DNA of 64,000 nt from Methylomarinovum tepidoasis. GTDB taxonomy: Bacteria; Pseudomonadota; Gammaproteobacteria; Methylococcales; Methylothermaceae. The stretch lies in contig NZ_AP024718.1 of assembly GCF_030294985.1 (NCBI RefSeq), positions 496,001 through 560,000 of the forward strand. Direction: 5' to 3'. The notes beneath the pieces were generated by a model. That model did no database searches. It saw only the letters and a list, made by a program, of their open reading frames with translations, and was not told the origin of the DNA. The translations under genes were made by a program, and so were the position numbers. Positions 1 through 64,000 of the stretch are shown here, one piece after another; positions within the stretch are counted from its first letter, which is position 1, and each line of letters begins with the position of its first letter.

Positions 1-1344
1 TATGTACCATACGATCCGGAATTCATGCTCAATACCGCCCAGACCGGCTATTCGGAATGGGGTGACAAATTGCTACCCAATGTAGTCCTGGTGGGAGGAC
101 TGACCGAATTCGACCGAGGTCTGGTTACCAAGGAGGAAGGGGCTGACGTCAGTGGCAGCGCTGAAGAATTGGGAGTCCCCATGGGGCTTGACTTCGAGGA
201 TACTCGCAAAAGTTCTCTAGCCCGCATTACGCTCGATTTCAATTTATTGGATTTCAAAACTTTCACCGGCATTCCCTTCATGCAGGCGGTCAATTCCATT
301 CAGGTTCACAAAGGGCTCGGCGTCGATCAGCTGGGATTCACCGTCTACGGCCAAACCCTGGGGCTTCGGGGCAATATCAAGAAAATCCAAGGACGCCACG
401 CCGCCACCCGCCTGCTGGTCCAGCTCAGCATCCTGCAAATTATTGGCAAATACCAGAAACTTCCCTATTGGCGGCTGATTCCCAATGCCGAACCGGATCC
501 GGTAGTCCTCGATGCCCTGCGCGACGAGTTTTACCGACTGGAACAGCCGGACCGGATCGCCAAAATCCAGGAGCTACTGTATCTGTATGGAAAAGACGTG
601 GAAATCACCGGCAAACTTGATGCGAAGACCCGAACAGCCATCTCCCAGTTCAAGCAAGAAAAGAACCTCTCGGCTCCAGATATAAGCGAAGAAATTTACT
701 TGGCGTTGTTCGAAAGCGTTCCCCTGGATCGGGAGACGCTCGCACGCCGCCAACGGGTTGACAGACTGCTGGCCGCCTATAACCAACGCTTGCGTGAACT
801 GGCCTTCCAGGCCCAGGCGGCTCCGACCGCCGCCGTCGAACCGCAAACGCCGCCACCCAAAGCGACACATCGTATCGGGCAGAAGAAATCGCAACCGACA
901 GAGCCCAAGAAGAAATCCCTGGGCGAAGTGCGGGTATGGCTGAGCAAATCGGCTTACCAGATCGGTGAGCCGCTGGAAATCTTCTTCGAAGTGACCGAAC
1001 CGATGTTCGTACGAATCATCACCATCAATTCGGTGGGAAAGATGGCCACCCTGTTTCCCAACCCCTATCAGAATGACAATTTTGCCCGCCCAGGAAAAGT
1101 CTATCGGATTCCACCCGCCAATGCCCCGGTGAAATTGACGGTGGGGGCTCCCGTGGGGACAGACACCATTTATGCCATCGCCTCGGTCAACCCCATCCCC
1201 GCCGATTCCCTTCCTCTGGATGACCAGGGACACGTGATCACTGAAGGAATAGAGAAGCGTTTCGCCTTTGCCGAAGAAGCGTTTCAGATTCTGCCCAGCA
1301 GCGCCAGCCAAGCCGCGGTAGAAACGGGGGGAGATCAGCCATGA
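1..1344 (+). CDS. CsgG-like / peptidoglycan-binding / DUF4384 protein, 5' truncated by window edge
   Basis: The frame is open to base 1 (it reads YVPYDPEF before the first ATG at 25), so the gene begins outside the window. The first ~150 visible residues resemble the CsgG outer-membrane secretion/assembly family (VVLVGGLTEFDRG near residue 30). Around residues 190-235 there is a peptidoglycan-binding-like helical repeat with DAKTRTAISQFK. A Pro/Lys-rich linker follows, then a DUF4384 domain at about 305-400 (VRVWLSKSAYQIGEPLEI, later MATLFPNPYQND). DUF4384 is often found in multidomain envelope or effector proteins near caspases. The stop overlaps the ATG of the next lipoprotein gene (ATGA), so the two are translationally coupled. 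Domain assignments are by family resemblance; the biological role is unknown. Confidence 0.8.
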   Translation, partial: YVPYDPEFMLNTAQTGYSEWGDKLLPNVVLVGGLTEFDRGLVTKEEGADVSGSAEELGVPMGLDFEDTRKSSLARITLDFNLLDFKTFTGIPFMQAVNSIQVHKGLGVDQLGFTVYGQTLGLRGNIKKIQGRHAATRLLVQLSILQIIGKYQKLPYWRLIPNAEPDPVVLDALRDEFYRLEQPDRIAKIQELLYLYGKDVEITGKLDAKTRTAISQFKQEKNLSAPDISEEIYLALFESVPLDRETLARRQRVDRLLAAYNQRLRELAFQAQAAPTAAVEPQTPPPKATHRIGQKKSQPTEPKKKSLGEVRVWLSKSAYQIGEPLEIFFEVTEPMFVRIITINSVGKMATLFPNPYQNDNFARPGKVYRIPPANAPVKLTVGAPVGTDTIYAIASVNPIPADSLPLDDQGHVITEGIEKRFAFAEEAFQILPSSASQAAVETGGDQP

Positions 1345-1646
1345 AAAAGCGTGTCCTGCTTCTCATCATCGCCCTGACAGGGCTGACAGCCTGTGAAACC
1401 GCCCCTGTCCGCCGGGAGGACTACATCGCCCAGCATCCGGAATGGGATCCGGAAACGGTGCGCCTGATCCGGGCCGGCATGATCGCCAAGGGCATGACCA
1501 AAGAACAGGTTCGGGCCGCCTGGGGGCGACGCTGCTATACCTGCCAGGGAACCAAGAAAGGCGATTGGGGTGAATCCTGGGAATATCGGACCCAAGTGGT
1601 GTTTTTCGGCCCGGATGGCCGTGTAACAAGGTGGGAACCGAAATGA
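1341..1646 (+). CDS. small lipoprotein, SmpA/BamE-like
   Basis: A 101-residue protein with a type II signal peptide and lipobox LTAC (Cys at about residue 18), so it is probably a lipoprotein. The rest is a short soluble domain with GMTKEQVRAAWG, the pattern that starts the SmpA/BamE/OmlA fold, followed by CYTC and a beta-rich end (VVFFGPDGRVTRWEPK). It starts by a 4-base overlap with the DUF4384 gene and its end overlaps the longest possible start of the OmpA-like gene, so it sits inside an operon. It probably supports outer-membrane assembly or stability. It is not BamE itself, because the context is different and the sequence match is limited to the short motif. Confidence 0.75.
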   Translation: MKKRVLLLIIALTGLTACETAPVRREDYIAQHPEWDPETVRLIRAGMIAKGMTKEQVRAAWGRRCYTCQGTKKGDWGESWEYRTQVVFFGPDGRVTRWEPK

Positions 1647-1666
1647 ACAACCATATGAGGTTAACG

Positions 1667-2227
1667 ATGACCAAGAAAGCGACTCATACGCAATGGTTAT
1701 TCCGGATTTTTGTACTGGGACTGACCATTCTGCCCCCCATTGTCTATGGGGAAGAGGTCAAATTGTTCCAGAACCCACCTTCTGCGGAAGAGATGGGAAA
1801 ACTGCTCTTCCCTGAGAAAGCCGCCAAACCCAAGACCCGATCCCTGGCTTTCAGTCCGGTGGAAGCGCAAAGCGCTCCCAAAGAGTCGATCGCCATCGCC
1901 CTGCCGATTCAGTTCGACTTCAACTCCGCCACCATTCGGGACGATGCCAAACCGTTTCTGGATGAAATCGGCCGAATGCTGACCATGGCGCAATTTCGCA
2001 GAGAGCGCCTGCTGATCGAAGGACATACCGATGCCATCGGCTCGGAAAGCTACAACGACTGGCTTTCTCGCCAGCGGGCCAAGGCAGTCAAACAGTATCT
2101 GGTCAGCCATTTCGACATCGCTCCGGACCGACTGCGCGTGGTTGGCCGCGGGGAACATCGGCCCCTTCCCGGCAAGGACCCCAACGATCCGCTCAATCGC
2201 CGGGTCGAACTTCATCGGATGAACTGA
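1667..2227 (+). CDS. OmpA-family (peptidoglycan-associated) protein
   Basis: The C-terminal ~110 residues are an OmpA domain: PIQFDFNSATIRDDAKPFL, then LLIEGHTDAIGSESYNDW, then LSRQRAKAVKQYL and a final NRRVELHR. This fold binds the diaminopimelate peptide of murein non-covalently in the periplasm. The N-terminus has a signal peptide with no clear lipobox. Several in-frame starts exist (GTG 1631, ATG 1643, 1655 and 1667). I chose 1667 because a GAGG lies 6-9 bases upstream and the signal peptide then begins with MTKK. The short unstructured N-terminal half carries no beta barrel, so this is an exported murein-binding protein. It forms one operon with its neighbours; the gap to the next gene is 1 base. 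Confidence 0.85.
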   Translation: MTKKATHTQWLFRIFVLGLTILPPIVYGEEVKLFQNPPSAEEMGKLLFPEKAAKPKTRSLAFSPVEAQSAPKESIAIALPIQFDFNSATIRDDAKPFLDEIGRMLTMAQFRRERLLIEGHTDAIGSESYNDWLSRQRAKAVKQYLVSHFDIAPDRLRVVGRGEHRPLPGKDPNDPLNRRVELHRMN

Positions 2228-2228
2228 C

Positions 2229-2924
2229 ATGCGTACCCACTGGCTTTCATCCTTGTTATTTCCGCTGTTGATCGCCCCCGCGGCGGCCGGCACCAATACC
2301 GGCAAGATCGTGATCGACGGCATCGAGTACGGCCAAGGGATCACGCAGGGCGATCACCGCTTCGCCACGGAACAGCGCCGGCTGCCCTGTTTCGATCACA
2401 TCCGCCTTGAGGCCAGCATCGATCTGGAATACACACCCGGCAAACGGTGCGAAGTCATCCTGGAGGGGGACAGCAATCTGTTACCCCTGATCGAAACCCG
2501 AGTGACGGGCGGCGGGCTTCAGATCCGTACCCGCCGTTCCTTCCAGACTGATGGCGTCCTGCGGGCCCGTGTGACCAGTCCCGATCTTCGGGCGCTGACG
2601 GTTCAGGGCTCAGGAGACGTCTATCTGCATGGCATTCATTCCCCTGAACTGTCCGTAAAAGTGGCCGGCAGTGACGACATTCGCGGGGAAGGCCGGGTCG
2701 GACGCCTGGATCTGACCGTCGATGGCAGCGGTGATCTGGATCTGGGGCGGCTGCGGGCCGAAACGGTAAAGATCCGGCTGCGTGGATCCGCCGATGTGAT
2801 TGTCCACGCCAGCCAGCGCTTGGAAGTGGACCTGTCCGGGGCGGGAGATGTTTCCTATTACGGCCATCCTGCCCAAGTGATCACGCATATTTCGGGAGCC
2901 GGGGATGTGGAAGCAATGGACTGA
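2229..2924 (+). CDS. exported GIN-domain (DUF2807) protein
   Basis: A 231-residue protein with an N-terminal signal peptide ending near PAAAG. The body is a repetitive right-handed beta structure typical of DUF2807, the putative autotransporter-adhesin head or GIN domain: recurrent V-x-G-S-G-D-V/L blocks (VQGSGDVYLHG, VDGSGDLDLG, LRGSADVIVH, LSGAGDVSYYG, ISGAGDVEAMD). The N-terminal part contains a short conserved start (FDHIRLEASIDLEYT). Members are exported, and their biochemical role is poorly known. It follows the OmpA gene by 1 base and overlaps the next gene by 20 bases, so it is part of the same transcription unit. Confidence 0.8.
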   Translation: MRTHWLSSLLFPLLIAPAAAGTNTGKIVIDGIEYGQGITQGDHRFATEQRRLPCFDHIRLEASIDLEYTPGKRCEVILEGDSNLLPLIETRVTGGGLQIRTRRSFQTDGVLRARVTSPDLRALTVQGSGDVYLHGIHSPELSVKVAGSDDIRGEGRVGRLDLTVDGSGDLDLGRLRAETVKIRLRGSADVIVHASQRLEVDLSGAGDVSYYGHPAQVITHISGAGDVEAMD

Positions 2925-3372
2925 TCCAATGTGGTGGCCCCTCATCCTGCTACTTGTGCTGGCAACCGAAGGGAAAGGAAGTCCTTTCCTGGTCAGGACC
3001 ACCCTGGATTTCCAGACCACCTCCCCAAAGCCTCAAAAGCCACCGCCCCGTATCAGACGAAACAAATTAGATCGCTCCTACCGATCCAAAGGCTGGTTCA
3101 AAGTAGCCGGTTATTCCGGATCGAAGTATTTTTACGGCACCGTTCAAATAGTAAACCGCTCCAAGGTCGCCGGTTATGTATACACCCAGAACCCAGTAAA
3201 GGAAACCCCTAGAAAATCACAAAATTATCAAAAACCTCAGAACAAAGAAAAGGGCGCTCATGAAGAAAATAGGCAGAAGTACATTTACGGAAAAATAATC
3301 AAGAAAGGATTGATTCAGGCCTTTGATAAACAGGGCAATCTTTACCGCCTGACCATTCTGAAACCGCCTTGA
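2905..3372 (+). CDS. hypothetical exported basic protein
   Basis: A 155-residue protein that I do not recognise. It starts with a hydrophobic stretch (MWWPLILLLVLATEG) that looks like a signal peptide or anchor, then a very basic, Lys/Arg/Tyr-rich chain. Two short similar blocks contain KVAGY (WFKVAGYSGSKYFYGTVQIV and RSKVAGYVYTQN), and a later YIYGKIIKKG is similar in style. The end (GNLYRLTILKPP) is beta-like. The start at 2905 has a GGGAG site upstream and overlaps the GIN gene by 20 bases; ATG 2929 is the alternative. Base composition is more AT-rich than in its neighbours after about 3040, which may point to later acquisition or relaxed selection. It overlaps the TTG start of the next gene. 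Confidence 0.6.
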   Translation: MWKQWTDPMWWPLILLLVLATEGKGSPFLVRTTLDFQTTSPKPQKPPPRIRRNKLDRSYRSKGWFKVAGYSGSKYFYGTVQIVNRSKVAGYVYTQNPVKETPRKSQNYQKPQNKEKGAHEENRQKYIYGKIIKKGLIQAFDKQGNLYRLTILKPP

Positions 3373-4526
3373 AGTGGAAACCGCCCGGCAGCGCAGAAAG
3401 CGGGATATTTCTCTATCTGCTCACCTTTTCCCTACCGCTGCCCATCGACCTGGGTCTGCTCGGACTGGCCATTTGCGGCAGTCATACCGCCTTGAGCCGG
3501 ACCCCTCGTTTTTCCTACCCGGCACGGCTCGGCCTACCTCCTTTTCTCCTGGCAGTCGGGCTGGGTTGCCTGCTCAGCCCGGATCAGACCAGGGCCTTGC
3601 ACCTGATGCTGGCTTTGATTCCCGCCACCCTGATCTATCTATTGCTGGCGGGGTACTTCGAGCGCCGCCACACATCCACCCTGGCCTGGGTACTGACCAC
3701 CTTCCCCCTGGGTCTGGGCGGTTGGCTGCTGATCACCGCCATCCTGCACCCCGATCAGTCGCCTTCCGAATGGATAACCGCCAGTGGTCTGACAGCCTTC
3801 CGGGTTCCCAACGACACCGTCCTGTTCGCCATTTTGCTGCCTTTTCCACTCGCTCTGCTTGGAGGAGTCGGTCATCGCAGCCGTTGGCTCTGTTGGAGCG
3901 CGTTGGCTGTCGTTCTCCTGCTCGCGGTGATCTATCGCAGCCGCCTGACACTTCTGGTCAGCACCGTGACGGTCGGCACTTTCTTCCTTTTGGCAGGAAC
4001 CCCGTACCGGCGACGATTGCTCCGGAGACTGGCCTTTCTGGCCGTTTCCATCCTGGTGCTCGACGGTGTGCTGGGATTCCGCCTGTCCGGAAAGTTCCTG
4101 TCAACCTGGAGCAGCCGTCTGCCCCTGTGGCTGGCGGCCTGGCACATGTTTCTCGACGCACCGGGGCTTGGCCACGGTACAGGCAGTTATCTCGGCCTGT
4201 ATCGGCAATACCTCGATCCTGCCGATTTGCCCGCCTGGATCGTCTTCGACCAACGGCTCACCCCCTGGGCCCATAATCTGTATCTGGAGCTGCTGGCAGA
4301 ACTGGGATTGGCCGGTTTCTTAAGTTTCTTGGGTCTCGTTTCCCTGCCATTAAGAAACCTGCTCGCTTTTCAAGAAAAAACCATATTCGGATATGCTTTT
4401 ATTGCTGCCTTCGTCGGTTTCTCCATTGCTGCCCTGTTCGAACTCAGTCTGTGGCGCCAATGGGTAGGGTTGACTTTGCTGACGATAATTGGTTGGATGA
4501 GCAGCAATCAACATTGCAGCAAATGA
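3369..4526 (+). CDS. O-antigen ligase-like polytopic membrane protein
   Basis: A 385-residue protein with about 10-11 hydrophobic segments. It resembles the Wzy_C / O-antigen ligase (WaaL) group: after the mid-protein helices there is a loop with Arg and a GHGTGSYLGLYRQYLDPADLP region, followed by PWAHNLYLELLAELGLAGF, the H-N-x-Y/F-L-x-x-L-x-E-x-G-x-x-G signature of this family. These enzymes join glycans to lipid A core or to proteins at the periplasmic face of the inner membrane. It appears to use a TTG start overlapping the TGA of the previous gene. No other polysaccharide genes are adjacent, so the glycan acceptor is unknown; a protein O-glycosylation ligase is the alternative. Confidence 0.7.
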   Translation: MKWKPPGSAESGIFLYLLTFSLPLPIDLGLLGLAICGSHTALSRTPRFSYPARLGLPPFLLAVGLGCLLSPDQTRALHLMLALIPATLIYLLLAGYFERRHTSTLAWVLTTFPLGLGGWLLITAILHPDQSPSEWITASGLTAFRVPNDTVLFAILLPFPLALLGGVGHRSRWLCWSALAVVLLLAVIYRSRLTLLVSTVTVGTFFLLAGTPYRRRLLRRLAFLAVSILVLDGVLGFRLSGKFLSTWSSRLPLWLAAWHMFLDAPGLGHGTGSYLGLYRQYLDPADLPAWIVFDQRLTPWAHNLYLELLAELGLAGFLSFLGLVSLPLRNLLAFQEKTIFGYAFIAAFVGFSIAALFELSLWRQWVGLTLLTIIGWMSSNQHCSK

Positions 4527-4553
4527 AAATAAAAATCGAGTGGGAGGTAGGTT

Positions 4554-6038
4554 ATGAGAAAAACACGCCGATCATCTGCGCTTCTCGGGAAAATAACCAC
4601 CGCGGGACTGGCAGGATTATGCGGTACCATCGCCCTGTTGACCCCTGACTGGCGCCAACAGCTTCTTGCTGCTTATGATACCCCCGATACTCCCCCACCA
4701 ACCGAGCAGCAACCTCCCTCACCAACCGAGCAGCAACCTCCCTCACCAACCGAGCAGCAAAATCCCTTACTACTGAAGGTGAGGCAGCAGCAATCCCTCA
4801 ATCTTAATCAAACCGAAAAAACCATGGCCGTCGTGATGTTCGAGGCCTGCAGCGAACGCAACGAGCAATTGGAAGAACAATTCCGCACCCGCTGCAATCG
4901 CCTGGTCGGAACTGCACTGGATGAAACCGCAAATCCTGCGGAAGTGGGCAACGCCCTCTTCCGGGTCGCGCCTGAACAGCTGCTGGTATATGGTCTGCAG
5001 GCCACCCGCACCATGGCCAGCAACATCAATGTGGTCAATACCTCAATCCTGGGACGCCTGCAAACTCTGCACGCCGGTCTGGACTCGGTCCGGTTCGCCG
5101 GTATTCAGCTCTACAAGGACGGTCAGCCTCTGCGCGGCGGCAATGCCGGCAGCGAGGCTTTCGGCAAGCTGGGAGTCTGGCTAAACGGCAGCTATCATTT
5201 AGGGGAAGTGGACTCCACCCGGGATGTCAAGGGCTTCACTTTCAAAAATTGGAGCGTGACCGCCGGGGCCGACTACAAGATTCTGGAATCGCTGATCGTG
5301 GGGGGTGCCTTTACCTACATCACTTCCGATAACGATTTCAAGCACAAAGGAGGGGAGTCAGACAACGACTCTTACATCGGCTCTCTTTATGGCTCTTTCT
5401 ATCCCATTGAGAACCTTTACGTGGACGTGTTGGGCACCTACGGCCACATCAATTTCGACATAGACCGCAAGATCAGCTACCGCCTTGCCTCCTCCACCGA
5501 TCCTGACAACTTCGATGTGGTGGATACCAAGGCCAAGGGTGACACTGATGGCCGCCAGTGGGGCCTGACCCTCAGCACCGGCTACAACCTCCATTGGCAG
5601 TCGGTCAAGTTCACGCCTTACGCCCGTTTCAGCTATCTCAAGCTGGACATCGACAATTACCGGGAACGGGGCGGTCAGGGTTGGGCCATGCGCTTCGACA
5701 GTCAGGACATCGAATCGATGAAGAGCATCGTGGGAGGACGTCTAGCCTATGCCATCAGCCTGCCGTGGGGGGTGGTGGTACCCCAGGCGCGGGGGGAATG
5801 GCACCACGAATTCCGCGATCCCAGTCGTACCATCAAAGCCAGTTTCGTGGGGGACCCGCTCGGCCAGAAATTCTCCATTTTCGTACCTCATCCCGATGAA
5901 GACTATGCCATCTTCGGCGGCGACCTGACCGCCACCTTCGCCCAGGGAATTTCCGCCTTCGTCGGTTATGAAGCTCTGGTGGGCTACGACCGCATCAGCA
6001 GCCACCGCATCACCCTGGGCGCCCGCGTCCAGTTCTGA
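4554..6038 (+). CDS. autotransporter-type beta-barrel outer-membrane protein
   Basis: A 494-residue protein with an atypical N-terminus (Arg-rich, then a hydrophobic segment), then a Pro/Gln tandem repeat at about residues 48-69, a helical region (residues 80-170) and a C-terminal beta domain of about 280 residues. The barrel shows alternating amphipathic strands (LGVWLNGSYHLGEV, WSVTAGADYKILESLIVGG, TPYARFSYLKLDID) and ends in RITLGARVQF, with the terminal Phe used for recognition by the BAM complex. This fits the autotransporter beta-domain family. The passenger is very short, so it is more a membrane-inserted sensor or porin-like protein than a classical secreted adhesin. A terminator hairpin follows directly. 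Confidence 0.75.
   Translation: MRKTRRSSALLGKITTAGLAGLCGTIALLTPDWRQQLLAAYDTPDTPPPTEQQPPSPTEQQPPSPTEQQNPLLLKVRQQQSLNLNQTEKTMAVVMFEACSERNEQLEEQFRTRCNRLVGTALDETANPAEVGNALFRVAPEQLLVYGLQATRTMASNINVVNTSILGRLQTLHAGLDSVRFAGIQLYKDGQPLRGGNAGSEAFGKLGVWLNGSYHLGEVDSTRDVKGFTFKNWSVTAGADYKILESLIVGGAFTYITSDNDFKHKGGESDNDSYIGSLYGSFYPIENLYVDVLGTYGHINFDIDRKISYRLASSTDPDNFDVVDTKAKGDTDGRQWGLTLSTGYNLHWQSVKFTPYARFSYLKLDIDNYRERGGQGWAMRFDSQDIESMKSIVGGRLAYAISLPWGVVVPQARGEWHHEFRDPSRTIKASFVGDPLGQKFSIFVPHPDEDYAIFGGDLTATFAQGISAFVGYEALVGYDRISSHRITLGARVQF
4697..4760 (+). repeat. 24-bp in-frame tandem repeat
   Basis: Three copies of a 24-bp unit, with ACCAACCGAGCAGCAA at 4697, 4721 and 4745, encode PPTEQQ then PPSPTEQQ twice in the autotransporter-like protein. 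The period is an exact multiple of three, so copy-number change keeps the frame. It forms a flexible spacer between the signal region and the helical domain. Confidence 0.9.
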
Positions 6039-6049
6039 TCCTTACCGCA

Positions 6050-6081
6050 GGCCCCACGCCCCGGGCGTGGGGCCCCTTCTT
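6050..6081. terminator. bidirectional rho-independent terminator
   Basis: A perfect 10-bp stem GGCCCCACGC / GCGTGGGGCC with a 5-base loop is followed by CCTTCTT on the plus strand. It lies between two convergent genes, the barrel protein and the caspase lipoprotein, and can serve both. Confidence 0.8.
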
Positions 6082-6090
6082 ACAGCCCAG

Positions 6091-8904
6091 CTACAGCCCG
6101 GCCTGTACCGTACCGGGCACTGGCACGAAGAAGAATTCTCCCGCCTCGTGACCGGCATGACGGATCGGCGCGAACTCCGGAACCTGATGGAAATCCTGTT
6201 CCCGCGCCGCATCGGCTACCAGCGCGGATACCTGCGCATACAGGCGGAACGATTCCAGAACGCCATCATTGCGTTCCAAAGCCTGAATCAACGCCTTGGC
6301 GAACACCGAATGGTTGCCCCCCCCGCTATCGAGCACCGGACTCAGGCCGCCGGAAGTCAGTGCCATGCGCGACTTTGCCTTGAGCATCAGCTTGATCCAC
6401 TCGGCTTTTTTCTCCGGGCTCATGCCCGCTTCCAGCCGCGCCACCGAACTGCGCGTCAGCGATCCTGAATAACAGGAATCGGCGATAACCATCACATGGG
6501 CGGCATTCATGATTCGCAACAGGTCGGTGACATCCTGATTGGAAATCCAGTTGGCGGTATTCTCCATCTCCGCATCCACCGGCAGCCAGAATCCCCGCTG
6601 GGTGACTTTTTCCAGAGTACCGTGCCCGGCATAGTAGATCAGCAGGTTGTCCTTTTCGGTCAGAATCTTGCGGTACTCGTTGAGTGCCTTGAGGATGTCG
6701 TAACGCGTGGCATCAAGCAGGACCTTGGTCTGGAAACCATAGCGGGTACGCAGTACCCGGGCCAGCGCCTTGGCGTCGTTGATCGGCGTATCGAGCACCG
6801 GCAGATGCCGGTAAGCATTGTTGCCGATAATCAAGGCGTAATAACGGCCGAAAATTTCCCGTGGCAGGGAATCGACCACACGCCTGGACAATTCTTCCTC
6901 CACCTCGGAACCCGCCTTGAGCGGGACCGGCGCCGCAGTCTGAGTGTCACGCAGAATGATGAATTCCAGTTCGCTGCGGCGACTGGCCCGATCGATCGCC
7001 ACCAGCCGGACGGGCGTCTTTTCACCCTTGAGCGGTATCTTTACCTTAAAGGTGCCGCTAGGATCGACCGGAAAGTCCTGATCGTTGACCAGAAAAGCCA
7101 ACAGCCCTGTTTCCGTCTGTACCCGGCCGACCACGGTCCTCGCCTCCACCAGCCCACGGGTGACCACCATCAGGCTTCCCCGCTGGGGACGCAGTGGAGG
7201 ATCGATGATCTCGATCCTGGGACCACCGGCGGCTTTGGTTTCCGCCCGCGCCACCAGCGGAACCGGCTGCTCTCTGGCCTGGCGTTTCAGATCAGCCAGC
7301 TGTGCCTGCAGCTGCCGTATCTGCGCCTGCTGGCGGGCCAGTTCCATCTGCTTGGCCTGCAACTGGCTGGACAGCAGGGCCAGTTCCGCTTCGCCGGTGT
7401 GTCCGTCTCCCTTTTTCCGGGCCAACTGGCGCTTGAGGGCTTCGATGCCCTGACGTTGCGATAAAAGCTGGCGGTTGGCCACCTGCAATTGCTGCTGCAG
7501 GTCCTGAATCGCCTGTTCCTTCTCCGCCAGGGTACGGTTCAAAGTCTGCAATTGCTCGGCTTGGCTCTGAACCTTTTGCTGAACACCGCTCAGACGTTGC
7601 GCCAACCGGGCCAGTTGGCGCTGACGGTCGGCCAGTTTGCTCGCCAGACTCTGATTGAGACGCTGCAGACGAGCCATTTCCGCCTGCACATCGCTCAAGG
7701 CCTGGCGGCTACGTGCCACTTCCGCCTGCTTGGCGGCCAACTGCGCTTGCAGGCGGCGCCAGTCCACCGAATCGGTCTGACCGCTGGCTTTTTTCTCCGC
7801 CACCTGGCGCTTCAGTGCTTCCAGCCGTGCTATCTGGTCGGCCAACTGCCGGTTGCCCTGGGTGACCCGCTGCTGCAAGCGTTGCAGGCGCTGGCGGCTC
7901 TGATCCAATTGATGTCGGAGATCTTCCACCGTTCGATTGCGCTGCGCCAGCTCCTGCTCCAATTGCTGAATACGGCTTTCTTTGGCCTGAATGGTCTGGG
8001 AGGTACTGGTCTGCAGGGTGTGAAGCTGCTGGTTCTGACGTTGCAATTCCTTTTCCAGCAATCCCACCATCTGTTCCTTCTCCTGCAGGCGGCGGATCTG
8101 CTCTTCAAGCTTTTGCTTCAGCGCGGAACCGCTTCCTGCCGGCAAACGTTGCAACTGTCGCCGCAATCGCTGAATCTCCCGTCGGCCGGCCCGGACCTGG
8201 GCCTGGTAACGCCGCAGCGTCTTTAGGGTCTGTCGGTGCTCTGACTGCAGCATGGCCAGTTTCTCCCGCAGCCCGGCGGCCTCCCGACGGTATTTGTCCG
8301 CATCCTGTCGCAAGGCAGCCATCTTGCGCTCATAGACTTCCACCGAAGCGGCAAAGGCGATGTCGGTCTTGTCGAGACCGGAAGCCCTGCGATACCAGTT
8401 GAGCGCCGCCACCGGATCCCTGGGCACACCCAGGCCCTTTTCATAGAGGAAGCCCAGGTTGATCATGGCAGGCGCATAACCCTGTTCCGCCGCTTTGCGG
8501 TACCAGTGGGCGGCGGCTTGGTAGTCCGGCGTCAGACCAAGCCCCTTTTCGTAGATTTCACCCACATAGGTCTGGGCCTTGGCATCTCCGGCCCTGGCCT
8601 GGGGCAACCAGATCTTCAGGGCCGTGGCATAATTGCTGCGATCGTGGGCCACGTACTCGCCGCCGCGGATCTCACAATCGATGGCTGTGGTCCGGACGGC
8701 CTTGCGGGCAGCCAGATAGGTCATATGCTGCCCCAACTGCCGCACCTGGGCCGGCAACAGGCAATCCACCACGTACAATTTGTCCACCTGTCCGGGACCG
8801 ACGGCCACCTCGTCCATCGGCGTGGAGGCACAACCGGCCAGCATACCGGTCAAAAAGGCGGCGCCGGACAGCCACAACTGGGCAAGCCAACGCGATGCTT
8901 TCAT
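6091..8904 (-). CDS. lipoprotein with Sel1 repeats, long coiled coil and caspase-like (C14) peptidase domain
   Basis: A 937-residue protein. A lipobox LAGC follows the signal peptide (Cys near residue 25), so it is probably a lipoprotein. Two Sel1-like repeats follow at about 95-175 (AQTYVGEIYEKGLGLTPDYQ, APAMINLGFLYEKGLGVPRD). A very long Gln/Arg/Leu coiled coil covers roughly 190-550. After a beta-rich linker comes a caspase domain from about 700: YYALIIGNNAYRHLPVLDTP, the catalytic His in YYAGHG (His761) and the catalytic Cys in ADSCYSG (Cys811). Both catalytic residues are present, so the peptidase should be active. The first base lies 26 bases from the divergent esterase gene. Exported bacterial caspases with such coiled coils are not well characterised, and substrates are unknown. 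Confidence 0.85.
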   Translation of the reverse strand: MKASRWLAQLWLSGAAFLTGMLAGCASTPMDEVAVGPGQVDKLYVVDCLLPAQVRQLGQHMTYLAARKAVRTTAIDCEIRGGEYVAHDRSNYATALKIWLPQARAGDAKAQTYVGEIYEKGLGLTPDYQAAAHWYRKAAEQGYAPAMINLGFLYEKGLGVPRDPVAALNWYRRASGLDKTDIAFAASVEVYERKMAALRQDADKYRREAAGLREKLAMLQSEHRQTLKTLRRYQAQVRAGRREIQRLRRQLQRLPAGSGSALKQKLEEQIRRLQEKEQMVGLLEKELQRQNQQLHTLQTSTSQTIQAKESRIQQLEQELAQRNRTVEDLRHQLDQSRQRLQRLQQRVTQGNRQLADQIARLEALKRQVAEKKASGQTDSVDWRRLQAQLAAKQAEVARSRQALSDVQAEMARLQRLNQSLASKLADRQRQLARLAQRLSGVQQKVQSQAEQLQTLNRTLAEKEQAIQDLQQQLQVANRQLLSQRQGIEALKRQLARKKGDGHTGEAELALLSSQLQAKQMELARQQAQIRQLQAQLADLKRQAREQPVPLVARAETKAAGGPRIEIIDPPLRPQRGSLMVVTRGLVEARTVVGRVQTETGLLAFLVNDQDFPVDPSGTFKVKIPLKGEKTPVRLVAIDRASRRSELEFIILRDTQTAAPVPLKAGSEVEEELSRRVVDSLPREIFGRYYALIIGNNAYRHLPVLDTPINDAKALARVLRTRYGFQTKVLLDATRYDILKALNEYRKILTEKDNLLIYYAGHGTLEKVTQRGFWLPVDAEMENTANWISNQDVTDLLRIMNAAHVMVIADSCYSGSLTRSSVARLEAGMSPEKKAEWIKLMLKAKSRMALTSGGLSPVLDSGGGNHSVFAKALIQALERNDGVLESFRLYAQVSALVADAAREQDFHQVPEFAPIRHAGHEAGEFFFVPVPGTVQAGL

Positions 8905-8930
8905 CCTCGGATCTCCAAATTCGCCTTCAT

Positions 8931-9917
8931 ATGAATAAGGACGTACTTCCGGCGGGACAATCCATCCTCAGAGCCATCATACTCCCTTGGATCATCCTCG
9001 CCAGCATCGGTTGCAGCGGCTGCAACCCTCGTTACGCCCGGCTCGACCGCCAGGCGGAAAAACTGAGATTCCACAGCGGCTGGGTTGAGGGTTCCGGATT
9101 CCGCCACCGGATCTACTTTCGCGCCTCCGGTGACGGCGATCCGGAACCGTTATGGGTCTTTCTCGAAGGAGACGGTCTGGCCTGGCTGTCCAGCGATCGC
9201 GTCGCCCGCGAGCCGACCCCCCCGCACAGCTGCCTGCTGACCCGGATGGCCGAAACCCCGGAGAACGTGGTCTATCTGGGCCGCCCCTGCTACCACGGAC
9301 AGGCCCAGGCGCCAGGCTGCCATCCCCTCCTGTGGACCCAAGACCGTTACGCACCCACCGTCGTCGCCAGCATGAAGGCTGCTCTGCAGGCACTGACGGA
9401 TGACTTCCGCCGACCTGTCATCCTGGTGGGTTACAGCGGTGGCGGCACGCTGGCCATGCTGCTGGCCGCCCGCCTGCCCTCCGTGATCGGCGTCATCACG
9501 CTGGCGGGAAATCTGAACGTGGCCGCATGGCGCCGCCTGCATGGATACAGCCTTCTGGCGGGTTCTCTGGACCCCGCGCGCCAGCCGCCCTTGCCCGATG
9601 ACATTTTTCAGATTCATATCGCCGGCCAACTGGACGATAATATCCCGGCAGACTTGATAGCCACCGAGGCGGCACGCCAGCCGAACGCCCGCCTTCTGAT
9701 CGCTCCCGGCATGAGACACGGCTGCCCGGCGGAGGAAATATGGCGTGCCGTCGTGACCGCCGCCACGACACTGGTACCTCGAACCGGCAAAAAACAGGAG
9801 CAATGTCCGTGCATGAAGGGTAATCACAACAACGACCAAAGGAATCCCGGTCATGATCTGTGTACAGGCCCTTCATCCGGCAGCAGTGCCTTGCCCCCCC
9901 AGGAACCTGCAGGATGA
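8931..9917 (+). CDS. lipoprotein alpha/beta hydrolase
   Basis: A 328-residue protein with signal peptide and lipobox ASIGC (Cys28), so probably membrane-anchored in the periplasm. It has an alpha/beta hydrolase nucleophile elbow GYSGGG (Ser169), preceded by FLEGDGLAW (oxyanion-hole type strand) and followed by a late His in PGMRHGCP. This is an esterase or lipase-type fold; the substrate is unknown. I chose ATG 8931 because it gives a proper signal peptide; ATG 8895 would overlap the start of the divergent caspase gene. The C-terminus after about residue 290 is low-complexity and ends 7 bases before the sigma-factor start, which suggests co-transcription with it. Confidence 0.75.
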   Translation: MNKDVLPAGQSILRAIILPWIILASIGCSGCNPRYARLDRQAEKLRFHSGWVEGSGFRHRIYFRASGDGDPEPLWVFLEGDGLAWLSSDRVAREPTPPHSCLLTRMAETPENVVYLGRPCYHGQAQAPGCHPLLWTQDRYAPTVVASMKAALQALTDDFRRPVILVGYSGGGTLAMLLAARLPSVIGVITLAGNLNVAAWRRLHGYSLLAGSLDPARQPPLPDDIFQIHIAGQLDDNIPADLIATEAARQPNARLLIAPGMRHGCPAEEIWRAVVTAATTLVPRTGKKQEQCPCMKGNHNNDQRNPGHDLCTGPSSGSSALPPQEPAG

Positions 9918-9924
9918 AACAGCA

Positions 9925-10746
9925 ATGACGACACCCATCCCGGAACTGCGCTTCCCTCTGTCCGAACAAGCTGCCCGCAACCTGGTCTTCAGCCATTGGG
10001 ACCTGTTGCAACACTTGGCCCGACGCCGTTTCCCCAACGACGACAACACGGCCCACCTGGCCCTGGACTTCGTCTTGGAAAAGCTCCAGGAAGAGGGCTG
10101 GCACCGCATTCGCAGCTGGGAAGGCAAAGGAAAGTTCACCACGTTTCTCGGCGTGCTGACCGGCCGCCTGATGACCGACTACGTGCGCAAAATATATGGC
10201 CATCAGCGCCCCCCCAAGTGGCTGACCGAGAAGAAAGATCCGATCTGGCGGGAGGCCTATCGCATCCTGATCCTGGATCGTTTCGAGCGTCAGGAAGCCG
10301 TCTCTCTCCTGGAAACCAACCACCCGGACCGGGACCGCACCACCCTGGAACGTATCGTCTCCGAGGTCATCGGCCACTGCCCGCCCCGGCACCGTTATCA
10401 GGACAGCCAGGGGATCGCCATCGACCATATCGCCGAACCGGCCAGCGAGGCGCCCACACCGGAAGCGGAACTGGAACCCCACCCCCGGGCGCTGCTGGAA
10501 GCCCTGGAGAGCTACATCCGCGGAGAGGGCGACCTGCCTGATGAGGCCCGCCCCCTGTTGGAAAAGCTGCAGACCCATCTGGAACTGAGCGATGAAGAGC
10601 GTTTGCTGCTGCGGTTGCGCTTCTGCGAGGGCATGAAGATGGCCCAGATCGCCAAACTGCTGGGAATCAAGGGCGATCCATACAAGCGCCTTAACAAAAT
10701 TTTGACCCGCCTCAGACAAGCTTGTGAAGCGGCCGGCATCCTTTAA
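9925..10746 (+). CDS. ECF-like RNA polymerase sigma factor
   Basis: A 273-residue protein with a sigma-70 region 2-like segment (residues ~15-90, with GKFTTFLGVLTGRLMTDYVR) and a C-terminal region 4 with a helix-turn-helix (SDEERLLLRLRFCEGMKM then AQIAKLLGIKGDPYKRLNKI). A long acidic, Pro-rich linker joins them, as in larger ECF-type factors. The ATG at 9925 directly starts the conserved part. It is followed by a membrane protein with a zinc-finger anti-sigma motif, so the pair forms a sigma/anti-sigma switch. Regulon unknown; the neighbouring caspase, esterase and protease are the obvious candidates. Confidence 0.8.
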   Translation: MTTPIPELRFPLSEQAARNLVFSHWDLLQHLARRRFPNDDNTAHLALDFVLEKLQEEGWHRIRSWEGKGKFTTFLGVLTGRLMTDYVRKIYGHQRPPKWLTEKKDPIWREAYRILILDRFERQEAVSLLETNHPDRDRTTLERIVSEVIGHCPPRHRYQDSQGIAIDHIAEPASEAPTPEAELEPHPRALLEALESYIRGEGDLPDEARPLLEKLQTHLELSDEERLLLRLRFCEGMKMAQIAKLLGIKGDPYKRLNKILTRLRQACEAAGIL

Positions 10747-10768
10747 TTCTTAACTCTGAATCGATGCG

Positions 10769-11644
10769 ATGAACGAAAACGCCCCTATGAAAGAAAACGA
10801 ACGGCTGATCAGCCTGCTGGGCCTGGCGGCCACCCGCCGGGAGGAAACCGAAGACCACCATCCGCCGCCGGAAGTGCTGGCAGCCTTCATCGAACAGCGC
10901 CTGCCTTCCTCCCGGCGGCAGGCGGTCCTCGCCCATCTGAACCGCTGCGAATGCTGCTATCAGGAATGGCTGCACAGCGCGGCCGCCCTGGAAGAAGCCC
11001 AACCGGAAGAGACGCCGATCCATCGGCCTGCGTGGTGGCAGCGCTTGTGGGAGCGCCTGCGCCCCCGCCCCTGGCTCATCCCCCTGACGGTGGCCGTGAC
11101 CGCCGGTTTGGCGGTGGCCGTGGTACTGGTCCAGCAGCCGATGGCAGGCGAATGGCCGCCCCGCCAAATCATCGCCGCTCTGCCCAAGGGACATAAAATC
11201 CCTTACGACCGACTCCCGCGCCTCGAAGCACCGTTTGCTTTCAACGACACAGCGGTCGATCCGGCCAAGGACGCAGTCTCCCAGGGGCTGCGAGACGCCC
11301 GCTTCTGGATCGAACATCCCAACCAGGTGGACCTGAGGGACGAAACCCACGACACACCGGAGAAACGGGCCTACCGCAGCTTGGGCCAATGGCTGCTGTT
11401 GGCCTGGGCCATGACTCAGAAGGAAGACTCCGATCCGAATGTCTGGCAAGTATTCCAGCAATACGGCCAAAGCCTGGCGGCGGAATTTGGGAAACTGCCG
11501 CCATCCTCCCAGCGGGATCAGGCCCTGGCGGACCTGCGCGAAGTCCAGACCATGATGGAAGCTTTGGCCGAAGCGCCGGGCTCTGCCCAGCGGACCCGTC
11601 TGCAACGCAAACTGCGCCTGATCATCGGCCGATGGCAAGGTTGA
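10769..11644 (+). CDS. membrane-anchored zinc-finger anti-sigma factor
   Basis: A 291-residue protein. Near residues 55-65 it has HLNRCECC, an H-x3-C-x2-C zinc-binding anti-sigma (ZAS) motif. One transmembrane helix lies at about residues 105-125 (LIPLTVAVTAGLAVAVVLV). The cytosolic N-terminal ZAS domain would bind the sigma factor encoded directly upstream. The periplasmic part (about 165 residues) is predicted helical and may sense an envelope signal; its fold is not recognised. The stop overlaps the ATG of the M48 protease gene (ATG 11632), so the protease is translationally coupled and could be the regulated or signal-processing component. Confidence 0.8.
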   Translation: MNENAPMKENERLISLLGLAATRREETEDHHPPPEVLAAFIEQRLPSSRRQAVLAHLNRCECCYQEWLHSAAALEEAQPEETPIHRPAWWQRLWERLRPRPWLIPLTVAVTAGLAVAVVLVQQPMAGEWPPRQIIAALPKGHKIPYDRLPRLEAPFAFNDTAVDPAKDAVSQGLRDARFWIEHPNQVDLRDETHDTPEKRAYRSLGQWLLLAWAMTQKEDSDPNVWQVFQQYGQSLAAEFGKLPPSSQRDQALADLREVQTMMEALAEAPGSAQRTRLQRKLRLIIGRWQG

Positions 11645-13422
11645 TTCTTATCCTCCTGACCCTGACTGGGCTGTTGGCGGCAGGGACGGCCGCCGCCGTC
11701 CCCACCGAGGACAGCATCGATTTCTATGTGGAAAGCTACGGCGCACTCACACCGGAAGACGATCCTCGAATCGCCATCGCCTATCGGGTGTTCGAACGGG
11801 TACGGGCCGCCGCCGACCAGTCCCGCCACCGGACCCCGAGGCTGGTGGTGATCGGCGGCGACACCAATGCCTGGGCCATCGCCCTGCCCAGCGGCCACAT
11901 CGTTCTGTCTCGCAAGGCGGTGACCTTGTGCTTCAAACAGGCCGACGAGAATCTGGCCCGCACCCGCCTCGCCTTCGTTCTCGGCCACGAGCTGGCCCAT
12001 CTGGCCCACGACGACTACTGGCACGAAGAGGTGGAGCGGTTTCTGGCCGATTCGCCGGACACCCAACGCATCGCGCATTTCCTGGATCAGAACTTCGAGG
12101 TCCGGGAAAAGGAACTGGCCGCCGACGACAAAGGGTACATCTACGCCGCCATGGCCGGTTATCCCGTCCACCTTCTGCTGGAGCGGAACGATACCAAGAC
12201 CGATTTCTTCACGTTCTGGATGCAGCAGACCCAGGCCCGTATCAGCGCCTCCCATCCCTTCCCGGAAGATCGGGCCGCCCTGCTGCGGGAACGCCTGCGC
12301 ATGCTGCAGGAGAAAGTCGCCTTCTTTGACATGGGGGCACGCCTCGCCCACTTCGGCCGTTGTAGCGACGCTATCTACTTCCTGCGGGAATTCCAACAGG
12401 TGTTCCCAGGCCCTGCGGTGCTCAACGACCTGGGCTTCTGCGCCCTGCAGCAGGCCCGCCAGGCTATGCCGCCCCGGCAGGCGCACTTCTACTGGCTGCC
12501 GTTCCTGCTTGATCTGGACACCCGCATGCCCCGGACCCGGGCCGGGCTCCCTGAAGACGAATACCGTTTCCTGAAGCACTTCCCGTTGAACGGGACGGCG
12601 ACTGGCTACCTGCGCGATGCCGCCGACTATCTGAAGCGGGCCACAGAATCCGCCCCCGACTACCTGCCCGCCCGCATCAATCTGGCCACCGTTCAACTCT
12701 ACCTTGGCCGCCCCCATCAAGCCCGGGCCGTACTGGCCGAGGCGTTAAGGCTCGCACCGGACGATTGGCAGGCCCAGATGCTGGATGCACTGGCGCTTTA
12801 CGAGCAAAGCGATGCTGACATCGATTTGTGGTCCGCAGCGGTCAAACGACTGGAAACCCGTGCCGACATGCCACCGGCCTGGCGTTACAACCTGGCCCGG
12901 CTGTTGGATATACGCCCTCGCAACAGCGACGCCGACCAACACTGGAATCAGCTGGCCACCCTCGTCCCCCGTTTGCCTCGTTTCATCCGGGAACAGGTCT
13001 GCCGCCACCAGCGGGTCCAGCCTCAACCCCAGTGCCTGACCACCCCACCGGCCGGTAGGAACGTCCCTTTACCCTGGTCATGGCCGATCCCGCAGGCTGG
13101 CGGTACCCTGGTCACCCCTTCCCTTCGCGCCCGCCTGTTCGCCGGCTGGGAGTCGATTCCCTTCGACTGGTTCCGGGCCAAGCTTTATGGCTTCATCCAC
13201 CGGGCACCCCATCACACCGCGGAGGTGATGGAAATGGATCAGTATCTTCAGCTGCAGGTGACCCGCACCGGCCTACCGAGCAGCGAACAAGCAGTCGCCC
13301 GTGCCTGTCCCCGGCCGCTGCACCACCGGCGGATTTTCCAGGGAACCGTGGTCACCTGCAACAACTGGGCGGTGTTGCTCCGTGACGGCCATCCCCGCGA
13401 AGCCTGGTGGATCTCCCGGTAA
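11632..13422 (+). CDS. exported M48-family metallopeptidase with TPR-like region
   Basis: A 596-residue protein with a signal peptide (MARLILILLTLTGLLAAG). The zinc motif HELAH is in VLGHELAHLAHDD at about residue 120, with a downstream glutamate region VREKELAADDKG that supplies the third ligand (E-x-x-A-D). This is the M48 pattern seen in BepA-type periplasmic proteases. The central part has alpha-helical TPR-like repeats (LNDLGFCALQQARQ, then ARINLATVQLYLGRPHQARA). The C-terminal ~170 residues are not recognised. Translation starts inside the anti-sigma gene. In envelope stress systems such proteases act in outer-membrane protein quality control, which fits the nearby lipoproteins and barrel protein, but the link is an inference. 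Confidence 0.8.
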   Translation: MARLILILLTLTGLLAAGTAAAVPTEDSIDFYVESYGALTPEDDPRIAIAYRVFERVRAAADQSRHRTPRLVVIGGDTNAWAIALPSGHIVLSRKAVTLCFKQADENLARTRLAFVLGHELAHLAHDDYWHEEVERFLADSPDTQRIAHFLDQNFEVREKELAADDKGYIYAAMAGYPVHLLLERNDTKTDFFTFWMQQTQARISASHPFPEDRAALLRERLRMLQEKVAFFDMGARLAHFGRCSDAIYFLREFQQVFPGPAVLNDLGFCALQQARQAMPPRQAHFYWLPFLLDLDTRMPRTRAGLPEDEYRFLKHFPLNGTATGYLRDAADYLKRATESAPDYLPARINLATVQLYLGRPHQARAVLAEALRLAPDDWQAQMLDALALYEQSDADIDLWSAAVKRLETRADMPPAWRYNLARLLDIRPRNSDADQHWNQLATLVPRLPRFIREQVCRHQRVQPQPQCLTTPPAGRNVPLPWSWPIPQAGGTLVTPSLRARLFAGWESIPFDWFRAKLYGFIHRAPHHTAEVMEMDQYLQLQVTRTGLPSSEQAVARACPRPLHHRRIFQGTVVTCNNWAVLLRDGHPREAWWISR

Positions 13423-13451
13423 CCCTCTATCTATTGGGTCCCGTGTGATTG

Positions 13452-14089
13452 TCAAGCTCCGTGAGAAGGTGCGGCCGGTCGGTTCACGCTTCCCGAGGCG
13501 GAGAAGCGGTCGGTAAACTCTTTGCCGTTGTCGGTTAGGGCCTTGGTGATTGTGAAGGGAGCCTTGGCGATCAGGCGCTCGAGGAAGGCGGCGGCGACCC
13601 TGGCTTCCTTGGTGGGATGGATTTCCAGGTAGACCCAGCGGGTGGCCCGGTCGATGGCGACGAAAAGATAACGGCCCCGGGTTTCATCCGGCATCTTCCC
13701 CTTCCCGGGCGGCGATCAGTTCCTTGAGATTGGAGAGGCCATGGCGACGCAGCAGCCGGTCCAGGGCCGAGCGGGACATCTCGGTGATGGATGAAGCGAT
13801 GAACGACCGCCAGCAGGTCGTCCAGGGGCAACAGCAGGGTTTCGCGCAGACAGACGACGATCGCTTCCTGCTGCGGGGTTAGGGTGGCATGGATGCGATG
13901 GGGCCGGTGCGAGGCGTCCTCGACCGAATCGCGCTGGCGCCACTTGCGGATGGTATGACGGTGAACCCCATATTTTTTGGCCAGGACCGTGGCCGGCAGC
14001 TTGGAGTTCTGGATCTCCCGGCGGATCTCGGGCGTGGTGCGGGCTTTCTTGTGGAAACGAGAGACCCAGGCTTCCTCCTCGTCCGTCAA
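13452..14089 (-). pseudogene. frameshifted, truncated IS481-like transposase remnant
   Basis: Read on the minus strand, the N-terminal helix-turn-helix part is intact (TVLAKKYGVHRHTIRKWRQR). Homology then moves between frames: ALDRLLRRHGLSNLKEL is in one frame, and the DDE-like part FVAIDRATRWVYLE and LTDNGKEFTDRF in another. The acceptable catalytic Asp residues are visible in both blocks, but the reading frame breaks at least twice and the end is cut, so the final catalytic Glu is missing. A further 1-base shift near 13490 would restore GKREPTGR, a usual continuation. Non-functional. It sits just beyond the integron and close to the last attC. Confidence 0.75.
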
Positions 14090-14173
14090 GCTTGAGTCGT
14101 CTTTCCGGCCTGGGACTCTGCCATCAGCTCGCTCAGAACATCCCAGGCATGGAACAAAGGATAGCTCCTCTTG
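14090..14173. other. unassigned sequence between transposase remnant and attC
   Basis: An 84-base stretch without a convincing gene. On the minus strand it encodes a short peptide (SYPLFHAWDVLSELMAESQ) that could be the end of a lost cassette or IS gene. Nothing else is seen. Confidence 0.5.
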
Positions 14174-14260
14174 GGGAAACGATTGAATTCACTTGACGCA
14201 AAAAGCAGAGCGACGATAGGAGCAACGCTTTTTGCGGTCAAGTGGAATGATTTGTTAGCA
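14174..14260 (-). other. attC site of integron cassette 2
   Basis: Read on the minus strand, the R'' box is TGCTAAC (14260-14254) and the R' box is GTTTCCC (14180-14174), which is degenerate. Between them CACTTGAC-C-GCAAAAAGC pairs with GCTTTTTGC-GTCAAGTG around a ~20-base loop, with one extrahelical base. R'' is the exact complement of TTAGCA plus G, the first bases of its own cassette, as expected for a true cassette. Confidence 0.8.
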
Positions 14261-14683
14261 TTTGGTAGCTTCATAGCGTATATGAGCAGCCACTAAAAAC
14301 AATGGCAGACCTAACACCAAATTATTAAAATCGATTGAAAATGAACCCCATTCGGAATACTCATTTTCAATAGGAATGTTATTTGAGATAAGTGACAACA
14401 CTGATATAAAAGCCCCCATAAATATGAAGCGCCAGTTCCATTTACATTGCAAAACATCATGCTCTTTAATATATAGAATTCTGTAACCTAAATGCCAAAT
14501 AGAATAAATTGAAATTCCACTTAACAATAACAATATTACAAGGACTGTGCTCCCAAGGCTTGGATAGGAATAAGCACCCCATATTACCACAGACGCTCCT
14601 AACAAATACAGGATTGTAATGAGCAATACAAAGAAACCAATTTCAAATGACAATAAATATTTACTAAATTTCCTGACCTTCAT
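14255..14683 (-). CDS. integron cassette gene 2: small polytopic membrane protein
   Basis: A 142-residue AT-rich gene, unlike the flanking GC-rich genes, as usual for cassettes. It has four to five hydrophobic segments (LSFEIGFFVLLITILYLLG, a second around VLVILLLLSGISIYSIW, and others) and few charged residues. I do not recognise a family. I chose ATG 14683 because the upstream ATG 14707 lies within the preceding attC site; the coding region ends inside the R'' box of attC2 (TAA in TGCTAAC), a typical cassette layout. It has no visible promoter of its own and would be expressed from the cassette promoter near attI. Function unknown; small membrane proteins of this type are frequent in cassettes and in anti-phage or toxin genes, but I infer nothing more. 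Confidence 0.7.
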   Translation of the reverse strand: MKVRKFSKYLLSFEIGFFVLLITILYLLGASVVIWGAYSYPSLGSTVLVILLLLSGISIYSIWHLGYRILYIKEHDVLQCKWNWRFIFMGAFISVLSLISNNIPIENEYSEWGSFSIDFNNLVLGLPLFLVAAHIRYEATKC

Positions 14684-14695
14684 GCCTGATGAAAA

Positions 14696-14780
14696 TGCTA
14701 ACGTCATGGGTCACTTGCCGACAAGACGCAAGCCCGAAGGGCGCAGCGGATTGGCGGTCAAGTGCACCCTATTGTTAGGC
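14696..14780 (-). other. attC site of integron cassette 1
   Basis: On the minus strand: R'' GCCTAAC (14780-14774) and R' GTTAGCA (14702-14696). The arms contain CACTTG-A-CCG pairing with CGG-CAAGTG, with one extrahelical base, around a ~40-base variable loop. R'' is the exact complement of G plus TTAGGC at the attI-side start of cassette 1, which is the diagnostic relation for a cassette. Confidence 0.85.
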
Positions 14781-14786
14781 AAATTG

Positions 14787-15734
14787 TTACCTCTTTGCCC
14801 ATGTATATTTAAGAGGATAAGGTGTATTATAATAATCACCAATAAACCCAGCTCCTAAAGCGAGTGGAGTTGCGTCTAAAATCAATTTCTTTTGTTCTTT
14901 AAAAATATTTTTAATTAATAGTAGCGCCGCAATAAAACTACTACCCAAAAAAGTATTTGTATAAGATGAAACCCCGTACATATGAAATGTGCTAGCGATA
15001 AACCTAATTACAATATTCTTGGAACTGGCAAATGCTTCTCTATTTGCTATCCCATTTTCGACCGGTCCTTTTTTAAAAATAAATCCTCGCATACAATAGC
15101 ATATTGCACCTGGCTTTATTAAATTTTTAATTTCTTTTTTTGTCCAGATAGCTCCAAGCTCGATAGGCGCATATTTCAAAATTAAATCGTCTATGGCATA
15201 CATATAAACATAGTGAATTTTTTGAGCAATATCCCATCGAAAGTGATCATAAATTGTGACATAATCGGACTTTTTTACTTCATTATTTTGAAAATTTAGA
15301 ATTCCCTCCTCTGTCATTATTTTTTGCGACTTGAGTTCTTCAAAAAGATGATTCCTAAATTTAATTCTGTTTTTCTTAAATAATAAAGGAAGTTTTTGAT
15401 GATTGATAAAAGTCCACATCGCTTGATCTAAATTATTGCCAGGCAACATTGCATACGATGCTCTTTTTTTAACTTCTTCTTCCCATTTCTTCTTAAATTT
15501 TTTCAATCTTTCAGGCGTGAGATTTTGAGATAAAGAATGCTTAGTATGCGCTTCATCGTGACAATTTTTACATAGAACAACTAAATTATTCTCAGCATTA
15601 TTGGAAGGATTTTGATCTATATGGTGAATCTCAACAGGTTCCCCTTTTTCACGACATACACAACATGTAAATGCAGATTTATAAAGTATGGTGGTCTTCA
15701 AGCTAGGTGGAACGGATTTTCTTGTCGTGTTCAT
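14787..15734 (-). CDS. integron cassette gene 1: HNH-type protein of unknown function
   Basis: A 315-residue AT-rich gene in the first cassette. The N-terminal ~65 residues carry an HNH endonuclease signature with a zinc knuckle: CCVC, then HHIDQNPSNNAENNLVVL with the His pair and the Asn, then CKNCHDEAH. So the domain is an HNH nuclease with two CxxC pairs. The remaining ~240 residues are helical, rich in Lys/Ile/Phe, with a moderately hydrophobic end (FIAALLLIKNIF); I recognise no family. The stop lies 6 bases before the attC1 R'' box. A C-terminal sensing or DNA-binding domain coupled to an HNH nuclease would suit an anti-phage or plasmid-defence cassette, but this is inference. No modification methylase is adjacent. 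Confidence 0.75.
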   Translation of the reverse strand: MNTTRKSVPPSLKTTILYKSAFTCCVCREKGEPVEIHHIDQNPSNNAENNLVVLCKNCHDEAHTKHSLSQNLTPERLKKFKKKWEEEVKKRASYAMLPGNNLDQAMWTFINHQKLPLLFKKNRIKFRNHLFEELKSQKIMTEEGILNFQNNEVKKSDYVTIYDHFRWDIAQKIHYVYMYAIDDLILKYAPIELGAIWTKKEIKNLIKPGAICYCMRGFIFKKGPVENGIANREAFASSKNIVIRFIASTFHMYGVSSYTNTFLGSSFIAALLLIKNIFKEQKKLILDATPLALGAGFIGDYYNTPYPLKYTWAKR

Positions 15735-15747
15735 TTCGTATAAAAAT

Positions 15748-15822
15748 GCCTAACAGTGAAATAGACAGAATCTATGTCATCAAGACTAGACAGACTCTGT
15801 CTAGTCCCCTACCATCATCGGC
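15748..15822. other. attI site and intI promoter region
   Basis: This 75-bp gap between intI and the first cassette gene holds the crossover point: GCCTAAC at 15748-15754, or GTTAGGC in cassette orientation. Two direct copies of TAGACAGA start at 15762 and 15787, 25 bases apart, candidates for integrase-binding direct repeats. A perfect inverted repeat with 11-bp arms (GACTAGACAGA / TCTGTCTAGTC, 1-base centre) covers 15784-15806. No LexA-type box is visible. Confidence 0.7.
15784..15806. repeat. perfect 11-bp inverted repeat in attI
   Basis: GACTAGACAGA, one base, then TCTGTCTAGTC, just upstream of intI. It may be an operator for intI or an extra integrase-binding site; nothing in the window identifies a regulator. 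Confidence 0.8.
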
Positions 15823-17217
15823 ATGACCGACCCTAGCATGCGAAAAAGTTCCAAGTCAAGCATCCCTGTCAAGCCCTATTCCAACTGGCAGCGCTATCTC
15901 GATCTACTGGAACGGCATCAGGTGCCGGAGCGCTGCCGGCGGTGGTACGTCCGTCACGTCGAGGCGTTTCTGGCTGCTTTCCCCGGGCGCAGGCTTCGGG
16001 AAATCGGGCACGACGAGCTGGGCGATTATCTGGCCCGGCTAGCCAGCAACACCCGGGGCGACTGGCAGTTGCGTCAGAAAGTGGACGCGATCCGTCTGCT
16101 GCTGGTGGAGTTGGCAGGCAATCGCCAGGCAATGACGATTGACTGGAACTATTGGGCTGAAATGGGAAAAGCGATTTCCCAGGATCACCCCACACTGGCC
16201 CGTGAGCTGCCGCCTGAGACGCTGTTGCGCAAAGCGGTGCAGCCGGAGGATTTGCCGGAGGCGGCCCGCGAGGCAGTGGTCCGGATGGTCAGAATCCTGC
16301 GCACCCGGCACTATTCCATTCGCACTGAAGCGGCTTACCGGGACTGGGTACTGCGTTTTCTCGCCTTCACCGGCCGTCCGCCGGAGGCGCTGGGGGCTGG
16401 AGATGTCAGCGCATTCCTGTCCCATCTGGCGCTGGAAAAGCGGGTTTCCCAAAGCACCCAGCGGCAGGCGCTGAACGCCCTCAATTTCTTTTTCCGGCAC
16501 GTGCTGGCGCAGGAGCTGGATCTGGGCGAGGGGTTTCGCCCTGCCAAACGCGGTCGCCGCCTGCCGGTGGTATTGAGCCGTGATGAAGTCGCCCGCCTGC
16601 TGGACAAACTGGAAGGGCTGGCGCAGCTCATGGCCGGGCTGCTGTACGGCACCGGAATGCGCCTTATGGAGTTGATCCGCCTGCGGGTACAGGACGTGGA
16701 TTTCGGACGCCAGCTGATCGTGGTGCGCGACGGCAAGGGACGCAAGGACCGGGTCGTTCCCCTGCCGCAGCGCTATCGTGACGCCCTGCGCCAGCACCTG
16801 GACATCCGCCGCCGTCAGTTCGAGCAGGACCGGATCGAAGGTCCGGTATCCGTCTATCTGCCCGATGCGCTGGCGCGCAAGTATCCCAATGCCGCCACCG
16901 ACTGGCGCTGGCAGTACGTGTTCGCCTCCAGCCGTCTGTCCCACGACCCGCGCTCCGGCCAGCGGCGCCGCCATCACATCCACGAGAACACGCTGCAAAA
17001 GGCGATCCAGAAAGCCGCCCGGCTGGCCGCCATTCCCAAACGGGTCAACTGCCACGCCCTGCGCCATTCCTTCGCCACCCACCTGCTGGAGGCCGGCTAC
17101 GATATCCGCACGGTGCAGGAACTGCTCGGGCATGCGGACGTTTCCACCACCATGATTTATACTCACGTGCTCAACAAACCCGGCCTGCCGCCGGTGATCA
17201 GCCCGGCGGATTTCTGA
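15823..17217 (+). CDS. intI: integron integrase (tyrosine recombinase)
   Basis: A 464-residue tyrosine recombinase with an integron-specific insertion patch ([19 protein letters not shown], then YVFAS) that separates IntI from XerC/D. The catalytic set is visible: Arg279 in GTGMRLME, Lys in RDGKGRKDR, His411 and Arg414 in [10 protein letters not shown], His437 in GHADVSTT and Tyr446 in MIYTH. It recombines attC x attI to insert or excise cassettes. The N-terminus is longer than in many IntI proteins by tens of residues; the ATG at 15823 is the only clear start. The gene is transcribed away from the cassettes, in the usual divergent layout. It ends 3 bases before the Nif3-family gene, with which it may share a transcript. 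Function intact by eye. Confidence 0.93.
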
Positions 17218-17220
17218 ACG

Positions 17221-17988
17221 ATGGCGATACGGCGCGACGACCTAACGGCTTTCTTCGAAGAACTGCTGCAACCGGACCGGTTCCCGGACTACGGCCCCAA
17301 CGGCCTGCAGATCGAGGGCTGTGAAAGCATCGAAAGGATCGCTTTCGCCGTCTCGGCCACGGTGCGATCGGCCGAGGCGGCCGTGGCAACCGGCGCCCAG
17401 GCGTTGGTGGTCCATCATGGCCTGTTCTGGAAGTTCCACGGCCCCCGCCCCCTGACCGGCCCCTTCGCCCGCCGGGTCTTCCCCCTGGTCAGGAACGAGG
17501 TCAACCTGTATGGCTACCACCTGCCGCTCGACGCCCACCTCGAGGTGGGCAACGCCGCCGCCCTGGCCCGGCGCCTGGGGATGAGCGGCTGGGAACCCTT
17601 CGGGGATTATCAGGGAGTCAGCACCGGCGTCCAGGGGGAACTGCCCGAGCCCTGCCGGCCAACGGCGCTGCGGCAACGGCTGAAGGCGATTCTCGATCAC
17701 CCGGTTCTGCTCGCCTCCCCCGATCCAAAGGCCCCGATCCGCACCCTGGGCATCATCACCGGCGGCGCCAACGGCGAATGGCGTCAGGCCCTGGCGGCGG
17801 GGCTGGACGCTTACCTGACCGGGGAGATGAGCGAGCACGACTGGCACGAAAGCCAGGAGGCGGGCATCCACATGTTCGCCGGCGGTCACCACGCCACCGA
17901 ACGGTTCGGCATCCAGGATCTGATGGCCAGGGTGCAGGCGGGCTTTCCGGTGGAATGCGTCTATCTGCCCTGCGACAATCCGGCCTGA
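17221..17988 (+). CDS. Nif3/DUF34-family metal-binding protein
   Basis: A 255-residue protein of the Nif3-like/YbgI family. Metal-ligand motifs are visible: VVHHGLFW near residue 62, LPLDAHLEVGNAAALARRL and, late in the protein, GHHATERFG. The family forms ring-shaped oligomers with a dinuclear metal centre; it has been annotated as GTP cyclohydrolase I type 2, but that is not generally established. The conserved GEMSEHDWHE block is also present. It follows intI by 3 bases, probably the local flank into which the integron was set. It ends before a hairpin shared with pntB. Confidence 0.88.
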   Translation: MAIRRDDLTAFFEELLQPDRFPDYGPNGLQIEGCESIERIAFAVSATVRSAEAAVATGAQALVVHHGLFWKFHGPRPLTGPFARRVFPLVRNEVNLYGYHLPLDAHLEVGNAAALARRLGMSGWEPFGDYQGVSTGVQGELPEPCRPTALRQRLKAILDHPVLLASPDPKAPIRTLGIITGGANGEWRQALAAGLDAYLTGEMSEHDWHESQEAGIHMFAGGHHATERFGIQDLMARVQAGFPVECVYLPCDNPA

Positions 17989-17993
17989 AAAGG

Positions 17994-18026
17994 ACGCCGG
18001 AACACAACGCTTTTGCGTTCCGGCGT
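17994..18026 (-). terminator. terminator of pntAB (minus strand)
   Basis: A 10-bp perfect stem ACGCCGGAAC / GTTCCGGCGT. Read on the minus strand it is followed by CCTTTT, so it best serves pntB; for the convergent Nif3-family gene it is a weaker hairpin without a T tract. Confidence 0.65.
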
Positions 18027-18033
18027 TGAGAGG

Positions 18034-19428
18034 CTATGACTGCTTTAATGCGCCGAGCACCTTCTCCAGACTGTCCTTGGCGTCCCCGAACAGCATCCGG
18101 GTGTTGTCGCGGAAGAACAGGGGATTGTCCACGCCGGCATAGCCGGTGGCCATGCTGCGCTTGAGGACGATGCAGGTCCTGGCCTTCCAGACCTCCAGCA
18201 CCGGCATGCCGGCGATGGGGCTGTCGGGGTCCTCTTCGGCGGCCGGATTGACGATGTCGTTGGCACCGATGACCACCGCTACGTCGGTTTCGGGAAACTC
18301 CTCGTTGATCTCGTCCATTTCATAGACGATGTCGTAGGGGATCTTGGCCTCGGCCAGCAGCACGTTCATGTGCCCCGGCATCCTTCCAGCCACCGGATGG
18401 ATGGCGAAGCGCACGTCCACCCCCTTCTCCCGCAGGGTCTTGACGATCTCGGCGACCACGTACTGGGCCTGGGCCACCGCCATACCGTAGCCGGGCACGA
18501 TGATGACTTTCTTGGCGTTTTCCAGCAGAGCGGCGGCCTCTTCCGGGTCGACGGCCTGCACCTCGCCTTCCACCTTGGCAGCGCCCGCACCGCCCTCGGT
18601 GCCGAAACCGCCGGCGATGACGCTGAGGAAGTTGCGGTTCATCGCCCGGCACATGATGTAGCTGAGGATGGCCCCGGAGGACCCCACCAGGGCGCCGGTG
18701 ACGATGAGCAGGTCGTTGGAGAGCATGAAGCCGGTGGCCGAGGCCGCCCAGCCCGAGTAGCTGTTGAGCATCGACACCACCACCGGCATGTCCGCCCCGC
18801 CGATGGCCATCACCATGTGCACCCCGAAGGCGAAGGCGATGAGGGTCATCAGGATCAGCGGGATCAGGCCGATCCCGATGCTCTCGGCGTTGAGGAACCA
18901 CTTGCCCAGCAGGATCGCCGCCGCCAGCAACGCCAGGTTGATCCAATGCCGTCCCGGCAGCAGCACCGGCTTGCCGGAGATCTTGCCGCACAGCTTGCCC
19001 CAGGCGATCACCGAGCCGGTGAAGGTCACCGCCCCGATCAGGATTCCGAGATAGATCTCCGTCTCGTGGATGGTCTTGGCCACCCCTTCGAAGGCGGCGG
19101 TGGGATCGAGATAGTTGGCATAACCGATCAGCACCGCCGCCAGGCCCACCAGGCTGTGGAGGATGGCCACCAGCTCCGGCATCTGGGTCATCTGCACCTT
19201 GCGGGCCACGTAGATGCCCACCGCTCCGCCGACGGCCATGGCGGCGATCACCAGGCCGTAGGCGTTCACCCGCTCCGACAATACCGTGGCGATGATCGCC
19301 AGGGCCATGCCGACGATGCCGAACAGGTTGCCCATGCGGGCGGTTTCCGGGTGACTCAGGCCCTTGAGGGCGAGGATGAACAGAATGGTCGCGGCGATGT
19401 AGGAAACGATAATGACGCTCTCTGGCAT
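18034..19428 (-). CDS. pntB: NAD(P) transhydrogenase subunit beta
   Basis: A 464-residue integral membrane protein with about nine transmembrane helices followed by a soluble NADP(H)-binding domain (from about residue 300). The NADP site shows [12 protein letters not shown] and [17 protein letters not shown] with conserved NADP-binding residues, and the end contains [11 protein letters not shown]. With PntA it catalyses proton-driven hydride transfer from NADH to NADP+, making NADPH for biosynthesis. It has a strong SD (AGGAGG) just upstream of its ATG. Gene order pntA-pntB with a 12-base gap is typical. Length is normal for the family. Confidence 0.97.
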
Positions 19429-19440
19429 GTCACACCTCCT

Positions 19441-21012
19441 TTATTGTCCTTTTTTGAACATGCCGAGCATGCGTTGGGTCACCCAGAAACCGCCGAAGAT
19501 ATTGACGCTGGCGATCAGCACCGCGACGAAGGCGAGCAGTTTCAGGACGATGCCCGGTGACGAGATCTGGATCAGGGCACCGATGACGATGATGCCGGAA
19601 ATGGCGTTGGTGACGCTCATCAGCGGCGTGTGCAGCGCCGGGGTGACGTTCCAGATCACCATGTAGCCCACGAAGCAGGCCAGCACGAACACGGTGAAGT
19701 GGGACAGAAACTCCGGCGGCGCCACCAGTCCCAGGCCGTACAGTCCCAGGCCGGCCAGGGCCATCAACCCCAGGGTGATCCATTCCTGCGGAATCCGCTT
19801 CTTTTCCGCCTCCGGTTTCTTTTCCTTCACCGGCGGCGGCGTGGCCGGTTTCTTTTCTTCCTTGGAGACGGGAATCGGTGGCGGCGGCCAGGTGATCTGG
19901 CCTTCCTTGACCACGGTGGCGCTGCGGATCACCACGTCGTCCATGTTCACGTGGATGATGCCGTCCTTCTCCGGACAAAGCTCGCCCAGCAGATGGCGCA
20001 GGTTGGTAGCATAGAGCTGGCTGGCGGTGGTGGGCATGCGGCTGGGCAGGTCGGTGTAGCCGACGATGGTGACCCCGTACTTCTTCACCACCTTGCCCGG
20101 CTCGGTCAGTTCGCAGTTGCCGCCCTGCTCGGCGGCCAGATCGACGATGACGCTGCCGGTCTTCATCGATTCCACCATGCCGGCGGTGATCAACGTCGGC
20201 GCCGGCTTGCCGGGAATCAGGGCGGTGGTGATGATGATGTCCACCTCCTCGGCCTGGCGGGCGAACAGCTCCATCTCCTTCTTGATGAATTCCTCCTTGA
20301 CCTCCTTGGCGTATCCCCCTTCGGTCTTGACCGCCTCGTCGTCCATTTCCACCTGGAGGAATTCGGCGCCCAGGCTTTCCACCTGGTCGCGCACTTCGGG
20401 ACGGACGTCGAAGGCGCGCACGATCGCGCCCATGCCCACCGCCGCCCCGATGGCGGCCAGCCCGGCCACCCCGGCGCCGATGACCAGCACCTTGGCCGGG
20501 GGCACCTTGCCGGCGGCGGTCACCTGACCGGTAAAGAAGCTGCCGAAATGCTCGGCGGCCTCGATCACGGCCCGGTAGCCGGCGCAGTTGGCCATGGAGC
20601 TCAAGGCGTCCATCTTCTGGGCGCGGGAGATGCGCGGAATGCAGTCCATCGCCAGCACCGTGGCCTTCCTGGCGGCGAACTGTTGCAACAGCGCCTGATT
20701 CTGGGCCGGCCAGACGAAGCCGATCAGCGTCCCCCCTTCCCGCAGCAGCTCAACTTCCGGGCCGCAGAAGGGATGGATCTCGGGCGGGCGGACCTTGAGG
20801 ACGATGTCGGATTCGGCCCACAGCAGGCGGGCGTCGTCGATGATTTCCGCCCCGGCCTCACGATAGGCATCGTCAGGGAAGTTGGCCGCTTCCCCGGCGC
20901 CCTTCTCGACGGCAACCGTAAATCCCAGCTTTCGCAATTGCTCGGCCACCTGGGGAGTCGTCGCCACCCGGCGCTCCCCCTCGTGGACCTCTCTTGGTAC
21001 CCCGATTCTCAT
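19441..21012 (-). CDS. pntA: NAD(P) transhydrogenase subunit alpha
   Basis: A 523-residue protein with an NAD-binding AlaDH/PntA-like N-terminal part: [34 protein letters not shown] (Rossmann fold) and [17 protein letters not shown] linker rich in Pro/Lys ([17 protein letters not shown]) joins it to about four C-terminal transmembrane helices. The start at 21012 gives the conserved MRIGVPRE; upstream in-frame codons are not needed. A GGGGAG SD precedes it. It is full length, so alpha is a single polypeptide as in E. coli and not split into A1/A2 chains. It forms an operon with pntB. Confidence 0.97.
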
Positions 21013-21191
21013 GACGTTCTCTCTCCCCTTTGGTATTTGTTCTTGGTCGCAAACGATCCCGCCGACGGCGAAGATCAGGCGCCATCGTAGGCACAAAGGG
21101 GAAAGCAGGTCAAGCAGGCAAATGGCAGACGCTCAGCGCCTATCGATTCGCTTTTGCAGGGCTTCCTAGGGCCGGGTAAAGGTGGAAGGCG

Positions 21192-22319
21192 TCAGGAAAA
21201 AGCGGCGTTCAGCAGCGGTTGAATCCGGGGCTGTTCCCGAAACAGGGCGCGGACGCGTCTCGTCGCCCGCTCGATGTCGGTCAGCGACGGGGGATTCAAG
21301 GGGGTGACGGGCCGGGCCGTCTCCCCCAGCCAGACAAGCCGGCCTTCGATCACCAGCTGGCGGTGGACCAGGGAAAGATCGCGGGTCAGACGCTTGGGCA
21401 GCCAGTCCATGGCCCAGCGATAGAGCGCCGCCCGCAGGCGTTGGGGATGCCAGTCCCAGAGGGGACGACGAACCGCCTCCAGATCGAACAGATGGACGGG
21501 CTTGCCGGTAGCGCAGGCTTCAGTCAACATGGACAGACTGTCGCAGGTCACCACGATTTCGTCCGCCAGCGCCAGATAGGCGAAATAGGGGTTGTCGGGA
21601 TCGTCGCGGCGCCATTGATAGGCGTACACGGGCACTTCGACGTTTTCCAGAAACGCCTCCAGCACCCCGCGGCGGGTGCGGGCGCTGGTGGTCACCAGCA
21701 GGCTGCCCCCCTTGCTCGCCGCCAGCGCCTGGGCCTGCCGCGCCAGCTCCCGGGCCGCGGCGGCATCCATCACGTAAGGGCCGCTGGAACCACCGATCAG
21801 CACCGCCACCTTCGGCCCGGGCAAATGGGCGAGCCGATCCTGCCAGCGGGCGGCCTCCCCGGCCAGCCGCTGCGGCATCACCCGGTGCAGGGTGGTGGAG
21901 TTGTGGAGCACGTTGGGCCGCCGCGGCAGGCGGTACTGGGGGGTGGTGATCACCAGATCGAAACGATCGAGGCGGTTGAACGGTCTACCGATATGGACCA
22001 GCCGCACCCGGTGGCCGTCGCGGGCGGCCTCGCGCTGAATCCAGCGGCAGATGGCCTCGTTGCGGGCGGAGGCGGAAACGATCAGGTCCGGCCACGGCGG
22101 GGTGAGCGGGTCGGAGCGCAGGCGGTCGATGGCGGCAAGAGAAGCGCCGAGGAGCAGATAGGGAACCCCCCGGCGGTAGGTAAAACGCTTGACCTCGAAC
22201 GGCCAGCCGAGCGCTTCGGCCAACGCCAGGATCTGATTGTTTTCACCGGCACGGTGATTCAACAGCACCCAAACCCGTGGCGCGACCGTGGCAGCCGATT
22301 GTGACTGGCGTCTCATCAC
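21192..22319 (-). CDS. ELM1-like (DUF1022) protein
   Basis: A 375-residue protein of the mitochondrial-fission ELM1-like family (DUF1022), a GT-B-like fold with ALGWPFEVKRFTYR, SASARNEAI and a conserved region around VAVLIGGSSGPYVMD, then VVTCDSLSMLTEACATGKPV. The bacterial role is unproven, and a glycosyltransferase-related activity is likely. It is transcribed toward pntA and divergent from the sulfotransferase. About 130 bases lie between it and the sulfotransferase gene, a probable divergent promoter region with AT-rich sequence. Confidence 0.8.
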   Translation of the reverse strand: MMRRQSQSAATVAPRVWVLLNHRAGENNQILALAEALGWPFEVKRFTYRRGVPYLLLGASLAAIDRLRSDPLTPPWPDLIVSASARNEAICRWIQREAARDGHRVRLVHIGRPFNRLDRFDLVITTPQYRLPRRPNVLHNSTTLHRVMPQRLAGEAARWQDRLAHLPGPKVAVLIGGSSGPYVMDAAAARELARQAQALAASKGGSLLVTTSARTRRGVLEAFLENVEVPVYAYQWRRDDPDNPYFAYLALADEIVVTCDSLSMLTEACATGKPVHLFDLEAVRRPLWDWHPQRLRAALYRWAMDWLPKRLTRDLSLVHRQLVIEGRLVWLGETARPVTPLNPPSLTDIERATRRVRALFREQPRIQPLLNAAFS

Positions 22320-22452
22320 CGTTTACCCCATCATTCCCTTGTCGCTTAAGGAGGCGGTAGAGAGTATAGCAGACAAAAAACAACAAATTGTATTTTTTTT
22401 GCAAATCCACTACAGTCTATCCGAAATTTCCTCAACCCGAACCCGACGGCCC

Positions 22453-23364
22453 ATGTACAACCTTTGGAAAATCCTCTCCCGGCAACTGACCCTGAAACTG
22501 GCCTTCTTCCTCCCGGAAGCACGCAAGATCGCTCTGGAGCGCTATCTGCGCGGCAGGGAGGAGGCGCGCAAACTGCGCCTTTGCGATGCGGTCATCGTCT
22601 CCTACGGCAAAAGCGGCCGCACCTGGCTTCGGGTGATGTTGTCGCGTTTCTACAAAACCCGGCACGGCCTGCCCGGCGACCAGCTGATCGGCTTCGACAA
22701 CCTGCACCGCAAGGACCCGGCCATCCCCAAGCTGTTCTTCACCCACGACAACTATCTGAAGGACTACACCGGCCACCGCAATTCCAAGCAGGACTACTAC
22801 GGCCACAAGGTGGTGCTGCTGGCCCGCGATCCCCGCGACGTGGCCGTGTCCCAGTTCTTCCAGTGGAAATTCCGCATGCGCCCGGCGAAGAAGAAGCTCA
22901 ATCAGTACCCGCCCCACGGGGCCGACATCTCCCTGTACGATTTCGTCATGCACGAAACCGCAGGCCTTCCCAAGATCATCGACTTCCTGAACCTGTGGGC
23001 CCGGGAGATGCCCAAGATCGAGGAATTCCTGCTGGTGCGCTACGAGGACCTGCGCGCCGACACCCCCGGCCAGCTGCGGCGCCTGACGGAATTTCTCGGC
23101 ACTCCCGGCACCGAGGAACAAATCCGGGACGCGGTGGACTACGCCTCGGTAGAAAACATGCGCAAGCTGGAGCAGGAGAAGAAATTCTGGCTCAGCGGCA
23201 GCCGCATGGTCCCCAAGGACAAGTCCAACCCCAACTCCTACAAGGTCCGGCGCGCCAAGGTGGGCGGCTGGCGCGACTATTTCGACGACGAGCAGGTGGC
23301 CCGGATCGACGAACTGGTGGAAAGCCGGCTCGATCCGGTCTACGGCTATACCGAAGCGAGGTGA
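22453..23364 (+). CDS. sulfotransferase-domain protein
   Basis: A 303-residue cytosolic protein of the sulfotransferase family. The PAPS 5'-phosphosulfate loop is YGKSGRTWLR (residues 51-60), and the 3'-phosphate-binding motif is ARDPRDVAVSQFFQ (about 124-137). Members transfer sulfate from PAPS to an acceptor alcohol or amine, often in glycans or lipids. The ATG at 22453 gives a complete N-terminus. A GTG/ATG-type gap of 4 bases separates it from the glycosyltransferase gene, so both are probably in one operon with a shared product, a sulfated glycan or similar compound. PAPS synthesis genes are not in the window. Confidence 0.8.
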   Translation: MYNLWKILSRQLTLKLAFFLPEARKIALERYLRGREEARKLRLCDAVIVSYGKSGRTWLRVMLSRFYKTRHGLPGDQLIGFDNLHRKDPAIPKLFFTHDNYLKDYTGHRNSKQDYYGHKVVLLARDPRDVAVSQFFQWKFRMRPAKKKLNQYPPHGADISLYDFVMHETAGLPKIIDFLNLWAREMPKIEEFLLVRYEDLRADTPGQLRRLTEFLGTPGTEEQIRDAVDYASVENMRKLEQEKKFWLSGSRMVPKDKSNPNSYKVRRAKVGGWRDYFDDEQVARIDELVESRLDPVYGYTEAR

Positions 23365-23368
23365 CCCC

Positions 23369-24331
23369 ATGAGCGAAACCAAAGACTACTGCGTCTTCGT
23401 CCACACCAACCACAAGCAGTGGATCGGCGCCCTGGTGGCCCAGTATTCGATGAAGCGCAACTCGGCGAATCCCGACAAGTTCGACGTGCGCATCATCCAC
23501 CACAAGGATTACCCTTTCTTCCAGGAGATGGAAGGCAAACCCTTCCTGCGCGACGGGGTCGAGCGCATCTGGCGCAACGACGACCTCCAGTCCTTCACCC
23601 CGCTGCGCTTCATGCCGCCGGAGCTGATGGGTTACCGGGGCCGGGCGGTGGTGGTCGATCCCGACATCTTCGCCGTCGGCGACGTGTGGGAACTGCTGTC
23701 GCGCGACATGCAGGGCAAGGCGATCCTGTGCCGGCCCCGCTCCGGCCCCAAATGGTGGCTCGACCGATGCTACGCCTCCAGCGTCATGCTGCTCGACAAC
23801 GCCAAGCTGACCCACTGGCGCTGCGAGGAACGGTTCCGCGCCATGTTCGACTTCAAGCTCGACTACATGGACTGGATCGGCCTGCGCAAGGAGCCCAAGG
23901 ACAGCATCGGCCTGTTCGAGCCGGAATGGAACGACTTCGACAGGCTGACCCCCACCACCAAGTTGCTCCACAACACCCGCCGTCTCACCCAGCCCTGGAA
24001 GACGGGCCTTCCCATCGACTGGACCCCGGCGGATCGCTTCCGCCTGTTCCCGCCCATCGGCTGGCTGATGCGCGCCCGCCGGCGTCTGCTCGGCGACCAC
24101 GCCTTGCTGGGCCGCTACGTGCGCCATCCCGACCGCAACCAGGAACGCTTCTTCTTCGGCCTGCTCAAGGAATGTCTGGAAAAGGGCATCGTCACCGAGG
24201 AACTGTTGCGGGAGGAAATGGCCCAGAACCACATCCGCCACGACGCTTTCGAAGTGCTCGACAAGACCCCGCCCCTGGGCCCGCCGGGCGATCCGCTCAA
24301 CCTGGGCTGGAATCTGCAGCAGGCGGCCTGA
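23369..24331 (+). CDS. GT8-like glycosyltransferase
   Basis: A 320-residue protein. Near residues 85-100 it has VVVDPDIFAVGDVWELL, a D-x-D motif of the GT-A fold as in family GT8 galactosyl/glycogenin-like transferases. The N-terminus CVFVHTNHKQWIGALVAQYS fits the start of GT8 enzymes, which read nucleotide sugars. Later motifs such as TTKLLHNT and TQPWKTG fit the GT8 end (L-h-Y/N-x(n)-KPW). The exact donor and acceptor cannot be read from the sequence. It sits 4 bases after the sulfotransferase, which suggests that one glycan is built by both. Confidence 0.7.
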   Translation: MSETKDYCVFVHTNHKQWIGALVAQYSMKRNSANPDKFDVRIIHHKDYPFFQEMEGKPFLRDGVERIWRNDDLQSFTPLRFMPPELMGYRGRAVVVDPDIFAVGDVWELLSRDMQGKAILCRPRSGPKWWLDRCYASSVMLLDNAKLTHWRCEERFRAMFDFKLDYMDWIGLRKEPKDSIGLFEPEWNDFDRLTPTTKLLHNTRRLTQPWKTGLPIDWTPADRFRLFPPIGWLMRARRRLLGDHALLGRYVRHPDRNQERFFFGLLKECLEKGIVTEELLREEMAQNHIRHDAFEVLDKTPPLGPPGDPLNLGWNLQQAA

Positions 24332-24342
24332 CCCGGCCGGAC

Positions 24343-24366
24343 GCCGCCCCGGACACCCGGGGCGGC
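24343..24366 (+). other. GC-rich hairpin before lhr
   Basis: GCCGCCCCGG, loop ACAC, CCGGGGCGGC. No T tract follows, so it is a weak terminator or a translation-affecting hairpin just upstream of the lhr start. Confidence 0.5.
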
Positions 24367-24377
24367 CTGTCGCAGCC

Positions 24378-27300
24378 ATGCCTTTCCCCCACCGCTTCCA
24401 TCCCGCCGTCTCCACCTGGTTCCGCAGGACGTTCACCGCCCCCACCTCCTGCCAGCTGCAGGCCTGGGAGGCGCTGAGCCGCGGCCGCCACGCCCTCGTC
24501 GCCGCCCCCACCGGCGCCGGCAAGACCCTGGCCGCCTTTCTCGCCGCCATCGACGATCTGGTGCGCCGGGCCGAGGCCGGCACCCTGGCCGATTCGGTCC
24601 AGGTGCTCTACGTCTCTCCCCTCAAGGCCCTGAGCCACGACGTGGAGAAGAATCTGAACCAGCCCCTGCAGGCCATCCAGCAGCAGCTGTCCCCGGCTTC
24701 CCCCGTCCGCGCCCAGTGCCGTACCGGCGACACCAGCCCCGCCGCCCGCCGGGCGATGGCCAAACGCCCGCCCCACATTCTGGTCACCACCCCGGAATCC
24801 CTGTACATCCTGCTCACCTCCGACGGCGGCCGACGCATGCTCAGCACGGTCCGGACCGTCATCGTCGACGAGATCCACGCGATCATCGCCGACAAGCGCG
24901 GGGCCCATCTGGCCCTGTCCGTGGAGCGCCTGCGGCACCTGACCGGGCACGAATTCACCCGCATCGGCCTGTCCGCCACCCAAAGGCCGCTGGAAACCGT
25001 GGCCCGTTTCCTTCTGGGGAGCATCCCCCTGGAGCACTGCGCCCTCATCGATGCCGGCCACCTGCGCCGGCTCGACCTCGACATCGAACTGCCGGATCTG
25101 CCCTTGGAGGCGGTGCTGTCCCAGGAAGCGGCCAGATCCATCCACGACCGCATGGCCGAGCTGATCGGCCGCCACCGCACCACCCTGATCTTCGTCAACA
25201 CCCGCCGTCAGGCGGAACGGGTCGCCCGCGCCCTGAGCGAGCGCCTGGGGGAGGACCAGGTCACCGCCCACCACGGCAGCCTGTCGCGCCAACAGCGCCT
25301 CGAGGCCGAGAACCGGCTCAAGGCCGGGCAGCTCAAAGCCCTGGTGGCCACCGCCTCCCTGGAACTGGGCATCGACATCGGCGACGTGGACCTGGTGTGC
25401 CAGCTCGGCGTCACCGACTCGGTCGCCACCCTGCTGCAGCGGGTCGGCCGCGCCGGCCACGGCCCGGGCCGCCGTCCCAAGGGGCGGCTGTTCCCCACCA
25501 CCCGCGACGAGCTGGTCACCGCCCTGGCCCTGATCGACGCCGTGCGCCGCGGCGAACTGGAAACCTGCGCCATCGCCCGCCCGCATCTGGACGTGCTGGC
25601 CCAGCAGATCGTCGCCGCGGTGGCGATGGAAGACTTTTCCGAGGACGACCTCTACGCCCTGGTGCGCCGCGCCGCCCCCTACCGCGATCTGCCCCGGGAA
25701 ACCTTCGATCAGGTCGTCGCCATGCTCGCCGAAGGCTACGCCACCCCCCGCGGGCGCCGCGGCGCCTACCTGCACCGCGACCGCATCCAGAAACGCCTCC
25801 GACCCCGCCGCGGCGCCCGCCTGACCGCGGTCACCTGCGGCGGGGCGATCCCCGACACCGCCGACTACCGCGTCATCCTGGAACCCTCCGGCGAGGTCAT
25901 CGGCACCGTGGACGAGGATTTCGCCATCGAAAGCCTCGCCGGCGACATCTTCCAGCTCGGCAACAGCAGCTGGCGGGTGCTGCGGCTGGAAAAGGACGGC
26001 CTGCGGGTCGAGGATGCCCAGGGCCAGCCGCCCACCATTCCCTTCTGGTTCGGCGAAGCCCCGGGACGCAGCGCAGTGCTGGCCAACGCAGTGTCGCGGC
26101 TGCGGGAGGAAATATGGATGGGTGGTTGGGAGGTGAGGCGGGAGGACGGGTCTCAGGGCGTTCGCGGCCCGGATGACCGCGATCTGAGCCCCCAGGGAAG
26201 GGTTCACGGCGTCCCTGAGAACCGCCCTCCCACCTCACCTACCTCAGAACCGGAAATCGGCCTCCAGGTCAATCCCGAAGCCGTGCGCCAGGTCGTCGAT
26301 TACCTCACCGCCGCCGCCAAGGCCCTGGGCACCATGCCGACCCGGGAGCGCATCGTCCTGGAGCGTTTCTTCGACGAAGCCGGCGACCTGCATCTGGTGA
26401 TCCACAGCCCCTACGGCAGCCGCCTCAACCGCGCCTGGGGCCTGGCCCTGCGCAAACGTTTCTGCCGCAGTTTCAACTTCGAGCTCCAGGCCGCCGCCAC
26501 CGAGGACGCCCTGCTGCTGTCGCTGGGATCCGGCCAAAGTTTTCCCCTGGAAAGCGTAAAGGCGTTTCTCAGCAGTGCCAGCGTCCGCCACCTGCTCACC
26601 CAGGCGGTCTTCGACAACCCCCTGTTCACCGCCCGCTGGCGCGCGGTGGCGACCATCTCCCTGGCGGTGCGTCGCTTCCGCGCCGGCAAACGCACCCCGC
26701 CCTATCTGGTGCGCATGGAAGCCGAAGACCTGGTCACCGCGGTGTTCCCCGACCAGCTCGCCTGCCTGGAAAACATCCAGGGCGACCGGGAGATCCCCGA
26801 TCACCCCCTGGTGCGGCAGGCCATCGACGACTGCCTGCAGGAAGCGATGGACGTCGAGGGTCTGGAGGCCGTCCTGCGCGGCATCGAAACCGGCGCCATC
26901 GAGGTGGTCGCGCGGGAGACCGTGGAGCCCTCCCCCCTGGCGGCGGAAATGGTGGGGGCGCGGGTGTACGCCTTCCTCGACGGCGCCCCCCTGGAGGAAC
27001 GGCGGGTGCGGGCCGTCTCCCAGCGGCGCTGGCTCGACCCGGCCGAGGCCGGCGACCTGGCCCGCCTCGATCCCCAGGCCATCGAACGGGTCCGCGCCGA
27101 GGCCCGGCCCCAGCCCCGTGACACCGAGGAGCTGCTCGACGCCCTCCTGGCCTGCGGCTACCTGCTGGATACGGAGATCGAGCCCGGCTGGCGCCCCTGG
27201 CTGACCGAACTCCAGGCCGCCGGGCGCGCCTGCCGCCTGGGACCGCGCTGGATCGCCGCCGAGCACTGGCCCCGCTGGCGGTCGATCTCTCCGGAAGCGC

Positions 27301-28502
27301 CCCAACCGCTTCCGCCACTGCCGCCGGAGCTGGCGGCCGAAACCTGGGAACCGGAGGAAGCCCTGACCGCCATCGTCCGCGCCCGCCTTGGCATCACCGG
27401 CCCGGTCACCGCCGACGAACTGGCCTCGGAAACCGGCATCGGGGCGGCAGCCGTGGAACAGGCCCTGCTGCGGCTGGAACAGGAAGGCAGCGCGCTTCAG
27501 GGCGATTACGGCTGGTGCGAACGGGGGCTGCTGGCCCGCATCCACCGCCTCACCCTGCGAAAACTGCGGGCCGAGATCGAGCCGGTGCCGTCCGCCCGTT
27601 TCCTGGCCTTTCTGCGGCGCTGGCAGCACCTTCATCCCGACACCCGGCTGCGCGGCCCCGACGCCCTCAAGGCCATCCTGGAACAGCTGGAAGGCTTCGA
27701 GGCGCCGGCGCCGGTGTGGGAACGGATTCTCCTGCCGGCCCGCCTGCCGGACTACGACCCGGCCTGGCTCGACCGCCTGTGTCAGTCGGGCCGTTTCGTC
27801 TGGGCCCGCCTGACCCCGAACGGCAGACGCACCCCGGTGCGCAGGCTGCCCGTCGCCTTCCTGCCGCGCCGCTGCCTGACTCTGTGGCTCGAATCCGACC
27901 GCCCCGCCTCCCTGTCGCTCCCCGCCCTGCGGGTGCTGGAAACCCTGACCCGGGAGGGCGCCCTGTTCTTCGACGAACTCCAGGAACTGACCCGGCTGCT
28001 GCCGAGCCGGCTGGAGGACGCCCTGGCGGAACTGGCCGCCCAGGGGCAGGTCAGTTGCGACAGCTTCGAGGGGCTGCGGGCGCTGCTGCTGCCGGAGGCC
28101 AAAAAACGCCGCTACCGCCGCCTGCTTTCCGGCCTGGAAAACGCCGGCCGCTGGCAGCGATTGCGCCCGGCCGGGACGGATGCCGATGCGGTGGAACACC
28201 GCGCCCGGGTCCTGCTGCGCCGTTACGGTGTCGTCTTCCGTGCCCTGGCCGCCAGGGAAGCCGCCATGCCGCCGTGGCTGGAGCTGGTCCGGGTCTACCG
28301 CCGTCTGGAGGCGCAGGGAGAAATCCGCGGCGGCCGCTTCGTCGCCGGCCAGTTCGGAGAACAGTTCGCCCTGCCGGAGGCGGTGACGCTGCTGCGCCGG
28401 ACGACGGAGGACACAACGCCCGCCGCGCCCGGCGCCGGCGATCCCCTCGCCCTGGTCACCGGCATCCTGCCCGGCCTGGACCGCACCGGCGAGCCGGCCT
28501 AG
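24378..28502 (+). CDS. lhr: Lhr-type DEAD/DEAH-box helicase (long form)
   Basis: A 1374-residue superfamily 2 helicase. Walker A is APTGAGKT (residues 43-50), the DEIH box is at 164-167, and motif III-like LSATQRPLETV and helicase C follow (VGRAGHGPG). The Lhr-specific core follows with VERFFDEAGDLHLVIHSPYG-type blocks (here LERFFDEAGDLHLVIHSP) and RAWGLALRKRFCRSFN. The long C-terminal region is winged-helix-like, as in full-length Lhr. It probably works in DNA repair or RNA/DNA remodelling. At about residues 584-622 it contains a palindromic DNA element in frame (see 26128-26243), inserted between the helicase part and the NPEAVRQVVDYL block. It ends with a 4-base overlap with the convergent transporter gene. 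Confidence 0.9.
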   Translation: MPFPHRFHPAVSTWFRRTFTAPTSCQLQAWEALSRGRHALVAAPTGAGKTLAAFLAAIDDLVRRAEAGTLADSVQVLYVSPLKALSHDVEKNLNQPLQAIQQQLSPASPVRAQCRTGDTSPAARRAMAKRPPHILVTTPESLYILLTSDGGRRMLSTVRTVIVDEIHAIIADKRGAHLALSVERLRHLTGHEFTRIGLSATQRPLETVARFLLGSIPLEHCALIDAGHLRRLDLDIELPDLPLEAVLSQEAARSIHDRMAELIGRHRTTLIFVNTRRQAERVARALSERLGEDQVTAHHGSLSRQQRLEAENRLKAGQLKALVATASLELGIDIGDVDLVCQLGVTDSVATLLQRVGRAGHGPGRRPKGRLFPTTRDELVTALALIDAVRRGELETCAIARPHLDVLAQQIVAAVAMEDFSEDDLYALVRRAAPYRDLPRETFDQVVAMLAEGYATPRGRRGAYLHRDRIQKRLRPRRGARLTAVTCGGAIPDTADYRVILEPSGEVIGTVDEDFAIESLAGDIFQLGNSSWRVLRLEKDGLRVEDAQGQPPTIPFWFGEAPGRSAVLANAVSRLREEIWMGGWEVRREDGSQGVRGPDDRDLSPQGRVHGVPENRPPTSPTSEPEIGLQVNPEAVRQVVDYLTAAAKALGTMPTRERIVLERFFDEAGDLHLVIHSPYGSRLNRAWGLALRKRFCRSFNFELQAAATEDALLLSLGSGQSFPLESVKAFLSSASVRHLLTQAVFDNPLFTARWRAVATISLAVRRFRAGKRTPPYLVRMEAEDLVTAVFPDQLACLENIQGDREIPDHPLVRQAIDDCLQEAMDVEGLEAVLRGIETGAIEVVARETVEPSPLAAEMVGARVYAFLDGAPLEERRVRAVSQRRWLDPAEAGDLARLDPQAIERVRAEARPQPRDTEELLDALLACGYLLDTEIEPGWRPWLTELQAAGRACRLGPRWIAAEHWPRWRSISPEAPQPLPPLPPELAAETWEPEEALTAIVRARLGITGPVTADELASETGIGAAAVEQALLRLEQEGSALQGDYGWCERGLLARIHRLTLRKLRAEIEPVPSARFLAFLRRWQHLHPDTRLRGPDALKAILEQLEGFEAPAPVWERILLPARLPDYDPAWLDRLCQSGRFVWARLTPNGRRTPVRRLPVAFLPRRCLTLWLESDRPASLSLPALRVLETLTREGALFFDELQELTRLLPSRLEDALAELAAQGQVSCDSFEGLRALLLPEAKKRRYRRLLSGLENAGRWQRLRPAGTDADAVEHRARVLLRRYGVVFRALAAREAAMPPWLELVRVYRRLEAQGEIRGGRFVAGQFGEQFALPEAVTLLRRTTEDTTPAAPGAGDPLALVTGILPGLDRTGEPA
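26128..26243. repeat. imperfect palindromic element inserted in frame in lhr
   Basis: Two 31-base arms at 26128-26158 and 26213-26243 are inverted repeats (about 26 of 31 positions match). Between them are further palindromic blocks such as CAGGGCGTTCG and GGCGTCCCTG. It resembles palindromic repeat units scattered in gammaproteobacterial genomes. It encodes about 39 residues without a stop in the lhr frame (GGWEVRREDGSQGVRGPD and on), which have no counterpart in usual Lhr proteins. Confidence 0.7.
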
Positions 28503-29965
28503 CCGCCCACCTCCTCGAACAGCAGTGGAATCAAGCCCGAGGTCACCGCCACGACCACGGCAATGCCGACCAGGTTCAGGAGCAGGCCGGTCTTCACCAT
28601 GTCGCCGATGGCCAGCCGGCCGCTGGCGAAGACGATGGCGTTGGGGGGCGTGGCCACCGGGAACATGAAGGCGCAGGAGGCCGACAGGGCCGCCGGCAGC
28701 ATCAGCCACACCGGCTCCAGGTGCAACACCCGGGCGAGGGAGGCCAGCAGCGGCAACACCAGCTGGGTGGTGGCGGTGTTGGAGGTCAGCTCGGTGAGGA
28801 AGGTCATGCCGGCGGCCATCAGGGTCACCGCCCCGAGGCGCCCGATCCCGGCGAAATTCCCCAGACGCGCCGCCAGCCAGGCCGACAGGCCACTGTCGAC
28901 GAACCCGGACGCCAGGGCGAAACCGCCGCCGAACAGGATCACCACCCCCCAGGGCAGACGGGAAAAGACGGTGGCATCGAGCAGCGTGGTGCGGCCGCCG
29001 TCCTCCCGGCGGGCGGGGAGGAGAAACAGCAATACCGCCATGGCGATGGCCACGGTGCCGTCGTCCACCATTCCGCCGTGAGGCAGCCAGGACTGCCAGC
29101 CCGGCAGACGGAGATTTCCCAGGGTGACGCCCTTGCGGGTCAGCCACAACAGGGCGGTGGCGGCGAACACCCCGGCCACGGCCTTCTCCTCCCGGCCCAT
29201 GGGCCCCAGGGCCGCCCGCTCCGCCGCCACCACCCCGGCCAGGTCCACGCCGGACTCCAGACGGCGCAGATAGACCAGAGCCAGATAGCCGACCAGCACC
29301 GCCAGCAGCGTCGCGCCCACCGGCAGCCCCACCAGCGTCCAGCGCAGGAAGTCCACCTCGACGCCAGTGGCTTCCTGATACAGGCGTGCGAACACCAGAT
29401 TGGGAGGACTGCCCACCAGGCTCATGACCCCGCCCAGGGAGGCGGCGTAGGCCAGCGCCAGCAGCAGGGCGACGGCGAAACACCGGGCCTGTTCGGCAGG
29501 CAGCAACGCTTCGAAACGGGACAGCACCGCCGATGCGATGGGCAGCATCACCAGGGTCGAGGCGGTGTTGGAGATCCACATGGACAGGAAGGCGGTGGCG
29601 CAGACGAAGCCGGCCAGCACCGCCACCGGCCTGCCGCCGAACACCCCCAGCACGCCCAGGGCGATGCGGCGGTGCAGTTGCCAGCGTTCCAGCGCCTGGG
29701 CGATGAGAAAGCCGCCCAGGAGCAGGAACACGGTGGCGTTCATGTATTTGGCCGCCACCGCCTTGGTGGCGGCGATTCCCAGCAGCGGAAACAGCACCAG
29801 CGGCAGCAGCGCGGTGACCGCCAGCGGGATGGCCTCGGTGAGCCACAGACAGGCCATCAGTCCGGCCACCGCCGCCATCGCCCCGGTTTCGGGACGGCCC
29901 AGTTCCACCCCCCACCACAGGGCGGCGAAAACCGCGGCGGACAGCAGCAGCCGGTAGGGCTTCAC
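28499..29965 (-). CDS. DASS-family (SLC13-type) anion/sodium symporter
   Basis: A 488-residue membrane protein with about 11-12 helices. It has the two SNT motifs of the DASS family: [13 protein letters not shown] near residue 130 and [13 protein letters not shown] near residue 400. PPNLVFA and [10 protein letters not shown] form the matching helix-loop elements. These transporters carry dicarboxylates, sulfate or related anions with Na+. Substrate cannot be read here. The gene is at the end of the aroK-aroB-damX-hemE run; the start overlaps the hemE stop by 4 bases and the stop overlaps lhr by 4 bases, so no terminator lies in between. Confidence 0.85.
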
Positions 29966-31020
29966 CGGTGCCAGGCGGGACTCAGTTCGTGGACCGCCTC
30001 GACCATCGCGGTGACGTGGTCGGGGTTCACGTCCGGCAGGATGCCGTGCCCCAGGTTGAAGACATGGCCGCTGCCCGACCCGTAATTTTCGAGGATGCGG
30101 CCGACCCGTTCCCGGATGGTGGTCGGCGAGGCGTACAACGTGATGGGATCAAGATTGCCCTGCAGAGCGACCTGCTCCCCGACCCGGCGGCGGGCCTGGC
30201 CGAGATCGCAGGTCCAGTCCAGCCCCAGGGCGTCGAAACCGGTTTCGGCCTGCAGCTCCAGCCACTGCCCGCCGCCCTTGGTGAACAGGATCGCCGGAAC
30301 CCGGCTTTCCCCGGCGCCCAGCTGCAGGCGCTCGCGCACCTTGCGGGCCGCCGCCAGGGCGAAGTCGCGGTAATCCTCGGTGGGCAGCACCCCGCCCCAG
30401 GTGTCGAACAGCATCACCGCCTGGGCGCCGGCGGCGATCTGGGCGTTGAGATAGTCGGCCACCGCCTCCGCGAGCTTGTCGAGCAGTCGCCGCATGAGAT
30501 CGGGACGATCGTAGAGCAGGGTCTTGACCTGCCTGAAGTCGCGGCTGCCCCGGCCCTCCACCATGTAGGTGGCCAGGGTCCAGGGGCTGCCGGAAAAGCC
30601 GATCAGCGGCGCCCTGCCGTTCAGTTCCCGGCGGATCAGACGCACCGCCTCCATGACGTAACCCAGGTCGGTTTCCGGATCGATGCGGGGCAAGCGCTCG
30701 ATGTCGGCCTCGCTGCGAACGGGCCGGGCGAAGCGCGGCCCCTCCCCCTCGGCGAAGGACAGGCCCAGCCCCATGGCGTCGGGAATGGTGAGGATGTCGG
30801 AAAACAGGATCGCCGCATCGAGACGGAAACGGCGCAGCGGCTGTAAGGTGACCTCACAGGCCAGTTCCGGATTGGTGCACAGGTTCATGAAGCTGCCGGC
30901 CTGCTCGCGCACCCTGCGGTATTCGGGCAGATAGCGGCCGGCCTGGCGCATGAACCAGACCGGGGTGCGGGGCACGGGACGACGCAGCAGGGCGTCGATG
31001 AAGACGAAGGATTCAGGCAT
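29962..31020 (-). CDS. hemE: uroporphyrinogen decarboxylase
   Basis: A 352-residue enzyme with the family signatures [16 protein letters not shown] near residue 20 (active-site Arg region) and [16 protein letters not shown] in the middle; [10 protein letters not shown] and [11 protein letters not shown] are also typical. It removes four carboxyl groups from uroporphyrinogen III to make coproporphyrinogen III in heme synthesis. Length is normal. It lies 15 bases downstream of damX and overlaps the transporter gene downstream. Confidence 0.97.
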
Positions 31021-31035
31021 GAATGGTCCTTGAGG

Positions 31036-32430
31036 CTAGGGTTGAGAAGATTGGAGGGCGCGGATTTCCTTCTGCACCGAACGCAGGCGCCGCAGCCAGG
31101 GCTTCTTGAGACCCGGCGGCAGCTTCGCCTGGGCCTGACGTGCGGCCTCCAGGGTCGGAAACACGCCGTAGAGCAGTGGATACCAGGCGCGCCCCCGGCG
31201 CTGTTTGCGGTAATAGGCCAGCGGCTGCAAACCGGGATGTTCGCGCACGAAGCCGGCAAGATCCTCCAGCTTGTCGAAAGCGGCGATCTGCAGGGTGAAA
31301 TGCCGTTCGGGCTGCTGCAGCAGCCAGTCGCTCGTGTGGACACCGAGGCTGACAAGGATTTCCGCCGGTGTCAGCGGCTGCGCCTCGGCTGTGGCGATCT
31401 TCGCCACCGGCTCCGCTTCGGGCGCCGCATCCGGCGGGGGGCTTTCCGCCACCGGCTCTGTCACCGTCTCCGGGGAAGGCGGCGCCGGAACGGTTTCTGC
31501 AACCGCCGCCGGGAGCTGCGGTGCGGCTTCGGAAACCTGCGGTTCGGTTTCGCCGGCGACGACCTGGGGTTCTGCGGCCACCGGCGACGGTTTCGCGGCG
31601 GGTTCGACCGCCACGGCGGCCGGCGCCTTCGCCTGCCTCTTTTCCCCGACCGAACGCTGCTGCCAGTAGGTCAGGGCGACGGCCACGGCGACGAGCGACG
31701 CCAGGGCGATGTAAACCGGCTTGGCCAGCGCCTGGCGCCAGCGCAACGGCGGCTTGCCGATACGCGCCTGGGTTTGCTCGCGGATGCGGGCGGGAATGCC
31801 GTGGCTGCGGTGGTAGATCTCCCGGACCAGGGCCTCGTCCACCGCCCCCTGCCCGGCCCGAACCCACAGGGCCTGGACGTAGTCCCGCGTCTGGGACAGG
31901 TCCAGCGGCGGCAGTTCGATCACGTGCCCCTCCTCGATGGCCCAGGCGTCGGTGACGGTCTTGACGTGCAGATCGTCCGGCCGCAGGGTGACGACGACCC
32001 GCAATGCCGGATGGTGCGCCGCCAGCCGGCAGACGGCATCGAGCACGCCGGGCAACAGGTCGCCGCCATCGTCGATGGCGAGGATGACCAGCCCCCCGCC
32101 GGCTTCCCGCTGCGCCAGGGCCCGGTCCAGTTCACCGGCATTCTCCAGCCCCAGGCACTCGGCCAATTGCTGCTGCACCGCCTCGAAACTCAATTCCTCC
32201 CCGCCCTGCAGGCGGCAGATCCGCCATCCGTCCTGCTGGGCCTGCTGCAACAACCGCAGCAGGGTGGATTTGCCGATTCCCTCGGGCCCGGAAACCAGCA
32301 GCGGGCGCGGCAGATTGGCCAGCAGGTGCAGCAGCAGATCGAACTTCTGCTGCCGCTCGGGAGACAGAAAATCGAATCCCGGCTGGGAGCGCCCGGGGGG
32401 CGTTTCAAGCACCGCTTCTGCCGTACTCAT
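31036..32430 (-). CDS. damX: DamX-like AAA/SPOR-domain protein
   Basis: A 464-residue membrane-anchored protein. The N-terminal part is an AAA/GspA-like ATPase with Walker [11 protein letters not shown] near residue 48 and a Walker B-like [11 protein letters not shown] single transmembrane helix is at about 243-258, followed by a long Ala/Pro/Glu linker, then a C-terminal SPOR domain ([18 protein letters not shown]) that binds denuded peptidoglycan at the septum. The genomic place, between aroB and hemE, matches the damX locus of gammaproteobacteria. It overlaps the aroB end by 26 bases. Full-length AAA domain and SPOR domain present. Confidence 0.88.
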
Positions 32431-33493
32431 GCAAAGTCGCTTCCAGTGATTCCCGGGGGACCGGACGGGGAAGGGTGGCGCGGCCGATTTCCTCCAGCAG
32501 AATCAGCCGGATCTGGCCATCGCGGTTCTTTTTGTCCACCGCCATGTGGCGCAGAAACGCCGCCCCGTCCATCGCCGCAGGCGGCGTGGTGGGAAGCCCC
32601 GCCCGCGCCAGCAGGGACTCGATCCGCTGCACGTCGCGGCGGGGCAGCAGACCGAGGCGGGCGGACAGATCCGCCGCCTGGCACATGCCGATGGCGACCG
32701 CCTCTCCGTGCAGGTAACGCCCGTACCCCATTCCCGCCTCGATGGCATGGCCGAAGGTATGCCCGAAATTGAGAATGGCCCTAAGCCCCCCTTCGCGCTC
32801 GTCGGCCGCCACCACTTCCGCCTTGTTGCGGCAGGAACGCTCGACCGCATAGGTCAGAGCATCGGGGTCACGTCGCCGCAATGCCTCGATGTGATCCTCC
32901 AGCCAGGTAAAGAACGGGGCGTCACGGATCAGACCGTATTTGATCACTTCGGCGATCCCGGCCTGAAGTTCCCGCTCGGGCAGGGTGTCGAGGGTGGCGA
33001 TGTCGGCGATGACCGCCCGGGGCTGGTGAAAGGCCCCGATCATGTTCTTTCCCAGCGGGTGGTTGACGCCGGTCTTGCCACCGACGGAGGAATCCACCTG
33101 GGCCAGCAGGGTGGTCGGCACCTGGATGAAATCGATCCCGCGCTGATAGCAGGCGGCGGCGAAACCCACGATGTCGCCGATCACTCCGCCCCCCAAGGCG
33201 ACCAGGGTGGCGTTACGGCTGTAGCGGCGTTCCAGCAGGGCATCGAAGATGCGGTTGACGGTTTCCAGGGTCTTGTGGCGTTCCCCGTCGGGTAGCACCA
33301 GGGCGGCTTCGTCGGGCAACCCGAGCGTGGCCAGCAAGCGCTCCAGATACAGGGGGCCGACGACGTCGTTGGTCACCACCATGACCTGCTCGCCGCCGAT
33401 ATGCGGGGTGAACAGATCCCGCCGGGACAGCAGGCCGGTGCCGATGTAGATGGGATAGCTGCGCGCCCCCAGATCGATGGTCAGCGTTTTCAT
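32405..33493 (-). CDS. aroB: 3-dehydroquinate synthase
   Basis: A 362-residue enzyme. It has [19 protein letters not shown], the NAD-binding region, [19 protein letters not shown] and the metal-binding histidines in [17 protein letters not shown] and [10 protein letters not shown]. It converts DAHP to 3-dehydroquinate, step 2 of the shikimate pathway. Start at 33493, with a GGGA 7-10 bases upstream. The start codon lies only about 10-20 bases from the left end of a decayed TnpB element, so its normal promoter context (aroK-aroB operon) is disrupted; it needs read-through from aroK or a new promoter. Confidence 0.97.
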
Positions 33494-33502
33494 CTGTTTC
33501 CC

Positions 33503-34154
33503 GCGCAGGTTTCCCCCGCCTTCAGGCGGGGAAGGAAATCGCGGCCTCCGTTAAGTTGTTGCATCTTACAATCTCCTGAGTTAGAACGTAAACCATGAAG
33601 TTGCGCTGGACCCTCCGCTGCTACCCGACTCCGGAACAGGAACGCCTCCTGGCCCGGACATTCGGCTGCGTGCGTTTCGTCTACAACCATTTCCTGCACG
33701 AACGTAACGCCGCCTTCACCAGAGGTGAGCGGATGACCTAGAGGACCTGAACCTGCGCGGTTTGGTTAAAAACCACAACCTGACCCGCAGCCTTCAGGAC
33801 GCCGCCATGGGTGGGTACATTCGAACCATCGAAGCCAGGGCGATCATGCACGGCAGGCAGGTGGTCAAGGTGGATCGTTTCTTTCCGAGCACGAAAATGT
33901 GCTGCCGCTGTGGTCAGCTTCACTCCATGCCGCTTGAGAAACGGCAGATGGAATGTGACTGCGGCAACGTGATGGACCGCGACCTTAACGCGGCCATCAA
34001 TATTTTGGCGGCCGGGCAGGCCGTGACCGCACGTGGAGACGGCGTAAGACCTGATCCGGCTCCGGCCTGATTGGGCGGCTGTCTGTGAAGCGTGAACCAT
34101 CCTGATGCCTTGGGTGTCAGGAATCCCCGCCCTTTAGGGCGGGGAGGATGTCAA
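33503..34154 (+). mobile_element. decayed IS200/IS605-type (IS1341-like) TnpB element
   Basis: A 650-bp element bounded by two hairpins: CCCCGCC-TTCA-GGCGGGG at 33514-33531 and CCCCGCCC-TTTA-GGGCGGGG at 34125-34144. The right end runs into GGATGTCAA, a usual right-end sequence of this group. No tnpA is present. It holds the tnpB remnant. It lies between aroK and aroB and overlaps the aroK stop. Confidence 0.75.
33595..34070 (+). pseudogene. tnpB: tnpB remnant with internal deletion
   Basis: The N-terminal 48 residues (MKLRWTLRCYPTPEQERLL, then VRFVYNHFLHERN) stop at TAG 33739. About 10 bases later, in another frame, the C-terminal part continues: DLNLRGLVKNHNLTRSLQDA, then the zinc motif CCRCGQLHSMPL / CDCG, then the RuvC-III DRDLNAAINIL. 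Roughly 200 residues from the middle, with the RuvC-I Asp and RuvC-II Glu, are missing. So the nuclease cannot be active. Confidence 0.88.
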
Positions 34155-34672
34155 GAATTCCTGTAAGCCTGGATGATTTTCTTGACCGCCTGACGGCTGG
34201 CGCATTCGCCGGTGTTGAGGGTGCAATCGGCGATGGATTCGTACAGCGGCGCCCGCACTGCCAGCAGCTCCGCCAGGCGTTTTTTCGGGTTCGAGGTCCG
34301 CAGCAGCGGCCGGTGGGTGTCACGGGCGGTGCGTTCCAACTGCTTTTCCACCGGGCAATACAAGTAAACGACGAACCCGTGATCCTGCAACAGCCGCCGG
34401 TTCTCCTCGCGCAGGATGATCCCCCCGCCGGTGGCCAGCACGATGTCGCTCAACGTCACCAGATCGCGCAACACCTCCGTTTCCCGGCGCCTAAAGCCTT
34501 CCTCGCCTTCGTATTCGAAAATGGTCGGAATGTCCACGCCGGTGCGGGTCTCGATCTCACGGTCGCTGTCATAGAACTGTTTTCCCAGCTCCCGCGCCAG
34601 CAGGCGGCCGACGGTGGTCTTGCCGGCCCCCATCGGACCGACCAGATAGATGTTGCTGGACTGGCTGCTCAT
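34151..34672 (-). CDS. aroK: shikimate kinase
   Basis: A 173-residue enzyme. Walker A is GPMGAGKTT (near residue 11), then the shikimate-binding FYDSDREIETRTGV and GGGIILR, and the lid Arg region RPLL. It phosphorylates shikimate with ATP at position 3. I chose ATG 34672, which gives the conserved SNIYLVGPMG start; an upstream GTG at 34720 would add 16 residues but would encode a terminator-like hairpin. The stop codon lies in the end of the inserted TnpB element. Confidence 0.95.
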   Translation of the reverse strand: MSSQSSNIYLVGPMGAGKTTVGRLLARELGKQFYDSDREIETRTGVDIPTIFEYEGEEGFRRRETEVLRDLVTLSDIVLATGGGIILREENRRLLQDHGFVVYLYCPVEKQLERTARDTHRPLLRTSNPKKRLAELLAVRAPLYESIADCTLNTGECASRQAVKKIIQAYRNS

Positions 34673-34680
34673 GGCCCCGA

Positions 34681-34711
34681 CAAAAACAACGAGGCCGGGC
34701 AAATCCCGGCC
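34681..34711 (-). terminator. terminator or attenuator directly before aroK
   Basis: Minus strand: GGCCGGG-ATTTG-CCCGGCC followed by TCGTTGTTTTTG. It ends about 8 bases before the aroK ATG, so it terminates the upstream gene or attenuates aroK. Confidence 0.75.
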
Positions 34712-34755
34712 GTTAAACACTAACCCCCATCCGGAGACAGGTCAATGCCTGACGC

Positions 34756-35205
34756 TCACGGCTGTTTCACGTCGTTCAGCGCCAGCCCCGTCAGTTTCCA
34801 GTTTTCCTGGTCCGCCAGGTCGCCGCCGGTGTGCTTGATTTCGCATACGTAGTTCTTGCGTATCATCGCCTCACCCGGCTCGCTTACATCCACGCGGGAT
34901 TTGACCAGAAAACGGCCGAAGCCGATGTCCCAGGAGTGGTAATCCTTGTTTTCGAAAGTCAGGCTGGCCTCATCGTCGAAGCGCTCGCGGACATAGCGGT
35001 TGCACTGCAACAGCGCCATGGCGGTGCGGTTGTCGTGCACTTCGGTCACCTGACCCGATTTGGAGGGATCGCCGGTAAAAAGGTCCGCTTCGAGCGTCTT
35101 GAAGACGAACGGCACGATGGCCTTGTTCAAAATGACGTAAAGGGCAACGATATAGATTGCCAGCAACAACATCGAGTATTTGTTGCGCACCAATTTTTCG
35201 AACAT
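34756..35205 (-). CDS. hypothetical membrane-anchored protein
   Basis: A 149-residue protein that I do not recognise. One N-terminal transmembrane helix (SMLLLAIYIVALYVILNKAI) with a short cytosolic start, then a soluble, mostly beta-rich domain facing the periplasm by the positive-inside rule: residues VTEVHDNRTAMALLQCNRY, later WDIGFGRFLVKSRVDVS. It is followed downstream by a strong terminator hairpin and then aroK. About 178 bases separate it from the divergent membrane-protein gene, probably holding both promoters. Confidence 0.6.
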   Translation of the reverse strand: MFEKLVRNKYSMLLLAIYIVALYVILNKAIVPFVFKTLEADLFTGDPSKSGQVTEVHDNRTAMALLQCNRYVRERFDDEASLTFENKDYHSWDIGFGRFLVKSRVDVSEPGEAMIRKNYVCEIKHTGGDLADQENWKLTGLALNDVKQP

Positions 35206-35383
35206 GATTCCTTAACTCCAGTCTTCAACCCAATCGTTAATTCGACGCCGGCCGTGGCGGCAAGTTTCTCTCCCCAGGGAAAGGGGAAGGATACCGCCTT
35301 GCCACCACCTTGGCCAGCATGCTTGAGCCGGGCCCGATTCCGAGGTAACTTAGCTCCGGTTAGAGCCACGTGCAGGAAAAGCG

Positions 35384-36157
35384 ATGTTCCGTCAAGCCGT
35401 CAGAAACAGCGTCCACGATCTCATCATCACCGCCATCACCTTCGTCGGGATCGCCGGCTGTCTCTATCTGGATTCGTTTCACGACCTCGAACTGCAGAAC
35501 GCCCTGGGAAAATGCGCCTGGGTCGTCCTCATCGGCGTGTTGTTTTGGGAAAGCAATCTGGTGCGGCTACAGGTTCTGATCGCGGTCGCCTTCGCCACCG
35601 CCGGCGAGCACTTCGCCTCCGGCATGATGCACGGCTACATCTACCATTTCCACAATATTCCCGCCTACATCCCCCCGGGACACGGCCTGGTCTATCTGAC
35701 CGCCGTCGCCATGGCCCGCTCGCCCCTGTTCCAGCTGTGGCAGAAACCGGTCACCTGGGGGGTGCTGCTGGTCATGGGATTGTGGTCCTTGTGGGGGGTG
35801 ACCTTCGCCGAACGCGGCGACTGGGTCGGCATGCTGCTGTTTCTGGTCTACGTTCCCTGTGTGCTGTGGGGCCGCGCGCCGCTGGTCTATCTGGCGGCTT
35901 TCTTCGTCACCACCCATCTGGAGCTGATCGGCACCGCCCTGAAAACCTGGACCTGGGTGCCCATCGATCCGGTGCTGTCGCTGCCCCAGGGAAACCCGCC
36001 CAGCGGCGTCGCCGCCTGGTACTGCCTGGTGGATGCAGTGGCGCTGTTCGGCGCCAACTGGCTGATCCTGCAATGGCAGCGCCTGCAGACCCTGCCGGCT
36101 ACCTTCAGACAATGGCTCTCGGCGCCGGAATGGGTGCACGTGGCTGCAGAAGACTGA
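35384..36157 (+). CDS. hypothetical polytopic membrane protein
   Basis: A 257-residue protein with about seven hydrophobic segments (IITAITFVGIAGCLYL, CAWVVLIGVLFW, VLIAVAFATAGEHF, VTWGVLLVMGLWSLWG, MLLFLVYVPCVLW and more). Conserved-looking polar residues lie in helices: GEHFASGMMHGYIYHF with two His, and FVTTHLELIGTALKTWTW. It has an AGGAAA SD. I do not recognise the family; helical His/Glu residues could bind metal or lipid. It ends in a good terminator, so it is probably a monocistronic unit. Confidence 0.65.
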   Translation: MFRQAVRNSVHDLIITAITFVGIAGCLYLDSFHDLELQNALGKCAWVVLIGVLFWESNLVRLQVLIAVAFATAGEHFASGMMHGYIYHFHNIPAYIPPGHGLVYLTAVAMARSPLFQLWQKPVTWGVLLVMGLWSLWGVTFAERGDWVGMLLFLVYVPCVLWGRAPLVYLAAFFVTTHLELIGTALKTWTWVPIDPVLSLPQGNPPSGVAAWYCLVDAVALFGANWLILQWQRLQTLPATFRQWLSAPEWVHVAAED

Positions 36158-36162
36158 CCCGA

Positions 36163-36186
36163 GGGGGCGATGCCCCCTTTTCTTTT
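36163..36186 (+). terminator. terminator after membrane-protein gene
   Basis: GGGGGC-GAT-GCCCCC followed by TTTTCTTTTG on the plus strand, between the polytopic membrane protein and the TetR gene. Confidence 0.85.
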
Positions 36187-36188
36187 GC

Positions 36189-36217
36189 TTGTGTTTCGAG
36201 ACGACCGGTCGTATCAT
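36189..36217 (+). promoter_or_regulatory. promoter of the TetR/SBP56 operon with palindromic operator
   Basis: A -35-like TTGTGT (36189-36194), 17 bases, and a -10-like TATCAT (36212-36217). The spacer holds the perfect palindrome ACGACCGGTCGT (36201-36212), fitting a TetR-family operator that blocks RNA polymerase. A start about 7 bases after the -10 would leave almost no leader before ATG 36226; no SD is visible. Confidence 0.55.
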
Positions 36218-36225
36218 CCCTGCCC

Positions 36226-36870
36226 ATGAATGCAGCAAACCCCAAAGAAGCCAAAAAACGCCAGCTGCTCGATGAAGGCGTCCGGCTGCTGCTGGCCCGG
36301 GGCTATCACGGCACCGGCCTGCAGGAGATCCTCTCCCGGGCAGGGATTCCCAAAGGCTCCTTCTACCACTATTTTCCCAGCAAGGAAGCCTTCAGCGCGG
36401 CGGTGATCGAACATTACATCGAGCCTTTCATCCAGCAACTGGATCACCACCTCGGCCAAAACGCGGCCACGCCGCTCCAGGCGCTGCAAGACTACTTCCG
36501 CGCCCTGATCGAGGAACTCCAGGGCAACGATTTCAAAGGCGGCTGCCTGCTGGGCAATCTGATGGGAGAGGTGGGAGACACCAGTGCGCTGTGCCGCCAG
36601 GCGCTGCAGCGCGCCCTCCACCGTTACCGCGACAAGATCGCCGCGATGCTGGCCCAGGCCCAGGCGGCCGGCCTCGTCCGCCGGGACCGGACGGCGGAGG
36701 AACTGGCCGACTGCATCGTCGACAACTGGCAGGGAGCGTTGCTGCGGATGAAGGTCGAACGCAGCACCGCGCCCCTGGAACGCTTCATGGATCAGATTTT
36801 CCGGGAACTGTTGCCCGGAGAGGCGGCCGGCCCAGAGACCGGCCTTCACCCTGCGTCAAGCGAAACCTGA
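36226..36870 (+). CDS. TetR-family regulator
   Basis: A 214-residue regulator. The N-terminal helix-turn-helix is GLQEILSRAGIPKGSFYHYF (residues ~27-47), the C-terminal ligand-binding domain is helical, with CCLLGNLMGE-like GGCLLGNLMGEVGDTS, similar to the AcuR/NemR branch. It probably binds the palindrome in its own promoter. It is the first gene of a run with DUF4242, a ferredoxin and the SBP56 protein (gaps 13, 3 and 44 bases), so it most likely controls them in response to a sulfur compound or reactive electrophile. This is inference. Confidence 0.85.
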   Translation: MNAANPKEAKKRQLLDEGVRLLLARGYHGTGLQEILSRAGIPKGSFYHYFPSKEAFSAAVIEHYIEPFIQQLDHHLGQNAATPLQALQDYFRALIEELQGNDFKGGCLLGNLMGEVGDTSALCRQALQRALHRYRDKIAAMLAQAQAAGLVRRDRTAEELADCIVDNWQGALLRMKVERSTAPLERFMDQIFRELLPGEAAGPETGLHPASSET

Positions 36871-36883
36871 AAGGAGAACGACC

Positions 36884-37159
36884 ATGCCCAAGTACGTCAT
36901 CGAACGGGAGATCCCCGGCGCCGGCGACCTGTCGCCGGAGGAGCTGACCGCCATTTCGCAGAAGTCCTGCGGCATCCTGCGAGAAATGGGGCCCCAGATC
37001 CAATGGGTGGAAAGCTATGTCACCCAGGACAAGATCTATTGCGTCTATATCGCCCCCAATGAAGAGGCCGTGCGCGAACATGCGGCCAAGGGCGGCTTTC
37101 CCGCCGACCGCATCAGCGAGGTGAAGACGAAGATCGATCCCACCACGGCGGAGGGCTGA
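36884..37159 (+). CDS. DUF4242 small protein
   Basis: A 91-residue protein of DUF4242 (MPKYVIEREIPGAGDLSPEEL; then WVESYVTQDKIYCVYIAPNEEAVREHA), a ferredoxin-like alpha+beta fold some members of which bind nickel or other metals. It has a good SD (AAAGGAGAA). Function unknown. It stands 3 bases before the ferredoxin gene, which suggests a coupled electron-transfer or metal role in the operon. Confidence 0.8.
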   Translation: MPKYVIEREIPGAGDLSPEELTAISQKSCGILREMGPQIQWVESYVTQDKIYCVYIAPNEEAVREHAAKGGFPADRISEVKTKIDPTTAEG

Positions 37160-37162
37160 GCC

Positions 37163-37345
37163 ATGAAGATCCACTGGGACGAAGCACGCTGTTGCCACGC
37201 CGGCATCTGCGTGAAGGAACTGCCGCAGGTGTTCAAGGTCGAGGACGGCCGGCTCGAGATCGACGCCGAGGCTGCCCCAGAAGCGGAAATCCGCCGGGTG
37301 GTCGGCATGTGTCCCGCCGCCGCACTTGCCATCGAAGAAAAATGA
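37163..37345 (+). CDS. small [4Fe-4S]-type ferredoxin-like protein
   Basis: A 60-residue protein. Cys residues in CCHAGICVKELPQVF and VGMCPAAAL match the divergent Fer4_19-type single-cluster ferredoxins (C-x-H-x-G-x-C ... CP). It would carry electrons in the cytosol. It lies in the operon between DUF4242 and the exported SBP56 protein. The SBP56 product is exported while this is cytosolic, so they act in the same pathway but not in one complex. Confidence 0.75.
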   Translation: MKIHWDEARCCHAGICVKELPQVFKVEDGRLEIDAEAAPEAEIRRVVGMCPAAALAIEEK

Positions 37346-37389
37346 CCCTCGGGCGGGCACTGCCCGCCTTTTCCCTGAAGAGGTACACC

Positions 37390-38682
37390 ATGATCCGAAT
37401 CTTACTGCTGAGCCTGGGCCTCCTGGCCGCCGCCCTCCCTGGCAGCGCCGATGAAACGCCGCTGTCCCCCTACATGCCCAAGATCGTCGGCCAGGAGGAT
37501 TTCATCTACGTCTGGACCCTGGGCATCGAGGGGCTGGGAGACGGCTCGGACAAGCTCGTCACCATCGACGCCAATCCCAACTCCAAGACCTTCGGCAAGG
37601 TCATCCACAGCGTTTCCGTGGGCGGCCGTCACGAGGCCCACCACTCCGGCTTCACCGACGACCGCAACTATTTGTGGGCCGGCGGCCTGGACACCAGCAA
37701 GATCTTCATCTTCGACGTCCACACCGATCCGGCCAGGCCGAAGCTGGTCAAGGTGATCGACGACTTCGTGGAGAAAAGCGGCGGCGTGGTCGGCCCCCAC
37801 ACCACCTACGCCCTGCCCGGCCGCATGATCATCAGCGGGCTGTCCAACGACAAGGACTACGGCGGCCGCACCGCCCTGGTGGAATACACCAACGACGGCC
37901 GGTACGTCGCCACCTATTGGATGCCCACCGACGACAACCTGCAGGGCGCCGTCAAGATCGGCAAGCATGCCGACGGCTACGGCTACGACGTCCGCGCCCT
38001 GCCCCGCCTCGACATCATGCTGACCTCCTCGTTCACAGGTCACCGCAACTACATGCGCGATCTGGGGGAACTGATGCAGGACAAGCAGGCGATGCAGGAA
38101 TTCGGCAACACCATGGTGCTGTGGGACCTGCACGACCGCAAGCCCAAACTGATCTTCGACGTGCCGGGCGCGCCGCTGGAAATCCGCTGCGCCTGGGAAC
38201 CGAACCACAACTACTGCTTCACCAGCACCGCCCTGACCGCCAAGATCTGGCTGGTGTATCTGGGCGATCAGGGGAAATGGCACGCCCAGGCGGTGGCGGA
38301 CATCGGCGATCCCGCCAAGATCCCCCTGCCGGTGGACATCTCCATCGAAAGCGACGACCGGCGCCTGTGGGTGACCACCTTCATGGACGGCAGCGCCCGC
38401 CTGTTCGACATCTCCGACCCGTTCCACCCGAAGCAGATCTATCAGAAAAAGATCGGCGCCCAGGTGAACATGGTGTCCCAGAGCTGGGACGGCAAGCGGG
38501 TCTATTTCAGCTCATCGCTGCTGTCGAAGTGGGATAAGAAGGGCAAGGACAACGAACAGTTCGTCAAAGCCTACCGCTGGGACGGCAGGGAATTGACGCC
38601 CCTGTTCCAGATCGACTTCCTCAAGGAGAAGCTGGGACGCCCCCATCAGATGCGTTTCGGCGCCTACGCGCTCTATCGATGA
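37390..38682 (+). CDS. SBP56-family protein, probable methanethiol oxidase
   Basis: A 430-residue protein with a signal peptide (MIRILLLSLGLLAAALPGSA), so periplasmic. It is a seven-bladed propeller of the selenium-binding protein 56 family: YVWTLGIEGLGDGSDKLVTI, HEAHHSGFTDDRNYLWAGGL and PHTTYALPGRMIISGLS; metal-binding His residues in HEAHHSGF and the late HQMRFGAYALYR. SBP56 is methanethiol oxidase (copper-dependent) in Hyphomicrobium and in humans, converting methanethiol to formaldehyde, H2S and H2O2. The SD AGAGG lies 6-10 bases upstream of ATG 37390. The C-terminal end is complete. The exported form and the regulator upstream support a role in methylated-sulfur use or detoxification. 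Confidence 0.88.
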   Translation: MIRILLLSLGLLAAALPGSADETPLSPYMPKIVGQEDFIYVWTLGIEGLGDGSDKLVTIDANPNSKTFGKVIHSVSVGGRHEAHHSGFTDDRNYLWAGGLDTSKIFIFDVHTDPARPKLVKVIDDFVEKSGGVVGPHTTYALPGRMIISGLSNDKDYGGRTALVEYTNDGRYVATYWMPTDDNLQGAVKIGKHADGYGYDVRALPRLDIMLTSSFTGHRNYMRDLGELMQDKQAMQEFGNTMVLWDLHDRKPKLIFDVPGAPLEIRCAWEPNHNYCFTSTALTAKIWLVYLGDQGKWHAQAVADIGDPAKIPLPVDISIESDDRRLWVTTFMDGSARLFDISDPFHPKQIYQKKIGAQVNMVSQSWDGKRVYFSSSLLSKWDKKGKDNEQFVKAYRWDGRELTPLFQIDFLKEKLGRPHQMRFGAYALYR

Positions 38683-38704
38683 CACCCGAAGGCCAGGGAC
38701 GGCC

Positions 38705-39130
38705 TCACCCCAGCCACCAGACCAAAGCCGCATAGCGCAGCCCCTTGCCGGCGGCGATCAGCGCCAAACCGGGCAGCCAGGGCAGACGCAGCCAGCCGGC
38801 CGCAAGGCACAATCCGTCGCCGATCAGCGGCAGCCACGACAACAGCAGCACCGGCAGGCCGTAACGACGCACCTTCGCCAACGCCGCTTCCGGCACCTTG
38901 CGGGCCAGAAGCCGCTGCGGCGACCATCCCTTCGCCAACATCCAGCCCAGCCACCAGGTCGTCATCGCCCCCAAGGTGTTTCCCAGGGTGGCGCTGAACC
39001 ACAACGGCAGCGCCGCTTCCGGCGTCTGCAGCACCCACCAGGCCAGCAACGCCTCCGAACCGCCCGGCGCCAGAGTGGCCGACACGAAGGCGCTGACGAA
39101 CAGCGCCGACAGGGGAAAGGATTCGATCAT
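38705..39130 (-). CDS. YqaA-like (SNARE-associated/DedA-type) membrane protein
   Basis: A 141-residue protein with four hydrophobic segments, similar to YqaA and the DedA/VTT family: the start SALFVSAFVSATLAPGGSEA has the reentrant-loop style with Pro and Glu, and later PLWFSATLGNTLGAMTTWWLG is the conserved GNxxG region. DedA-like proteins handle lipid flipping; YqaA itself is poorly known. It is convergent with the SBP56 gene (gap 22 bases) and separated from the copper operon by a terminator. Confidence 0.75.
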   Translation of the reverse strand: MIESFPLSALFVSAFVSATLAPGGSEALLAWWVLQTPEAALPLWFSATLGNTLGAMTTWWLGWMLAKGWSPQRLLARKVPEAALAKVRRYGLPVLLLSWLPLIGDGLCLAAGWLRLPWLPGLALIAAGKGLRYAALVWWLG

Positions 39131-39136
39131 GCGCCC

Positions 39137-39165
39137 GTCAAAAAGCCCTCGCGGTGGAGGGCTTT
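39137..39165 (-). terminator. terminator of the copper-protein operon
   Basis: A perfect 9-bp stem AAAGCCCTC / GAGGGCTTT with a 6-base loop. On the minus strand it is followed by TTTTTGACG. Confidence 0.85.
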
Positions 39166-39190
39166 ATTTCAGTCCGGAAGAGAGAAAAGT

Positions 39191-40018
39191 TCAGCTGGAC
39201 GAGCCTGCGGCTGTCAACGACCGGATCAGTTTGATCAGCCGGCAGAAGAGCGCCATGATCCGTTCGAACAGATAAGCGTTCAGCTCCCGACCACTCATGC
39301 CGAGGAAACGCCGTCCCACCCAGTCGAACAGATAGGGAGCGCCGAGCACCGCCAGCACCAGACCGAGGACCAGCAGGCCCGACAGTAGGGGGCGGCGACC
39401 GGATTCCGGCGTCTGTGCCGTAGCGTCCGCCGCCACTACCCCACCCATCTCGCCATGATCCGGATAGACGACCGCCGGCGGGGTGATGCCGGCGATTCCA
39501 GGTAAGTCGCCGCTACCGTCACCGACCACCAGCTCGGCCTTCATGCCTTTCTCGGTGTGCTGGGTGATGTCACAATGGACCAGATAGGTCCGGTCTTCGG
39601 CCGGGGCGATGAAGGTTCCGGTCACCTCGCCGGGACCGGTCACCTCCAGGTGGAACATGCCGCGGGGATAGACTTCCTCGGGCAGACCGTGGAGCATCCA
39701 CTGATGGCGGATCTGGTCCTCGTTGACCAGGGTGACGGTGACCCGGGCACAGGGCTCGACCTGCCACTTGCGCCGGTCGTAACCGAACATGGTGCCGGGA
39801 AAGTCGCGTGAATATTTGTGGCCGGCATGGACGGTCAGTTTCACGTCCTCCGAAATCCGGCGGCAGCCCGGCGGCAGTTGGTCGGTGTTGTATCCCATCA
39901 CCATCTTACCGCCCATGTCCATGAGCATGCGACCGTGGTTCATCATCGGCATCTTCGCTGCCCAGACGGGCAGAGCCAACAGCACCCCCCACAAGATCCA
40001 GAGGCCAGTCCGTTTCAT
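39191..40018 (-). CDS. exported cupredoxin with C-terminal membrane anchor
   Basis: A 275-residue protein with a signal peptide (MKRTGLWILWGVLLALPVWA). The cupredoxin domain spans about residues 40-180: first ligand His in IRHQWMLHGLP, then VHCDITQHTEKGM, a C-x4-H-x4-M type 1 copper pattern. Met/His-rich residues follow the signal peptide (KMPMMNHGRMLMDMGGKM) and may bind copper. One transmembrane helix near residues 215-240 then a basic tail. So it is anchored with the copper domain in the periplasm. It is the last gene in a three-gene run (gap 1 base) and would pass electrons to or from the multicopper oxidase upstream. Specific function not known. Confidence 0.85.
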   Translation of the reverse strand: MKRTGLWILWGVLLALPVWAAKMPMMNHGRMLMDMGGKMVMGYNTDQLPPGCRRISEDVKLTVHAGHKYSRDFPGTMFGYDRRKWQVEPCARVTVTLVNEDQIRHQWMLHGLPEEVYPRGMFHLEVTGPGEVTGTFIAPAEDRTYLVHCDITQHTEKGMKAELVVGDGSGDLPGIAGITPPAVVYPDHGEMGGVVAADATAQTPESGRRPLLSGLLVLGLVLAVLGAPYLFDWVGRRFLGMSGRELNAYLFERIMALFCRLIKLIRSLTAAGSSS

Positions 40019-40019
40019 C

Positions 40020-41723
40020 TTATGATTTCTCCAGAACGTAGCGGCAGAACAGCTCACGGGCACGTTCACGATTGGAAAACAGCACATAGGCGAGAAGGCC
40101 GATCAACAGCCCGATCCAAAAACGCCTCCACGGGGAAGCCTCCTCCCCGGCTTCCGGCGGTTGGACCGTTTCCTGACTGCGGGCTTCGGGATCGCCCAGG
40201 CTGTCCCATTCGTCGATGTTCTGCCAAACCGGCAGTTTGCGCTGATAGAAAGCTTCGGTGAAATAGCGGCTGAGGTCGACGCCCTGCACCTTGGGAACGT
40301 CCCCTGGCCCCAGATAGGACTTGTAGACGATGGCGCTGATGTTGCCGCCCGGGTTCATGCCGTCGGTGGTGATGCCGCGCTCGACGTGATCATGGACCAC
40401 CCAGATTCCCTGGCCGTAATTGTGCAGGCCGTCGTCGGTAGTGGTGAGCTTGAGATCGACACGTTGGGCGGGGGCAAGATCGAAGATGTCCCGCATGATC
40501 CGGGCTTGGGGATTGACGGCGACCCCGTCATAGTGGGTGATGGTCGCCTTGTGGCCATGGGTGTGGACCGCCAAAAGCTCGCTCTGGGCGTTGAGCATGC
40601 GGAGTTTGATGTTCTGATCCGGCTCGACCACCAGCAGGGATTCCCGCAGAGTGTAGGGGAAGGAACGGCCGTTGAGCAGGAAGTAGTCCTCGGTGGCGTC
40701 GGTCAGGTCGTATTCGCGGTTCATGCGTTTGGCGATGACCCGCGGATCGTTGGAGGACTGGACGATCTGGTGCAGTTCCTTGTCCACCGCTTGATAGACC
40801 AGATCGTATTCCTGATCGTATTCTTCCCGGATTGCCTTGGCGGGGTGGCGGACCTTACCGGCACCGACGTTCAGGGTTTGCACCCAGTTGTTCGGGCGAT
40901 TCTCCTCCACCACCAGCATCCCGATCAGCCCCATCGCCAGGTGGGTATGGGTCTGAACGTGACAGTGATAGATGAAGGTGCCCGGCTGGCGCGGGGTGAT
41001 GTCGTAGGTCCGTGCTTGCCCGGGAATGATGAAGCCTTCGCTGGTCTGGGGTACGCCGTCGTTGCCCTCCCCTTTGGCATCGACGTAGGGATGATCCACA
41101 CCGTGAAGGTGAATGGTGTGGGGAAAGTAATGGGTGTTCTCGAGCACGATCCTGACCGTGTCCCCCTGCTCCACCCGAATCGTCGGCGACGGGGGACGCA
41201 GCAGCGGATTGGCTTCGATGCTGTGGGCGTCCTTGGTCGCCATGCCGCGGACCTTGGGCGCGAAGACCCAAAAGGCTGGCTTGATCCCGGGGGCGATGGC
41301 GAAGCCGTGAACCGGTTCGGTGGTATCCGGAGAGGCGCCGTTGAGTTCCGCGACCTCCAGCTTGATGATGATCTCGTCCGGATCCCCGTCCCCGTCGCGG
41401 TCGTTGCGCTTGATGACGCTGTCGGCCGCCAACCGGGTCTTCATCAGGGTCGGCATGGAGATGTTGTTGGTTCCCTTGACGAAAGCAGCGATGTCATAGG
41501 GATTGTCCGGCAGACAGACACGCTCTTCCTCGATTTCCACCCCGTCGATCTTTTGGGCGTCACGCCACCGAACAGGGCGCTCTGGAGGACAGAAAGGCTC
41601 CGGCGCTGCCGCCTGGGCGGGCTTGGCATGGGCGTCCGGCATTGATGAGACGTCCGCCGTCACGGCAAAAGAGAAACAGAGGGCGAAAACGCCCCCTGCC
41701 AAAGTCACACGGTATCGCTGCAT
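40020..41723 (-). CDS. exported multicopper oxidase with C-terminal membrane anchor
   Basis: A 567-residue protein with a signal peptide (RYRVTLAGGVFALCFSFAVTA). Copper motifs are HTIHLHGVDHPY, YHCHVQTHTHLAMGL (H-C-H region), AVHTHGHKATITHYDG and VHDHVERGITTDGMNPGG. The layout is not that of typical three-domain CueO or two-domain NirK, and is closer to a long plastocyanin-like family. At the C-terminus is a single helix (WIGLLIGLLAYVLF) and a basic tail. The first part before the first copper box (about residues 30-150) also holds an acidic DRDGDGDPDE motif, possibly a calcium site. I chose ATG 41723 for the signal peptide. Substrate unknown. Confidence 0.85.
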   Translation of the reverse strand: MQRYRVTLAGGVFALCFSFAVTADVSSMPDAHAKPAQAAAPEPFCPPERPVRWRDAQKIDGVEIEEERVCLPDNPYDIAAFVKGTNNISMPTLMKTRLAADSVIKRNDRDGDGDPDEIIIKLEVAELNGASPDTTEPVHGFAIAPGIKPAFWVFAPKVRGMATKDAHSIEANPLLRPPSPTIRVEQGDTVRIVLENTHYFPHTIHLHGVDHPYVDAKGEGNDGVPQTSEGFIIPGQARTYDITPRQPGTFIYHCHVQTHTHLAMGLIGMLVVEENRPNNWVQTLNVGAGKVRHPAKAIREEYDQEYDLVYQAVDKELHQIVQSSNDPRVIAKRMNREYDLTDATEDYFLLNGRSFPYTLRESLLVVEPDQNIKLRMLNAQSELLAVHTHGHKATITHYDGVAVNPQARIMRDIFDLAPAQRVDLKLTTTDDGLHNYGQGIWVVHDHVERGITTDGMNPGGNISAIVYKSYLGPGDVPKVQGVDLSRYFTEAFYQRKLPVWQNIDEWDSLGDPEARSQETVQPPEAGEEASPWRRFWIGLLIGLLAYVLFSNRERARELFCRYVLEKS

Positions 41724-41742
41724 GGAGTTATTGCTTTGGTCT

Positions 41743-42357
41743 TTAGAGGTTCTTGAATTTGCCCAATACCCCATCCACTGCAGCGCGGAAACCGGCATGG
41801 GACAGGTACAGAATGTAAACGAGCGCCAGTAGCACGATACCGACGATCATGTAAAGGCGCATCTGGGAACCGCTGTCGACGCCCACGAGCAGCTCCAGAT
41901 GGTTTTCGTATTCCTTGCCGTTGGGATCGACCAGCTTGACCTCGACTTCATAGTTCCCCGGCTGTTCGAAATCCACCACGGTCTCCAGAATACCGCCACG
42001 CATCTTTTTCGGCGGCACCTCGGCAATCACCGTCCCGTCGGACTCGCGGACCACCTTCAAAGCCAGCCTCATTTCCTTGATTTTCTGATCCAGTTCCCGC
42101 GTCGCACCAATGGAAGTGGTCCCTTCCTTGGATTCATAGTCGAACACCAGGTTGGTACGGCCCAGGCCAGGCATCTGGGTACAATACTTGCGGTCGCCGG
42201 TCAGCTGGGGTTGATAGGCGGAAAACATCAGGGTGAAATCACCGACACTGATGCGGCAGAAATCACCGCCGCCGCCACCGCCGCCATCGGCGAAAGCCGG
42301 CGTCAGGGAAGCGAATCCCAGAATCAACGCGACGAAAAATTGGAATAAACTGCGCAT
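41743..42357 (-). CDS. hypothetical exported Gly-rich, membrane-anchored protein
   Basis: A 204-residue protein that I do not recognise. After a signal peptide (LILGFASLTPAFA) there is DGGGGGGGDFCRISVG, then a beta-rich periplasmic domain (LVFDYESKEGTTSIGATREL; GNYEVEVKLVDPNGKEY) with a fold like the YtkA/FixH or Ig-like group; two Cys residues (FCRI and YCTQMPG) may bind metal or form a disulfide. A transmembrane helix lies near residues 170-187, with a basic tail. The SD GGAGGAG precedes ATG 42357. It is the first gene of the copper operon (gap 19 bases to the oxidase), so it may be an assembly factor or subunit. Confidence 0.65.
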   Translation of the reverse strand: MRSLFQFFVALILGFASLTPAFADGGGGGGGDFCRISVGDFTLMFSAYQPQLTGDRKYCTQMPGLGRTNLVFDYESKEGTTSIGATRELDQKIKEMRLALKVVRESDGTVIAEVPPKKMRGGILETVVDFEQPGNYEVEVKLVDPNGKEYENHLELLVGVDSGSQMRLYMIVGIVLLALVYILYLSHAGFRAAVDGVLGKFKNL

Positions 42358-42538
42358 AGCTCCTCCACTCTCTAGCTAGGTTATTATGGAATACGGGCTC
42401 TTCGTATTGTGCCAAATCAGGCACGACAAATGAAGGCCGCTATCCACTTTACCAAATCACGGCGTGGAAAAGCCAGCATCAGGAAATGTTTATATGAACC
42501 GGCAACGACGCGGTGGGGGGAGACGAAATCATGAGAAG

Positions 42539-42612
42539 TGGCTACGGGTGGACTCGAACCACCGACCCCAGCATTATGAGTGCTGTGCTCTAACCAGCTG
42601 AGCTACGTAGCC
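42539..42612 (-). tRNA. tRNA-Met(CAU), elongator
   Basis: The minus strand gives a full cloverleaf: acceptor GGCTACG/CGTAGCC, D arm with AGCTCAGC, anticodon arm CAGCACTCATAATGCTG (anticodon CAT), T arm GGTTCGAGTCC. It is close to E. coli elongator tRNA-Met. The discriminator base is A; CCA is not encoded. An initiator is excluded because the first pair is G-C and the anticodon stem lacks three G-C pairs. Confidence 0.95.
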
Positions 42613-42664
42613 GTCACAAGGAAGCGCATATTATTCCCGGAGCGGTTTTCAGTGTCAAGCCTCG

Positions 42665-43489
42665 CTAGCGGTCCAGCACGATCAGGGCGCTGGGATGGCG
42701 CACCAGGATCGAGTGCTGGCGCCCCCGCCTGGACGGCCAGCCACGCACCTCGACTCGGTGGCCGAGATAGGATTCCAGGGGCGGAAACCAGCGTAAATTG
42801 GCCCGGGGAATGGTCACATAGAGATCGGCGGCGAACGACAACCGGACATACTTGCGCCCCGGCTTGACAGCCTTGGGCACCCCCACCAATCGCTGCCAGC
42901 CGTGCAGACGCTTGCGGCGCAGAATCTCGATCGGCTTGGGCGCATAGGCATCCATCCCCCAGATTCCCCGCCGGGCCTGCTCCGCTTGCTGCTGGGCTTC
43001 GAGAATCGCATCGGCATATTTGAGGTTGGGCGGGTGAATGTTGGCGATCGCCCATCCCAGGGCGACCAGCTGCAGGTTCACGTGCAGGCCGTCGTGGCGG
43101 AACAGGTAGGCCAGGGTACGCCCGTATTTGTCATGCCGTTCCACGTCATACTCCAGCCTCACCCGCCGCCCCTCGAGCAGGGTCTCCAGCTGCCGCTTCG
43201 CTGCCTCCCCGCCCGGCTCGCCGCGCTTGCGCTCGGTTTCGATCTCCGGGGTGTTGATATTGAGGAGGCGCACTTTGCGCCCGTCGGCAAGGCGGACGGT
43301 ATCTCCATCGTAAATGTAGGCGACTTGGTGATAGCGGGGGCGGCGCTCCAGCTGCAGCACCGCGGCGTCCGCCGCCAGCGGCCTGTCGCTGAAATGATAA
43401 TTCCCCTGGGAATCGCGCCATTGAAAAACGGCCGCCGCGGCGGCCGTCATCAGGAACAGAAAGACTGCGGCGAGGAAACCGCGGATCAT
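42665..43489 (-). CDS. exported thermonuclease (SNase-like) with DUF4124
   Basis: A 274-residue protein with a signal peptide (MIRGFLAAVFLFLMTAAAAA). A DUF4124-like start (VFQWRDSQGNYHFSDRPL) is followed by a staphylococcal-nuclease fold: YDGDTVRLADGRKVRLLNIN, then TPEIETERKRGEPGGEAAKR and VERHDKYGRTLAYLFRHDG. The catalytic Asp, Arg and Glu residues of SNase are visible (D-G-D, R-x-L-x-x-I-N-T-P-E, and the later K-Y-G-R). It cuts nucleic acids in a Ca2+-dependent way, probably in the periplasm or outside. The C-terminal ~110 residues are a domain of unknown fold. The 4-base gap to the upstream gene on the minus strand suggests co-transcription. Confidence 0.85.
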   Translation of the reverse strand: MIRGFLAAVFLFLMTAAAAAVFQWRDSQGNYHFSDRPLAADAAVLQLERRPRYHQVAYIYDGDTVRLADGRKVRLLNINTPEIETERKRGEPGGEAAKRQLETLLEGRRVRLEYDVERHDKYGRTLAYLFRHDGLHVNLQLVALGWAIANIHPPNLKYADAILEAQQQAEQARRGIWGMDAYAPKPIEILRRKRLHGWQRLVGVPKAVKPGRKYVRLSFAADLYVTIPRANLRWFPPLESYLGHRVEVRGWPSRRGRQHSILVRHPSALIVLDR

Positions 43490-43493
43490 GGCC

Positions 43494-43847
43494 TCAGGCC
43501 GCCGCCGAAGCCCCGGCCGGCTTGCCGTTGATCCGGGCGGCGACCGCCTCGAGCTGACGCAGCTGGGCATAGCCCGCATTGGTCAGCTCCATGCCGCCTT
43601 TCAGTACGGTCTGGACCAGACCGGGCAGGCGATAGACCAGATAGCACAGATACGCCGTCACCGCGACGGCGACCGGCAGGCCCGCCAGGGCCGGCAACCC
43701 TACCAGCCCCAAGGCCCTGACCAGCAAAGTCACCGCGTCCAGCGGCAACAGCAAAAAGGCGCTGAAGTAGGTCAGAACGAAGAAGGAATACAGCAGCAAA
43801 GTGATGAATTCGAACAGACGGATCAAACCGAGATTAAGCCATTTCAT
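43494..43847 (-). CDS. hypothetical small membrane protein
   Basis: A 117-residue protein with two to three hydrophobic segments (FEFITLLLYSFFVLTYFSAF, ALTLLVRALGLVGLPALAGL and VAVTAYLCYLVYRLPGL) and an Ala-rich tail. No family recognised. It lies directly upstream of the nuclease gene (4 bases) on the same strand, so they are probably co-transcribed. The upstream region of about 160 bases to the divergent GGDEF-EAL gene is a likely promoter. Confidence 0.6.
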   Translation of the reverse strand: MKWLNLGLIRLFEFITLLLYSFFVLTYFSAFLLLPLDAVTLLVRALGLVGLPALAGLPVAVAVTAYLCYLVYRLPGLVQTVLKGGMELTNAGYAQLRQLEAVAARINGKPAGASAAA

Positions 43848-44010
43848 GGTCGATGCTTATCCTCAAAAGCGATTGGCGACACACCGGGATCCCCGGATCC
43901 AAGATTTAAGCTGGAAATTATAGCATCCCGATCTCCCCGGGCCGGTGGTTTTGTCCCCTTGAATCCGCCTGCTGGATTAGAATGAGGTTCCCGATACGGC
44001 GAGGACCTCC

Positions 44011-45504
44011 ATGGAAGTCCGTCTTTCAACCTATCGACTCGCCCGCTTGGCCACCGCTCTGGACATCGCGATCATCGGGCTGTTGTCGGTACTGGCGCCG
44101 CTTCTTTGGCGTCAAACCGGTCCTTTGTCCACCGTTCTTTTCACCCTGCTTTGTCTGGCCTCGCTGGCACGCGCGATGCTGACGCATCTGACCCTGCGAA
44201 GGCTCGAGTGGCAGGCCCATCACGATCCGGTCACCGGTCTGCCGAACCGGCGCCTCTTCTACCACCGGACCGGCCCGCTGCGCCAAGGGCGGCAGGCCGC
44301 CATCCTGTTGCTTCAGATCGACCGTTTCCGCCTGTTCCTCAGCAATCTGGGGCACTCGGCCTGCGATCGCCTGCTCAGGGCCGTCGCGAACCGTCTGGCG
44401 GCGGTGGTTCCGGAAAAGGACGCCCGTCTTTACCAGCTGGAAACCGATACCTTCGCGCTGGTTCTCCATGAAGGCGCCACCACCCAGACCGCCCGCCGCC
44501 TGATCGAGGCGCTCCACCGCCCCGTCCATGTCGATCACCGGGAATTCTGGGTTTCGGTCAGCATCGGCATCAGCCGTTATCCCGCTGACGGCCAAACCCT
44601 GCCCGCCCTGATACGGGCGGCGGAACTGGCGCTGCGCCAGGCCCAGCGCCGTGGCGGCGGCACCTGCTGTCGCTACCACCCGCAACTGGAACCCACGCTC
44701 GGCCAACCGCTGGCGCTGGAAGGCTATCTGCGGCACGCCATCGAATACGGTGAACTGGAACTGTACTTCCAGCCCCAGGTCCGTCTCGATGACGGCGGCC
44801 TCCTGGGGGCCGAAATCACCCTACGCTGGCATCATCCCCAACACGGGCTGCTGCCTCCGGAGCGGTTCATTCCCTTGGCCGAGGAAACCGGTCTCATCGG
44901 CCCGATCACCCAATGGCTGCTGGAACAGGCGCTGTGCCAACTGGAACGCTGGCGGGAAAACGAATTCGCCCATCTGCGCCTGGCGATCAACATTTCCGCC
45001 TACCAGTTCCATCAGCAGCGCCTGCCGGAACTGCTACAGGCCGCCCTAAAGCGCCATCCGGTCGATCCGGGAAAACTGGAGCTGGAAATCACCGAAACCG
45101 CCGCCATGTTCGACGTGGAGCACGCGACCCGCATCCTGCGGCAACTGAAGGACCTCGGCATCCGCCTTGCCCTTGACGACTTCGGCACCGGCTATTCGTC
45201 CCTGAACCACCTGCGCCGTTTTCCCCTCGACACCCTCAAGATCGACCAGAGTTTCGTCCGCCCCATGTCGGCAGATGCCGGCAGCAAGGCCATCGTCCAC
45301 GGGATCATCCAGCTGGGCCACAGCCTTGGGCTGACCACGCTGGCAGAGGGCATCGAAACCCGGAGCCAGTGGGAAAGCCTGCGCCGATCCGGCTGCGACG
45401 AGGGCCAGGGTTATCTGTTCGGCAGGCCGATGCCGCTGGCGCAGTTCGAAACCAGGCACCGCCAGGCGCGTAATACGGTCAAGCCCCGAACGCCAGCCCC
45501 ATGA
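44011..45504 (+). CDS. degenerate GGDEF-EAL protein
   Basis: A 497-residue protein with two N-terminal transmembrane helices ([16 protein letters not shown] and [16 protein letters not shown]), then a GGDEF domain and an EAL domain. The GGDEF motif is replaced by ETDTF (residues 144-148), so diguanylate cyclase activity is unlikely. The EAL domain begins with GAEITLRW (E268-I-T in place of E-A-L) but keeps the key residues: [40 protein letters not shown] and DEGQGYLFG. So it is probably a c-di-GMP phosphodiesterase or a c-di-GMP/GTP-responsive sensor. It ends 26 bases into the convergent fabI gene. The flagellar genes nearby fit motility control. Confidence 0.88.
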
Positions 45505-46264
45505 TGTTGTAACCGGCATCGACGTACACCACCTCACCGGTGATCCCGGAGGCCAGATCGGAGCACAGGAAGGCGGCGGCGTTGCCGACCTCCTCGATGG
45601 TGACGTTGCGACGCAGCGGCGAGGCGTTTTCGGCCTTGCTGAGCATCTCCCGGAAATTGCTGATGCCGGAAGCCGCCAAGGTCCGGATGGGCCCTGCGGA
45701 GACGGCATTGACCCGCACCCCCTGCGGCCCCAGGGAGGCGGCCATGTAGCGTACGTTCGCCTCCAGGCTGGCCTTGGCGACCCCCATGACGTTGTAATTG
45801 GGAATCACCCGTTCGGCCCCCAGGTAGCTCAGGGTCAGCAGCGCGCCGCCGGAACGCAGCATGGCGCGGCCGGCCTTGGCCAGGGCGGCGAAGCTGTAGG
45901 AACTGATGTCGTGGGCGATGCCAAAGGCCTCCCGGTCCACCGATTCCAGGTAATCCCCCTCCAGCGCGCGGCGCGGAGCAAAGGCCACCGAATGGACGAT
46001 GATGTCGAGACCGTCCTTCCAGTGGGGCTTGAGATACTCGAACACCCCCTGAATCTGCTCGTCGCTGCTCACGTCACAGGCGACGGTGAGATCGGAACCG
46101 CATTCCCGCGCCAGCTTCTCCACCCGATCCTTGAGCTTGTCGTTCTGATAGGTGAAGGCCAGCTCCGCCCCCTCCCGGCGCATGGCTTGAGCGATGCCCC
46201 AGGCGATGGAACGGTTGCTGGCCAATCCTACGATCAACGCACGCTTGCCTTGCAAAAAACCCAT
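45479..46264 (-). CDS. fabI: enoyl-ACP reductase (NADH)
   Basis: A 261-residue short-chain dehydrogenase/reductase. [20 protein letters not shown] is the FabI-type cofactor-binding loop, and the catalytic Tyr-Lys pair is in [20 protein letters not shown] with Y-x6-K spacing. It reduces trans-2-enoyl-ACP in the last step of fatty-acid elongation. The SD GGAGGA is 5-10 bases before ATG 46264, so the longer frame is not used. Length normal. Confidence 0.97.
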
Positions 46265-46307
46265 GTGATTCCTCCGGTTTTTAGTTGTCGGTCCCCAAAC
46301 CAGACTA

Positions 46308-47246
46308 TTATCTTGTACCCGAGGAACCGATGCCAGCATGGCAAAGTTCGAACCACAGCGGCAGGGTCAGCATCGCCAGCACCGTCGTCGTCGTGACCAG
46401 AACGGCGTAAAGGCGGCTGTCGAGGCCGAAACGGTCGCACAATACCACCCCGAACAACATGCTCGGCATCCCTGCCTCCAGCACTAGAGCCACCGCCTTT
46501 TCGCCCCCGAAACCCAACGCGCGCACCAGGAACGCGGCGATCAGCGGCATCAGCAACAACCGCAAGCCGATCACCCCGAGGGCCAAAGGCAACAGCTGCC
46601 GTCCCAGCCCCCGCCAGCGCAGCGCCAGTCCCAGGGACAACAGCATCAGGGGCGTCACACCGCGGGCCAGCAGATCGAAAAAGCCCAGCCACCAGGCCGG
46701 CCACTGCCAGCCGCTGAGGTTGACGCCGATGGCCACCGCCGCCGCCCACAGCGAAGGCACCCGCAGCAGGGTCGCCATGTGGTTCCCGCCGCCCTGCCCG
46801 CCCAAAGACTGGGCCACGAGCACGCCCACGGTCATGACCAGGGGCGTGAAGGCGAACAGATCCAGCTGAATGACCAGCTGACCTGCCCAGTCGCCGAAGG
46901 TTTCCAACAGGACGGGCAACCCCAGAAAGGTGACGTTGGGGAAACTGACCGCCAACCAAACCGCTCCCGCCTGCCGCCGTTCGGTTTTCCTCCCATACAG
47001 CCACAACGCTCCCAGCAGTCCACCCGTTCCCATGACCGCAAGGCCGAACAGGGAGATCCGCAGGCTCTCCCAACCCAGGGGCGCCCGGCTCATGAGCTTG
47101 AGGATGAGCGCAGGCAGAAACAGATAATAGACGACCGCCGTCAGCACCCGCCGGGTCTGGTCGCCATCCACTCCCCCGGGGCGCAGCCGCCGCCAGGCCG
47201 CACCACAGAGGATCAACAGGAACATCTGCCCCAGGACCGTCAGCAT
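46308..47246 (-). CDS. AEC-family transporter
   Basis: A 312-residue membrane protein with about ten helices in a 5+5 layout, matching auxin efflux carrier (AEC) permeases: the start [20 protein letters not shown], then [10 protein letters not shown] with the Pro-rich break of helix 1, and [20 protein letters not shown], a conserved N-x-x-F/Y-x-G-x-P motif, in the middle. Members export organic acids or other small anions; substrate unknown. It lies upstream of fabI on the same strand and is divergent from pyrF. Confidence 0.82.
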
Positions 47247-47300
47247 GGGTGTTTTTCCGGTATCATGAGTGCCTCTTTAAAGCCAACGACCGAACGAACG

Positions 47301-48014
47301 ATGCCCTGCAAACCGATCCCCCCCCAGGACCGCCTCATCGTCGCCCTCGATCTGCCCGACCACGCCCAGGCCCGCGAACTGGTCGAGCGCCTGGGCGGGA
47401 CGGCCACATTCTATAAGATCGGCCTGGAACTGTTCATGGCCGGCGATTACTTCGCCCTGATCGACTGGCTCACCGCCCGGGGCAAGAAGGTGTTCGCCGA
47501 TCTCAAGTTCTACGACATTCCCGCAACGGTGGAACGGGCGGTGCGGGCCTTGAGCCGCACGCCGGTGACCTTCGCCACCGTTCATGGCGACCCTGCCATC
47601 ATGGCCGCCGCCGCCCGCGGCAAAGGCGCAACGCTCAAGATCCTGGCCGTGACCGTCTTGACCAGCCTGGACGAAGCTGCGCTCAAGGCGATGGGATACG
47701 CCTCGGACCTCGAAACCCTGGTGCGCCGGCGCGCCCGCCAGGCCGTGGACGCGGGCCTCGACGGGGTGATCGCTTCCGGCCGGGAAGCGCAGCTGCTCCG
47801 CCGGGAATTGGGAGACGATCCCCTGATCGTCACCCCGGGCGTGCGCCCGCAGGGATCGCCGGCCGGCGATCAGAAACGGGTCGTCACCGTGGAGGAAGCC
47901 TTCGCCAACGGCGCCGATTACATCGTCGTCGGCCGCCCCATCCGCGACGCTCACGATCCCAAAGCGGCCGCCGAGGCCATCCAGCAGCAGATCGCCACCC
48001 TGTTCCAGAATTAA
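47301..48014 (+). CDS. pyrF: orotidine 5'-phosphate decarboxylase
   Basis: A 237-residue TIM-barrel enzyme with DRLIVALDLPD at the N-terminus, the catalytic block ADLKFYDIPATVERAV (D-x-K-x-x-D) and TPGVRPQG at the phosphate site, then DYIVVGRPIRDA. It makes UMP from OMP, the last step of de novo pyrimidine synthesis. ATG 47301 gives the usual N-terminus; ATG 47265 adds 12 residues. It is followed by a hairpin whose A-tract faces pyrF, so the terminator best serves the opposite TonB gene. Confidence 0.96.
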   Translation: MPCKPIPPQDRLIVALDLPDHAQARELVERLGGTATFYKIGLELFMAGDYFALIDWLTARGKKVFADLKFYDIPATVERAVRALSRTPVTFATVHGDPAIMAAAARGKGATLKILAVTVLTSLDEAALKAMGYASDLETLVRRRARQAVDAGLDGVIASGREAQLLRRELGDDPLIVTPGVRPQGSPAGDQKRVVTVEEAFANGADYIVVGRPIRDAHDPKAAAEAIQQQIATLFQN

Positions 48015-48038
48015 AAAAGGCCCGCCGGAAGGCGGGCC
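48012..48038 (-). terminator. terminator of the TonB receptor gene
   Basis: GGCCCGCC-GGAA-GGCGGGCC; on the minus strand it is followed by TTTTTTAA. It lies 26 bases after the stop of the receptor gene. Confidence 0.88.
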
Positions 48039-48063
48039 AGACCGAGAGGATGACCGGCCGGAA

Positions 48064-50241
48064 TCAGAAGGTGTAGTTGAGGGTCACGTAGTAATTGCGC
48101 CCCGGGTTGGGCACCCGGTTGCCGACGCCGATGCGGCTTTCGCGCACCCGGTTGATGCCGTTGACGTGATCGGCGTACTTGTTGTCGAAGACGTTGTCCA
48201 CCCCGAAGGCCAGCTTCAGCCCCTGCACGTACCGGTAGGAAGGCTGGTACTGCAGCCGCAGGTTGACCACGCTCCAGTCGGAAGTCTTGCGTTCGTTGTT
48301 GTAGCGGGCCACCTTGTCCTGACGCAGGGCCCCTACGTATTCCCCGGAGAAGGCGAAATCCCAGATGGAATAGGTCAGGCGCACCCGGCCGTTGAGGGGG
48401 GCGATGCGGTAGAGGTTGTCATCCTTCCCGCTGAGCTTCTCCCCCCGGGTGTAGGTCATCAGACCGTCCACCCGCCAGTGATCGCCGACAGCAAAACCGC
48501 CCTGCATGTCCACCCCGTAGAGCTGGGCATCGATGTTGCTCCAGCGCAAGGCGCAATTGGTCGTGTTGCCGCCGGGATTGTTGGGACAGCCGTTGGGCAG
48601 CACCATGTTGAGGAACATGTTCCACTGCATCGCCGTCAGGCCGAGATCGGCGGGATTGACCGCCTGCCCCTGGATGTAGTCGTTGACGTAGCGGTAGAAC
48701 GCCCGCGGCTCGAAATAGACGTTCTGCAACACTCCGAGAGTGGGCAGATTAAGGTCGAAACCGGCCACGGCCTCGTAGGATTTTTCGCTGTCGAGGCCGA
48801 TGTTGCCCACATAGACCCGGCCGTCCGCCAGCCCGCCGGTGGATTCCAGCGGCAGCCAGGTGTAGCGCTGCTGATAGGTGGGGGCGTGGGTCTTGCGCGC
48901 CAGCCCCAGAGCCAGGTTGAGGTTGTCGTTGAGACGATAGTTGAAATCCAGGGCGATATCGACATCGTGCTGGTCCTGACGCCGGTCGGCGGCGTTGAAA
49001 CGGTCACGCAAAATCGCCCCTGCCCCCGTTCCTGCCGGCGTACCGTCCACCTTGCCGGCGTCCATGTAAGTATAGCGGTAGCGGACCCCGGCGTTGACCG
49101 TCAACCGCTCCAACGGTTCGCCGCGCCATTCGGCATAGGCGCCGTAGCGGTTGCGGTTGACGTCGTTGTAAAGATTGACGAAAAAGGCGGCGTCGTTGGG
49201 ATTGGTGACCTTGGCATTGTGGGTCGCCAGATCCCCGTCCACGCCCACCTCAAGCTCCCCGCCGCCGATGTCCGACCACACCAGCGCCGCCTTGTAGCCG
49301 GCGGCCACCACGTCGGTGTTGTTCTGGCGCCAGCGCGCCGGATCGGATGGGGCGTTGCGCATGTGGTAGTTGGTCATTTCGTGGTCGGCGTCCTGGAAGA
49401 ACATCGCCGTCTTCAGCTTGACCGTGTCGCTGAGCCGCCAGGCGTAGTCGGCGTTGACGGTATCGGTGCGAATCCAGCGGATGTCCATGGGCAGCGAGGG
49501 CGTGCCGGCACTACCGGTGAACTTATGATTGTAGGCGGCCCCGAACTCGTGACCGTCGCGCCGGAACCCGAAACCGGCCTGGTAGGTCTGGCGGTCGTAG
49601 CTGGTGTACTTGACGTTGCGGTTGTCTTTGTAGCGGTAGTTGTCCCCGTCCTCGTGGGAGGCGGAAAAGTGGAAACGGTAGTTCTGGTTGGCCACTCCCG
49701 CCATGCCGCCGCCGTAAAGCCCGTTGTTGACCTGGCTCCAGCCGAAGGTGCCGAACAGCTGCGGCTTCCATGCCTTCGAATCGGTGAACTCGGCCCGGCG
49801 GCTTTCGGCGACCACCGCCCCACCCATGGTTTCCAATCCCACCGAAACCGGCGTCACGCCCCGGTAAACCTTGATGGAGCGGATCAGCGCCGAAGGGATG
49901 GCGCTCATGCGCGAGTCCATGGAATTGGGACCGGCGTTCTTCAGGGCCATGCCGTCGACGTTGACGGCGACCCGGTCACCATACAGGCCACGGAACTGGG
50001 CGATGCCGGTCAGGGGACCGTTGCGGTTGACGTTGCCGCCGGGAACCCGCTTGAGCAGATCGGCGGCGTCCAGGGTGCCTACGGTGCCAGGCTGCAGCGC
50101 TGTCGTCCCCGGCTCCATGGTTTCCCCTTCCACCACCAGGGTGGGCAGCTCTTCATATTCCGCCAGGGCCGGCTGGCACTGCAGGAGAACGGCCGCCGCG
50201 ATCGCCGAGAGAGAGAATTTCTGATCGTATGTCGTTCTCAT
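48064..50241 (-). CDS. TonB-dependent receptor
   Basis: A 725-residue outer-membrane protein with a signal peptide (SLSAIAAAVLLQCQPALA), a plug domain (ADLLKRVPGGNVNRNGPLTG, then GLYGDRVAVNVDGMALKNAG and SIKVYRGVTPVSVGLETMGG) and a long beta-barrel ending in NYYVTLNYTF. The plug motif is like receptors of the copper/nickel OprC-NosA side, but the ligand is not certain. I chose ATG 50241 for the proper signal peptide; the upstream frame is intergenic. A moderate SD GGAG lies about 12 bases upstream. It is divergent from the TauE/sigma-54 ORF, with shared operator-like repeats between. Confidence 0.9.
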   Translation of the reverse strand: MRTTYDQKFSLSAIAAAVLLQCQPALAEYEELPTLVVEGETMEPGTTALQPGTVGTLDAADLLKRVPGGNVNRNGPLTGIAQFRGLYGDRVAVNVDGMALKNAGPNSMDSRMSAIPSALIRSIKVYRGVTPVSVGLETMGGAVVAESRRAEFTDSKAWKPQLFGTFGWSQVNNGLYGGGMAGVANQNYRFHFSASHEDGDNYRYKDNRNVKYTSYDRQTYQAGFGFRRDGHEFGAAYNHKFTGSAGTPSLPMDIRWIRTDTVNADYAWRLSDTVKLKTAMFFQDADHEMTNYHMRNAPSDPARWRQNNTDVVAAGYKAALVWSDIGGGELEVGVDGDLATHNAKVTNPNDAAFFVNLYNDVNRNRYGAYAEWRGEPLERLTVNAGVRYRYTYMDAGKVDGTPAGTGAGAILRDRFNAADRRQDQHDVDIALDFNYRLNDNLNLALGLARKTHAPTYQQRYTWLPLESTGGLADGRVYVGNIGLDSEKSYEAVAGFDLNLPTLGVLQNVYFEPRAFYRYVNDYIQGQAVNPADLGLTAMQWNMFLNMVLPNGCPNNPGGNTTNCALRWSNIDAQLYGVDMQGGFAVGDHWRVDGLMTYTRGEKLSGKDDNLYRIAPLNGRVRLTYSIWDFAFSGEYVGALRQDKVARYNNERKTSDWSVVNLRLQYQPSYRYVQGLKLAFGVDNVFDNKYADHVNGINRVRESRIGVGNRVPNPGRNYYVTLNYTF

Positions 50242-50298
50242 CGAGATTTTCTCCAGAAAATAATCCATCCAACCTAAAGGATTTAGCAAACATAATGC

Positions 50299-50443
50299 CA
50301 TATGACATACCATCATGATTGGAAAAGGTTTTCGACCCGCGAGGCCATCCCCAGGACGCCAAGAAATGTGTGATATGCCACAGTCCATGTGGCATATCAC
50401 ACACCAGCCGCAGCCCCCCATGTTCCGCCGCAGTTGTGATATG
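50299..50443. promoter_or_regulatory. operator-like repeats between TonB receptor and TauE-sigma54 gene
   Basis: Four copies of the 9-bp motif TGTGATATG (or its complement CATATCACA): 50299-50307 (1 mismatch, CATATGACA), 50369-50377, 50393-50401 and 50435-50443. Two of them sit in a perfect inverted repeat with 16-bp arms (TGTGTGATATGCCACA / TGTGGCATATCACACA, 5-base centre) at 50367-50403. The last overlaps the region just before ATG 50453. This suggests binding of one dimeric regulator and control in both directions. Confidence 0.7.
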
Positions 50444-50452
50444 TTTGCCCCC

Positions 50453-52141
<1,689 letters not shown>

Positions 52142-52164
52142 AGGCCGACGCAGCACGTAAGCAG

Positions 52165-52190
52165 AAGGGCGGGAAAATCCCGCCCTTCTT
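52165..52190. terminator. bidirectional terminator
   Basis: A perfect 10-bp stem AAGGGCGGGA / TCCCGCCCTT with AAA loop, followed by CTTCATTT on the plus strand; between the convergent sigma-54 activator and argG genes. On the minus strand the tail is TTCTGCTT. Confidence 0.8.
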
Positions 52191-52200
52191 CATTTGAAGT

Positions 52201-53421
52201 TCAGAACTTGAGCTGGCCCTTGCGCGCCGCGATCCGAAGCCGCAGAGCGTTGAGCTTGATGAAGCCTTCGGCATCCTTCTGATCGTAAGCGCCGGCGTCG
52301 TCCTCGAAGGTGGCGATGGTGGGATCGAAGAGGCTGTTTTCCGACTTGCGCCCGACCACGGTGACGTTGCCCTTGTATAGCTTGAGCCGGACCACGCCGT
52401 TGACGCCGGCCTGAGAGGCGTCGATCATCTCCTGCAGCATCTTGCGCTCCGGGCTCCACCAGTAACCGTTGTAGATCAACGTGGCGTAGCGGGGCATCAA
52501 CTCGTCCTTGAGATGGGCCACCTCCCGGTCCAGAGTGATCGACTCGATGGCCCGGTGGGCCTTGAGCAGGATCGTCCCGCCAGGGGTTTCGTAGCAACCC
52601 CGCGATTTCATCCCCACATAGCGGTTTTCCACCAGATCGAGGCGGCCGACGCCGTGCTCGGAACCAATACGGTTGAGCTGCTCCAACAACCGAGCTGGAG
52701 ACAAAGGCTGGCCGTCGATGGCGACCGCATCGCCGCGCTCGAAGGTCAATTCCAGATAGCGCGGCCGGTCCGGCGCCTTCTCCGGCGCCACCGTCCAGCG
52801 CCACATGTCTTCCTCCGGCTCGGCCCAGGGATCTTCGAGAATGCCGCCTTCGTAGGAAATGTGCAGCAGGTTAGCGTCCATCGAATAAGGGGAAGCCTTG
52901 CCCCGTTTCATTTCCACCGGAATGCCGTGGGCCTCGGCATAGGCCAACAGCTTTTCCCGGGAGTTGAGGTCCCATTCACGCCAGGGGGCGATGATCTTGA
53001 TGTCCGGTTTCAGCGCGTAGGCGCCCAGTTCGAAGCGGACCTGATCGTTGCCCTTGCCGGTGGCACCGTGGGAGACGGCATCGGCACCGGTTTCTTCGGC
53101 GATTTCGATCAGGCGCTTGGCGATCAAAGGGCGGGCGATGGAGGTGCCGAGCAGGTATTCCCCTTCGTAGGTGGTGTTGGCGCGGAACATGGGGAAGACG
53201 AAATCGCGCACGAACTCCTCGCGCAGATCGTCGATGTAAATCTCCTTCACTCCCAGCGCCTTGGCCTTCTCCCGCGCCGGTTCCAGTTCCTCGCCCTGAC
53301 CGATATCGGCAGTGAAGGTCACCACCTCGCAACCGTAGGTTTCCTGCAGCCACTTGAGGATGACCGAGGTATCCAGACCGCCGGAATAGGCCAGCACGAC
53401 TTTGTTGATGGACGTCGACAT
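52201..53421 (-). CDS. argG: argininosuccinate synthase
   Basis: A 406-residue enzyme. [16 protein letters not shown] is the N-type ATP pyrophosphatase loop at residues ~10-25, and [19 protein letters not shown] and [17 protein letters not shown] are further conserved blocks (citrulline/aspartate site). It makes argininosuccinate from citrulline and aspartate in arginine synthesis. A TATAAT-like -10 is found upstream at 53455-53460 and an AGGAG SD. Length normal. Confidence 0.97.
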
Positions 53422-53454
53422 GGATCGCTTTGCTCCTGCTTGAGAAACCTTCGC

Positions 53455-53460
53455 ATTATA
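53455..53460 (-). promoter_or_regulatory. argG: candidate argG -10 box
   Basis: TATAAT on the minus strand, 34-39 bases before the argG ATG. No good -35 at 16-18 bp, so the promoter may rely on an activator. Confidence 0.4.
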
Positions 53461-53514
53461 CCGGAAACGACACGACCGCCCGAAGGCGGCCGTAATCCGT
53501 CACGCCCGAGACGG

Positions 53515-53766
53515 TCAGGCCAAGCGTTCGCGCAGGCGCTGATAGGCGTTGCGCAGTTCCTCGCCGACGATCTTGAGCTTCTCGACCGTCTCCTCCGCCA
53601 CTTCCTTGGTTTCGTCAAGGATTTCCTCGACCTTGGGACGGAACTGCTCCCATTTCTTCTCGGCCTCCTCCCATTCCTCCTGAAGCTCCATCTTGGCCAG
53701 GTGCATCTTGACCTTCAGTTCGTCGCGTTCCTGTTCCAGTTTTTCGAGCAGTGTTTTCAATTCCAT
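53515..53766 (-). CDS. small coiled-coil protein
   Basis: An 83-residue, highly charged coiled-coil protein (LLEKLEQERDELKVKMHLAK, MELQEEWEEAEKKWEQF, VEEILDETKEVAEETVEKLK). No signal or membrane segment. I chose ATG 53766, preceded by GGGGGAG. It stands 80 bases downstream of fliK, on the same strand, before argG. The function is unknown; the context makes a flagellar or structural accessory role possible, but it may be unrelated. Confidence 0.65.
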   Translation of the reverse strand: MELKTLLEKLEQERDELKVKMHLAKMELQEEWEEAEKKWEQFRPKVEEILDETKEVAEETVEKLKIVGEELRNAYQRLRERLA

Positions 53767-53846
53767 GGGACTCCCCCGTGAGGTTGGATTCACCGGAATA
53801 GATGGGGACAGTGGAGCGGGAAATCAAGTCGAAGGACGCATTCCCT

Positions 53847-55133
53847 TCAGGCATAGAGACTGACGAGCCGGTTTCCCATCGCCTTCGGGGCATCCTCATT
53901 CGCCTGAAGCGATTCCTCACCGCTGCCCATCGCCGTCAATGCCTCAGAACGGCGGTCATGGTGCCGGGAGGTATCCTGTTGCGCCGGTGACTGCTCCTGC
54001 CCCTGCCAGGCATCGGCGCTGACTTCTACCTGGCCCAAGGTCATCTGTTGGGCAGCCAACGCTTCCCGCAGGCGCGGCAATGCCGCCTCGATGGCCTCGC
54101 GGACGACGGCATGTTGGGCGTTGAACTGAATGTGGGTCTGATCGTCCTGAATCTGAATCCGGACCTCCACCGGCCCCAGATGCCGGGGATGAACCCGTAG
54201 TTCGGCAACCTGCAGCGAGCGGTCCGCCATCCATACCAGACGTTCGCCCAGCTCGTCGCCCCATCCCGGATGGCCCACCGGGCGATCGACGACGATATCG
54301 GCCGGCGGGGCGAATGCCTGTCCGCCCGGCAGCGGGGAACGTGGTATCTGTCCCTCCAGCGGCAACCGGAAAGGCATCGTCCCGCCCTCCATATCCGACT
54401 GCCCGGGCGGCGCCACGGAAGGCTGGCTGTCATCGCCCATAGCGCTGTGTTCCACTTCCCTTCCGGCAGGCTCCATAGTGACGGTCAGCGACGACACTTG
54501 GTTCATTCTGACCGGGGCTTCGGGTTCGGATCGAGCATCCTCCCCGGAAGACAGCGGCATCGGCATCGCCGCGGCAACCTCCGGAACAGGACTCCGGCTC
54601 GTGGCGTCTTCACTTTCCACATCGACGGTCGCCGTTTCCCTCTCCTCAGACTCGAAAGCGACGAACCGCACCGCCTCCAGCCCGTCGTCCCGGACCGCCT
54701 CGAGCGGCAGGGGAATCGAATCCGCAACGGTATCGCTCAGGACGTCACCGTCCTGGTTTTCATCTGTATCCTTGTCCGAGAACCATTCGCCAAGCGTCCT
54801 CTCTCCTGGCACTGTCACCTCGGCAGGTGTTTGCGCCTGCGGTATCAGCGCTTCCAGATAATGCCGCAGCGCATCGAGCTGGGCGAGAAAATCCGGCTGT
54901 TGCAGTTCTTCGGCGGGAACTCCAAAATCCTGCAACCACGATTGCAGATTCGGATTGTCCAGCCCCGGCTGGCCTTCCTGCACCGATGCCACGATCTCTT
55001 CAAGATGGTCCAGCAGCAATTGCCGGAACCCGTCCGCCGGCGTCTCCTGTCCCCCGGCTGCAAGGCCACCTGTCTCCGGCATCAGGCCGGAAACCAGGGA
55101 AGCCAGCAGACCGCTTGCGTCAAGCTGTAGCAT
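53847..55133 (-). CDS. fliK: flagellar hook-length control protein
   Basis: A 428-residue protein with the C-terminal Flg_hook domain: VAELRVHPRHLGPVEVRIQI, then THIQFNAQHAVVREAIEAAL and LPRLREALAAQQMTL. The N-terminal ~270 residues are low-complexity, rich in Glu/Pro/Asp, as usual for the FliK ruler. It is exported by the flagellar T3SS and switches substrate specificity when the hook reaches its length. It follows fliJ in the operon (53-base gap), as in Pseudomonas. Confidence 0.9.
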   Translation of the reverse strand: MLQLDASGLLASLVSGLMPETGGLAAGGQETPADGFRQLLLDHLEEIVASVQEGQPGLDNPNLQSWLQDFGVPAEELQQPDFLAQLDALRHYLEALIPQAQTPAEVTVPGERTLGEWFSDKDTDENQDGDVLSDTVADSIPLPLEAVRDDGLEAVRFVAFESEERETATVDVESEDATSRSPVPEVAAAMPMPLSSGEDARSEPEAPVRMNQVSSLTVTMEPAGREVEHSAMGDDSQPSVAPPGQSDMEGGTMPFRLPLEGQIPRSPLPGGQAFAPPADIVVDRPVGHPGWGDELGERLVWMADRSLQVAELRVHPRHLGPVEVRIQIQDDQTHIQFNAQHAVVREAIEAALPRLREALAAQQMTLGQVEVSADAWQGQEQSPAQQDTSRHHDRRSEALTAMGSGEESLQANEDAPKAMGNRLVSLYA

Positions 55134-55186
55134 GGGAGCCTCTCGTCGAAAACACTGTCACTCAAAATCAAGCAACATATGCGCCA

Positions 55187-55633
55187 TCACCATTTCGGCT
55201 TCGGTTTGCGAAACCGGCTGGCGCTCCGGTCATCCAGCTCGTTCTGCAACCGTCGCTCCAGCGCGTGGATTTCCTGGCGTTCGAGTTTGTGCTGAAACTT
55301 CTCGACGCCCCGATGGCGGCAATGGACCTGACGCCAGCTGCGTTCCAGTTCGGCATGCCGTTGCCGCAGGCGGACCAGTTTTTCCTCCTGTTCCTGAATC
55401 GCACGCCCGAGATTGGCCAGGAAGGCGCGGTACTCGTGCAACAGCGCCCCTCGCACGGCGCCTCCCTGCCGGGGCAGCTCGCCGCTGTACTGGCGCCGGA
55501 ACTGCTGCAATGCCTCCAGCTGGGCCTGGGCCTGGCGCAATTCCTCGGCGGCCCGATTCATGGCCTTGGCCACTTCGTCCTCCTGACGGCGGATGAATTC
55601 CTTGACCGGTTGCAGGCGGTGGCTACGGTTCAT
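55187..55633 (-). CDS. fliJ: flagellar export chaperone FliJ
   Basis: A 148-residue helical, charged protein ([20 protein letters not shown], then [13 protein letters not shown] and [15 protein letters not shown]). It is the usual length for FliJ and lies directly after fliI with a 4-base overlap. FliJ links the FliI ATPase hexamer to the export gate FlhA and escorts substrates. Sequence conservation in the family is low, so the call depends mainly on position and coiled-coil shape. Confidence 0.88.
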
Positions 55634-56982
55634 GCTTCGCCCATCAGAGCTTCCAAGCTCTGAACGCTGGTTTTGAGGTCCACCGCTTCGTTCATCCCCT
55701 GCTGGAGAAATTCGGCGATCTTCGGCTGCAGGGCGATGGCCTGGTCGATGCGGGGATCGGAGCCGGCCTGATAAGCGCCCAGGGTGATCAGATCGCGGTT
55801 GCGCTGATACAGGGAATAGATCTGCTTGAGGCGGCGGGCCAGTGTCAGTTGGTTCTCCGGCACGATGTCGGCCATCACCCGGCTGATGGAGCTTTCGATG
55901 TCGATGGCGGGATAATGGCCGGCCTCGGCCAGCTCCCGCGACAGAACGATATGGCCGTCAAGAACCCCCCGGGCGGCGTCGGCGATGGGATCGTTGGTGT
56001 CATCGCCCTCGGCGAGCACGGTGTAAAAGGCGGTGATGGAACCGGTTCCCCGCTCCCCACAGCCGGCCCGTTCCACCAACCGCGGCAGTTTGGCGAACAC
56101 CGATGGCGGATACCCCTTGGTGGCCGGCGGCTCGTCGATGGCCAGGGCAATTTCCCGCTGAGCTTGGGCGTAACGGGTCAAAGAATCCATCAACAGCAGC
56201 ACGTTCATGCCCTGATCGCGGAAATGCTCGGCGATGGTGGTCGCCAGCATCGCCCCGTGAAGCCGTGTCAGCGGCGGCTGGTCCGCCGGCGCCGCCACCA
56301 CCACCGCCCGCGCCAGGCCGTCAGGCCCCAGGATCTTGTGGACGAAATCGTTGACCTCCCGGCCCCGTTCGCCGATCAGGCCGACCACCACCACGTCGGC
56401 GTTGGTGTAGCGGGTCATCATCCCCAAAAGCACGCTCTTGCCCACCCCGGTACCGGCGAACAGCCCCATGCGCTGGCCGCAGCCGATGGTGAGCAGGGCG
56501 TTGATGGCCCGCACGCCGACATCGAGCGGCTCGACCACCGGCTGGCGCAGCAACGGATTGAGGGGACGCCCCTGCAACGGCCGGCTGGTTTCGCAGGTAA
56601 GCGGTCCCTTGCCGTCGATGGGCCGGCCGCTCCCATCCAGCACCCGCCCCAGCAGTCCCCTGCCGACCCAGGCAGCGCTGACCCCACCGGTGGGAATGAC
56701 CCGGCAACCGGGTTCCAGTCCGTAAACGTCCCCCACCGGCATCAGGTACAGGTGTTCCTGGGCGAAGCCCACCACCTCGGCCTCGATACGCTCGCGGCCG
56801 CTGGTTTCCACCCAGCACTTGCCTCCCACCGGCGCTTGGCAGCCGACCGCCTCCAGGGTCAGCCCCACCATGCGCGCCAGACGGCCTTCCACCTGCAACG
56901 GCGGCGGCTGTCCCAGGCGCTGGCGATAGCGCGCCAGGCGCTGCCGCCAGAGGCCGTTGCGATCGGCGGCGGGGCGGTTCAT
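55630..56982 (-). CDS. fliI: flagellum-specific ATPase FliI
   Basis: A 450-residue ATPase. Walker A is [11 protein letters not shown] (near residue 175), Walker [14 protein letters not shown], and the family signature [20 protein letters not shown]. It is homologous to F1 beta and powers export of flagellar parts. ATG 56982 overlaps the fliH stop by 4 bases, and its own stop overlaps fliJ by 4 bases. Confidence 0.97.
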
Positions 56983-57806
56983 GCCTGCTTCTCCTTGGGC
57001 TGGTCTTCGATCCGTTCCCCGCCCAGTGCGGTGGCGATGGCCGCCGCCAGACGGGTTTCGACGGTGGCGTCGATGCGGGAAACATCCGTCTCCACCCGGC
57101 ACCCGCCACGCGTGATCAGCGGGTCCTCGACGATCTCCCACGGCACCCGCACCTGATCGAGACGCAGGGCCTGGCGCACCCGTTCGGCATCGTCGGGATG
57201 CATCGCCAGGGTGACGGTGCGCTGCGACAACGGCAACAGGGATAGCGCCTCGCGCACCACGGCGACGATCTGGCCCGGATCGGCCTTCAACTCACGGCGC
57301 ACCAGCTGTCTGGCCACTGCCATCGCCAGGGTGACCAGTTCCCGCTCCACCTCCTCGTCCAATTGCGCCAGCGGCTGACTCAGGCAGTCCATCACATCTT
57401 TCAGGTAACCGGCTTCCTCCGCCAGGACCTTCTCCATTTCGGCGCGGGCGGCTTCCCGACCTTCGCGCTCTCCCTTCTCCCGGCCTTCCCGGTAACCCTG
57501 CTGAAACCCCTTGTCGTAGCCCTCCTTGTAGCCTTCCTGACTGCCCTTGTCGAAACCTTCGCGGTAACCGGCTTCGCGCCCGGCCGTTGCTGCCTCCTCG
57601 AACGCCTGGCGCTGCATCGCCTCCAGTTCCTCGGCGGTCGGCACCGGCGGGGGCTCAGGATCCGGCGTCTCCGCCGCAGCGGTGTCCGCCAGGTCCTTGG
57701 CCAAGGCTTCGGCGAAGTCGCCTTCACCATCCACTTCCGGCAGTTGCCAGGGGGATGCCTGCGCCAGCTCCTCGGGAGAGAAAGCTTCGGTGTCAGATGA
57801 GTTCAT
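56979..57806 (-). CDS. fliH: flagellar assembly protein FliH
   Basis: A 275-residue protein with a Pro/Glu-rich start and a repeated G-x3-G motif region ([20 protein letters not shown], then [20 protein letters not shown]), typical of FliH. The C-terminal part is the FliH/HrpE family domain that binds FliI and inhibits it ([17 protein letters not shown], then [19 protein letters not shown]). It overlaps fliG by 14 bases and fliI by 4 bases. Confidence 0.95.
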
Positions 57807-58794
57807 CGCCGCCTCCGCCTAAGGCGATCTCACCCGCATCGGCCAACCTGCGAGCGATCTGCAGGATTTCCTTCTGGGCCGCTTCCACTTCGCTGAGCTT
57901 GGCCGGCGGCGCCGCTTCCAGATCGTCACGCAGCATCTCCGCCGCCCGCCGCGACATGTTGGCGAAGATTTTTTCCTTGAGTGCCTCGTCGGCGCCGCGC
58001 AGAGCCAGCAACAGGGTATCGGTGGAAACGTCGCGCAGTAATGTCTGGATGCTGCGGTCGTCAAGCTTGGCCAGGTCGTCGAAAACGAACATCTTGTCCT
58101 GGATCAATTGGGCCAGATCCGGGGCTTTGTCCTCCATCTGTTCCATGATCTGGGCTTCGACGACGCTTTCGGTCATGTTGAGGATTTCAGCGGCCCGATC
58201 GATGCCGCCGATCGTAGAAGACTTCATGGTCTTGCCCGACAGCTGTTTCTCCATGATCGCATCCAGTTCTTTGAGGGCGTCCGGCTGCACCGCTTCCAGC
58301 GAAGCGATGCGCATGACGATGTCGGGACGCATCATTTCCGGCAGAAATCCGAGTACCGCCGCCGCCAGGGGTGGATCGAGCATCGACAGGATGATGGCGA
58401 TGATCTGCGGGTGTTCCAGGCGGATCAGTTCGGCAATGGCGCGAGGCTCCATCCATTTGAGCTGTTCAATGCCACGGCTGTTGCGGCTGAGGAGAATCCG
58501 GTCGATGACGGTGCCGGCCCGGTCCTCACCCAGCGCATCGGTCAGCACCTGGCGGATGTAATCGTCAGAATTGAGTCCCAGCGCAGTCTGGTCACGGATC
58601 TGCTCGAGGAACTGCTCCACCACTGCCTCGACCATTTCACCGCGAATGTTTTCCAGACTCGCCATGGACATCCCCAGCAGTTGCACCTCCTTGGGCTCCA
58701 GATGTTTGAGCACGGCCGCGGCGTGTTTCTGTCCCACCGCCAGCAGCAGCAGGCCGGCTCGGTCGGTGCCGCTCAGATCGTCAATTGCCGCCAT
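57793..58794 (-). CDS. fliG: flagellar motor switch protein FliG
   Basis: A 333-residue protein with the typical three-part helical structure; ARM_M motif EHPQIIAIILSMLDPPLAAA and the middle-domain MRIASLEAVQPDALKELD, then the C-terminal charged motor residues DDLAKLDDRSIQTLLRD. FliG joins FliF to the C-ring and interacts with MotA to generate torque. ATG 58794 gives the normal start, overlapping fliF by 14 bases; 58803 is an alternative. Confidence 0.96.
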   Translation of the reverse strand: MAAIDDLSGTDRAGLLLLAVGQKHAAAVLKHLEPKEVQLLGMSMASLENIRGEMVEAVVEQFLEQIRDQTALGLNSDDYIRQVLTDALGEDRAGTVIDRILLSRNSRGIEQLKWMEPRAIAELIRLEHPQIIAIILSMLDPPLAAAVLGFLPEMMRPDIVMRIASLEAVQPDALKELDAIMEKQLSGKTMKSSTIGGIDRAAEILNMTESVVEAQIMEQMEDKAPDLAQLIQDKMFVFDDLAKLDDRSIQTLLRDVSTDTLLLALRGADEALKEKIFANMSRRAAEMLRDDLEAAPPAKLSEVEAAQKEILQIARRLADAGEIALGGGGDELI

Positions 58795-60559
58795 CTTCCA
58801 CAATCCAATTCTTGATGACCTGCACCACCCGATCCGGGTCCTCGTCGATCAGGCGGCGCACGAACTCCAGACGCTTCTCGTAGCTCTGGGGACCCTCCAG
58901 AAGCAACAGCGCCTCACTTTCGGCCTCCAGGGACAGGGGCTCGCCGTTTTCGTCGACGGCCACGTCCCCTTCGGTGCCTTCCTCTTCGTTTTCTTCTTCG
59001 GCGCCCTCATCTTCTTCCCCGCCTTCCTCTTCTTCCGGCGGCTGCGGCAGGAAGGCCCGCAGCACCGGGCGCAACACCGCGAACACCAGGACCAGGATGA
59101 CCAACAGGGCCAGCAGATACTTGCCCAGTTGCCAGACCCAAGGCTGCTGCCACAAGGGCACCGGCGGCGGGGCGATTTCGGAATTGCCGTGGAAGGCGAT
59201 GTTGGTCACCGTCACCCGGTCGCCCCGGCTGGCGTCGTAACCCACCGCCTGCTTCACCAGTGCGGTCAAGCTGTTGAGCTCTTCCTGGGTGTAGGGACGG
59301 TAGATCACGCTGCCGTCCGGCTGGGTGACGGGGATGTTGTCCACCGCCACCGCCACCGTCAGACGGCGGATTTCCCCCATCGCCTGACGCACGTGACTGA
59401 CGGTGCGGTCCAGCTCGTAGTTGCGCACCAGCTTGTCCTGAATTTCCACCGGCTGTTTTTCCTCCCCGTTCCCCGAGCCCTTGGCGATTTCCGGTGAGGT
59501 GCCGGCGGCCGGGGGTTGGTTGGTGAGTGCGCCCGGCACCCCCTGGACCGCATCGTAACGCTCGCGCTTCTGTTCCCGCTGCTCGCTGCGCAGGGCCGGC
59601 AGATCGGGATTGTAAAGTTCCTCGGTACGTTCCACCGCGGTAAAGTCGATGTCGGCGGATACCTGGGCCCGCATCGCATCCCGCCCCACAAGAGGGATCA
59701 GCAGGGTTTCGAGGCGCTCGAGCAGGTGATCCTCGACCTTCCTCTTGTACTCGAACTGTTTTTCCGGCAGGGACAGGTCGTCCTTCTTTTTCTCCGGCGA
59801 ATTGAGCAGGTGACCGTACTGGTCCACCACCGTAACCCGCTGCGGATCCAGCCGCGGCACGCTGGAGGAAACCAGATGGACGATGGCCTTGACCTGTTCC
59901 GGCCCCACTTCGTGATGGGGGGCCAGTTCCAGCAACACCGAGGCGCTTGGCGGCTTGCGCTGGCGCACGAACACCGATTCCTTGGGCAGGGCCAGGTGCA
60001 CCCGCGCCGCCCGCACTCCGTCCAGGGTCATGATGGAACGGGCGATCTCGTTCTCCAGCGCGTGTTGAAACCGGGCCCGTTCCAGCGCCCGGCTGACGCC
60101 GAATCCCGGGTCCTTCTCCAGAATCTCGAAACCGCCTTCGTCCCGGTGCGGCAACCCCTGCGCCGCCAGGCGCAGCCGCAGCTCGTGGACTTCCCCGGCC
60201 GGAACCATGATGGTGCCGTGGCGGCGGTCGATGCGGTAATCGGCCTGCAGGCGCTCGAGGGCCTCGAGAATCTCACCGGCCTGGGCTTCGTCCAGGTCCA
60301 GATAGAGCGGCTTGTACTCGGGCCGCTGGGCCCAGAGCAGCACCGCCACGCCAAGGGCGAACACCAGCGCCAGCACGCTCAGCAGGCCGATGCGCCGTCC
60401 CCAGGACAATTCCCGCCAGGTACGGATGACCGGATTGACCGCCTCGAGGTCCATCGTCCCCGTTTCCGCCGGCGCCAGTTCCCGGCTTTCGGCGGCCGTC
60501 AGTGCCTGCTCCTGAGCCGGTTCCGGCACCCCGCCGTCGCCTGTTTGTGCCAGTTCCAT
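58781..60559 (-). CDS. fliF: flagellar MS-ring protein FliF
   Basis: A 592-residue protein with one transmembrane helix near residue 58 ([20 protein letters not shown]) and another near residue 490 (YLLALLVILVLVFAVLRPVL). The periplasmic domains include YRIDRRHGTIMVPAGEVHEL, KDPGFGVSRALERARFQHA and VHLALPKESVFVRQRK. The C-terminus binds FliG. It makes the ring that anchors the motor. The stop overlaps fliG. Confidence 0.97.
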   Translation of the reverse strand: MELAQTGDGGVPEPAQEQALTAAESRELAPAETGTMDLEAVNPVIRTWRELSWGRRIGLLSVLALVFALGVAVLLWAQRPEYKPLYLDLDEAQAGEILEALERLQADYRIDRRHGTIMVPAGEVHELRLRLAAQGLPHRDEGGFEILEKDPGFGVSRALERARFQHALENEIARSIMTLDGVRAARVHLALPKESVFVRQRKPPSASVLLELAPHHEVGPEQVKAIVHLVSSSVPRLDPQRVTVVDQYGHLLNSPEKKKDDLSLPEKQFEYKRKVEDHLLERLETLLIPLVGRDAMRAQVSADIDFTAVERTEELYNPDLPALRSEQREQKRERYDAVQGVPGALTNQPPAAGTSPEIAKGSGNGEEKQPVEIQDKLVRNYELDRTVSHVRQAMGEIRRLTVAVAVDNIPVTQPDGSVIYRPYTQEELNSLTALVKQAVGYDASRGDRVTVTNIAFHGNSEIAPPPVPLWQQPWVWQLGKYLLALLVILVLVFAVLRPVLRAFLPQPPEEEEGGEEDEGAEEENEEEGTEGDVAVDENGEPLSLEAESEALLLLEGPQSYEKRLEFVRRLIDEDPDRVVQVIKNWIVEDGGN

Positions 60560-60587
60560 GGATTTTCGCCTTCAGTCCGTCACCAGA

Positions 60588-60902
60588 TCACATCTGCATG
60601 TTCATGATGTCTTTGTAGGCCTCGACCAGCTTGTTGCGAACTTCCACCATCGCCTGGAAGGAAACACTCGCCTTCTGCAACGACACCATCACCTCGGCCA
60701 GGGGCACGTCGGTCTCCCCGGTTTCGAAGGCCCTGGCCAGTTCGCTGGCCTGCTGCTGGGTTTCGTTGACGGTGTCGATGGAATTCTTCAGCAAAGCGGC
60801 AAAATCGGTGGCCGGGGTTTCCTCGCCGCGCTTCTGCTGGGTGGCCTGACCCTGCTGCACCCGCATCTGCGCCAGAACTTCGTTGACATTCATCTGACTC
60901 AT
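60588..60902 (-). CDS. fliE: flagellar hook-basal body protein FliE
   Basis: A 104-residue protein with the FliE family pattern: ATDFAALLKNSIDTVNETQQ and VMVSLQKASVSFQAMVEVRN, then KLVEAYKDIMNMQM at the end. FliE joins the MS ring to the rod. It is the first gene of the fliE-K operon and has a sigma-54-type promoter upstream (60980-60996). The C-terminal helix motif is complete. Confidence 0.96.
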   Translation of the reverse strand: MSQMNVNEVLAQMRVQQGQATQQKRGEETPATDFAALLKNSIDTVNETQQQASELARAFETGETDVPLAEVMVSLQKASVSFQAMVEVRNKLVEAYKDIMNMQM

Positions 60903-60979
60903 CGCTCACTGCCTCGTCGCTGTGCTTGAATCGTTCTCCGTCCGCCACACGGCAAAAGACGGACCGTCTGCATCAAGCT

Positions 60980-60996
60980 TAGCAGTTTCCGTACCA
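60980..60996 (-). promoter_or_regulatory. fliE: candidate sigma-54 promoter of fliE operon
   Basis: Minus strand: TGGTACGGAAACTGCTA has GG and GC separated by exactly 10 bases, the -24/-12 spacing. The distance to fliE start fits a leader of about 65 bases. FlrC, encoded upstream, is the likely activator. Confidence 0.7.
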
Positions 60997-61001
60997 CTGC
61001 A

Positions 61002-62330
61002 TCAGCAAGGCAGCGGGATCCCCGCTTCACGCATCTTGGCCAGCTTGTACCGCAACGTCCTCGGGCTGATCCCCAGGCGCTTGGCAGTGGAGGCGCGGCT
61101 GCCGTTTTCCTGCTTCAGGGTTTCGAGGATGATCTGCTCCTCCATCGAACGCAGCCCCTCGTCCAGACGTGCCGGACGGGAATCCGACGCCGGCGGCAGC
61201 GGCGTCAGAACTTCGCCGTCGTCGAACACCAGCGCCTCGGGGCCGATTTCCCCGCCACCCGCCAGAATCAGCGCCCGCTGGATCACGTTTTCCAACTCGC
61301 GGACGTTGCCGGGCCAGTGATAATGCTGCAGCTTGGCCAGGGCGGCGGCGTTCAGCTGCGGCAGGGATTTGCCGCCGGCATGCCGCGCCAGCAGCGCCTG
61401 TGCCAGCGCCGGGATGTCTTCACGGCGCTCCCGCAGCGGCGGCAGCGACAGGGGGAACACGTTGACGCGGTAGAACAGATCTTCCCGGAAGCGGCCGGCG
61501 TTGACCTCCTCACGCAGATTGCGGTTGCTGGTGGCGAGGATGCGCACGTCAAGCTTCAGGGTGCGGCGGCCGCCGAGGCGCATCACCTCCCGCTCCTGCA
61601 ACACCCGCAGGAGCTTGACCTGCAGCGACGGGGCCATCTCGGAGATCTCGTCCAGCAGCAGGGTGCCGCCCTGGGCCAGTTCGAACTTGCCCGGGGTGGC
61701 CTGGATCGCGCCGGTGAAAGCGCCTTTTTCGTAACCGAACAGCTCCGCCTCCAGCATCTGCTCCGGAATCGCGGCGCAGTTGATGGCAAGGAAAGGTCCA
61801 CGGCTGCGCCGGGAATGGCGGTGCAGATAACGGGCGATGACCTCCTTGCCGCTGCCGGATTCCCCGAGGATGAGGACGCTGGCGTCGGTGGGCGCGACCC
61901 GCTGGGCCAGTTCGTAGACCCGGCGCATGGCCGGCGACTTCACCGCCTCCTGATGGGCGTGGGTCGCCAGGGCCAGATATCGCTTGACCTGTTCCACCAG
62001 CACCGCGGCCTCGAACGGCTTGACCAGGTAATCGTTGGCCCCGGCACGGATCACTTCCACCGCCTGCTCGATGGTGCCGTAGGCGGTCATCAGCAGCACC
62101 GGCAGGTCCGGCCAGCGGCGCCGGATGTTCTCCAACAGGGCGCGGCCGTCCATGCGCGCCATCTTGATGTCGCTGATCACCAGACGCACCGGCCCGCGTT
62201 CCAGACACGCCAGGGCCTCGACGCCGTCCGCAGCGGTGGCGACCCGCCATCCTGAAAGCGTCAGGGTTTCCCGAAGCGCTTCGCACAGTGCCTGGTCGTC
62301 TTCGACAATCAATACATCCCAGTCAGACAT
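61002..62330 (-). CDS. flrC: sigma-54-dependent flagellar response regulator FlrC/FleR
   Basis: A 442-residue regulator with receiver (phosphorylation Asp in VISDIKMARMDG), AAA+ (GESGSGKE Walker A, KGAFTGA loop, GGTLLLDEISE Walker B) and Fis-type HTH (SRASTAKRLGISPRTLRYKL). It activates sigma-54 flagellar class III promoters when phosphorylated by FlrB. ATG 62330 is preceded by GGAGAAGG. It overlaps the end of flrB when the longer frame is used. Gene order with flrB and fliE is as in Pseudomonas and Vibrio. Confidence 0.95.
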   Translation of the reverse strand: MSDWDVLIVEDDQALCEALRETLTLSGWRVATAADGVEALACLERGPVRLVISDIKMARMDGRALLENIRRRWPDLPVLLMTAYGTIEQAVEVIRAGANDYLVKPFEAAVLVEQVKRYLALATHAHQEAVKSPAMRRVYELAQRVAPTDASVLILGESGSGKEVIARYLHRHSRRSRGPFLAINCAAIPEQMLEAELFGYEKGAFTGAIQATPGKFELAQGGTLLLDEISEMAPSLQVKLLRVLQEREVMRLGGRRTLKLDVRILATSNRNLREEVNAGRFREDLFYRVNVFPLSLPPLRERREDIPALAQALLARHAGGKSLPQLNAAALAKLQHYHWPGNVRELENVIQRALILAGGGEIGPEALVFDDGEVLTPLPPASDSRPARLDEGLRSMEEQIILETLKQENGSRASTAKRLGISPRTLRYKLAKMREAGIPLPC

Positions 62331-62350
62331 CTTACCTTCTCCTGTCATCG

Positions 62351-63565
62351 TCACAGCATCGGCAGCGGCCGGCTTTGAAAATCCTTACCGCTGGCCAGCG
62401 GCACCGCCTGCGAGGCCAGCGGCAGATGAATGCGGAAGGTCGTGCCCCTGCCCGGTTCGCTGTCGCAGCTCACCCGCCCACCGTGGGCCTTGACGATGCC
62501 GTCGACCACCGCCAGCCCCAGACCGGTGCCGTTGGGGCGGGTGGTGTAGAACGGCTCGAAAATGCGCGTTCTGACCGCCGCTTCGATACCGGGGCCGTCG
62601 TCGCTGACGCTGAGACACAATCCGTCCACGCCGGCCAGTCCGGCTTTGACCTGGACCCGCCCCCGTCCCTTGAGCGCCTCCAGGGCGTTGGTGAGTAGGT
62701 TGAGGCAGGCGCCCGACAGCGCCTCGGCGTTGCCGAGGAAAATCTCGTCGTCACAGTCGCTGACGATTTCCAGCTGCACGTCGGTGGTGGCGAAATGCGG
62801 TTCTGCGGCCTCACGCAACCGGCGCAGGAAATCCCCCACCCGGATCCGGTCGGTCACGAAGCGTCCCTCGCGGGCGAAGATCAGCATGTCGTTGACCTGG
62901 CGTTCCAGATGGCGCAGCCGTTCCAAAATCCGCCGGCTGAAACGCTGGCGCTGGCTTTCGTCCAGACAGGGACTGCCCAATTGTGAGGCGTACAGCATCG
63001 CCGCCGACAGAGGGGTGCGGACCTGATGAGCCATGCTCGCCACCATTTCCCCCATCGCCGACAGACGTTTGTGTTGATCCACCAGATCCTGGAGGGCGCG
63101 CATTTCGCTGATGTCGGCAAGCAGCAGGATCTGCCCCGGCATTTCTCCCAGGGAACGCGCCGAGATGCTGACGATACGGCCGTTGCGAAGACGGCGCTCG
63201 TGGGGATTGTCGCAGCCGGCGGCGAAACTGCGGGCGATGATGTCGTCCCAGCGTTCCCCCAGCAGCGGTTCCCCCAGCAATTGCACCGCGGCCGGGTTGC
63301 ACTCGACCACCACCCCCTTGTCGTCGATCACCACCACCCCGCCGGGCAGAGCCTCCAGCAGGCGCTGCAGCTTGTTGGCAAGCTGCTCCTTCTCCATCAA
63401 AGTCTTGAGACGCTCGCTGCGGGCGGCAGCCAGCTCCCGGTTCAGGCGCGCGACCTGGTTCTCCAGTTCGCGGTAGGAGTCCGTCAGGGTCTGGGACAGC
63501 TGGTTGAAGACCTCGAAGGCCTGCTTGAGCTTTTCCGGACTGTTCAGGGTGTCAAGATCGATCAC
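62351..63565 (-). CDS. flrB: flagellar sensor kinase FlrB/FleS
   Basis: A 404-residue soluble histidine kinase with a PAS-like domain (ALPGGVVVIDDKGVVVECNP), HisKA (the phospho-His in VASMAHQVRTPLSA) and HATPase (LLTNALEALKGRG, SDDGPGIE and NGTGLGLAVVDG). No transmembrane helix, so it senses an internal signal. It phosphorylates FlrC. Start is GTG 63565. A sigma-54-type promoter lies 41-57 bases upstream of it. Confidence 0.94.
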   Translation of the reverse strand: MIDLDTLNSPEKLKQAFEVFNQLSQTLTDSYRELENQVARLNRELAAARSERLKTLMEKEQLANKLQRLLEALPGGVVVIDDKGVVVECNPAAVQLLGEPLLGERWDDIIARSFAAGCDNPHERRLRNGRIVSISARSLGEMPGQILLLADISEMRALQDLVDQHKRLSAMGEMVASMAHQVRTPLSAAMLYASQLGSPCLDESQRQRFSRRILERLRHLERQVNDMLIFAREGRFVTDRIRVGDFLRRLREAAEPHFATTDVQLEIVSDCDDEIFLGNAEALSGACLNLLTNALEALKGRGRVQVKAGLAGVDGLCLSVSDDGPGIEAAVRTRIFEPFYTTRPNGTGLGLAVVDGIVKAHGGRVSCDSEPGRGTTFRIHLPLASQAVPLASGKDFQSRPLPML

Positions 63566-63605
63566 GGCTCACTCACAGCGGTTCATCCGTTTCCACAGGG
63601 ATGAA

Positions 63606-63622
63606 TGCAGGAGTGATGCCAA
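63606..63622 (-). promoter_or_regulatory. flrB: candidate sigma-54 promoter of flrBC
   Basis: Minus strand: TTGGCATCACTCCTGCA with GG and GC separated by 10 bases. It precedes flrB by about 41 bases. In Vibrio the FlrA protein activates such a promoter, and fleQ/flrA is directly upstream here. Confidence 0.75.
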
Positions 63623-63662
63623 AAATTGGCCTTTTATAGATCAGCCGGTTACGAAAAGGCCG

Positions 63663-64000
63663 TCAAATTTCCGCCGCGTCCTCGCCGCGAAGACCGTATT
63701 TGCGCAGCTTCTCCACCAGGGTGGTGCGGCGCATTTTCAGGCGCTTGGCGGCGTGGGCGACGACACCGCCGGTCTCCTCCAGGGCCTGGCGGATCAGCGC
63801 CTTCTCCAGACTGCTGATATGCTGCTTGAGATCGAGCCCTTCCTCCGGCAGGGTCGCTGCAGGCGCGGCGGACGGCCGCGGGGACTCCATCGGCGTCTTC
63901 GGTTGTGGCGCGGCGTCGACTTTACGCAGGATCTTCTCCGGCAGGTCGGAGACATCGACCACGCCGTAGGGATAGAGAACCGCCAAGCGCTCGATCAGAT
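63663..64000 (-). CDS. fleQ: flagellar master regulator FleQ/FlrA, C-terminal end, cut by right edge
   Basis: The visible 112 residues are the end of a sigma-54 activator. The first readable part is LIERLAVLYPYGVVDVSDLP, the usual end of the AAA+ domain of FleQ/FlrA; then a Pro-rich linker and a Fis-type HTH (AHAAKRLKMRRTTLVEKLRK). The frame runs off the window, so most of the protein is missing. It is upstream of flrB with a separate flrBC promoter. FleQ is the c-di-GMP-responsive master activator of flagella in Pseudomonas. Confidence 0.88.
   Translation of the reverse strand, partial: LIERLAVLYPYGVVDVSDLPEKILRKVDAAPQPKTPMESPRPSAAPAATLPEEGLDLKQHISSLEKALIRQALEETGGVVAHAAKRLKMRRTTLVEKLRKYGLRGEDAAEI

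Follow-up and report, generated by a model that had tools for sequence, protein, structure and literature searches.

A PmoD-family, multicopper oxidase and cupredoxin gene trio of Methylomarinovum tepidoasis: a possible copper-handling module accompanying CuMMO

Three adjacent genes of Methylomarinovum tepidoasis, encoding a PmoD-family protein, a two-domain multicopper oxidase (MCO) and a cupredoxin, may represent a membrane-tethered periplasmic copper-redox or copper-handling module that accompanies CuMMO, with cuprous oxidation and copper buffering as our first, still tentative, choice of role. The trio lies within the window analysed here (64,000 nucleotides; NZ_AP024718.1, nt 496,001 – 560,000), and its arrangement is not a matter of chance because it recurs across the whole order. 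Gene content, matching trees, ligand conservation, association with CuMMO-bearing genomes and, in some of these, clustering with pmoCAB all speak for the module. Against it stand the alphaproteobacterial samples, which are devoid of the cupredoxin, the loci in which the MCO lies apart (39 of 80, the best 80 of 577), and the location of pmoCAB, which is mostly elsewhere. The features of the region, in window coordinates, are:

42538 – 42612, minus strand: tRNA-Met, upstream of the operon
41743 – 42357, minus strand: gene 1, PmoD-family protein, 204 aa (ORF reading)
40020 – 41723, minus strand: gene 2, two-domain MCO, 567 aa, ATG at 41723 (ORF reading)
39191 – 40018, minus strand: gene 3, cupredoxin, 275 aa (ORF reading)
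39142 – 39165, minus strand: hairpin (9-pair stem) and T-run, a possible terminator or attenuator between genes 3 and 4
38705 – 39130, minus strand: gene 4, YqaA-like small membrane protein, directly downstream of the cupredoxin
35384 – 36157, plus strand: 257-aa polytopic membrane protein, a conserved neighbour of the module

A preliminary description of this DNA had reported an operon of three adjacent genes, and the ORF reading bears out both their coordinates and the gaps between them (19 bases between genes 1 and 2, a single base between genes 2 and 3). It had overlooked the conserved fourth gene, the product of which matches VTT_dom with an E value of 1.4e-6 and 29.2 bits, below the cut-off of 33.9. 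The hairpin preceding gene 4 is graded as weak because its folding z is only -1.4, and it is missing from the list of the consensus scan. The sole sigma-70-like site found (nt 42658 – 42630) is upstream of the tRNA-Met gene and not immediately before gene 1. The 257-aa membrane protein, which gave no match in a Pfam search, usually comes next after gene 4 in other genomes, but in the window it lies farther away and on the opposite strand, past the mtoX gene. The latter encodes a methanethiol oxidase, MtoX (nt 37396 – 38682; 752 bits, cut-off 650), downstream of the module, and it adjoins the module in at least five loci of Methylothermaceae MAGs as well (among the best 80 of 577 loci). An SCO4226-like nickel-responsive protein (PF14026) and a Fer4_19 ferredoxin are encoded next to each other at nt 36884 – 37345.

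Gene 1 is, as judged from its sequence, a member of the PmoD family. It matches the PmoD structure PDB 6cpd over the periplasmic domain, with an E value of 7.7e-4 as a single sequence and 1.6e-14 as a family profile. The glycine run and two cysteines noticed earlier are both present: GGGGGGG occupies residues 25 – 31, and there are exactly two Cys, C34 and C59, which are invariant in all 49 homologues (alignment rows). The run of seven glycines is confined to close relatives, while elsewhere the mature PmoD begins with HGG. Hydropathy reveals an N-terminal segment at residues 4 – 22 (signal peptide) and a C-terminal one at 172 – 190 (TM helix). A signal peptide, two invariant Cys, a C-terminal TM helix and a CuMMO-bearing host are shared with PmoD/AmoD (6cpd, PMC6189053); the M. 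tepidoasis genome has two pmoA genes, one of which was mapped together with pmoCAB. Unlike that protein, gene 1 lies away from pmoCAB, its conserved partners include the cupredoxin and the YqaA-like gene, and its copper motif is Cx9M (C34, nine residues, M44) without the Cx7MxH ligands of CuA. M44 occupies the position of the CuA His, which most relatives retain, and His is absent between the two Cys. According to Fisher et al. 2018 (PMC6189053), CuA was seen only with Cx7MxH; gene 1 does not show the CuA-forming motif given there (Cx7MxHxnC), and because the Cx7MxH ligands are absent a CuA protein was rejected for this copy.

Gene 2 is, on its motifs, a two-domain MCO with the type 1 (T1) copper in domain 1. 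Pfam models Cu-oxidase_3, Cu-oxidase_2 and Cu-oxidase all score above their cut-offs, and the protein consists of an N-terminal extension of about 160 residues, two copper domains and a C-terminal TM segment. The T1 set is assigned to domain 1 only (H202/C254/H259/M264), and there are four HxH motifs (HLH 205 – 207, HCH 253 – 255, HTH 387 – 389 and HDH 444 – 446). The HxH motifs and the T1 Cys are kept in 59 of 60 alignment rows, and nearly all rows have the full ligand set; M264 is replaced by Leu in six of the 60. Its nearest relatives in the PDB are the two-domain oxidase of N. europaea, 3g5w, which is the best match and aligns with both domains, and 2zwn. Gene 2 and 3g5w share two cupredoxin domains, of which the first holds the T1 site, and HxH motifs that would serve a trinuclear centre, but the match reaches only 99 bits over the two domains, and gene 2 differs in its N-terminal extension, its C-terminal anchor and its partners. 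A trimer with inter-subunit trinuclear copper may be inferred. CopA and CueO were rejected as identities for gene 2 (TIGR01480, 53.7 bits against a cut-off of 478.95; CueO model, 38.8 against 525), and among plasmids the best relative of the MCO had about 31% identity over half of the protein. The late segment FWIGLLIGLLAYVLF is short and falls below the hydropathy cut-off (1.6 in a 19-residue Kyte-Doolittle window), but forms a helix (residues 531 – 550, local pLDDT >80) in the AF2 model. As a whole this monomer model is poor (mean pLDDT 57.5) and was left out of fold searches.

Gene 3 is predicted to be a cupredoxin without a close named family. Its sole Pfam match above cut-off is Cu-oxidase_2 (26.9 bits, cut-off 20.4); plastocyanin/azurin (PF00127) reaches 12.3 bits, short of its cut-off of 21.2, and single-sequence and profile searches of the PDB gave no sequence relative. 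The T1 ligands, read as H105/C149/H154/M159, are conserved, two additional histidines (H110 and H148) are near-invariant, and a Met-rich N-terminus (M33, M39, M41) is kept in 98% of aligned rows. The AF2 model is good (mean pLDDT 84.8), and its top structural matches are cupredoxin folds: nitrosocyanin (Z 11.9, 12% identity), NirK domain 1 (Z about 10), auracyanin and others, all within about 2 Z units. Such Z values do not fix a family. The ligands of gene 3 read H-C-H-M; its identity to nitrosocyanin and NirK is low (12 – 23%), and it differs from them in its membrane anchor and its Met-rich N-terminus. A strong late hydrophobic segment at residues 211 – 229 (TM helix at about 214 – 238) is followed by a second predicted helix (243 – 272). 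All three proteins had been described as exported, with one late transmembrane helix and a basic tail; late hydrophobic segments are indeed present, but the tail of the cupredoxin holds this second helix.

Conservation of gene order was determined in 61 genomes (M. tepidoasis and 60 relatives), where 82 MCO places were compared with matches to PmoD and the cupredoxin. The cupredoxin is downstream of the MCO at 67 of the 82 places; pmoD is directly upstream at 43, and every one of these 43 has the cupredoxin downstream. Together with the near-invariant ligands, this neighbourhood conservation sustains the earlier picture of three membrane-anchored copper proteins kept together. In quick trees the MCO and cupredoxin fall into matching paralogue groups, with several long branches. 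While pmoCAB lies elsewhere than the trio in most methanotrophs, pmoA occurs 2.1 – 2.3 kb upstream of the trio, on the same strand, in nine of the 61 genomes, and the order in all four annotated loci of these nine is pmoC-A-B-D-MCO-cupredoxin. The nine genomes are presumably mostly Cycloclasticaceae, judging in part from the agreement with PMC12510462, where phmo was missing in isolates and present in other genomes.

A contig scan gave the best 80 of 577 loci, and distribution beyond the order therefore rests on genome samples. Among these best 80, pmoD precedes the cupredoxin in 78. The MCO separates the two in 38 of the 80, and in 39 no MCO was found at the locus. The YqaA-like gene follows the cupredoxin in at least 70, always on the same strand and at a median of 63 nt past the cupredoxin ORF, and is kept at the CuMMO-linked loci also; the 257-aa membrane protein is near the module in at least 51, in 47 of them on the strand of the cupredoxin. 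ORF clusters 4, 7 and 9, antisense to the trio, were set aside as reading-frame artefacts. As to whether other such operons contain the first gene, a point on which the preliminary description hinges, the outcome is mixed. While pmoD regularly precedes the cupredoxin, a PmoD match was found neither near the paralogous MCO-cupredoxin pair of M. tepidoasis (C1:1285-1287 kb), which is flanked by cytochrome c maturation-like ORFs on one side and fchA-like ORFs on the other (here and below, such ORFs are named from their sequences), nor beside the pair of a probable ammonia oxidiser, G162.

Across the genomes examined the trio tends to go with CuMMO. All three proteins occur in each of the 50 pmoA-bearing genomes among the 61, and the three genomes lacking the trio lack pmoA also (chance value about 0.005, hand-computed and ignoring relatedness, which inflates such co-occurrence counts). 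The other eight, mostly fragmented MAGs, have the trio but no pmoA match. In a sample of 349 genomes from the phylum the cupredoxin was found in two, M. tepidoasis and G162, both with pmoA. The third pmoA-bearing genome of this sample, G247, has ten PmoD matches but neither cupredoxin nor MCO, and the cupredoxin was found in none of 13 genomes sampled from its family (alphaproteobacterial methanotrophs). G162 is probably a gammaproteobacterial ammonia oxidiser, since pmoA/amoA and hao-type genes are both present in it. Within its genus the cupredoxin was found in nine of ten genomes, and the MCO adjoins it in all six loci checked. In the G162 locus (nt 3347 – 11024) the MCO-cupredoxin pair is followed by NorC/NorB-like and then NorQ/NorD-like ORFs.

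One relative, G001, carries a trio that is depleted in copper ligands (contig C73, nt 5955 – 8696). All three reading frames are uninterrupted. Of the ten MCO ligands on which the 59 other rows agree without exception, nine are gone (H202 remains), compared with 12 of the remaining 84 invariant positions (Fisher p 2.4e-6 for the ligand excess). The cupredoxin has lost C149, H154, H110, H148, M39, M41 and M108, retains H105 and M159, and seemingly has no signal peptide; its ligand test alone gives p 0.06. The PmoD retains both Cys, with Ile in place of Met. The evidence for this trio is a single 9.9-kb MAG contig, and an assembly error is unlikely because such a substitution pattern spans three open frames. 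The pMMO, elsewhere in the genome, retains its ligand regions and is apparently copper-competent. Joint loss of ligands from the MCO and cupredoxin is expected if both share one copper function, and retention of pMMO beside a copper-poor trio implies that CuMMO does not depend on this function in every host. The loss speaks against electrons having to reach pMMO by this route, and would fit a dispensable, copper-protective role.

In the favoured reading, cuprous oxidation with copper buffering, the hosts would be CuMMO-bearing gammaproteobacterial oxidisers of methane, ammonia and alkanes. The Met-rich segment of the cupredoxin would bind Cu(I), its type-1 copper would hand electrons to that of the oxidase, and the oxidase, assumed to be a trimer, would reduce O2 at its trinuclear centre, while PmoD would bind copper at the membrane beside them. 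The net effect might be to protect CuMMO or to load it. An electron path between oxidase and cupredoxin, as proposed earlier, is plausible. That PmoD, the oxidase, a new cupredoxin family and the YqaA-like protein constitute a dedicated gammaproteobacterial CuMMO accessory, clustered in some genomes with pmoCAB and reduced in at least one lineage to a copper-depleted, structural role, is more doubtful.

The same genes could also form a respiratory-like side chain, in which cytochromes, quinol or a small organic or inorganic donor would reduce the cupredoxin and the MCO would pass the electrons on to O2. The single base between the two genes, the anchors of both proteins, the intact T1 and trinuclear motifs and the cytochrome c maturation-like ORFs adjoining the second M. 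tepidoasis copy are in keeping with it, but none of the conserved neighbours was recognisable as a gene for a cytochrome or another donor. We consider such a chain unlikely; its purpose would be to scavenge oxygen or to balance redox state close to pMMO. Were PmoD and the cupredoxin instead to feed electrons to the monooxygenase, with the MCO as a safety valve, the CuMMO-linked order in nine genomes would be readily understood; this is improbable given that the pMMO of G001 has intact ligand regions while the accompanying cupredoxin is without its T1 Cys, and that the cupredoxin is missing from the sampled alphaproteobacterial pMMO bearers, as is the MCO from G247.

An analogy with the N. europaea oxidase would suggest nitric oxide or nitrite chemistry. 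This oxidase, which is encoded in the ncgABC-nirK cluster, is the closest solved relative of the MCO, the fold of the cupredoxin is nearest to nitrosocyanin and NirK (in rows close in Z), and norCBQD-like ORFs lie beside the pair in G162, one of the ammonia oxidisers. NorC is, however, beside the pair in G162 only, being absent from the short loci checked in five related genomes, from every Methylococcales locus examined and from the window, which weakens nor genes as partners, and the conserved neighbour clusters inspected held no recognisable nirK or cytochrome (ncgBC) partner; this chemistry, too, seems improbable. Least probable is a generic CueO/CopA-like copper-resistance oxidase of copper-rich organisms, lacking any CuMMO-specific role. 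A Met-rich partner for the oxidase would suit it, but the CopA and CueO models score far below their cut-offs, and within the phylum sample the cupredoxin is confined to CuMMO-bearing genomes.

The pairing of pmoD with an MCO gene is already published. Fisher et al. (PMC6189053) found Cx8M-class PmoDs to be common near multicopper oxidase genes, and in PMC6688271 the pmoD of M. capsulatus, MCA2130, adjoins an MCO gene and is down-regulated without copper, a response counted here in favour of a copper module, while the Kam1 pmoD also adjoins an MCO. The main text of an M. capsulatus transcriptome study (PMC4831470) does not mention MCA2128-2130. Hence the "new accessory subunit" of the preliminary description is a known protein family, already reported near MCO genes. 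Compared with the MCA2130 and Kam1 loci as described, the present arrangement has a third and a fourth gene in addition, and in some genomes the CuMMO-linked order. No description of the cupredoxin and YqaA-like partners, of that order, or of a copper-ligand-depleted trio with pMMO retained was found in literature lying mainly outside subscription papers and supplements. Once isolated, pMMO and AMO are left with little or no activity, and which proteins assist them is not settled (PMC6189053). A gene set that accompanies CuMMO, and sometimes adjoins it, offers concrete helper candidates to add back or delete, for which the naturally copper-depleted variant of G001 is a ready-made control.

A second PmoD of M. 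tepidoasis (C1:755829; locus 5417-6414) has the motif Cx9H and comes after TonB-receptor-like and CopC-like ORFs, with which it may possibly form a copper uptake set.
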